Notes under the pieces: generated by a model
What the model was told of the DNA's origin: nothing
Seen by the model: only the letters and a program-made list of their open reading frames with translations
Database searches by the model: none
IMG/VR virus record: IMGVR_UViG_3300044535_002125
Span: 1-29,450 of that record
From: a virus
Reading direction: 5' to 3' (one strand)
Length of the DNA stretch: 29,450 bases
Program-made: the position numbers and the translations under genes
Shown: piece after piece, positions 1 to 29,450 of the stretch
Layout: every line of letters starts with the position of its first letter
How positions within the stretch are numbered: the first letter of the stretch is position 1

Positions 1-2
1 AC

Positions 3-614
3 TCAGGTAGGGTTTACGTCACACCATCAGGATTTAAGTATGCGTCCGTGACTACGGTTCTCTCCGACTACAATAAGAAAGCATTCTTTGAGTGGAGAGA
101 ACGTGTTGGTGCAGAGGAAGCTAATCGCATTTCTCGCATAGCATCAAGTCGTGGCACCAAACTACATACTGTGTGTGAAAAGTATTTGTTGAATGAAATG
201 ACTAGCATGAAACTTGCTAGTATGCTTCCAACGACAAAAGAGTTGTTTTACAAGATAAAGCCACACATTGATACCAGAATCGGCAAAATCTATGCGCTGG
301 AGCAAGCCCTTTATTCCCACAAGCTAAAACTTGCTGGTCGTGTTGACTGTATCGCTGAGTGGGACGGAGTGTTATCGATTATTGATTTCAAGTCGTCAAC
401 CAAACAGAAAGATAAGAACAACATCGGCAATTACTTCATGCAGTGTACCGCATACGCGAGGATGTTCACTGAATTGACTGGTAAGCCATTGGATCAGATT
501 GTAGTTTTGATTGGCACCGAAGAAGGTCCTGGTCAAATCTTTATTGAAAGTGCAGATAAATACCATACTGAACTTCAAAAATATGTCAACAAGCATTACC
601 GAAAAGCTGGTTGA
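3..614 (+). CDS. PD-(D/E)XK nuclease, Cas4/RecB-like (5' partial)
   Basis: The reading frame is open to the window edge. Codons before the GTG at position 48 read SGRVYVTPSGFKYASV and run straight into TTVLSDYN, a conserved-looking N-terminal segment of phage RecB/Cas4-like nucleases, so the gene begins upstream of the window and GTG 48 is not its start. Visible nuclease features are the helix with histidine in GTKLHTVCEKYL, the aspartate in LAGRVDCIAEWDG, and the IDFKSS segment giving the D-x-K of the active site, followed by a helix with QCTAYARMF. It is probably a DNA exonuclease acting in phage recombination or host DNA breakdown; substrate and polarity cannot be told from sequence. Its TGA stop overlaps the -35 box of the tmRNA promoter. 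The family call is sure; the precise role is not. Confidence 0.8.
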   Translation, partial: SGRVYVTPSGFKYASVTTVLSDYNKKAFFEWRERVGAEEANRISRIASSRGTKLHTVCEKYLLNEMTSMKLASMLPTTKELFYKIKPHIDTRIGKIYALEQALYSHKLKLAGRVDCIAEWDGVLSIIDFKSSTKQKDKNNIGNYFMQCTAYARMFTELTGKPLDQIVVLIGTEEGPGQIFIESADKYHTELQKYVNKHYRKAG

Positions 615-639
615 CATTTCGTAATTGTAGTGTTATACT
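611..639 (+). promoter_or_regulatory. Sigma70-type promoter of the tmRNA gene
   Basis: TTGACA at 611-616, a 17-base spacer, and TATACT at 634-639, preceded by TG at 631-632 (extended -10). This is a near-perfect host housekeeping promoter. Initiation is expected around 645-647, just before the first hairpin of the tmRNA acceptor piece. The -35 box overlaps the stop codon of the upstream nuclease gene. Confidence 0.85.
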
Positions 640-710
640 ACATGCTATGGTTGTATGAAGCAACTAGAAACGGATTCAAGACGCGGGGGCAGTGCCCGCC
701 AGGTCCACCA

Positions 711-797
711 AAAGTATATTACCCTACCCAAAGGGTGGCCGACAGTGGTTGGAAGGATCGGCTCTTTTAGCTTATATGCTAGTAGTATGCTTTTGAT
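711..797 (+). other. Intervening segment of the permuted pre-tmRNA
   Basis: This 87-base segment lies between the encoded CCA of the acceptor piece and the first G of the coding piece. In permuted tmRNAs the equivalent linker is cut out after transcription. It contains short possible hairpins, ACCC-AAA-GGGT (about 735-746) and GCCGA with TCGGC further on. No protein-coding signal is convincing here: a 74-codon open frame crossing 655-879 runs through all conserved tmRNA elements. Confidence 0.75.
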
Positions 798-881
798 GGG
801 CCTGACACAGGATCGATTGGGTCAAGAGTACAGAAGTGGACAACTCACCAGAGTAGGTGTAAAAACTAAATCAAAGTAAAA

Positions 882-914
882 GCAAACGAAAGTCGCTTTT
901 TGATGGCTGCTTGA
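882..914 (+). other. tmRNA tag-peptide reading frame (ANESRFLMAA)
   Basis: The resume codon GCA at 882-884 is followed by AAC GAA AGT CGC TTT TTG ATG GCT GCT and TGA (912-914), with an in-frame TAG next. With the alanine carried by the tmRNA the tag is A-ANESRFLMAA, matching the general form of E. coli AANDENYALAA: A-N start, aromatic residue in the middle, hydrophobic residues and terminal Ala-Ala. U at -5 and A at -4 relative to the resume codon match the E. coli positions that set the resume frame. The tag end lies in hairpin GATGGCT 902-908 / AGCCATC 916-922. Confidence 0.9.
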
Positions 915-932
915 TAGCCATCTAGGGTTTTT

Positions 933-965
933 GACAGTTTACCCTCGTAACAGAATTAAACTGTC
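933..965 (+). repeat. Inverted repeat downstream of the tmRNA tag
   Basis: GACAGTTT (933-940) and AAACTGTC (958-965) can form an 8-bp stem with a 17-base loop. It competes with a smaller stem AGGGT 924-928 / ACCCT 941-945. Neither is followed by a T tract, so it is not a classical terminator. It may mark the 3' processing boundary of the pre-tmRNA or shape the leader of the hydrolase gene at 985. Confidence 0.45.
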
Positions 966-984
966 ATCATCAAGAAAGGAAAAT

Positions 985-1542
985 ATGCGAAGTAAACCAA
1001 TACTTTTCAGCATTACACTTTCCGCAATGATCGTATTTTTCAGTCTGATTAATATTGATCTACATGGCATCCTGCCATTCAAACCAAGTTATGAGTCTCT
1101 GACAAAAGATGTTCAGAAGCAAGTCACTTGTTTAGCGGAAAACATTTATTTTGAGGCAGCACATGAGCCAAAAGATGGCAAAAAAGCTGTAGCATTCGTA
1201 ACAATAAACAGAGTACAATCAGGTAATTATGCAAACGATATCTGTGGTGTTGTATTCCAAAAGACTGGTGGCACATGCCAATTCTCATGGTATTGTGACT
1301 CCAAGTTTACCGACAGACGGTTGACAATCAAGTCTACTCCGTTGTATAATGAGATTAGAGAGTTGGCGATGCATATGATCATCAACTTTGAGCGTATGGA
1401 AGATGTTACATCTGGTGCAACATACTACCATGCAGACTATGTAAGCCCTGGCTGGAAATTGGAGAAGGTTGACAAAATTGGTCGACATATCTTCTACCGA
1501 AGCAAGCGGGATAATATTGATAGAAACAAGGAGTTTATATGA
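985..1542 (+). CDS. SleB-type cell wall hydrolase (candidate endolysin) with N-terminal membrane anchor
   Basis: A 185-residue protein of the Hydrolase_2/SleB family, which cleaves peptidoglycan glycan strands. Residues 5-25 form one hydrophobic segment (a signal anchor or uncleaved signal), after which the catalytic domain starts at about residue 45 with LAENIYFEAAHEP; E57 is the expected catalytic glutamate. Later segments AFVTINRVQSG, CQFSWYCD and TYYHADYVSPGW are typical of the family. The frame opens earlier at 931, but ATG 985 is chosen because AAAGGA (about 975-980) sits just before it and the upstream extension lies in the tmRNA 3' region. It overlaps the next gene by ATGA. With its own membrane segment it could be exported without a holin and act as the lysis enzyme. 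The family call is firm; the lysis role is inferred. Confidence 0.85.
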   Translation: MRSKPILFSITLSAMIVFFSLINIDLHGILPFKPSYESLTKDVQKQVTCLAENIYFEAAHEPKDGKKAVAFVTINRVQSGNYANDICGVVFQKTGGTCQFSWYCDSKFTDRRLTIKSTPLYNEIRELAMHMIINFERMEDVTSGATYYHADYVSPGWKLEKVDKIGRHIFYRSKRDNIDRNKEFI

Positions 1543-1769
1543 GCGAGTCTACTAAAAATTTTGATCTGATTACTGTGGTTGTATGTATTGCAATGGTTTG
1601 TATTTCATTCATTGCAGGTATCACACTATACAACATCAATGACCGCAACAACATGGCCAAGAACATTGAAGCTGCAATTGCAAAAGGAATGGATCCACTT
1701 GCAGTGAAGTGCTCTTATGAAACTCATCCTGGTGCAATTTGCATCACATACGCCGCAGTTAGAAAATGA
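1539..1769 (+). CDS. Small single-pass membrane protein
   Basis: 76 residues. One transmembrane segment at about residues 10-31 (LITVVVCIAMVCISFIAGITLY), then a polar helix and a C-terminal part with two cysteines (KCSYETHPGAICITY). It is coupled at both ends through ATGA overlaps, to the cell wall hydrolase before it and the AAA+ ATPase after it. I do not recognise a named family. Position next to the hydrolase makes a lysis accessory (holin-like or pinholin-like) role possible, but the sequence does not prove it; small membrane proteins of unknown function are common in T4-like phages. Confidence 0.7.
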   Translation: MSESTKNFDLITVVVCIAMVCISFIAGITLYNINDRNNMAKNIEAAIAKGMDPLAVKCSYETHPGAICITYAAVRK

Positions 1770-2914
1770 GCAAAAGCGTACAACAACTCCTGAATGAAAT
1801 TAGGCACGATGGCAGCAAACCGCCAATAACATATCGCCCAAGAGCGAAACGCATTAGAAAAAAACGACACTTTGATAGTTGGACTTGGGATTCACTGGAA
1901 ACACCATCACACATTATGAGCAGCGAAAAAATCTTTATCGGCGCCAACGACTATGGCGATTATCTCTACTCGCAACTTCTGGTTGCGCGTGGTGAAAAAG
2001 ACAAGTCAACTTTCAACCGTGACCTGAAGTTGCACGGCAATCGTAGCAAGTGGACAAACTTTATTGAGTCCGAGTTTGATGGTGACCATATCATTGAACT
2101 GTCTGAGTCTAATGGTTTGATCATCACAGACGATGAAAATTTCATCCGTTATGATGTAAGTTCCAACTCAATCACTGCCCGCATGTATGGTGATGCAGAT
2201 TTCAATGCAGAGATTGAAAGACTTCTGTTACAAAATTTTGAAGTTGTTACATCATACATCGAATGGGTGTACTCAAGCGACGGCAATTCCGTCAACGTTC
2301 CATTGAACACTGAGCGTTTGCCTGTGCAAGAAATGTATCCGTTCTTGGGTGAAGAAGCACTTACATCATACTATGATCGTTTCCTAGCATCGCAAGCAAA
2401 CATTTTGCTGTTGATTGGACCACCAGGTACTGGTAAGACAACATTCATTCGCGGTCTGCTTGCACACAGCAATTCATCTGCAATCGTGACTTATGATGCG
2501 GCCATTCTTGAGAAAGATTATCTGTTTGCTAGGTTCATTGAAGATGAAACTGGTGTTATGGTGTTGGAAGACTCAGACAACTTTTTGAAAGCACGTAGCG
2601 ATGGTAACACCATGATGCACCGCTTTCTGAACGTTGGTGATGGTCTTGTGACTACAAAGGGTAAGAAGTTGATTTTCTCAACCAACTTGCCATCGATTCG
2701 TGATGTTGATCCTGCGCTGGTGCGCCCAGGTCGTTGTTTCGACATTTTGAATTTTGCGCCATTGAATGGTGAGCAAGCTACAAAACTTGCTGACAAACTT
2801 GGCACGACATACGACAAGAAAGACAGCGGCACTTACAGTATCGCAGAAATCTTTAACAAGCAACTTGAAAATAATACCAACCGTAAAGTTGGTAGCAAAA
2901 TGGGTTTTATCTAA
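1766..2914 (+). CDS. AAA+ ATPase (BCS1/proteasome-type core)
   Basis: 382 residues. The N-terminal half (1-195) has no motif I recognise; its start is strongly basic (RPRAKRIRKKR, 24-34). The AAA+ core follows: Walker A GPPGTGKTT at 218-226, Walker B-like VMVLEDSD at 264-271 with E268 and D269, sensor-1 asparagine N307 in FSTNLPS, and the arginine finger region LVRPGRCFD at 319-327, a pattern typical of classical AAA proteins such as BCS1 and FtsH rather than of clamp loaders. It likely remodels a protein complex using ATP. It precedes dsbA, a slot used by rnh in T4. The ATGA overlap with the gene before it suggests translational coupling. Function beyond ATPase is unknown. Confidence 0.85.
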   Translation: MSKSVQQLLNEIRHDGSKPPITYRPRAKRIRKKRHFDSWTWDSLETPSHIMSSEKIFIGANDYGDYLYSQLLVARGEKDKSTFNRDLKLHGNRSKWTNFIESEFDGDHIIELSESNGLIITDDENFIRYDVSSNSITARMYGDADFNAEIERLLLQNFEVVTSYIEWVYSSDGNSVNVPLNTERLPVQEMYPFLGEEALTSYYDRFLASQANILLLIGPPGTGKTTFIRGLLAHSNSSAIVTYDAAILEKDYLFARFIEDETGVMVLEDSDNFLKARSDGNTMMHRFLNVGDGLVTTKGKKLIFSTNLPSIRDVDPALVRPGRCFDILNFAPLNGEQATKLADKLGTTYDKKDSGTYSIAEIFNKQLENNTNRKVGSKMGFI

Positions 2915-2924
2915 GGAGTATATT

Positions 2925-3197
2925 ATGGCTGTACAACAATTTTCCATCAATCAAATTTCCAGTGAAGCTGACCGCAAGAAATTGCTGGACGCAATTCAGG
3001 AATGTTCCAACTCTATGATTCGCATCGGTGGTGAAAAAGATTTCATCAAAGAGGCTGTCTCTAAAGTGTGTGAAGACTTGAAGTTGCCTAAGCGCATCGT
3101 CAATCGCATGATCAAAGTTTATCACAAACAAAACTATGATGAAGAAGTTGCAACACACGAACAGTTTGAACAACTGTATGAAACCATCGTCAAGTAA
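2925..3197 (+). CDS. dsbA: DsbA-like late-transcription dsDNA-binding protein
   Basis: 90 residues. T4 DsbA is a small double-stranded DNA-binding protein that binds near late promoters. The C-terminal half, LKLPKRIVNRMIKVYHKQNYD followed by EQLYETIVK after a short gap, aligns by eye with the T4 DsbA segment ending in NRLLALYHKDNRD and ELYDTVF. Length is almost the same (T4: 89). ATG 2925 is chosen over upstream in-frame starts because AGGAG at 2914-2918 lies right before it and the upstream extension would overlap the ATPase gene by about 150 bases. It is followed by gene 33 through a TAATG overlap. The order dsbA-33-59-32 is the T4 order. Confidence 0.85.
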   Translation: MAVQQFSINQISSEADRKKLLDAIQECSNSMIRIGGEKDFIKEAVSKVCEDLKLPKRIVNRMIKVYHKQNYDEEVATHEQFEQLYETIVK

Positions 3198-3418
3198 TGC
3201 CAACAAAAGACGAAATGCACAAGTTCCAACAAGAGATTGAAGCTCTTGTTGAAGGAACTAGCTATAACTATATGGAAGCAATTATTGAGTATTGCAACAT
3301 AACAGGTATGGAAATTGAACTAGCATCAACTCTCGTCAACAAAGAACTAAAAGCAAAATTAGCACTTGTGGCCGAAGAGTTGAATATGATACCTAAATCT
3401 TCACGACTACCTATATGA
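3197..3418 (+). CDS. 33: Late promoter transcription accessory protein gp33
   Basis: 73 residues. In T4, gp33 bridges host RNA polymerase and the sliding clamp gp45, so that replication-linked late transcription can start at gp55 promoters. The segment MEAIIEYCNITGMEIELASTL and the C-terminal tail SSRLPI, a short hydrophobic end of the kind that binds the clamp, are the diagnostic parts. It is shorter than T4 gp33 (112), lacking an N-terminal extension. It starts on the last base of the dsbA stop (TAATG) and overlaps gene 59 by ATGA. Its presence agrees with TATAAATA-type sites in the baseplate operon. Polymerase subunit gp55 and clamp gp45 are not in this window. Confidence 0.85.
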   Translation: MPTKDEMHKFQQEIEALVEGTSYNYMEAIIEYCNITGMEIELASTLVNKELKAKLALVAEELNMIPKSSRLPI

Positions 3419-4002
3419 TGACTGGATACGAAGCATTCTCACTTTTTCATGTATTGAAATTGCACTTTACCTCGGATAGTTACGACTATTTTAAATACAA
3501 TGGTAAGTGTAATATTTCAATTGAAACTTTTGAGCGCCGCCGAGACAAGTTCCATTTTTACAAGTTGTCTCGCAAATACAGCCATGATGACTTTCGCCAG
3601 TTTGTCATCTCCGTGCTGATGCATAATGAAAATGCTTGGGCAGGAACTTTATTGGAAGATGAATCGAATCAGGTTCACATGAAGAGGATGGCCACGATCC
3701 AATCACTGAGTTACACATTCAAAAATGATTGTGCTGTTATCGGTGAATCTGGTGATACCAATGCACTACTCAAAACGACAGGTGAATATCCTGAGCTATT
3801 GACGATGGCGTTGCAGAATGTAATAAGTATTGAAACATTGTGCATCCTGAATTCATTCATGAATTTCTTGCCAATGTGGGCACGTAAGATTAATGATGAT
3901 ATTCGTTGGCCTACTGTCCACAGGAAGCTGGTAAAATATGAACGGTTTATACAATTCAATCGTGAGTTGTACAAGAAACACGCACTTGAGGAATTGAAAT
4001 GA
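3415..4002 (+). CDS. 59: DNA helicase loader gp59
   Basis: 195 residues (T4 gp59: 217). gp59 binds forked DNA and gp32 and loads the gp41 replicative helicase. Recognisable parts are the N-terminal YEAFSLFHVLKLHF, DYFKYNGKCNIS, and RRDKFHFYKLSRKYS, closely matching T4 RRDKYFFQKLSEKYK, then NENAWAG, and a C-terminal helical half with ISIETLCILNSFMNFL. Two adjacent ATG codons (3415 and 3418) are possible starts; the first overlaps the gene 33 stop. The order 33-59-32 is kept as in T4 except for one inserted gene. Confident on family and role. Confidence 0.88.
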   Translation: MMTGYEAFSLFHVLKLHFTSDSYDYFKYNGKCNISIETFERRRDKFHFYKLSRKYSHDDFRQFVISVLMHNENAWAGTLLEDESNQVHMKRMATIQSLSYTFKNDCAVIGESGDTNALLKTTGEYPELLTMALQNVISIETLCILNSFMNFLPMWARKINDDIRWPTVHRKLVKYERFIQFNRELYKKHALEELK

Positions 4003-4487
4003 TTGAGAAAATCTATGTGGACATGGACGGTGTGTTGTGCAACTTTGAACGCAGATACTTTGAATTGTACAATGAATTGCCTGGATCCATGCGCGACAGA
4101 AAAGACTTCAATTTGCATTGGGACGATTTCATTGTAACAAAGCAATTTGAAACTCTTGATTGGTATCCTGGTGCACATGAATTGGTAGAAGCATGTCATG
4201 CGACAGGTCTGCCTATTGAGATTCTGACATCATCTGGTGGTGTAAAAAATCACAATGAAGTTGCTAGACAAAAAGTGGTCTGGCTAAATGATCATGGACT
4301 TGGCATGTGGAAGCCAAACGTAGTCGCAGGTCGTAAGAATAAAGCTGGGTATGCAACACCAAATACCATTCTAATTGACGATACGCCTGACGTTATCCAA
4401 GCATTCAATGGTGCTGGTGGTGTTGGTATTCTTCATAAAGAGATTGGTAATACACTGCTGATGCTCAAAAATCGTATTGCAGTGTGA
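3999..4487 (+). CDS. HAD-superfamily 5'(3')-deoxyribonucleotidase-like phosphatase
   Basis: 162 residues. Motif I is VDMDGVLCNF with nucleophile D8 and acid/base D10; motif II is the threonine-serine of ILTSSGG (T77, S78); candidate lysines of motif III lie at 113-115; motif IV is LIDDTPD with D127 and D128. This is the arrangement of NT5C-type cytosolic nucleotidases, which remove phosphate from (deoxy)nucleoside monophosphates. It could adjust nucleotide pools during replication. It sits between gene 59 and gene 32, where T4 has none, and overlaps gene 59 by ATGA. The substrate cannot be assigned from sequence alone. Confidence 0.82.
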   Translation: MIEKIYVDMDGVLCNFERRYFELYNELPGSMRDRKDFNLHWDDFIVTKQFETLDWYPGAHELVEACHATGLPIEILTSSGGVKNHNEVARQKVVWLNDHGLGMWKPNVVAGRKNKAGYATPNTILIDDTPDVIQAFNGAGGVGILHKEIGNTLLMLKNRIAV

Positions 4488-4505
4488 CTATATACATGAT
4501 ATAAT
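4477..4505 (+). promoter_or_regulatory. Extended -10 promoter of gene 32
   Basis: TATAAT at 4500-4505 is preceded by TG at 4497-4498 (extended -10). A poor -35, TTGCAG, stands at 4477-4482 with a 17-base spacer and overlaps the end of the HAD gene. Initiation is expected near 4512, giving a leader of about 39 bases. The leader is A-rich and looks unstructured up to the ribosome site AAGGA (4539-4543). In T4, gp32 represses its own translation by binding an unstructured leader; the leader here would suit that, but no nucleating pseudoknot is evident. Confidence 0.7.
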
Positions 4506-4550
4506 GAACACTGTGGACAAAAACATACAACGTAATACAAGGAAAATACT

Positions 4551-5444
4551 ATGTCTTTCGCAAATCTAAAGCGCAATCGCGCAAGCCTGGAATCTCTCAC
4601 CAAGGCTATCGAATCCACCACACAAACCGCAGAAGCTGGGTCTAAAGATGACACACGTTTCTGGCAACCGACTGTAGACAAATCCGGCAACGGCATGGCT
4701 ACAATTCGTTTCTTGCCTGCACCTGGTGTTGATGGTGAAGATGGTCTGCCATGGGTTCGCCGTTTTGATCACGGCTTCCAAGGTCCTGGCGGTTGGTTCA
4801 TCGACAATTGCTTGACAACTGTTGGTGAAAAGTGCCCTGTCTGTGAGCACAATAGTGGATTGTGGAACTCTGGCGTTGAAGCGAACAAGGATATTGTTCG
4901 TAAACAAAAGCGCCGTCTGAGCTATCTCGCAAACGTCTATGTGGTCTCCGATCCAGCACATCCAGAGAATGATGGAACTGTTCGTCTGTTCAAGTTTGGT
5001 AAGAAAATCTTTGATAAGATTTCTGAAGCAATGAATCCAGAATTCGCTGACGAAACACCATTGAATCCATTCGATCTTTGGGAAGGTGCAAACTTCAAGA
5101 TGAAGATTCGTAACGTTGAAGGTTATCGCAACTACGATAAGTCAGAATTCGCCGCACAAGGTGCATTATCTGATGATGAAGATAAGTTGGAATCAATCTA
5201 CAACAAAGAACATTCATTGAAAGAGTTTGTTGAGAAGAAAAACTTCAAGTCGTTCGATCAATTGAAAGCTCGTCTTGATAAAGTTCTTGGCTACGAAGGT
5301 GATATCGTTCCTGCTACCCGCGCAGAGGACGTTGAGCTACCTACAGCAACTCGCGCCGCACCAGTTCGTGCATCTGCTCCTGTCGCATCAACAACTGATG
5401 ACGATGACTTGGATTACTTCAAGTCGTTAGCAGAAGCTGACTAA
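4551..5444 (+). CDS. 32: Single-stranded DNA-binding protein gp32
   Basis: 297 residues (T4: 301). Three regions are visible. The N-terminal basic stretch LKRNRASLESL (6-16) resembles the T4 cooperativity/LAST region. The core OB domain has zinc ligands H74, C87, C95 and C98, a spacing close to T4 (H64, C77, C87, C90), and a second basic patch RKQKRRLS (117-124). The C-terminal tail is acidic (TTDDDDLDYF, 281-290), the part that contacts replication and recombination partners. gp32 coats single-stranded DNA at the fork and in recombination. It has its own promoter, a good ribosome site (AAGGA, 7 bases before ATG) and a terminator right after, consistent with high, separately controlled expression. 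Confidence 0.95.
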   Translation: MSFANLKRNRASLESLTKAIESTTQTAEAGSKDDTRFWQPTVDKSGNGMATIRFLPAPGVDGEDGLPWVRRFDHGFQGPGGWFIDNCLTTVGEKCPVCEHNSGLWNSGVEANKDIVRKQKRRLSYLANVYVVSDPAHPENDGTVRLFKFGKKIFDKISEAMNPEFADETPLNPFDLWEGANFKMKIRNVEGYRNYDKSEFAAQGALSDDEDKLESIYNKEHSLKEFVEKKNFKSFDQLKARLDKVLGYEGDIVPATRAEDVELPTATRAAPVRASAPVASTTDDDDLDYFKSLAEAD

Positions 5445-5450
5445 ACCATG

Positions 5451-5475
5451 AATCCCGCCCAGTGCGGGATTTTTT
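5451..5475 (+). terminator. Rho-independent terminator after gene 32
   Basis: AATCCCGC (5451-5458) pairs with GCGGGATT (5464-5471) around loop CCAGT, followed by T at 5470-5475. It is a strong intrinsic terminator for the forward strand. The minus-strand 694-aa gene ends at 5474 and converges on it; read from that side the hairpin is followed by CATGG, not a T tract, so it should work mainly for the forward transcript. Confidence 0.93.
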
Positions 5476-7558
5476 ATGCGTACTGGCGATTCAATATTAA
5501 TCTAGCAACTTCATCGTCCATGACACTGGCCATTGTTACGGTACCGCCCATGCCTGAAACTTGTGGTGCTGGAGCAGGTGTAGTAACAACGACAGTCTCT
5601 GGTTTTCTAGTTATTGCAGAATCTCTGGCAGCATTCACTTCACTTGATGATGTAGCCAATGATTGGCCTTTATTGCTCGGTGCATTGGCCAATTTTGTGG
5701 CATGTGGATTTTCATTTTTCTTCAATCTTCCTGCTAAAGTAGATTCAAATTCTCCTACCTTAAGTTTGTGAAGTTCTGGATTGTTGCCTATTTTATAACC
5801 TTTAGCTGTCATTGCATCCGCAACCGACATATTTGGATTTTTCTGAATTGCTTCATGAACAGCTTTTGTGCCTGCTGGTCCAATATAGTGTGCCATGTAC
5901 TGATTACCTGGAGTAATTGGAATATTCATATTTTTCAGGGATGCCGAATTTTGTTCCAAAAGTCTCTTTTGAAGTCTCTCTTGTATTTCTGGTGTAAACT
6001 TTGTTGTGTTGACATCCAGTCCTTCCTGTTGAACTAATCCCGGTATGAGTTTTCCTTTACTATCTTTTCTACCAAATAGTGTTGTTGTCATAAATTGATA
6101 TTTACCAACAGCTCCGTTAGCACCACGTGTTGCTTGATATTCCCCAACCTCTTTGAGTGTCATATCAGTTAATGACTTTCCTGTTTGTGTTTCAGCAATG
6201 TTAGTGAACTTACCACTCTTCAACTTCCTATCACCAAAAGAAACATTATAGTTTCCTAATGATTCTGCTCCACCAATTTGTTGAGATATACCAGTCGGCG
6301 CCGTTGCCGCCGGTGGTGGAGTTTGCATTGTGACATTGCCTGAAGACATCCGCGAGGGCGCGTTTGTAGGCGCAGCAGGCATGTTTGTAGTTTGATCAAC
6401 AACAGGATTATATGTCGGAGGCTCTGAAGTCACTAATTTTTGTGATGCAGCATTTTTGCCTTGACTCCACGACTCCAATTGTTGTTTGGTGTAACCATCA
6501 TACTCACCAGCATCCAATAACATTTTTGCTGTGCCGGGAGGCATTGCGGGTGCCACGCGAGCCTGTTTTTCCAGATTAGAAATATTTTCTAAAGACGCAT
6601 TAGGATTCTCAATTTTATTGGTAATTGGATCATAACCACCCAATTGTTCCCGTGCCGCTTTTTGATTTGCTGGAGTTTTGATGCTTTGTAATTCTTTTTC
6701 TTTCTCAGGTGATAGTTCACCTGCATCTTTTTTCTCTTTCGCCAATTCCAAAAATTTTGCTCGTTTTTCGTCAACATCACCACGCAATTCTGCAAGCATT
6801 GCCCCGGCCGTACCAAGTGCTACTAGTGCCAAAAAGACTGGATTTGCAGCCACCGCACCAGCAAATTTGATTATAGTTGATAGTGTATTACTAGCGATAC
6901 CCATAACTTTCATAATGTTGTCGATGCTAAAAATATTCATAATAGTTTTTAGAGCACCGCCGACAACAGAACTCAACATGCCTGGAATCTTAGATAAAAT
7001 TGCTTTCAGACCAGCAAATAAAAAAGTTCCATATTCCAATAATTTGCCTATAAAACCTTTTTTATCAGGATCATCGTTTGCTTTTTGACCAAGTTTAGTT
7101 GGTTTATTTTTCTCCATGGCACTCTCATACATGGCTTCACGTTCTTTAGCTTTACTGAAAAACATGTCAGCTTTAGTGGATGGAGTGCCACCCTGTAGTT
7201 TAACCAACTTAACAACGTTTTGGCGCATCACGTTCATATCACGTGCCATCATAGGAATACCCATAGTATTCTTTGCTGTGATGGTTGCGTTTTGATTGAT
7301 AGCTTGTAGTAATGCATTATCAACACCCGAAGTTTGACTAGATTGTATTGAACTAGTTGGTGCTGTTTTCGAAGAAGTTGCTGAATATCCTTTACCGAAT
7401 ATTTTTTGTCCGAGTACGGAACCGATGCCAGAACCACCAAACAACGCATTGCGTATGTCTAGTTTTTCTAGTGTTTTTTTACCGATAGCACTTGCTGCAC
7501 CAGTAAGAATTCCCTTAGACTTATACTCATTTTTTAGGATATCTACTATTTTACTCAT
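5474..7558 (-). CDS. Tape-measure/baseplate hub candidate with C-terminal lysozyme-like domain
   Basis: 694 residues. Regions in order: a Gly/Ser-rich N-terminus; a helical part (75-150); two hydrophobic stretches (about 169-200 and 225-256) like those of tail tape-measure proteins; a Pro/Thr-rich linker (375-425); then a lysozyme-superfamily domain (about 428-610) with GGAESLGNYN, where E432 is the likely catalytic glutamate, and AVGKYQF at 483-489; then a second low-complexity linker and a short conserved-looking tail ending LILNRQYA. Position right after the gp26/gp51-family gene and its 61-aa frame is where a tape measure (T4 gp29, 590 aa) is expected. The enzyme domain would cut peptidoglycan during DNA entry, a job done in T4 by gp5. 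ATG overlaps the previous stop (ATGA) with AGAGGA before it. The tape-measure role is inferred from place and composition. Confidence 0.7.
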   Translation of the reverse strand: MSKIVDILKNEYKSKGILTGAASAIGKKTLEKLDIRNALFGGSGIGSVLGQKIFGKGYSATSSKTAPTSSIQSSQTSGVDNALLQAINQNATITAKNTMGIPMMARDMNVMRQNVVKLVKLQGGTPSTKADMFFSKAKEREAMYESAMEKNKPTKLGQKANDDPDKKGFIGKLLEYGTFLFAGLKAILSKIPGMLSSVVGGALKTIMNIFSIDNIMKVMGIASNTLSTIIKFAGAVAANPVFLALVALGTAGAMLAELRGDVDEKRAKFLELAKEKKDAGELSPEKEKELQSIKTPANQKAAREQLGGYDPITNKIENPNASLENISNLEKQARVAPAMPPGTAKMLLDAGEYDGYTKQQLESWSQGKNAASQKLVTSEPPTYNPVVDQTTNMPAAPTNAPSRMSSGNVTMQTPPPAATAPTGISQQIGGAESLGNYNVSFGDRKLKSGKFTNIAETQTGKSLTDMTLKEVGEYQATRGANGAVGKYQFMTTTLFGRKDSKGKLIPGLVQQEGLDVNTTKFTPEIQERLQKRLLEQNSASLKNMNIPITPGNQYMAHYIGPAGTKAVHEAIQKNPNMSVADAMTAKGYKIGNNPELHKLKVGEFESTLAGRLKKNENPHATKLANAPSNKGQSLATSSSEVNAARDSAITRKPETVVVTTPAPAPQVSGMGGTVTMASVMDDEVARLILNRQYA

Positions 7559-7740
7559 TTTGTCCTCTGCATTGCTTTTATACGTTCTCGTTCCTCATCA
7601 AGATGCCTTAGTAACATGTTTACATAAAGCTCTTTTTCCCACGGTATCATATTTTCCAGTTCTGTCAGACTATACTTGTGGTGTTGCATTAATGCAAAGT
7701 TAGTCTGGTAATGATTTCCCAGATTATCGTGACAGAACAT
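7555..7740 (-). CDS. 61-aa tail-assembly frame, probably expressed as a -1 frameshift extension
   Basis: The frame encodes 61 residues with the core HHKYSLTELENMIPWEKELYVN, which resembles the C-terminal T part of phage tail assembly chaperones (a -x-Y-S/T-L-x-E-L/I-x-x-M-x-P-x-E-R/K-x-x-Y pattern). Its ATG overlaps the stop of the upstream gene (TAATG) and has no ribosome site before it. The upstream gene ends in slippery T TTT TTC; a -1 slip there reads through CGG GTA ATG straight into this frame, giving a fusion of about 307 residues. It lies immediately before the tape-measure candidate, as GT does in lambda. It could instead be made separately by coupling at TAATG. Confidence 0.7.
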   Translation of the reverse strand: MFCHDNLGNHYQTNFALMQHHKYSLTELENMIPWEKELYVNMLLRHLDEERERIKAMQRTK

Positions 7741-7752
7741 TACCCGAAAAAA
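7659..7752 (-). promoter_or_regulatory. Probable programmed -1 ribosomal frameshift signal
   Basis: Read on the minus strand, the heptamer T TTT TTC (7752-7746) is in phase with the zero frame (AGT TTT TTC GGG TAA). Seven bases later, GTTCTGTCA (7738-7730) pairs perfectly with TGACAGAAC (7667-7659), a 9-bp stem. Its 62-base loop holds two further hairpins, TCTGG/CCAGA (7723-7719 with 7708-7704) and the palindrome TTGCATTAATGCAA (7697-7684), so a three-way junction is likely. Slippery site, spacer length and structure are what -1 frameshifting needs. Confidence 0.72.
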
Positions 7753-8477
7753 CTTTGGATTCCTTCAAGCTCAATTTTATCTTCATGATGACATTTGAAA
7801 CATTTGAAATCCAACGTCTTTTTCAACTTAGGCATCGTATCGAAGAAGTGTTTGATTTTTTCAATATCACTCATTTGTAATTGATCAATGAAATCTTGCA
7901 ATTCCTGTTCAGAAAAATCTTTTGCGTAGTAGACATTTTCAGCATCATAAACATAGTCAATGCATTTGATGGTTATACTCAAAACTGCCGAAATGTCATC
8001 AGTTGTGTTGATTGCATCCATCATAGTCAAATCTGGATATTTCATAACAACGCCAAATTTTTCTGTGATTTGAATTTTTTTATCGTGATCCAATTCGAAT
8101 TCAGGCACAATCTCTGTCAACTTTAAATCGATCTCTACTAAATTACCACAGGTCTTAGCTTCACTGTTTTCATTCAATACTTGATTGTTGCATTTGTATT
8201 TTAGATTGACAACTTCACCAACAGACACTGCTCTCAGATTTAGAAATAGATATTCAATATCAAAAAGAGGCAACTTCTCAACTTCAAAATTGTCGGTCAG
8301 AATACAATTATTTAAAATTTGTTTGATGATTTTGATAACAGCATCAACATCATCACTTTCGTTTGCCATGAGGAACAGCTTTTCCTCTTTAACTGTGAAT
8401 GGACGATAGTCCAATTTTTGACCATTAGACTTCAAAGTGATCGTGTAGACCGGCACATCAATTTTTGGTAAACCCAT
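7740..8477 (-). CDS. 26: T4 gp26/gp51-family baseplate hub assembly protein
   Basis: 245 residues. It resembles the T4 baseplate protein family (gp26/gp51): N-terminal PVYTITLKSNGQKLDYRPFTVKEEKLFLMA, a middle beta-rich part, and two cysteine pairs (C-N-N-Q...K-T-C-G near 105-120, and FKCFKCHH near the C-terminus) that look like a metal-binding knuckle. In T4 these proteins help assemble the hub; gp51 acts catalytically. Minus-strand ribosome site GGAGA stands right before the ATG. The 3' end carries the frameshift signal described separately. By position and mechanism the protein may be this phage's tail assembly chaperone (the G protein of lambda). gp26 and gp51 cannot be told apart here. 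Confidence 0.72.
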   Translation of the reverse strand: MGLPKIDVPVYTITLKSNGQKLDYRPFTVKEEKLFLMANESDDVDAVIKIIKQILNNCILTDNFEVEKLPLFDIEYLFLNLRAVSVGEVVNLKYKCNNQVLNENSEAKTCGNLVEIDLKLTEIVPEFELDHDKKIQITEKFGVVMKYPDLTMMDAINTTDDISAVLSITIKCIDYVYDAENVYYAKDFSEQELQDFIDQLQMSDIEKIKHFFDTMPKLKKTLDFKCFKCHHEDKIELEGIQSFFG

Positions 8478-8492
8478 ATTATCTCCATTAAA

Positions 8493-9257
8493 TTAAATTA
8501 TATTTCGGATGCTTGGTATAATACCTCGCAACTGATTTCTGATAGCTTCCGTCGGAACACCAGAAATCAATGCTGCACCAAGAACAGCGTCAGCATCATA
8601 TTTGCCCTGATAGAGCGTTTTGTATTTTCTGTACGAAAATTGTACAGTCAGTCTATGGAAGCTATCCTCGCCCCAATTCAACGGCTGTGAAGCAATGGAT
8701 ATGGGAAACGCATCAATCATTTCCACTGCATAAATTTGTTTGATGAAATCATCATACTGAATGATTTTCAAATTTGTAAGGTATCTTGTATCATCATCGT
8801 TTGGAAATCTAAGATTGTGTGTGTCGTTTGGCATTATAGCCTCTATCCAACGATCAAACAATTTTCTCTCATAGAAATCATTTGTACACAGGAACGTCAA
8901 TGAGATATCAGCAAACTGTGTCTGATAAGGAATCTTATATGTCGGACCATACACTTTAGCGTCTTGGGTCAATATCGACTTGCCTGGCAACTCAGTGCTT
9001 TCACACTGCAATGCAAGATATCGAGATATTGAACTATTTGTCGTTTTTGACTGCTCATCGGTATTGTCCCGATTGAAGATGTTTGTAATATCGCTAACGA
9101 TTGTGTTGGGTAAATTCACAATCTGCTCAAGAACGGATTGCCCTATGAACTCATTGATGTACTTAGGAATCGGCAAAATTACCTGAAACCTATTCGGTTT
9201 AGCTAATCCACCTTTGTTGTTGATGTTCGATAGGAATATGTTTGGGAGAAATGCCAT
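8493..9257 (-). CDS. 54: Tail-tube-fold baseplate protein (gp54-like tube initiator candidate)
   Basis: 254 residues. The core has the pattern of T4 tail-tube-fold proteins (gp19, gp48, gp54): NRFQVILPIP near the start; LALQCESTELPGKSI, a conserved beta strand with ELPG; PYQTQFADISLTFLCTNDFYERKLFDRWIEAI; and a C-terminal WGEDSFHRLTVQFSYRKYKTL. Such proteins polymerise as rings on the hub and start the tail tube. gp54 is the best choice because gp48 is identified at 10325 and the major tube gp19 is normally encoded near the sheath gene, which is not here; T4 gp54 is longer (320). It starts on the last base of the upstream stop (TAATG). Confidence 0.6.
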   Translation of the reverse strand: MAFLPNIFLSNINNKGGLAKPNRFQVILPIPKYINEFIGQSVLEQIVNLPNTIVSDITNIFNRDNTDEQSKTTNSSISRYLALQCESTELPGKSILTQDAKVYGPTYKIPYQTQFADISLTFLCTNDFYERKLFDRWIEAIMPNDTHNLRFPNDDDTRYLTNLKIIQYDDFIKQIYAVEMIDAFPISIASQPLNWGEDSFHRLTVQFSYRKYKTLYQGKYDADAVLGAALISGVPTEAIRNQLRGIIPSIRNII

Positions 9258-9835
9258 TACTTTTTCTTTCTTGAGTCTGCCCAGACTTTATTTTTATTTG
9301 CTTTTTCAAATTGCTCAACTGGTAGCAGTGCAGCAATATCCCATTCACTTGCAGAAATTTCTACGAATTGTCCTTGAACATGATTTCCTAGATATCGCTT
9401 GATGCATGGACTAGCCCCATATAGGCGACTGAATGATGCTAGTGCCTGATATGACAATTTCAATCTAGTCCTATCGTCAAATCGATTATCTGTGGCCAAC
9501 TCAGATAATTTGTCTAAGAGAAGGATGCGCTGCTTTGGGTGAATGTAGTGTAAATTCAGCCCTAAGAACCCGTCTGGGTATAGTTCTATTGGAAAAACCA
9601 GGGGGAACCTGTCGTAATATGGCAGCGAATCTTTCGTTTTTGGATCATAGTAAAAGAAGTACAATTTGCCGATGATGCTCTTTGGAGTATTTCTTTCGGC
9701 TGATTTTGTCAACTTATGTGGAGTTGCACGTAAGTCTCCTATCTTGGATTGTAACCAAGTCCTAGCTTGCTCAGATCGAGCTTTATAACCCGTCTTTGCT
9801 AATTGTGCGTTTATTCTGTCTAGTAGATATGCCAT
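9257..9835 (-). CDS. Conserved phage protein of unknown function (192 aa)
   Basis: 192 residues. I do not recognise a named domain. The N-terminal part is basic and helical (RINAQLAKTGYKARSEQAR). The middle has a striking aromatic strand region, GKLYFFYYDPKTKDSLPYYDRF then PLVFPIELYPDGFLGLNLHYI, that looks conserved in structure; the C-terminus is lysine-rich (KANKNKVWADSRKKK). It lies between gp4 (head completion) and a tail-tube-like gene and is coupled to the latter by TAATG. Position beside gene 4 would fit T4 gp2, the DNA end protector, but I see no sequence match that proves it. It is probably a virion or assembly protein. Confidence 0.7.
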   Translation of the reverse strand: MAYLLDRINAQLAKTGYKARSEQARTWLQSKIGDLRATPHKLTKSAERNTPKSIIGKLYFFYYDPKTKDSLPYYDRFPLVFPIELYPDGFLGLNLHYIHPKQRILLLDKLSELATDNRFDDRTRLKLSYQALASFSRLYGASPCIKRYLGNHVQGQFVEISASEWDIAALLPVEQFEKANKNKVWADSRKKK

Positions 9836-9846
9836 GGTCTATTTAT

Positions 9847-10296
9847 TCACGAAATACCCAATTCTTTTTCGGTCAGTATCTGGAATTTCCACCCATGTGT
9901 GTGACAGAATTCATCTGCGGCCTTCCATTTCATCTGATTTATTGCATATGTTGCAGCTTCCTGAAGGAACCGCTTGGTCTTTCTTTTCTGTACAGGACGC
10001 TGAGTTTGTGCAAATGGCTTGACCTCAATTACATGAGTCATAACGGTACCGTCTTTCCTTTGCACTTTTATGATGAAGTCAGGAAAATAACGGTGCCTTT
10101 TACCATCAACCGGCGACACATATGGAATCGCCAGCTCCTCGGATGACCACCAAATGATATCTGGGTGATCGTCAAACCATTTCATACATCGAAGTTCCCA
10201 AGAAGATCGATATATGATATTCTCGGCATTTCCGTTGTATTTTTTGGGATTCTGTGGGGTGAATCGACCCTTATAAGTATTCTTTCCAAATGACAT
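9847..10296 (-). CDS. 4: Head completion protein gp4
   Basis: 149 residues (T4 gp4: 150). T4 gp4 completes the filled head before tail joining. Matching parts are RFTPQNPKKYNG, IIYRSSWELRCMKWFDDHP, WWSSEELAIPYVSPVDGKRHRY and the C-terminus NQMKWKAADEF followed by FQILTEKELGI. A nuclease-like set PDF (P72, D73) with IEVKP (E91, K93) fits the PD-(D/E)XK fold proposed for this family, so trimming of DNA ends is possible. It is the first gene of the minus-strand block and diverges from gene 48 with 28 bases between. No ribosome site or promoter motif is obvious before it. Confidence 0.9.
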   Translation of the reverse strand: MSFGKNTYKGRFTPQNPKKYNGNAENIIYRSSWELRCMKWFDDHPDIIWWSSEELAIPYVSPVDGKRHRYFPDFIIKVQRKDGTVMTHVIEVKPFAQTQRPVQKRKTKRFLQEAATYAINQMKWKAADEFCHTHGWKFQILTEKELGIS

Positions 10297-10303
10297 ATAA
10301 ATA
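10296..10303 (+). promoter_or_regulatory. T4-type late promoter TATAAATA before gene 48
   Basis: An exact T4 late consensus TATAAATA in the 28-base gap between divergent genes 4 and 48. Expected initiation is near 10309-10311, a few bases before ribosome site AAGGA (10313-10317) and ATG 10325. It would serve the whole baseplate operon and needs gp55-type polymerase with gp33. The context makes it the most convincing late promoter in the window. It does not read as TATAAATA on the other strand. Confidence 0.8.
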
Positions 10304-10324
10304 TGTAGTCAACAAGGAACAACA

Positions 10325-11491
10325 ATGGCAATTTTTAATTTGACCGATATTGAAATAAAACCAGCTAATAGAAGTGGCGTCTATGATGCCGCTGCGCGTG
10401 TCTCAAGAACACAATCGGATGAATTGTATAATACTGATATAATGCGATATCCACTAGATGTGGGCGGCGTGGATAAAGGTCATTATATGATTATTCATAT
10501 AAACGAACAATATCATACACAATTTCCCTCAGGCTCACTCGCGGCAGATTTACCCACAGTTGCAGCAAATGCTAAAAAATATGGCATCAAAAAAATAAAT
10601 CAGGCGATAGGAACGGTTGTCGGTGCAGTAGGAGATGTTGTGACTGACAGTGGTTTCACAGAAGCACTTACACCGCCTATTCGCATTCCCGACACGGCCA
10701 GAGACATATTGAACAAAGGCAAAAGTCAATTTGAAAGAATTGCTGATACTGTTGGTGTTAGAACCATACGTAGAACTACGGAGACCATTGCATTGTATAT
10801 GCCGGACACCATGAATTTTTCGCAAGGACAGTCATACAATGAACTAGATTTGCAGAGTCCTCTAACAAAAACCATGGGAGAAATTGCTTCCCAGGTGGAT
10901 GCCTACAAAGCTGGAAAGGGTTTTGCTGAGGGTATGGTAAACGGTATCAGTAATTTGTCGCCATTTTTTGCTAGTTTTTTACCAGGCAATTTGGGTCAAG
11001 CTGCGTTCGCTGTTGGTTTTGGCTTGGTTCATAATCCAATGATAGAGATGCTATATTCGTCTCCCCAATTTCGCCAATTTCGTTTTGATTTCATGTTCTA
11101 TCCTCGCTCACAAAAAGAGGCAAAAGAGGTTCAGAAAATTTTGAGGAAACTGCAATTTCACCAAGCACCTGAAATTAGAAAAGATAGTTACTCAGTATTT
11201 CTGATTCCTCCATCTGAATTTGATATCAAGTTTTATTATAATGGTCATGAAAATCCAAACATACCAAAAATATCCACATGTGTATTGGAAAACATAGATG
11301 TTGATTATGCACCCAGTGGTTTTTCCACATACGAAGTCCCAGGACAATTCAAGCCAACTGAGGGTGGAACTGGAATGCCTGTAGCTATAAGACTTAGCTT
11401 ATCATTCAAAGAGACTGAATTTATGACAAAAGATCATTATCAGAAATCGGATACTAGCTATAGTAGTGAATTTAATACGCTTGGGTTCTAA
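10325..11491 (+). CDS. 48: Baseplate tail-tube cap gp48
   Basis: 388 residues (T4 gp48: 364). It starts the tail tube on the baseplate hub. Recognisable are the N-terminal region with RYPLDVGGVDKGHYMIIHINEQ, a central helical insert with IALYMPDTMNFSQGQSYNELDL, and a C-terminal tail-tube fold: LVHNPMIEMLYSSPQFRQFRF, DFMFYPRSQKEAKEVQ, the ISTCVLENIDVDYAP strand, and MPVAIRLSLSFKETEFMTKDH. The segment NPMIEMLYSSPQFRQFRFDF is strongly typical. Ribosome site AAGGA (10313-10317) precedes the ATG. It is the first gene of the rightward baseplate operon under a TATAAATA promoter. Confidence 0.88.
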   Translation: MAIFNLTDIEIKPANRSGVYDAAARVSRTQSDELYNTDIMRYPLDVGGVDKGHYMIIHINEQYHTQFPSGSLAADLPTVAANAKKYGIKKINQAIGTVVGAVGDVVTDSGFTEALTPPIRIPDTARDILNKGKSQFERIADTVGVRTIRRTTETIALYMPDTMNFSQGQSYNELDLQSPLTKTMGEIASQVDAYKAGKGFAEGMVNGISNLSPFFASFLPGNLGQAAFAVGFGLVHNPMIEMLYSSPQFRQFRFDFMFYPRSQKEAKEVQKILRKLQFHQAPEIRKDSYSVFLIPPSEFDIKFYYNGHENPNIPKISTCVLENIDVDYAPSGFSTYEVPGQFKPTEGGTGMPVAIRLSLSFKETEFMTKDHYQKSDTSYSSEFNTLGF

Positions 11492-11495
11492 ACAC

Positions 11496-12134
11496 ATGTC
11501 CAAATATTTCAACTTTTTCAATCAAATACTATATGACAATGTTGGTAATAACACCAACTATGATCTAATTACCAACATCACAACGAAATTTTCTTTTGAT
11601 GAATCATTCAAGAAAAACTCTATAGTTTTTTATCAACACTCGATAACTGACGGTGAAACACCTGAAATGCTGGCCCATAAAATCTATGGCTCATCGGAGC
11701 GTCATTGGATTATATTATCACTGAATGATATTGTTGATCCTCGCTTAGAATGGCCCATAGAGCAAAGGAGCTTGATTGATTTGATAGATAAGACATATCA
11801 AAGCAGAGCAAATACTGCAAACAATCAAACAGGATTATCGTGGGCAAGAACAAACGTCCATTCATACTACGTCCAAGAAACACAGATAGACCAGACAAAC
11901 AATAAAAGTGTCACACAAAACAGAATTGACGCAGGCACATATGCAAACACATCAATTGCAACACAAACTCTAACGACACCGAGTGGAAGCACGATTACGA
12001 TTGAAACAAGCAAATATTTGAAAACATACTATGAATATGAAATTGAGCAGAACGACAATAAGAGAATCATAAAAATTTTGAAGCCGGAATATGCGCCACT
12101 GGTTGAGCAAGAATTTAGACAGGTCTTTAAATAA
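11496..12134 (+). CDS. 53: Baseplate wedge protein gp53
   Basis: 212 residues (T4 gp53: 196). gp53 joins wedges and hub. The N-terminal part FNFFNQILYDN and the central DGETPEMLAHKIYGSSERHWIILSLNDIVDPRLEWP is the LysM-like signature of gp53 (T4: ELANAIYGNPQLYWVLLMCND). The C-terminus YEYEIEQNDNKRIIKILKPEY is also typical. ATG 11496 is preferred over GTG 11466, which would lie inside gene 48; neither has a good ribosome site. The following gene begins on the last base of this stop (TAATG). Confidence 0.88.
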   Translation: MSKYFNFFNQILYDNVGNNTNYDLITNITTKFSFDESFKKNSIVFYQHSITDGETPEMLAHKIYGSSERHWIILSLNDIVDPRLEWPIEQRSLIDLIDKTYQSRANTANNQTGLSWARTNVHSYYVQETQIDQTNNKSVTQNRIDAGTYANTSIATQTLTTPSGSTITIETSKYLKTYYEYEIEQNDNKRIIKILKPEYAPLVEQEFRQVFK

Positions 12135-13459
12135 TGCAAACAACGACACTTGGGTATGAGATATTAAATCTCACGATTGAATCTATTGATGGCAAGAATG
12201 GTATAGATATTAGATTCATTTTTGATGAAATCAACATTTTTGAGAATGTCATGCTGCCTTGCATGTCCGGCAACATCGTCATCCATGATGCGATAGGACT
12301 ATCCACCAAACTGAACTTTGATGGAAGCGAGTATATTCGCATCAACATCACCAAGGACGATAAAACTCTAGGCAGACAATTTGATATGAATTTTGATAGA
12401 CGATTTGTTATCTACAAGTTGTCCAATCGAAAAGAAGTTAATCAGAACTCTGAGATTTACACACTTCATTTTGTCTCGGATGAATTCATCCTCTCACAGC
12501 AAAAGAAAGTTAGAAAGAATTACAAAGATACTCATGACAAGATGATCATGAGTATCCTGAAGGAATATTTGAATTTAAAATTTGAGACACCACAAATTGG
12601 AAGCATATTTCCAACAAGTGGTGTGCATGAGTTGAATATTCCCAATCTATCGCCGTTTGATGCAATAAATTACATCACCAAACGAGCGATAGGGCCATCT
12701 GGACGCCCAGATTATCTGTTTTGGCAAACGCCACTGGCCGGATATAATTTTATGCCTCTATCGGAGATTCTAACATTCGATGCGCCACATACCATAACAT
12801 TCGGTGCAAAAAATCTACCAGTCCAAACAAAAGAGAAACAATTTTTCAGTGAGTTGTATGGCGCTAGAGACTTGAAAATCATTTCACAGTATAACTACTC
12901 CGAAAACATCCAAGCTGGAGTTTATGCCGGCAAATTTATCGGTTTCGACACGATAACGCGAAAAATAAAAACGCATAATTTGTCATACTCAAATGTTTAC
13001 AACATGGAACCAAATCATGCAAATGAGTATCCACACAATAACAAAATTTTGAATAAAGAATACAATACCGCAGACACGATGTATGATTCGCGTGTGACAC
13101 TTTATCCATTCCAAACAAACAGAGCCAATAATTCATATCTACTGACTAACGACACACGTTCAACACAGAATATTGATGACACTGAAAAGTACATCCTACA
13201 GAGAAAAATGATATTGTCCAATCTAATGCAAAGGAAACTCAATATATCCATGCCTGGCAATTTCCAATATGTTGCAGGATCAATGATTGAATTACTTGTG
13301 CCTAAGAGAAATAACATCGATAAAGATGAATATACAGATGGTGACAAAACACTAAGTGGAAAATATCTAATCACAGGTCTACGACATGTCATAAAATTTG
13401 ATAAACATGAAACGTTACTTGAAGTGGTGACTGATTCCACTAATTATGGAGCACGATAA
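12134..13459 (+). CDS. 27: Baseplate hub protein gp27
   Basis: 441 residues (T4 gp27: 391). gp27 forms the trimeric ring at the hub that carries the gp5 spike; it is related in fold to gpD of other contractile-tail systems. Visible parts are an N-terminal beta domain (GKNGIDIRFIFDEINIFENVM, CMSGNIVIHDAIGLS), the segment YTLHFVSDEFILSQQKKVRKNYKDT, a helical HDKMIMSILKEYL, LSPFDAINYITKRAI, and the C-terminal LVPKRNNIDKDEYTDGDKTLSGKYLITGLRH, a strand-rich end typical of hub proteins. It sits directly before the gp5 OB-domain gene, with TAATG overlap. Confidence 0.85.
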   Translation: MQTTTLGYEILNLTIESIDGKNGIDIRFIFDEINIFENVMLPCMSGNIVIHDAIGLSTKLNFDGSEYIRINITKDDKTLGRQFDMNFDRRFVIYKLSNRKEVNQNSEIYTLHFVSDEFILSQQKKVRKNYKDTHDKMIMSILKEYLNLKFETPQIGSIFPTSGVHELNIPNLSPFDAINYITKRAIGPSGRPDYLFWQTPLAGYNFMPLSEILTFDAPHTITFGAKNLPVQTKEKQFFSELYGARDLKIISQYNYSENIQAGVYAGKFIGFDTITRKIKTHNLSYSNVYNMEPNHANEYPHNNKILNKEYNTADTMYDSRVTLYPFQTNRANNSYLLTNDTRSTQNIDDTEKYILQRKMILSNLMQRKLNISMPGNFQYVAGSMIELLVPKRNNIDKDEYTDGDKTLSGKYLITGLRHVIKFDKHETLLEVVTDSTNYGAR

Positions 13460-14514
13460 TGAGTGAAGATTTCGCAGGCAAAAACGGGCACCATTGGTTC
13501 ACAGGCATCATCATTCAACGTGATGATCCGGCGAAGTTGGCTAGAGTTCGTGTTCGCATAATTGGTTGGCATGACGCAGGAACTAAGGTAGAAGATTTAC
13601 CTTGGGCAGAGGTATTACTTCCAATAAACGCATCAAGAAATTTCAGTCTTCCTGCTGAGGGTGAGTGGGTTCATGGATTTTTCAAGGACGGTATCAATGG
13701 GCAACAACCTGTAATCGTTGGGGTATATCCAGGAATTATACCGACGGGAGTGGAGATTACCGATGAGCCCGCGTATTATCCACCGAAAGCCAACAACTCT
13801 CCAAAACTACCCACCGATGTGAAAAATGATCGTGTTGGTGAATCCAATGTTCCTGCGCTAGGAAGAGAACTGCTCGTTTCAACAGGAATTGAATTCTCAA
13901 ATAATAACAGATCACATGCATGTGATACTACATTATATGTGAGGCGCTCAATTGGATATGCCACTGGACTGTCAAAGCAAATTGCTACGGCAATTAGAGC
14001 CGCAATCAAAGCATTTTTGAAAGCTATTGGATCGGCAACACCCTCCGGCGCAGGAGTTGCTGGCATGATCAAAAGTCTAGCACACTCAATCAAGAAACTG
14101 ACAGAAATAATCAAAAAAATAAATTCAAGTCTGGATGCTTTCGTCACTCAAGTTGCGTATATCAAATCTGTCATCAACTATATTCTAAATCTTCCAGCAA
14201 ATCTACTGGCACTATTCAAGAAGTGTTTAGCTGAAGCATATGCTGAATTGAATGCTGGATTTATGCAAATAGCATCCGATTTCGATTTGACAACTATTCC
14301 TGAAGTTGATGAAATTGTCACTGCTGCAAAAGGCGCACTAAAAGACGTAGTTGATCTAGCAAAAGCCACGGGCGAATTAGTGTCGAAGCCTGGTGCTGTA
14401 ATAGATGCTCTAGGAAACACAACCACAATAACAGATGATCAAGCTAAGGAGTTAGTGGGTGATTTATTTCCTGGCGCCGAAGCATTTAAACAAGAAAATT
14501 TTGAAAGACCCTAA
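13459..14514 (+). CDS. 5: gp5-like hub protein: OB domain without lysozyme
   Basis: 351 residues. Residues 1-95 match the OB-fold N-terminus of gp5/gpV spikes: HHWFTGIIIQRDDPAKLARVRVRIIGWHD, DLPWAEVLLP, GEWVHGFFKDG and QPVIVGVYPG. T4 gp5 then has a lysozyme domain and a beta-helix. Here residues 100-350 show neither. Instead there is a Pro-rich segment, an AVGESNVPALGRELL region and a long helical stretch (IKAFLKAIGSA, IKKLTEIIKKINSSLDA, LPANLLALFKKC). The beta-helical needle is encoded by the next gene, 2 bases downstream. So gp5 is split, and the muralytic function is not in this gene. The OB-domain call is firm; the role of the helical part is unknown. Confidence 0.85.
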   Translation: MSEDFAGKNGHHWFTGIIIQRDDPAKLARVRVRIIGWHDAGTKVEDLPWAEVLLPINASRNFSLPAEGEWVHGFFKDGINGQQPVIVGVYPGIIPTGVEITDEPAYYPPKANNSPKLPTDVKNDRVGESNVPALGRELLVSTGIEFSNNNRSHACDTTLYVRRSIGYATGLSKQIATAIRAAIKAFLKAIGSATPSGAGVAGMIKSLAHSIKKLTEIIKKINSSLDAFVTQVAYIKSVINYILNLPANLLALFKKCLAEAYAELNAGFMQIASDFDLTTIPEVDEIVTAAKGALKDVVDLAKATGELVSKPGAVIDALGNTTTITDDQAKELVGDLFPGAEAFKQENFERP

Positions 14515-14516
14515 TT

Positions 14517-15329
14517 ATGGCAAAAACTGAACAACCAAGTAGATACTCATGGACAGAGCCTGAGTCGGACTACAAAGCAAAATATCCATACAACAATGTG
14601 ATGCAATCTGAATCAGGACATTTTCTTGAATTTGATGACACAAAGGATGCCGAGAGAATACGCCTGCAACATCGTGTAGGAACATATACAGAGATACAGG
14701 TAGACGGATCAAGCGTCAACAAAATCATAGGTGACAACTACCAGATCGTCCTGAAAGACAACAATGTATTGATAAGCGGTGCATGTAATATTACAGTTGA
14801 GGGCGACTCAATATTGACGGTGAACGGTGATTGTGTTCAGAGAATAAAGGGCGATTTCTTACAGGAAATTGAAGGCGACTACCAACAAGTTGTCAAAGGA
14901 AGCATGAGCATAACATCAAAGAATGACATTGATATCACAGCAGGATCAACTGAAGGATCAATCTATATTACAGCGCCAACTGTTGTTGACATAACCAGTG
15001 ATTTGGATGTGGATGGCGCTATAGCGGGAGAATCAATCACATCCAGAAATGAAGTGACCGCTGGTACAGGTATTCACGCTGGTCTTCCAGGTTCAACTAA
15101 TCCATTTGCGGGCATATCAACTTTAGGCGGCATGTCTGCTGGATTCATGACACCAGGCATTCCAGGAACAATCAATGCTACAGTGAGTGTAAATGCGCCA
15201 TTGATTTCAGGTATAGTTGTGACAGACATTGTTGGTCCTATGCAGTTGATTCGTCTTCTCTACAACACTCACACACATTTCCATGCAAGAGGACCAGGAT
15301 TCACGGCAATGCCAATTCCTATGATGTAA
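14517..15329 (+). CDS. 5: Central spike needle, beta-helical gp5 C-terminal equivalent
   Basis: 270 residues. Residues 35-150 contain regular short beta repeats (VDGSSVNKIIGDN, VLISGACNITVEGDSILTVNGD, VQRIKGDFLQEIEGDYQQVVKG), the V-x-G-D type pattern of gp5C/gpV triple-stranded beta-helices. A second part is Gly/Thr-rich (TAGTGIHAGLPGSTNPFAG). The C-terminus reads NTHTHFHARGPGFTAMPIP with H252, H254 and H256, resembling the H-x-H iron-binding tip of P2 gpV-type needles. It would form the membrane-piercing tip on the hub. The split from the OB domain is a real gene boundary: the previous gene stops in another frame and this one has its own ATG. Confidence 0.83.
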   Translation: MAKTEQPSRYSWTEPESDYKAKYPYNNVMQSESGHFLEFDDTKDAERIRLQHRVGTYTEIQVDGSSVNKIIGDNYQIVLKDNNVLISGACNITVEGDSILTVNGDCVQRIKGDFLQEIEGDYQQVVKGSMSITSKNDIDITAGSTEGSIYITAPTVVDITSDLDVDGAIAGESITSRNEVTAGTGIHAGLPGSTNPFAGISTLGGMSAGFMTPGIPGTINATVSVNAPLISGIVVTDIVGPMQLIRLLYNTHTHFHARGPGFTAMPIPMM

Positions 15330-15335
15330 TAAATA
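15328..15335 (+). promoter_or_regulatory. Late-promoter-like AATAAATA
   Basis: One base off the T4 late consensus TATAAATA, lying across the stop codon of the spike gene. Initiation would fall near 15341, leaving a short leader with ribosome site GGAGA (15346-15350) before ATG 15358. Relatives of T4 in marine cyanobacteria are reported to use NATAAATA. Confidence 0.45.
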
Positions 15336-15357
15336 TGAGAATAACGGAGACTATATT

Positions 15358-16308
15358 ATGACACGACCAAATGTATTCAGTAGACTGGAATTTAGCTTTG
15401 ATACTGCTAAGTTCGGTGATGCACTGGATCTCAATCCAAAGGTTTTGAAATTCCTGGAGCAAGCTGCATTGCCACTACCTGACTGGCAAGCTGACGATCT
15501 GGCCAATGATGTGGTAACACCAAGTAGATATTTGAAGAATCCACATGAAAATGTCATCATATCACTAACGCAATCTGCAACAAGTCTTACTTCATTAGCA
15601 AATACAGGAAATACAATATTCCAATATGCATCGGCTGAGGCTGCAGGCCTAAGCACAGCCGCAGCCAATTTCATTATAGAATTGCAGCGATTCAAAACTC
15701 ACACAGATAATATATCTGGTCTAGGAACAATGTCTGAATATGCCAATATTCCACAATATGATATTGCAGTTGCAATCGGCCAGAAAGTTTTGGAGATCAC
15801 GTATCGTTCAGACTATGCGGCTCAGCCAAAACAGAATGTGACATACAATTCCATCTTTGATCCCGCGAATGCAAATACAGTTGTGGTAACAACATCAAAT
15901 AATTCTCCAAACGCGGCAACGATGTTAGGATCATTCACAAGTCTGTACATTGGTCCAGACCTGCAAGTTTATAATACTTTACTGGCAACAGGTGTTTTGA
16001 CAGTTAACAACTCCCTAGTATATGTTCCGCCTTCGGGGGAGGAGGCAGGATACTGGACATCCAACATCTCTGTTCCGTCAATCACTACCATATATGACGC
16101 AGTGGTCGCGGCGAATACTCTGATCGCAACACGCAGAAATCATGATTGGAATTTCTTTGAAAAGTCTCAAGAATTGGTGATGGACACAGTTTTTCTAAGC
16201 AAGTTCTCTTCAATGGGAAATTCACAAAAATCCATGGTCAACAATCTAATCGGTACAGATTTATTGATAGACAATATGGCCAACGCAGCAAATTCAATAC
16301 CCAGTTGA
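15358..16308 (+). CDS. Putative baseplate structural protein of unknown family
   Basis: 316 residues. I do not recognise the family. The first 65 residues hold PDWQADDLANDVVTPSRYLKNPHENVI; next is a helical, Ala/Ser/Thr-rich middle (TSLTSLANTGNTIFQYASAEAAG, AAANFIIELQRFKTHTDNISGL); the centre is beta-rich and Asn/Val-rich; the end is helical (FFEKSQELVMDTVFLSKFSSMGNSQKSMV). There is no signal peptide or membrane segment. It lies between the spike and gp25, with a good ribosome site (GGAGA), in a row made up of baseplate genes, so a baseplate part or chaperone is likely. T4 has no gene at this place. Confidence 0.75.
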   Translation: MTRPNVFSRLEFSFDTAKFGDALDLNPKVLKFLEQAALPLPDWQADDLANDVVTPSRYLKNPHENVIISLTQSATSLTSLANTGNTIFQYASAEAAGLSTAAANFIIELQRFKTHTDNISGLGTMSEYANIPQYDIAVAIGQKVLEITYRSDYAAQPKQNVTYNSIFDPANANTVVVTTSNNSPNAATMLGSFTSLYIGPDLQVYNTLLATGVLTVNNSLVYVPPSGEEAGYWTSNISVPSITTIYDAVVAANTLIATRRNHDWNFFEKSQELVMDTVFLSKFSSMGNSQKSMVNNLIGTDLLIDNMANAANSIPS

Positions 16309-16315
16309 ATAAATA
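16308..16315 (+). promoter_or_regulatory. Late-promoter-like AATAAATA before gene 25
   Basis: AATAAATA overlaps the TGA stop of the previous gene and ends 5 bases before the gene 25 ATG. Initiation from it would be at or inside the start codon, so it could serve gene 6 and beyond but not gene 25 with a normal leader. It may be chance in AT-rich junction sequence. Confidence 0.25.
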
Positions 16316-16319
16316 ATAA

Positions 16320-16724
16320 ATGGCAACATTAAACGCTAATATTACGAAAAGATTCATTGATCTGGATCTGAACTTCAATAGTCATCCTATCAAAAAGGAC
16401 GTGACTAAGGTTGTGGATGAGATGGCCGTAATCAATTCCATCAAAAACTTGCTATTGACGAATCACTATGAGCGTCCGTTTCAGCCTGATTTGGGTTCAA
16501 ATGTTCGCAAATTGTTATTTGATAACATGGATCAAATAACAGCATCGGCACTGGAGCGTCAGATAACAGACACTCTACGAAACTTTGAGCCAAGGGCACA
16601 GATAACGTATATGAATATTTTGCCGGACTTTGATAATAATTCATACAATGTTTCTATGGAATTTAGAATCATCAATAAAACTGAACCCATCTCAATACAG
16701 TTCTTCCTACAGCGTAGTAGATAA
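16320..16724 (+). CDS. 25: Baseplate wedge protein gp25
   Basis: 134 residues (T4: 132). gp25 is the sheath-initiating wedge protein of the GPW/gp25 family found in all contractile injection systems. Typical parts: FIDLDLNFNSHPIKKDVTKVVDEMAVINSIKNLLLTN, HYERPFQPDLGSNVRKLLFDN (the conserved EPR/ERPF-type motif), and NFEPRAQITYMNILPDFDNN. The start is preceded by AATAAATAATAA without a ribosome site. Gene order 25-6-7-8 is like that in related phages. Confidence 0.93.
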   Translation: MATLNANITKRFIDLDLNFNSHPIKKDVTKVVDEMAVINSIKNLLLTNHYERPFQPDLGSNVRKLLFDNMDQITASALERQITDTLRNFEPRAQITYMNILPDFDNNSYNVSMEFRIINKTEPISIQFFLQRSR

Positions 16725-16749
16725 AATAACAGAAAGCAAGTGACTTAAA

Positions 16750-18822
16750 ATGGCAGATCGCTTACAGGTAACCGAATTAGATTTTGATCAGATCAAAACC
16801 AATTTGAAAAATTTCATGAGACAGCAGACTGAGTTTGCTGATTATGATTTTGAAGGCTCAGGACTAAACATTTTATTGGATGTTTTAGCATACAACACAC
16901 ATTACAACGCATACTATCTGAACATGATTGCCAATGAGTCATTCATGGAATCAGCAATGCTTAGGAGTTCTGTGGTATCACATGCAAAAGCATTTGGATA
17001 TACACCAAGATCACCAACAGCACCACGTGCAATCGTTCGTGTTGAAGTGGAAACAGGATCATCTGCTGCAGGTACTTTGGTTCTTCCTAAAGGGTTCATA
17101 TTCATATCGGATCAAATTGACGATAGAGCATACACATTTGTGACATTGGAATCTTATAGTGTTGCTAAGGTAGGCACAAAATTCATTTTCAATAATATAC
17201 CCATCTATGAGGGTAAAATATTTACCTATTCATACACTCACACCGAACTGTCTAATCCAAGACAAATATTTGAGCTTCCCGAATCCAATATCGACACATC
17301 AACAATAACTGTTTCTGTTAGAGCATCAGCCGCAAACACGGATACTACCCTGTATTCATTGAATACTGAGGCACTGGATCTAACAACAACATCTGAAGTA
17401 TATTTCCTCCAAGAAGCATTGAATGGAAATTATGAGGTGTATTTTGGCGATGGAATTTTGGGTAAAAAGTTATCGGATGGCGCAGTCATAACTCTATCAT
17501 ACTTGACAACCAACGCCGAAGTAACAAATCAGGCCAGCTTATTCAAGGTGAATTCAACCATAGGTGCATTCTCAAATATTACAGTTACCACCATAAATGC
17601 GGCATCAGGTGGATCACAACGCGAAACTATTGATCAGATAAAATTCGGAGCTCCACTGAACTTGCTGTCTCAGAACAGAGCTGTTACGAAAAATGACTAT
17701 ATTCGTCTAATACAACAGAGATATCCTTCATGGGAAGCTGTTAACGTATGGGGCGGCGAAGAGAACACTCCACCAGTTTATGGTAAAGTCTTTATTGCTG
17801 GTAAGCCAAGGCTAGGTTTCGAAGTTACTGACACAGAAAAAGAATTCGTCAAGAATGAAATATTAAAACCTATCAGTATTCTGACAGTTACACCAGAAGT
17901 CGTTGATATCGACTACAACTATCTGAAGATTCAGGCGACAGTTTTCTATGACAAAACAAAGACTACACAATCTGATGGTGAAGTCAAAACGGGATTGGCG
18001 ACCACCATCCAAAATTACTGTGACGAAAACTTAAACCAGTTCAACTCATACTTTAAATACTCTGGGTTGAAGACCGCAATAGACAACTATGACAGGTCGA
18101 TTACATCAAACGAAGTGGATTTGTTTATAGGTAAAAAGTTTAGACCTGTGCTGAATAGATCAGATAGTTATATTTTGGACTTTGGAGTAGAATTGAAGAG
18201 GGGTTCAACAAATGATACTTTCTATTCTTCTCCAGACTTCACCATGCAAGATGAGTTTGGAATTAGTCGCCAATGTTTCTTTGAAGAGATACCATCATCT
18301 TTCACGGGCCTAGAATCTGTTACTGTAATAAATCCGGGCTTCGGATACACATCAACACCAACTGTGGAAATTGTGGGTGATGGTTCGGGTGCAAAAGCTG
18401 TTGCAGAGATTGTTAACGGAAAACTATATCGTGTTAATGTAACTAATCCAGGCATTGGTTACACAACAGCCGCAATTAGAATCACTGGCGGAGGTGGAAG
18501 TATTGCATCAGCAAGCGCGGTGCTTGAAGGACGTTACGGCAAAATCAGAATTGCTTATTTCAAACAAGATGAGGTCAGCAGCCAAAGTACGAAAGTAATT
18601 ATTAACACCAACAGAAATGGTGGTATTATGGGTGAAATTGACTATGTGCTAGGCAAAATTACACTGAATGAGTTCATGCCAAGTGCTGTCAATAACTTCT
18701 TCGGTGACATAACATTACACATGAAACCCGCTATAAATATCATACAATCCAAGCTGAACAAGATGCTTGTATTGGATGCGGACGATACAACGAGTATTGT
18801 CATTAAGACAGTTCAAATTTAA
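16750..18822 (+). CDS. 6: Baseplate wedge protein gp6
   Basis: 690 residues (T4 gp6: 660). gp6 (gpJ-like family) forms the iris ring linking wedges round the hub. The N-terminal part has QVTELDFDQIKTNLKNFMRQQTEFADYDFEGSGLNILLDVLAYNTHYNAYYLNMIANESFM, the clear family signature, followed by SVVSHAKAFGYTPRSPTAPRA. The central part has YEVYFGDGILGKKLSDGAVITLSYL and QNRAVTKNDYIRLIQQRYPSWEAVNVWGGE. Unlike T4 gp6, it carries an insert at about residues 522-594 with a Gly-rich pair, INPGFGYTSTPTVEI and TNPGIGYTTAAIRI, also found in the next wedge proteins. The stop overlaps the gene 7 ATG (TAATG). Confidence 0.92.
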   Translation: MADRLQVTELDFDQIKTNLKNFMRQQTEFADYDFEGSGLNILLDVLAYNTHYNAYYLNMIANESFMESAMLRSSVVSHAKAFGYTPRSPTAPRAIVRVEVETGSSAAGTLVLPKGFIFISDQIDDRAYTFVTLESYSVAKVGTKFIFNNIPIYEGKIFTYSYTHTELSNPRQIFELPESNIDTSTITVSVRASAANTDTTLYSLNTEALDLTTTSEVYFLQEALNGNYEVYFGDGILGKKLSDGAVITLSYLTTNAEVTNQASLFKVNSTIGAFSNITVTTINAASGGSQRETIDQIKFGAPLNLLSQNRAVTKNDYIRLIQQRYPSWEAVNVWGGEENTPPVYGKVFIAGKPRLGFEVTDTEKEFVKNEILKPISILTVTPEVVDIDYNYLKIQATVFYDKTKTTQSDGEVKTGLATTIQNYCDENLNQFNSYFKYSGLKTAIDNYDRSITSNEVDLFIGKKFRPVLNRSDSYILDFGVELKRGSTNDTFYSSPDFTMQDEFGISRQCFFEEIPSSFTGLESVTVINPGFGYTSTPTVEIVGDGSGAKAVAEIVNGKLYRVNVTNPGIGYTTAAIRITGGGGSIASASAVLEGRYGKIRIAYFKQDEVSSQSTKVIINTNRNGGIMGEIDYVLGKITLNEFMPSAVNNFFGDITLHMKPAINIIQSKLNKMLVLDADDTTSIVIKTVQI
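18732..18739 (+). promoter_or_regulatory. T4-type late promoter motif TATAAATA inside gene 6
   Basis: Exact TATAAATA near the 3' end of gene 6, 90 bases before the gene 7 ATG. It could give an internal late transcript for genes 7, 8 and beyond. An exact 8-mer of this base composition is expected about once or twice per strand by chance in a window this size, so evidence is moderate. Confidence 0.4.
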
Positions 18823-21611
18823 TGGAAAAAACACTACTCTCAAGTTTGGTGAAAAACCACGTCCCGGGATTTGTTCGGGACGAATATCCTACGTTCATAT
18901 TATTCCTCGAGAAATACTATGAGTGGTTGGAAACGACACAGCAAGTTTCTGAAGAGTTACACAATCTAAAAAATTCCTTTGACATTGATGCATCCAACAA
19001 TTTCTACCTGGAACAACTGAGACAGGATCTTCTACCATATTTTCCTAGCGAAATAATGGCAGACAAGCGTTTGTTCCTGAAATTGATCGGTGCTTTCTAT
19101 CGCACAAATGGAACACAGAACTCTATCAAATTCCTTTTCAGAGCACTATACAATGAAAATATTGATATCTATTATCCTAAAGATGACATTCTAATAGCAT
19201 CAGACGGAAAATGGGTGTTGCCATTGGCACTCAGGATAGATACAAATGATTCCAACATTCTCAATATCGAGAAAACTTTACTAACTGGCCAAACATCAAA
19301 AGCAACTGCGGTTGTTGAAAAAGTTATTCGCTCAGTTGATCGACAGTTAGGCATCACATACATCGAAGTGTATGTTTCAAACGTCAGCAGGCAGTTTACA
19401 ACAGGTGAAATAGTCAGCGCGGTATATAACAACGGCACACAAGACATAAGTGTCTCTGGTCGTTTGGTTGGCGCTTTGTCTGAAATTAGCATTGATCCTA
19501 GAAATCGTGGCTTATTGTATAATGGCTATGATGAAACAACTGGTTATCCAGGTGATCCAGTAACTATTGTTGGAGGTTTAAATCCACTAGCTTCATCACC
19601 AGTTGGCGCGATAGCTCACGTGGGACAAACAACTAAAGGTAGTATCACAGATATTGCCATCACGAATGGTGGCTTTGGATTTAGAAACCAAGATGATGAT
19701 CCGGATACAATCATATTTGATTTTGTTGGTGGGTTTGATGGATCCATATTCGGCACAGAAGCTAAAGCTGAATTGTCATTGGTTGATGGAAACAGCAGTC
19801 GGACAATTAACGTTGCAACCACAAGTGTAAGCACACTGAATTCCGCACATATCAATATCGCATCAATAGAGTCAAACACAATCAGTTCTATTACAGGATT
19901 TGATTCGTTCAACGTATACTCAATGTCGTTTGTGTCTCTATCAGGCTCTGGTGGCGGATACAGATCAAAGCCCAGCTTAGAAACATTTAGTCTGTATAAT
20001 GAAATTTATGATGATTCTCTTGTTATATCGTCTGCAAGTATCATCAAAGGAACAAGAATAATAACAGACAACACACAGAACCTGGCAAATTCATTTGAAC
20101 CAGGTGACTATGTTCGCCTGTTCTTAAATAATCGCTATGAAGAAGTGTTGGTTGTGGATTCAGTAACCACTAACACAATAGGTTTTGCTAATGTTTTTCC
20201 AAATGACATTAGTGGTGTTTCAGTGTTTAAGGTGAATCGTAACGATTTGTATAAACTAGGATCACTAGGAAGAATTGTTGTAACGTCAGGTGGCACTGGA
20301 TATCAACTAAACGATATCATAACATTCACAGGTGGCTCAGGATATGGTGCTAACGCATATGTCTCTGAGGTGTTCGCTGGCAATAATGGAATCAAAACTG
20401 TCACCATTAACAATCATTCATCTGGCGCATATGTCATAGGTGGTGAAGGATATGCTAGAGATTCTTTGCCGTCATTATCTGTCCAATCAGCTAATGGTGC
20501 AAATGCGGTCCTGCATGTGAGTGAGGTTACAGGTGATGGTGAATCACTAGATTTGACCACATCTAGAATTGGCTCAATATCGTCACTGAGAATTACCAGC
20601 TATGGTTATGATTATGTTGAGACTCCAAAGATTTCTTTGAGAAATGCAGATTTGGTGGTTAGCAACACGACGGAAGGACAGCTTTTTGTTTCCAACACCA
20701 GTGTTTATCAGGGAGCGTCTAATGTTGCTACAACATTCAAGGCGACTGTTGATAGTTACAATCCTGCAACAGGCATTCTACGTGTTTTTGATTATCGCGG
20801 CACAGTTGATACAAATATCAAGATAAACAGCGATGATGGAACAGTCAATGCTGACGTTATTTCATCCTCATTCTATGGTGATGGTCGTGCTAAGGCTACA
20901 GCAGATTTTGAGAATGGTCTGATTAGATATCCAGGACTCTATCTGAATACGGATGGCCAAGTTAGTTCTGATAAGCGTTTGCAAGATGGTGAAAAGTATC
21001 ACAATTTCTCATACATCATTAAATCCAGAACTGATTATTCTAAATTTAAGAATCCATTGTATGATATATCTCATCCAGTGGGAACAAAAATCTTTGTAAC
21101 TAGGATTGACGATAATCAAGAAACTGTGCCTTATGGTTCAAATTCACAAACTCTGTTGATCACAACATTGAACGACAGTTATAATATTTCAAGCAATTCA
21201 AATATTGTAACTTCTACGAATGTTTCATCCAATTTGAGATCGACAGTGAATGTTGGTGACTACATAATTATAAACAGTATTAACAAGCCAATCCAGAATA
21301 CAATGAATGTTGTTTCTGGATCAAATGTTATTTTTGGTGCTGCAAACAGTGTCAACTTTATCAATGATTTGTTAGAAGGTGATGTTCTTAACCTATCAAC
21401 AGGAAACACAGTCACGATTACAGAGGTGTCAAACTCGACATATGCCACAGTTGATACAATAATTGGTGTCACATCAGCTTCAGTAACAGCGAACGTGATA
21501 TATGCGGAAATTAAGAAAGTCTCAGCAGTTACGGCCAACACAATCACTGTTACAACAAATTATAGACATAATGGTTCATTCTTGACAGCCAACGTACAGA
21601 AACACAGATAA
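18822..21611 (+). CDS. 7: Baseplate wedge protein gp7 equivalent
   Basis: 929 residues (T4 gp7: 1032). Place between gp6 and gp8 and size indicate gp7, the wedge scaffold. The N-terminal 130 residues are the most recognisable: LVKNHVPGFVRDEYPTFILFLEKYYEWLE and FYRTNGTQNSIKFLFRALYNENIDIYYPKDDIL. The rest is beta-rich and Gly/Ser/Asn-rich, with repeated turns of the form I-x-N/S-G-G-x-G-Y/F: ITNGGFGF (about 280), VTSGGTGYQLNDIITFTGGSGYGANA (about 485-512) and ITSYGYDYVETPKISL (about 590). Later segments alternate SSNSNIVTSTN / VSGSNVIFGAANSVNF, also repeat-like. The call is by position and N-terminus; the bulk is unlike T4 gp7. Confidence 0.75.
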   Translation: MEKTLLSSLVKNHVPGFVRDEYPTFILFLEKYYEWLETTQQVSEELHNLKNSFDIDASNNFYLEQLRQDLLPYFPSEIMADKRLFLKLIGAFYRTNGTQNSIKFLFRALYNENIDIYYPKDDILIASDGKWVLPLALRIDTNDSNILNIEKTLLTGQTSKATAVVEKVIRSVDRQLGITYIEVYVSNVSRQFTTGEIVSAVYNNGTQDISVSGRLVGALSEISIDPRNRGLLYNGYDETTGYPGDPVTIVGGLNPLASSPVGAIAHVGQTTKGSITDIAITNGGFGFRNQDDDPDTIIFDFVGGFDGSIFGTEAKAELSLVDGNSSRTINVATTSVSTLNSAHINIASIESNTISSITGFDSFNVYSMSFVSLSGSGGGYRSKPSLETFSLYNEIYDDSLVISSASIIKGTRIITDNTQNLANSFEPGDYVRLFLNNRYEEVLVVDSVTTNTIGFANVFPNDISGVSVFKVNRNDLYKLGSLGRIVVTSGGTGYQLNDIITFTGGSGYGANAYVSEVFAGNNGIKTVTINNHSSGAYVIGGEGYARDSLPSLSVQSANGANAVLHVSEVTGDGESLDLTTSRIGSISSLRITSYGYDYVETPKISLRNADLVVSNTTEGQLFVSNTSVYQGASNVATTFKATVDSYNPATGILRVFDYRGTVDTNIKINSDDGTVNADVISSSFYGDGRAKATADFENGLIRYPGLYLNTDGQVSSDKRLQDGEKYHNFSYIIKSRTDYSKFKNPLYDISHPVGTKIFVTRIDDNQETVPYGSNSQTLLITTLNDSYNISSNSNIVTSTNVSSNLRSTVNVGDYIIINSINKPIQNTMNVVSGSNVIFGAANSVNFINDLLEGDVLNLSTGNTVTITEVSNSTYATVDTIIGVTSASVTANVIYAEIKKVSAVTANTITVTTNYRHNGSFLTANVQKHR

Positions 21612-21614
21612 ATA
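21607..21614 (+). promoter_or_regulatory. Late-promoter-like GATAAATA before gene 8
   Basis: GATAAATA covers the gene 7 stop codon and ends 4 bases before the gene 8 ATG (21619). It is too close to give gene 8 a leader; it would act on the DUF4815-type gene downstream if functional. Low confidence. Confidence 0.25.
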
Positions 21615-21618
21615 AACC

Positions 21619-22947
21619 ATGTCATCGTTATTAACAAAAAATTTCAAAATCCTTATGGCCAAGCAAATTCTGAATTTGCTTGATATTGGCTCAAACGCAT
21701 ATTTGCCAGAAGCTAGGAAGTCCTATGTCTACACATTCATAGGAAAAGCACTGCCGTGGAATTCCGGCACAGAAATTCCACCGGCTCCTATAGACTCCGA
21801 TAACGCAATTAATGAGTATTACAGAAGAGGAATTCTGGCAAAACAGATTTCCTTGGAGAATGCTACCCTTGTCGTTCCAAGAATAAACTGGCAGGCGAAC
21901 ACAGTTTATTCCACATACACATCAAATACAAATTTTTATGTGTTGAATACCAGTGATCAAGTTTTCAAGTGTCTATCAAATGTCAGGTCAAATTTGGCAT
22001 CAACATCACAGCCTGAACTCACACTATCAACAACCTCACTTGAAGAACCATACATTGAAACCGCTGATGGTTACAAATGGAAATATCTTTACACATTAAC
22101 ATCAACGCAAAAACAGAAATTTTTGGGTGATGAATGGATGCCTGTTACGTTCAACAAATTCGTAAGGGCGGCCGCAGCACCGGGCTCCATTGATGTGGTG
22201 ACAATTACAAATAGTGGAAACAATTACACAAATGGTTCAACCCAATCGATCATCTCTATTGAGGGTGATGGAACTGGTGCGATATTGAAGGCCAACGTTG
22301 CTGGTGGACAAATTCAGGATGTAATTATCCAGAATAGGGGTTCAGATTATACATACGCCGCAATAACGATTCAGGATGTTGCTGGTGGTATCGGATCAGG
22401 TGGCGCAGCAGTTGTTTCTATTGCACCGCATTCAGGACACGGTTTTGATCCTGTTTATGAATTGAATGCGTCAACCATCATGTTCAACGTTGAATTTGAT
22501 GGTGATGAAAATGACACTTTACCGACAGAAAATGATTTCCGTGAAATAGTATTGTTGCATAATCCTAATGAGTCTGGCGGTCAAGTACTGGCCGCAGGCA
22601 GTTCATATACATTATACACACGAATCAAAACTTCTCCTGGTGTTGGAGATTTCAATACAGACGAAATTGTATATCAAGGCGCAACTTTTGGAGATGCGAC
22701 ATTTACAGCAAATGTAATTTCATTCGATGAAGTACAAAATTACCTATACATCAATGACGTTCGTGGAACACTGCAACAAAATCAGACCATCAAAGGTCTA
22801 TCTTCAGGCTCAATTCGTGTTGTTAACTCAATCAAAGCGCCCACATTAGATTTATATACCGGCAAGATTTTATACATATCAGATAAACTGCCGATCACAC
22901 GCGATCCCTCACAAACGGAAAGAATCCGTTTTATCCTGAGTTTCTAA
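21619..22947 (+). CDS. 8: Baseplate wedge protein gp8
   Basis: 442 residues (T4: 334). Matching parts are RKSYVYTFIGKALPWNSGTEIPPAPIDSDNAINEYYRRGILAKQI (T4: FITFGRSEPWSS...PPYPTDSV), LVVPRINWQANTVYSTY, FKCLSNV, EEPYIETADGYKWKYLYTLT (T4: GDGYVWEYLFEI), and a C-terminus ending TERIRFILSF (T4: TEEINILFTF). The extra length is largely a Gly-rich insert at about residues 192-264 (ITNSGNNYTNGSTQ, EGDGTGAILKANVAGGQIQDVIIQNRGSDYTYAAI) shared in style with gp6, gp7 and the next protein. gp8 makes the wedge arm contacts with gp7 and gp10. Confidence 0.88.
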   Translation: MSSLLTKNFKILMAKQILNLLDIGSNAYLPEARKSYVYTFIGKALPWNSGTEIPPAPIDSDNAINEYYRRGILAKQISLENATLVVPRINWQANTVYSTYTSNTNFYVLNTSDQVFKCLSNVRSNLASTSQPELTLSTTSLEEPYIETADGYKWKYLYTLTSTQKQKFLGDEWMPVTFNKFVRAAAAPGSIDVVTITNSGNNYTNGSTQSIISIEGDGTGAILKANVAGGQIQDVIIQNRGSDYTYAAITIQDVAGGIGSGGAAVVSIAPHSGHGFDPVYELNASTIMFNVEFDGDENDTLPTENDFREIVLLHNPNESGGQVLAAGSSYTLYTRIKTSPGVGDFNTDEIVYQGATFGDATFTANVISFDEVQNYLYINDVRGTLQQNQTIKGLSSGSIRVVNSIKAPTLDLYTGKILYISDKLPITRDPSQTERIRFILSF

Positions 22948-22958
22948 ACGAGGAATAA

Positions 22959-25900
22959 ATGACAACTCTATTCAATTACGATCCATATTATGACGACTTC
23001 GATGAAGATAAAAACTTCATGCGAGTGCTTTTCCGCCCAGGCTATTCAGTCCAAGCAAGAGAACTGACACAGCTACAAACAATATTGTCTAACCAAATTG
23101 AGAAATTTGGTAATCACATTTTCAAAAGCGGCAGCCCAATCGTTGGGGGCAAAGTCTCATTAGACGACAAAGCAAATTATGTCATTTTGCAGCCACAATA
23201 TGGCAATGAAGATATCGTTGTTACAGATTTCTTAGATAAAATTGTTGTATCTTACGGTTCAACAAAAGACGTTCGCGCCAAAGTTATCGCTGTTGAAAGT
23301 ACAACATCTAATCCTATCCTCGTTCTGAAATATTTGAGCGGAGAACGTTTCGCTGAAAGCGATGATCTTCGTGTATATGGTCAAAACATATTCGGAACAT
23401 TGGCTACAACCGCAGCGACTGGCGGTTCATATGTTGCATATCTGCAAGAGGGTGTTTATTACTTTAAGGGTCAATTTGTTAAAGTTGTTCCACAATATCT
23501 AATCGTTGAACTATTCTACAGGCTAGGATCATCATCAACCATCAACTCACAGCCATCATACAAAGTCGGTATAGAATTTACTGAAGTGTTGGTTGATGAA
23601 ATTGATGACACTTCCCTGTTGGATCCAGCGCAGGGTGCATTCAACTATCAAGCACCGGGTGCAAATAGATTCCAAATTCAAACAGCACTCGCTAAGAGAA
23701 CATTAGATTCCGCTGACGTTTCATCCTTCTTTGAAGTGATTCGTCTGGTAGCTGGCGTTAGGACAAAAGAGATTCAATATCCAATATACAGTGAAATTGA
23801 AGCATTGTTGGCCAGAAGAACCTTTGATGAATCTGGCAACTACACTGTTGATCCATTTGTCATCTCTATTGATGAGGGTGATTCTGCTAATGGTATGTTC
23901 AATGTCGTATTGGATCCAGGCAAAGCGTATGTCAATGGATATGAATTCCAAACGATTGCGCCAACAACAATCGAGTTAGCACGTGGGCGCGATGTGTCTA
24001 ATGTATCAAGCTACGATTTACCTACCAATTATGAGTCATCTGTAGTATTGGACAGCATTCGTGGTACATTGAATATCACAACATATCCACAGTTAGATAT
24101 TCACATTGTACCAACAAACTCAATCAACCTGACAACAACAGCAGCATATAACAGCACAAAAATAGGTACTACCCGTGCGAATATGATGCGTTATAATGAC
24201 TCGACAACCAGTACTATTGGTGATACACACTCTTTCACAGTTAACGTTTTCGATGCAGTTGGCTCAGCGATAACCGGAACAGTGCCTGCAGGTTCATCCA
24301 CAACAACAATTAAGTTGCCGACAACATTTTCCGCCACAGCTGGTGCAAACGTGTATGCAAACATGTTGTTCCGAATTGTTAGTGGTGATCTAGCGGACGA
24401 TGGTCCATTGCCAATCGTTTCATCGAACGCAACTTACATCACACTATCAACTTCACTGTCTAAAATACCAAGCACAGCCAATGGTGATTCATTCTCAATT
24501 GAATCCGACTTCAAACAAGCTGAGTCCCTGGTAATAACTGATGGCACATCCATCACATTCTCTGGAAACATCAACAGTGATTCTAAGAATTCACTGACTG
24601 GCTTTGCATATATTAATGAACCAAAACGTTCCAGCTTATTGTTCAATGTTCCTTATGATGCAATCAAAGACGGAACTATCGACAATATGGATTTGTATGC
24701 CAGAAAAGCATATCTAAACAGAACAAGTGATGCGGGCGGATCCATAACAATCAACGCAGGTGGTACAGACTCATTTGCATTTGCTGGAAGTCCAGGCGTT
24801 ATTTCAGATTCTCTGATTCTGAACAACATCATTTGTACAGTTCGTAGCGGCGTATCGTCCAACACACAGTATGGCATCACAGCTAACAGTGTATTGAGTC
24901 TTGCAAATAATAACTTTACTGTTACCGCAGTATCTCCAACACAGTTTACAGTCAACTTGGTTGTGCCTGGTGTTTCGGTGGACTTTTTGATTACAACAAA
25001 AGTCAATGATGCAGAGAATGCTTCTACAGGTTCAACTCGCGGCAAACAGATGATACCACTAACTAGTGGTGCAGACTTACATGCAAAAGTTCCTAGTGAA
25101 CTTGGTGGCGCAAACACACTGAATGCTGCAAACACTTCAGGTGAAGTCACTACATTCAGTGGTGGTTATGTGTTTACTTCAGTTGGTGCAACCAACTTCA
25201 CAGGCAACGCTATTCTAACTGATCTACGTACTCCAGGTAAACCAGTTAGCCTACAAGTTGCTGATGTGTATGAGATTGTTGGAGTATATGACTCTAAGAG
25301 TCCTACAGCAAACGTATCAACAGCAATGTTGACGACAGCCACCAACGATATCACAGACAGTTATGAGTTTGATAACGGTCAGAAGAAAAATTACTATGAC
25401 CATGCTACCATCAAATTGAAGCGTGGTTATAGTGCTCCGACAGGCACAGTTTATGTGCAGTACAGATACCTGAAACACATTGCATCTCCTGCGACTGGTG
25501 GTGCTGGTCTATTCACCGTGGATTCGTACCTACAAGCAGGTTCAAATATGTCTTACGGTGACATTTCAGTATTTGCTAACAACGAAGATCAGAAACTTGT
25601 GCCATTGAGATCATCGTTTGATTTCCGTCCAACAAGAGCAGTTGCTAGTACAACACTATCTGGTGCACTGAATCCTGAGCCACTTGAACAAATTACAATG
25701 GACTACGATTACTACTTGAGTCGAATCGACCAAGTGGTTGTGAAATCTTCCAGAGAATTTGCTGTTATCAAAGGTAAGTCTGCGATCAATCCAATTGCAC
25801 CTCCAGTCAACAACAAAGACATGTTGATTTACACACTGTATGTTCCAGCATATACAGATTCTGTGAATGATGTTCGTGCAGATTTCAAAAATCATCGCCG

Positions 25901-28900
25901 CTATACAATGGGTGATTTGCAGAATTTTGAAGAGAGAATCAGTGGTCTTGAGTACTATGTTTCCCTAAGCACATTGGAGAAAGATGCAGCAGCAACTAAA
26001 GTTCTGGACGCAAACGGTCTAGAGCGTTCAAAGTATGGCATCTTGGTAGATAACTTCACAAGTAAAGACAATCAAGCAACACGCGATGAAGTCAATTTTG
26101 ACAACAGAAACTTGATTGAGAATGGTACACTCCAACCTGCATCTCTGATGCGCACGGTCAAGTTGATTCCTAGAACTGGCGACAACGTTGGTTCAGCATT
26201 CATCGCAGGAACAGGCACCAAGAAAGCTATGATGCTTTCTTACACAGCCCGTGAATTTGCAAAGCAGCCTTATGCAACAAAGTCTATGACAGTTGCAGAT
26301 GCAGTTTTTGCTAACTTCAAAGGTAAGACAAAGCTATTCCCCGAATTCAGTGGTGATGTTGATACCGGCAGCACCGCAAAAGTTACACTGAACTCCAATC
26401 AGGGAATTTCAAATGCGTTCAATTTTATCAATGACGCATTCAAATACATTTCTGACAAAACTCCGACTTGGCAAAATGACAAAGATAGTCCTTTTGCAAC
26501 AATCGCAGACAGTCAGTGGTACAAGACAGTACGTGAAGTTGATAGAAATAAAGCAACAGTCCAAAGTCTGGGTGGAAACACATGGGGCTGGGTTGCACCA
26601 GTAAATGATAACACATATCTGACCGCTGGCGCTGAACTGAAGCAGAAGCAAATATCCACATCTTCTTCTCAAGTCAATTTAGGTTCATTCGTTACAGATT
26701 TGGCAATTCAGCCATACATGAAGTCTAAGCAGATTCTGTTTACTTCTGAAGGTGTTCGCCCTAAAACTGTAATGTATTCGTTCTTTGATGACACGGATGT
26801 CAACAAGTATATCGTTGTTCCTAACCAAGTAACATTGAATACTGCATCACAGACACTAAGAGCTGGTGAATCTGTGCTTATCGCAAACACTATTGCTGAC
26901 TTGGCTGCCAATTTGTCAAGTTTGATTGCGGGCGGCACATCTTATGATCCAGCATTTGTTGTTGTGAGTGAAAGAGGATCTGCTAACGTTTCCATCATCA
27001 ATGAAACAGGTAAAACTCTAGCAGGAAAATTTGTTTATGGTTTGGATACAGGAAGATATTATACCATATCCACAATCAATGAGCATCGTTCAGGCTTAGG
27101 TAATACAACCACCACCACAATTACACTTGATGCTGGTGCGTCTTCTGCCAATGGATACTACACCGGAAATACTGTTACGATTGTTCGTGCAGCTAATTCC
27201 AATGATGGCCTAGGACAACAACACACAATTACAGCATACAATGGAACAACCAAAGTTGCTAACGTAAGTGGTACAATTGCAACGACAGGACAAGTTATCT
27301 ATTCAATGGGTAACAATAAGACCAATAAGCTCGGACAAGTTGGTGGTGCATTCTATATGCCAAAAGCAACTTTCCGTTCAGGTCAAAGAACCTTCCGTGT
27401 AACCGAGTCGTTCAATAACACATATGATGCCGATTCGATCTCTTTTGCAGATAAGACATATACTGCATCTGGATTGATTGCGAACAAGACTGAATTGATT
27501 GAATCTGTGTTGAACGTTGATGTTGATTTCAAGATCACTGGCACACAAACAAGCGACAAACTTGTAAACTCTGTTACAGTTGGATCACAGGTGTTGAGTA
27601 GCTGGGCGGTTGATCCACTGGCTCAAACATTCTTTGTTGATGCTGAATTGTATCCACAGGGTCTATTCTTGGATAGCATTGATTTGTTCTTCCGTGCAAA
27701 AGACGACAATCAGTTGCCTGTTACTGTGCAGATTCGCCCAACAGTCAATGGATTCCCATCTTCAGACTTCTGGTATCCAGAATCTGTTGTGACAAAGTAT
27801 CCATCGGAAATTGTTGTTTCTGAGTCACCATCTATTTTGGATGCGACCAACACAAACTTCAAATTTGACATTCCTGTGTTCTTGAAGCCTGGTTTATATG
27901 CGATGGTTCTGTTGACAGATTCTCCACAATACAGTGTGTGGGAAGCTGAAAAGGGTGGCACAACAAGAAACAACGAATATGTTGACAAACAACCATATTC
28001 AGGAACATTGTATAAGTCACAGAACGCTAGAGAATTCTCACCGTTCATCAATGAAGACTTGATGTTCAAAATCAACCGTTGCGTGTTCTCAACAACATCA
28101 GCAGTTCACGTTCTACAGAACGAAGGATTGACAACACCAATCAACATGGATAAGATTCGTTTGCTTGAAACAGCAATCGTGCCATCAGATACATTGGTAA
28201 ATGTTGAACGCACAATTTTGACAACACCATTGGGTGGCACAAAAGAAAGCACACCAAGAGCAATTTCACCTGGACAAATCTATAGTTTTGCGTCAGATGA
28301 ATTGTATGCAGTGGGTTTCCGTAGAAAGTCTATCGGCACTCAAAATAGTTTCACTATGAGAGTTGCTATGTCCACAACAAACGATGCAATCTCTCCTGTG
28401 ATATCACTGGAAAGTGCTGCTATCAACGTGTGGGAAAACTTCTTGGATAATGCTGTAATTGATGCTGAAGATTTCACAATCGTTTCTCCAGGTTCTGGTT
28501 ACAGCAACTCAAACAACATCACAATCACAAGTTCAACAGGAACTGGTGCAACAGCCAACTTGAGCGTTGATGCTAACGGTAATGTTGTTGGAATCTATGT
28601 TTCCGCTGGTGGCTCCGGTTATCTTGACGACTTCACAATCTCATATCCATTGGTCGGTTCAGGAACGGTAACAGCTAACGCAAACATTGTTTTGAACAGT
28701 GAGCACGATTCATCTGGTGGTCCATGTCTAGCTCGCTACATCACAAAGCCAATCACACTTGCTGATGGCTATGATGCGGGCGACTTGAGAGTTTTCTTGG
28801 GTGCAAATAAACCAGGTAGCTCAGAAGTTTCTGTTTACTACAAGATTCTTTCCGGCAACGACAATACGACATTCAAAGATCGTGGCTATCAGAAAATGGT

Positions 28901-29120
28901 GTGTATCAATCCAACTACAACACCATCACTTGATGCATCATTCCGCGAATATGAATATCGCCCATCAGCGACAGTCAATGCAGTATCATATGTTGGTGAA
29001 AATGGTGTAACACACGACACATTCAAAACATTCGCAATCAAGATTGTTTTGACATCCAGTGATCCAGCAGTTGTTCCTACAGTTAAAGATTTGCGTATTA
29101 TTGCAACTCCGGCAGAATGA
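22959..29120 (+). CDS. Giant DUF4815-type baseplate/tail-fibre protein (2053 aa)
   Basis: 2053 residues. The N-terminus FNYDPYYDDFDEDKNFMRVLFRPGYSVQARELTQLQTILSNQIEKFGNHIFKSGSPIVGG is the DUF4815 signature seen in large virion proteins of T4-like phages from water. The middle holds long Ser/Thr/Asn-rich beta segments (about 380-780), then a conserved block with NNEDQKLVPLRSSFDFRP (about 870-890), DQVVVKSSREFAVIKGKSAINPI and YTMGDLQNFEERISGLEYYVSLSTLEK. A C-terminal Gly-rich pair SPGSGYSNSNNITI / SAGGSGYLDDFTI (about 1840-1890) is like inserts in the wedge proteins. Ribosome site GAGGA precedes the ATG. Position after gp8 is that of T4 gp9/gp10, so it may connect baseplate and fibres. Confidence 0.8.
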   Translation: MTTLFNYDPYYDDFDEDKNFMRVLFRPGYSVQARELTQLQTILSNQIEKFGNHIFKSGSPIVGGKVSLDDKANYVILQPQYGNEDIVVTDFLDKIVVSYGSTKDVRAKVIAVESTTSNPILVLKYLSGERFAESDDLRVYGQNIFGTLATTAATGGSYVAYLQEGVYYFKGQFVKVVPQYLIVELFYRLGSSSTINSQPSYKVGIEFTEVLVDEIDDTSLLDPAQGAFNYQAPGANRFQIQTALAKRTLDSADVSSFFEVIRLVAGVRTKEIQYPIYSEIEALLARRTFDESGNYTVDPFVISIDEGDSANGMFNVVLDPGKAYVNGYEFQTIAPTTIELARGRDVSNVSSYDLPTNYESSVVLDSIRGTLNITTYPQLDIHIVPTNSINLTTTAAYNSTKIGTTRANMMRYNDSTTSTIGDTHSFTVNVFDAVGSAITGTVPAGSSTTTIKLPTTFSATAGANVYANMLFRIVSGDLADDGPLPIVSSNATYITLSTSLSKIPSTANGDSFSIESDFKQAESLVITDGTSITFSGNINSDSKNSLTGFAYINEPKRSSLLFNVPYDAIKDGTIDNMDLYARKAYLNRTSDAGGSITINAGGTDSFAFAGSPGVISDSLILNNIICTVRSGVSSNTQYGITANSVLSLANNNFTVTAVSPTQFTVNLVVPGVSVDFLITTKVNDAENASTGSTRGKQMIPLTSGADLHAKVPSELGGANTLNAANTSGEVTTFSGGYVFTSVGATNFTGNAILTDLRTPGKPVSLQVADVYEIVGVYDSKSPTANVSTAMLTTATNDITDSYEFDNGQKKNYYDHATIKLKRGYSAPTGTVYVQYRYLKHIASPATGGAGLFTVDSYLQAGSNMSYGDISVFANNEDQKLVPLRSSFDFRPTRAVASTTLSGALNPEPLEQITMDYDYYLSRIDQVVVKSSREFAVIKGKSAINPIAPPVNNKDMLIYTLYVPAYTDSVNDVRADFKNHRRYTMGDLQNFEERISGLEYYVSLSTLEKDAAATKVLDANGLERSKYGILVDNFTSKDNQATRDEVNFDNRNLIENGTLQPASLMRTVKLIPRTGDNVGSAFIAGTGTKKAMMLSYTAREFAKQPYATKSMTVADAVFANFKGKTKLFPEFSGDVDTGSTAKVTLNSNQGISNAFNFINDAFKYISDKTPTWQNDKDSPFATIADSQWYKTVREVDRNKATVQSLGGNTWGWVAPVNDNTYLTAGAELKQKQISTSSSQVNLGSFVTDLAIQPYMKSKQILFTSEGVRPKTVMYSFFDDTDVNKYIVVPNQVTLNTASQTLRAGESVLIANTIADLAANLSSLIAGGTSYDPAFVVVSERGSANVSIINETGKTLAGKFVYGLDTGRYYTISTINEHRSGLGNTTTTTITLDAGASSANGYYTGNTVTIVRAANSNDGLGQQHTITAYNGTTKVANVSGTIATTGQVIYSMGNNKTNKLGQVGGAFYMPKATFRSGQRTFRVTESFNNTYDADSISFADKTYTASGLIANKTELIESVLNVDVDFKITGTQTSDKLVNSVTVGSQVLSSWAVDPLAQTFFVDAELYPQGLFLDSIDLFFRAKDDNQLPVTVQIRPTVNGFPSSDFWYPESVVTKYPSEIVVSESPSILDATNTNFKFDIPVFLKPGLYAMVLLTDSPQYSVWEAEKGGTTRNNEYVDKQPYSGTLYKSQNAREFSPFINEDLMFKINRCVFSTTSAVHVLQNEGLTTPINMDKIRLLETAIVPSDTLVNVERTILTTPLGGTKESTPRAISPGQIYSFASDELYAVGFRRKSIGTQNSFTMRVAMSTTNDAISPVISLESAAINVWENFLDNAVIDAEDFTIVSPGSGYSNSNNITITSSTGTGATANLSVDANGNVVGIYVSAGGSGYLDDFTISYPLVGSGTVTANANIVLNSEHDSSGGPCLARYITKPITLADGYDAGDLRVFLGANKPGSSEVSVYYKILSGNDNTTFKDRGYQKMVCINPTTTPSLDASFREYEYRPSATVNAVSYVGENGVTHDTFKTFAIKIVLTSSDPAVVPTVKDLRIIATPAE

Positions 29121-29353
29121 CCATGCACATAAAAGTAGAAGGAACAAATTTTGTAAAAGACACCGGCACAAACGCCCTGCTAATGACAGGGCGTGCAGGT
29201 CTAACAGAAAATGAAGCTAGAAAAAGATTGGCTGATAGGATCAATGGTAAAAACGATGATATAAATAACCTAAAAGTGCAAGTTCAAGACCTGTCTTCTG
29301 ATATACAGGAGATAAAATCACTATTAGCTTCACTGTTGCAACAGAGTAAATAA
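29117..29353 (+). CDS. Small coiled-coil protein of unknown function
   Basis: 78 residues from ATG 29117, or 76 from ATG 29123. A short N-terminal beta part (HIKVEGTNFVKDTGTNALLMTGRAG) is followed by a helix with heptad-like spacing (INNLKVQVQDLSSDIQEIKSLLASLLQ), likely a coiled coil and perhaps a trimeric bundle. The first ATG overlaps the stop of the giant gene (ATGA). It lies between two tail proteins, so a small structural linker or fibre chaperone is possible. I do not recognise a family. Confidence 0.7.
   Translation: MTMHIKVEGTNFVKDTGTNALLMTGRAGLTENEARKRLADRINGKNDDINNLKVQVQDLSSDIQEIKSLLASLLQQSK
29260..29267 (+). promoter_or_regulatory. T4-type late promoter motif TATAAATA before the last gene
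   Basis: Exact TATAAATA inside the small coiled-coil gene, 96 bases before ATG 29356. The distance is similar to that of the motif before gene 7. It could give separate expression of the following tail protein gene. Chance occurrence cannot be excluded. Confidence 0.4.
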
Positions 29354-29355
29354 CA

Positions 29356-29450
29356 ATGGCAATTCCAAATATCACAAGAAATAATACAGTTGATGAGTGG
29401 AGAATACAGACCAATCAGTCTGCTAACACACTAAACACATTAGAAACTGG
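29356..29450 (+). CDS. Tail/virion structural protein N-terminus (3' partial)
   Basis: The frame starts at ATG 29356, two bases after the previous TAA, and is open to the window end (31 full codons). It begins MAIPNITRNNTVDEWRIQTN, a start resembling N-termini of tail-fibre or baseplate-attached proteins in T4-like phages from water, where the first residues likely bind the baseplate. No ribosome site is evident. Product identity beyond this cannot be judged from the portion in the window. Confidence 0.65.
   Translation, partial: MAIPNITRNNTVDEWRIQTNQSANTLNTLET

Follow-up and report, generated by a model that had tools for sequence, protein, structure and literature searches.

The locus examined here raises the question of whether a T4-like phage carries a working ribosome-rescue RNA of its own, encoded as a permuted gene in which the 3' acceptor half lies upstream of the 5' half, and of what occupies the spacer (IVS) between the two halves. 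The DNA analysed is a 29,450-base virus record, referred to as the window, of which positions 641-972 were read directly from the sequence; the exonuclease gene, the promoter and all parts of the tmRNA gene described below lie on the plus strand. Our reading, held with high confidence, is that the locus is a functional phage permuted ssrA whose transcript would be processed to two pieces, charged with alanine and used to rescue ribosomes, and that the spacer serves as a recombination cassette.

The permuted gene and its surroundings

A sequence-only reading of this DNA had proposed a complete permuted, two-piece tmRNA gene at 646-945 and had suggested a search with the Rfam covariance models. 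In that search (cmscan), tmRNA_permuted (RF04321) matches at 649-914 over its full model length, 1-213, with 101.3 bits against a gathering cut-off of 47 (E 6.4e-19), and the two halves stand in the permuted order. The beta_tmRNA model (RF01850) matches at 597-972 with 76.5 bits, below its own cut-off of 84, which is passed by relatives such as L015 and L007. The gene therefore lies where it had been placed, although its 3' limit was drawn too early, as a pseudoknot carries the 5' half to about 966. ARAGORN reported no tmRNA in the window, perhaps because of the T-loop GGCAGTG, which is without the usual T54-T55-A58; several relatives with the same loop were likewise missed, and others were detected.

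The gene has its own near-consensus sigma-70 promoter, as had been claimed: TTGACA and TATACT, 17 bases apart (611-639), agree with the consensus at 11 of 12 positions, and from their position transcription would start at about 646. The 3' half (646-710; RF04321 from 649) is the tRNA-like acceptor piece, made up of P2 strands, T-arm, acceptor 3' strand, A707 and an encoded CCA. The three long-range pairings described earlier are all present: the acceptor stem joins 798-804 (GGGCCUG) to 700-706 (CAGGUCC, the 3' strand being followed by ACCA up to 710), P2 joins 817-823 (UUGGGUC) to 673-679 (GAUUCAA) with two G-U pairs included, and the T-stem of the T-arm (683-699) joins 683-687 (GCGGG) to 695-699 (CCCGC). 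The pair G800-U704 occupies the position of the G3-U70 pair, U704 being U70. Between the halves lies the spacer (711-797), predicted to be excised; it is strongly structured (fold z -2.88), with a closing helix of 711-722 with 782-793 followed by UGAU at 794-797.

The 5' half (798-966; RF04321 to 914, beta_tmRNA to 972) is the mRNA-like piece. Behind the acceptor 5' strand it continues with a D-like segment (805-816), the second P2 strand, a pairing of 841-844 with 650-653 and a hairpin of 846-849 with 856-859. The tag frame (882-914) opens with the resume codon GCA at 882, encodes ANESRFLMAA through 911 and ends at the stop TGA (912-914), which sits inside the loop of the hairpin 902-922. An H-type pseudoknot follows at 924-966, formed by 924-928 with 941-945 and 932-940 with 958-966; the scan used to check the region downstream of the tag for pseudoknots under-scores the window through greedy helix extension.

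Immediately upstream, a PD-(D/E)XK exonuclease gene (48-614; phrog_298 exonuclease, E 6.7e-62; PF12705) ends with a stop codon, 612-614, that falls within the -35 box of the tmRNA promoter. The gene order is T4-like, running from the exonuclease and the tmRNA through a cell-wall hydrolase, an AAA ATPase, a DsbA-like regulator, gp33, gp59, a nucleotidase and gp32 to baseplate genes, so that the assignment to a T4-like phage made from the sequence stands; the gp6-like protein is closest to those of Melnitz, Mosig and HTVC008M. The hydrolase gene (PF07486, 985-1542) lies 3' of the tmRNA, and the DNA here differs among near-identical phages. The T4 gp5-like baseplate hub (13459-15329) is split into two genes, one matching the N-terminal part of the family and the other its middle part.

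Conservation of the tmRNA among related phages

Using the upstream exonuclease gene as bait, we gathered 80 viral loci, and at least 68 of these carry a permuted tmRNA above cut-off, mostly downstream of the exonuclease gene; most of the records compared are metagenomic contigs. The suggestion that such a gene is a rarity in T4-like phages was too strong, given this count, the published permuted tmRNAs of T4-like aquatic phages (PMC9004378) and the SsrA annotated at the same exonuclease/gp33 site in Melnitz and Mosig.

Loss of the acceptor, P2 and T-stem pairings in related phages had been named as an outcome that would speak against the gene; instead all three are kept and covary over about 50 related phage loci. 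Compensatory changes were seen in the T-stem and P2 among 48 distinct relatives, and the acceptor stem occurs in eight sequence combinations. With the 5' half anchored by motif, and the pairing itself not used for selection, the acceptor strands pair at seven of seven positions in 49 of 53 relatives, compared with a mean of 30% for shuffled partners; of the four exceptions, at least three seem to come from an anchor one base off or placed on a wrong GGG. G3-U70 does not vary (48/48 relatives), a figure to be read with the finder's own requirement for GGG and TCC. A promoter with at least 11 of 12 consensus bases stands at this position in 49 of 177 relatives, against 1 of 177 after shuffling, and compensated versions of the pseudoknot are found in L005, L267, L016 and L025. 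The tag frame is likewise kept, relatives encoding ANDERFALAA, ANDSQFALAA, ANDNKFALAA and similar tags at the same place where the window has ANESRFLMAA. Tag ends of the types -LMAA and -LMVA recur in phage tmRNAs (window 900-911, L205-L310), alongside -ALAA in sister phages such as L067 and L081.

These observations bear on the possibility that the RNA is a decaying or decoy tmRNA, one that retains the tRNA-like part and has lost tagging. Such forms are documented, as the tag-less tmRNA of phage DS6A inhibits the host tmRNA (PMC11915505), and the atypical T-loop and altered tag end of the window could be taken as signs of the same course; however, neither the window nor its relatives show damage to the tag frame, the stop hairpin or the downstream pseudoknot, every pairing covaries, and we regard a decoy as very unlikely.

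For the functional permuted tmRNA that we favour, expression, processing, charging and tagging can be set out as a conditional sequence of steps. The sigma-70 promoter would give a single precursor consisting of 3' half, spacer and 5' half, in which the spacer helix would bring the CCA end beside the start of the 5' half. Host tRNA-processing enzymes would then excise the spacer, leaving two pieces held together by the acceptor stem and P2, and the host alanyl-tRNA synthetase would charge this two-piece molecule by way of G3-U70. Cleavage by RNase P, trimming of the 3' end, charging with alanine, rescue with SmpB and tagging for proteolysis are steps expected here from what is established for tmRNAs in general. 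A look through 30 related phage records, many of considerable size, turned up no gene for SmpB, and we therefore assume that the host supplies SmpB, with which the RNA would rescue stalled ribosomes and add (A)ANESRFLMAA; whether ClpXP would recognize this tag is uncertain, because it ends in -LMAA and not in -ALAA. Replacement of the host tmRNA and retagging of host proteins, which the sequence-only reading put beside rescue, are further conceivable roles.

Content and turnover of the spacer

In viral loci the closing helix of the spacer begins directly after ACCA and stops four bases, usually UGAU, short of the 5' half. All ten of its ten pairs form in 128 of 167 distinct spacers, against 24 of 167 when strands are swapped between spacers. 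What lies inside this helix changes fast among relatives, with spacer lengths ranging from 28 nt (L071) to 382 nt (L246); the exact core of the window spacer was found in two other viral contigs only. L002, which is the same as the window here, and L004 are 100% identical over the exonuclease gene and the 3' half and differ in their spacers, and from the resume codon on they differ in tag, pseudoknot and downstream sequence as well; L007 and L004 have the later part in common and are unlike in 3' half and spacer. On these comparisons the tmRNA gene is a mosaic, with exchange breakpoints at the spacer borders and near the resume codon.

The closest relatives of the window tmRNA show what may be exchanged. 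L215 has an identical (100%) 3' half, a 5' half of 99% identity and the same tag, ANESRFLMAA, together with a 172-nt spacer that holds a 52-aa gene; L267 (3' half 100%, 5' half 95%) has a spacer that encodes a 23-aa membrane peptide; and L005, with the same two identities as L267, has a non-coding spacer of 49 nt. In L215 and L267 the reading frame has a ribosome site near the 5' end of the spacer and a stop near its 3' end. No such ORF is present in the window spacer: the frame that ends at its TGA gives only MLVVCF from an ATG, and the recurring VVCF stems from the helix sequence, so that a coding reading was rejected and the spacer is probably non-coding. Since the tmRNA body is shared with L215, L267 and L005 and no credible ORF is found, the window appears to have the same tmRNA with a different cassette, a structured and probably non-coding insert. 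As a recombination cassette, the spacer holds a gene for a small protein in part of this phage group, among them relatives with tmRNA bodies 99-100% identical to that of the window.

The frequency of such genes was assessed in two sets. A complete gene, with its ribosome-site motif and start no further than 24 nt from the 5' end and its stop no further than 20 nt from the 3' end, is present in 26 of the 146 distinct viral spacers that reach 60 nt or more, compared with 2.06 in mononucleotide shuffles. In the second set, 104 clusters of spacers with a terminal TGAT, an ATG-initiated ORF of 18 aa or more closes exactly at the TGA in 19; 200 dinucleotide shuffles gave 3.5 on average and never more than 9. 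A ribosome-site motif falls within the first 14 nt in 17 of these 19 coding spacers and in 14 of the 85 others. The proteins fall into several families of 21-29 aa membrane peptides, a DUF2061 membrane protein (PF09834, E 3.7e-21), a CxxCxxCC protein (PF03692, E 1.3e-6), and 52-aa and 122-aa proteins; tmRNA_permuted (Rfam) scored above cut-off at all 14 checked loci with spacer genes. Judged by pN/pS, the larger families are under purifying selection, with values of 0.13-0.38 overall, 0.16-0.21 for the families of 69-122 aa and 0.30-0.38 for that of 52 aa; where short peptides differ enough for a ratio, most give 0.13-0.57.

That the spacer genes of relatives are chance ORFs is a reading to which we give hardly any credence. 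Shuffled spacers do yield some ORFs, and pairs of the shortest peptides have a weak selection signal or none (L079/L145, 1.26), but the excess over shuffles, the placement of ribosome-site motifs, the constraint on the larger families and the Pfam domains all argue against it, as does the 122-aa family: in 13 of its 14 full loci the gene lies within a tmRNA spacer, and the tmRNAs concerned differ in their T-arms. DUF2061 relatives are mostly found elsewhere in phage genomes (38 of 40), and this gene was therefore probably captured into the spacer.

Some assignments within these families were dropped. A GNAT identity for the 122-aa protein has weak support (pLDDT 71; best Foldseek E 0.012), the L015 spacer is not a gene ending at the TGA, as its frame continues into the 5' half, and the ORF picked in the L029 spacer is in the wrong frame. 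No isolated phage with a 122-aa or 52-aa spacer gene was found. A relative of the 122-aa protein with 68% identity lies outside any tmRNA (L408, 1501-1851), within a longer reading frame and with QGVAE flanking motifs. The spacer of L029 (1271-1640) resembles two tandem spacers joined by an acceptor-end remnant (CAGGTTCACCA), the first of which codes for an MDSEYLY-type membrane peptide; it is possibly a trace of cassette insertion by recombination.

The spacer genes have their ribosome site in the closing helix, and their stop is the UGA of the last four spacer bases; because of this placement, translation of the spacer and maturation of the tmRNA may exclude each other. Folding or processing could thus switch the spacer gene off. 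The excised spacer might itself act as an mRNA with a terminal stop; on trimming it would become a non-stop message, to be tagged by the tmRNA itself, and the cassette protein would then build up only while the tmRNA is immature or saturated. A parallel for a non-stop message under tmRNA tagging is arfA. We put this coupling of cassette translation to tmRNA maturation forward tentatively, and consider it rather improbable as a general property of phage permuted tmRNAs.

The cassette with its protein genes in close relatives, the -LMAA tag end and the mosaic gene are points that the sequence-only reading did not contain. What is new is the gene-bearing, swappable spacer, the permuted tmRNA itself being already known in aquatic phages; a literature search limited to open-licence papers found no prior report of genes or ORFs in these spacers. 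On this account phages retain and diversify a ribosome-rescue RNA of their own, and the spacer of the permuted gene, hitherto seen as processing waste, would be a site where they park and swap small protein genes. Many of the products are membrane micro-proteins that standard annotation may overlook. The reason for keeping the permuted form becomes testable, the spacer being a candidate for a tolerated insertion site downstream of a strong promoter, and the window, L005, L215 and L267, whose tmRNA bodies are almost alike and whose spacers differ, are ready test cases.

Known permuted tmRNAs in phages and bacteria

Among bacteria, the permuted cut-off is passed by 12 of 250 genomes of the order of Jezberella, which we take to be Burkholderiales. 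The betaproteobacterial permuted tmRNA (RF01850/RF04321) is like that of the window in the order of its halves, in P2 and T-arm and in a beta-like tag body, and its spacer hairpin resembles the phage form in often having UGAU before GGG. The ten bacterial spacers that were read (5-42 nt) are mostly simple hairpins, several with this UGAU, and contain no gene, in contrast to phage spacers, which span 28-382 nt and may carry genes. A permuted tmRNA was also seen in a bacterial bin from Lake Erken (L331; G012:C93:882-1131), on a contig of 3,040 bases that is perhaps a misbinned piece of phage.

A strict -RFLMAA tag pattern matched 59 times among the viral loci and nowhere in 84,980 genomes; the scan itself works, since a comparable -ALAA pattern did find bacteria. 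That the gene is a captured copy of a host ssrA without phage function, as might arise because prophages often sit in ssrA and can take fragments along (PMC9004378), is barely tenable against this tag distribution, the gene's own promoter, its completeness within a T4-like module and its constant position in numerous diverged phages. An attempt to read the host lineage from the tag was abandoned, as the -LMAA pattern is without a bacterial match and bacteria with similar -ALAA tags are mostly under the permuted cut-off. Nor can it be read from the form of the gene, because isolated phages of Stenotrophomonas, Xanthomonas and Synechococcus also carry permuted tmRNAs; these score above the RF04321 cut-off and have a spacer between the halves, as in the window, and differ in their tags and in having spacers of 31-111 nt that show no convincing gene. 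In BUCT-ZZ01, a Synechococcus phage from fresh water (ON615601; L443, 1313-1609), the permuted tmRNA is unannotated, and its model score is beta-like rather than cyanobacterial.

The nearest described counterparts are the ssrA genes of Melnitz and Mosig (MZ577097, MT647606; PMC9004378), which are permuted, two-piece and T4-like and lie, like the window gene, between a PD-(D/E)XK nuclease gene and gp33/gp59/gp32. Their tmRNAs are alpha-type with other tags, whereas the window scores best, below cut-off, with beta among the older three models. In Melnitz, an isolated phage, a glutamine riboswitch follows the tmRNA, and the 142-nt spacer (L082, 1078-1261), besides a ribosome site, contains an open frame of 54 aa extending into the 5' half; neither the riboswitch nor such a frame is present in the window. 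More broadly, among the unique structures from 402 phages with a tmRNA, Buchholz et al. (PMC9004378) counted 53 two-piece forms, 50 of them aquatic, and proposed functions for them; the paper on the tmRNA database (PMC11915505) presents RF04321 along with 79 sequences from phages. The closest likeness to the spacer cassettes is the group I intron tmRNA with homing endonuclease ORFs (PMC11915505), where protein genes also lie within an ssrA gene; there, however, the ORF is housed in a self-splicing intron in the T-loop region, whereas here it occupies the spacer of a permuted gene, for which splicing is not needed.
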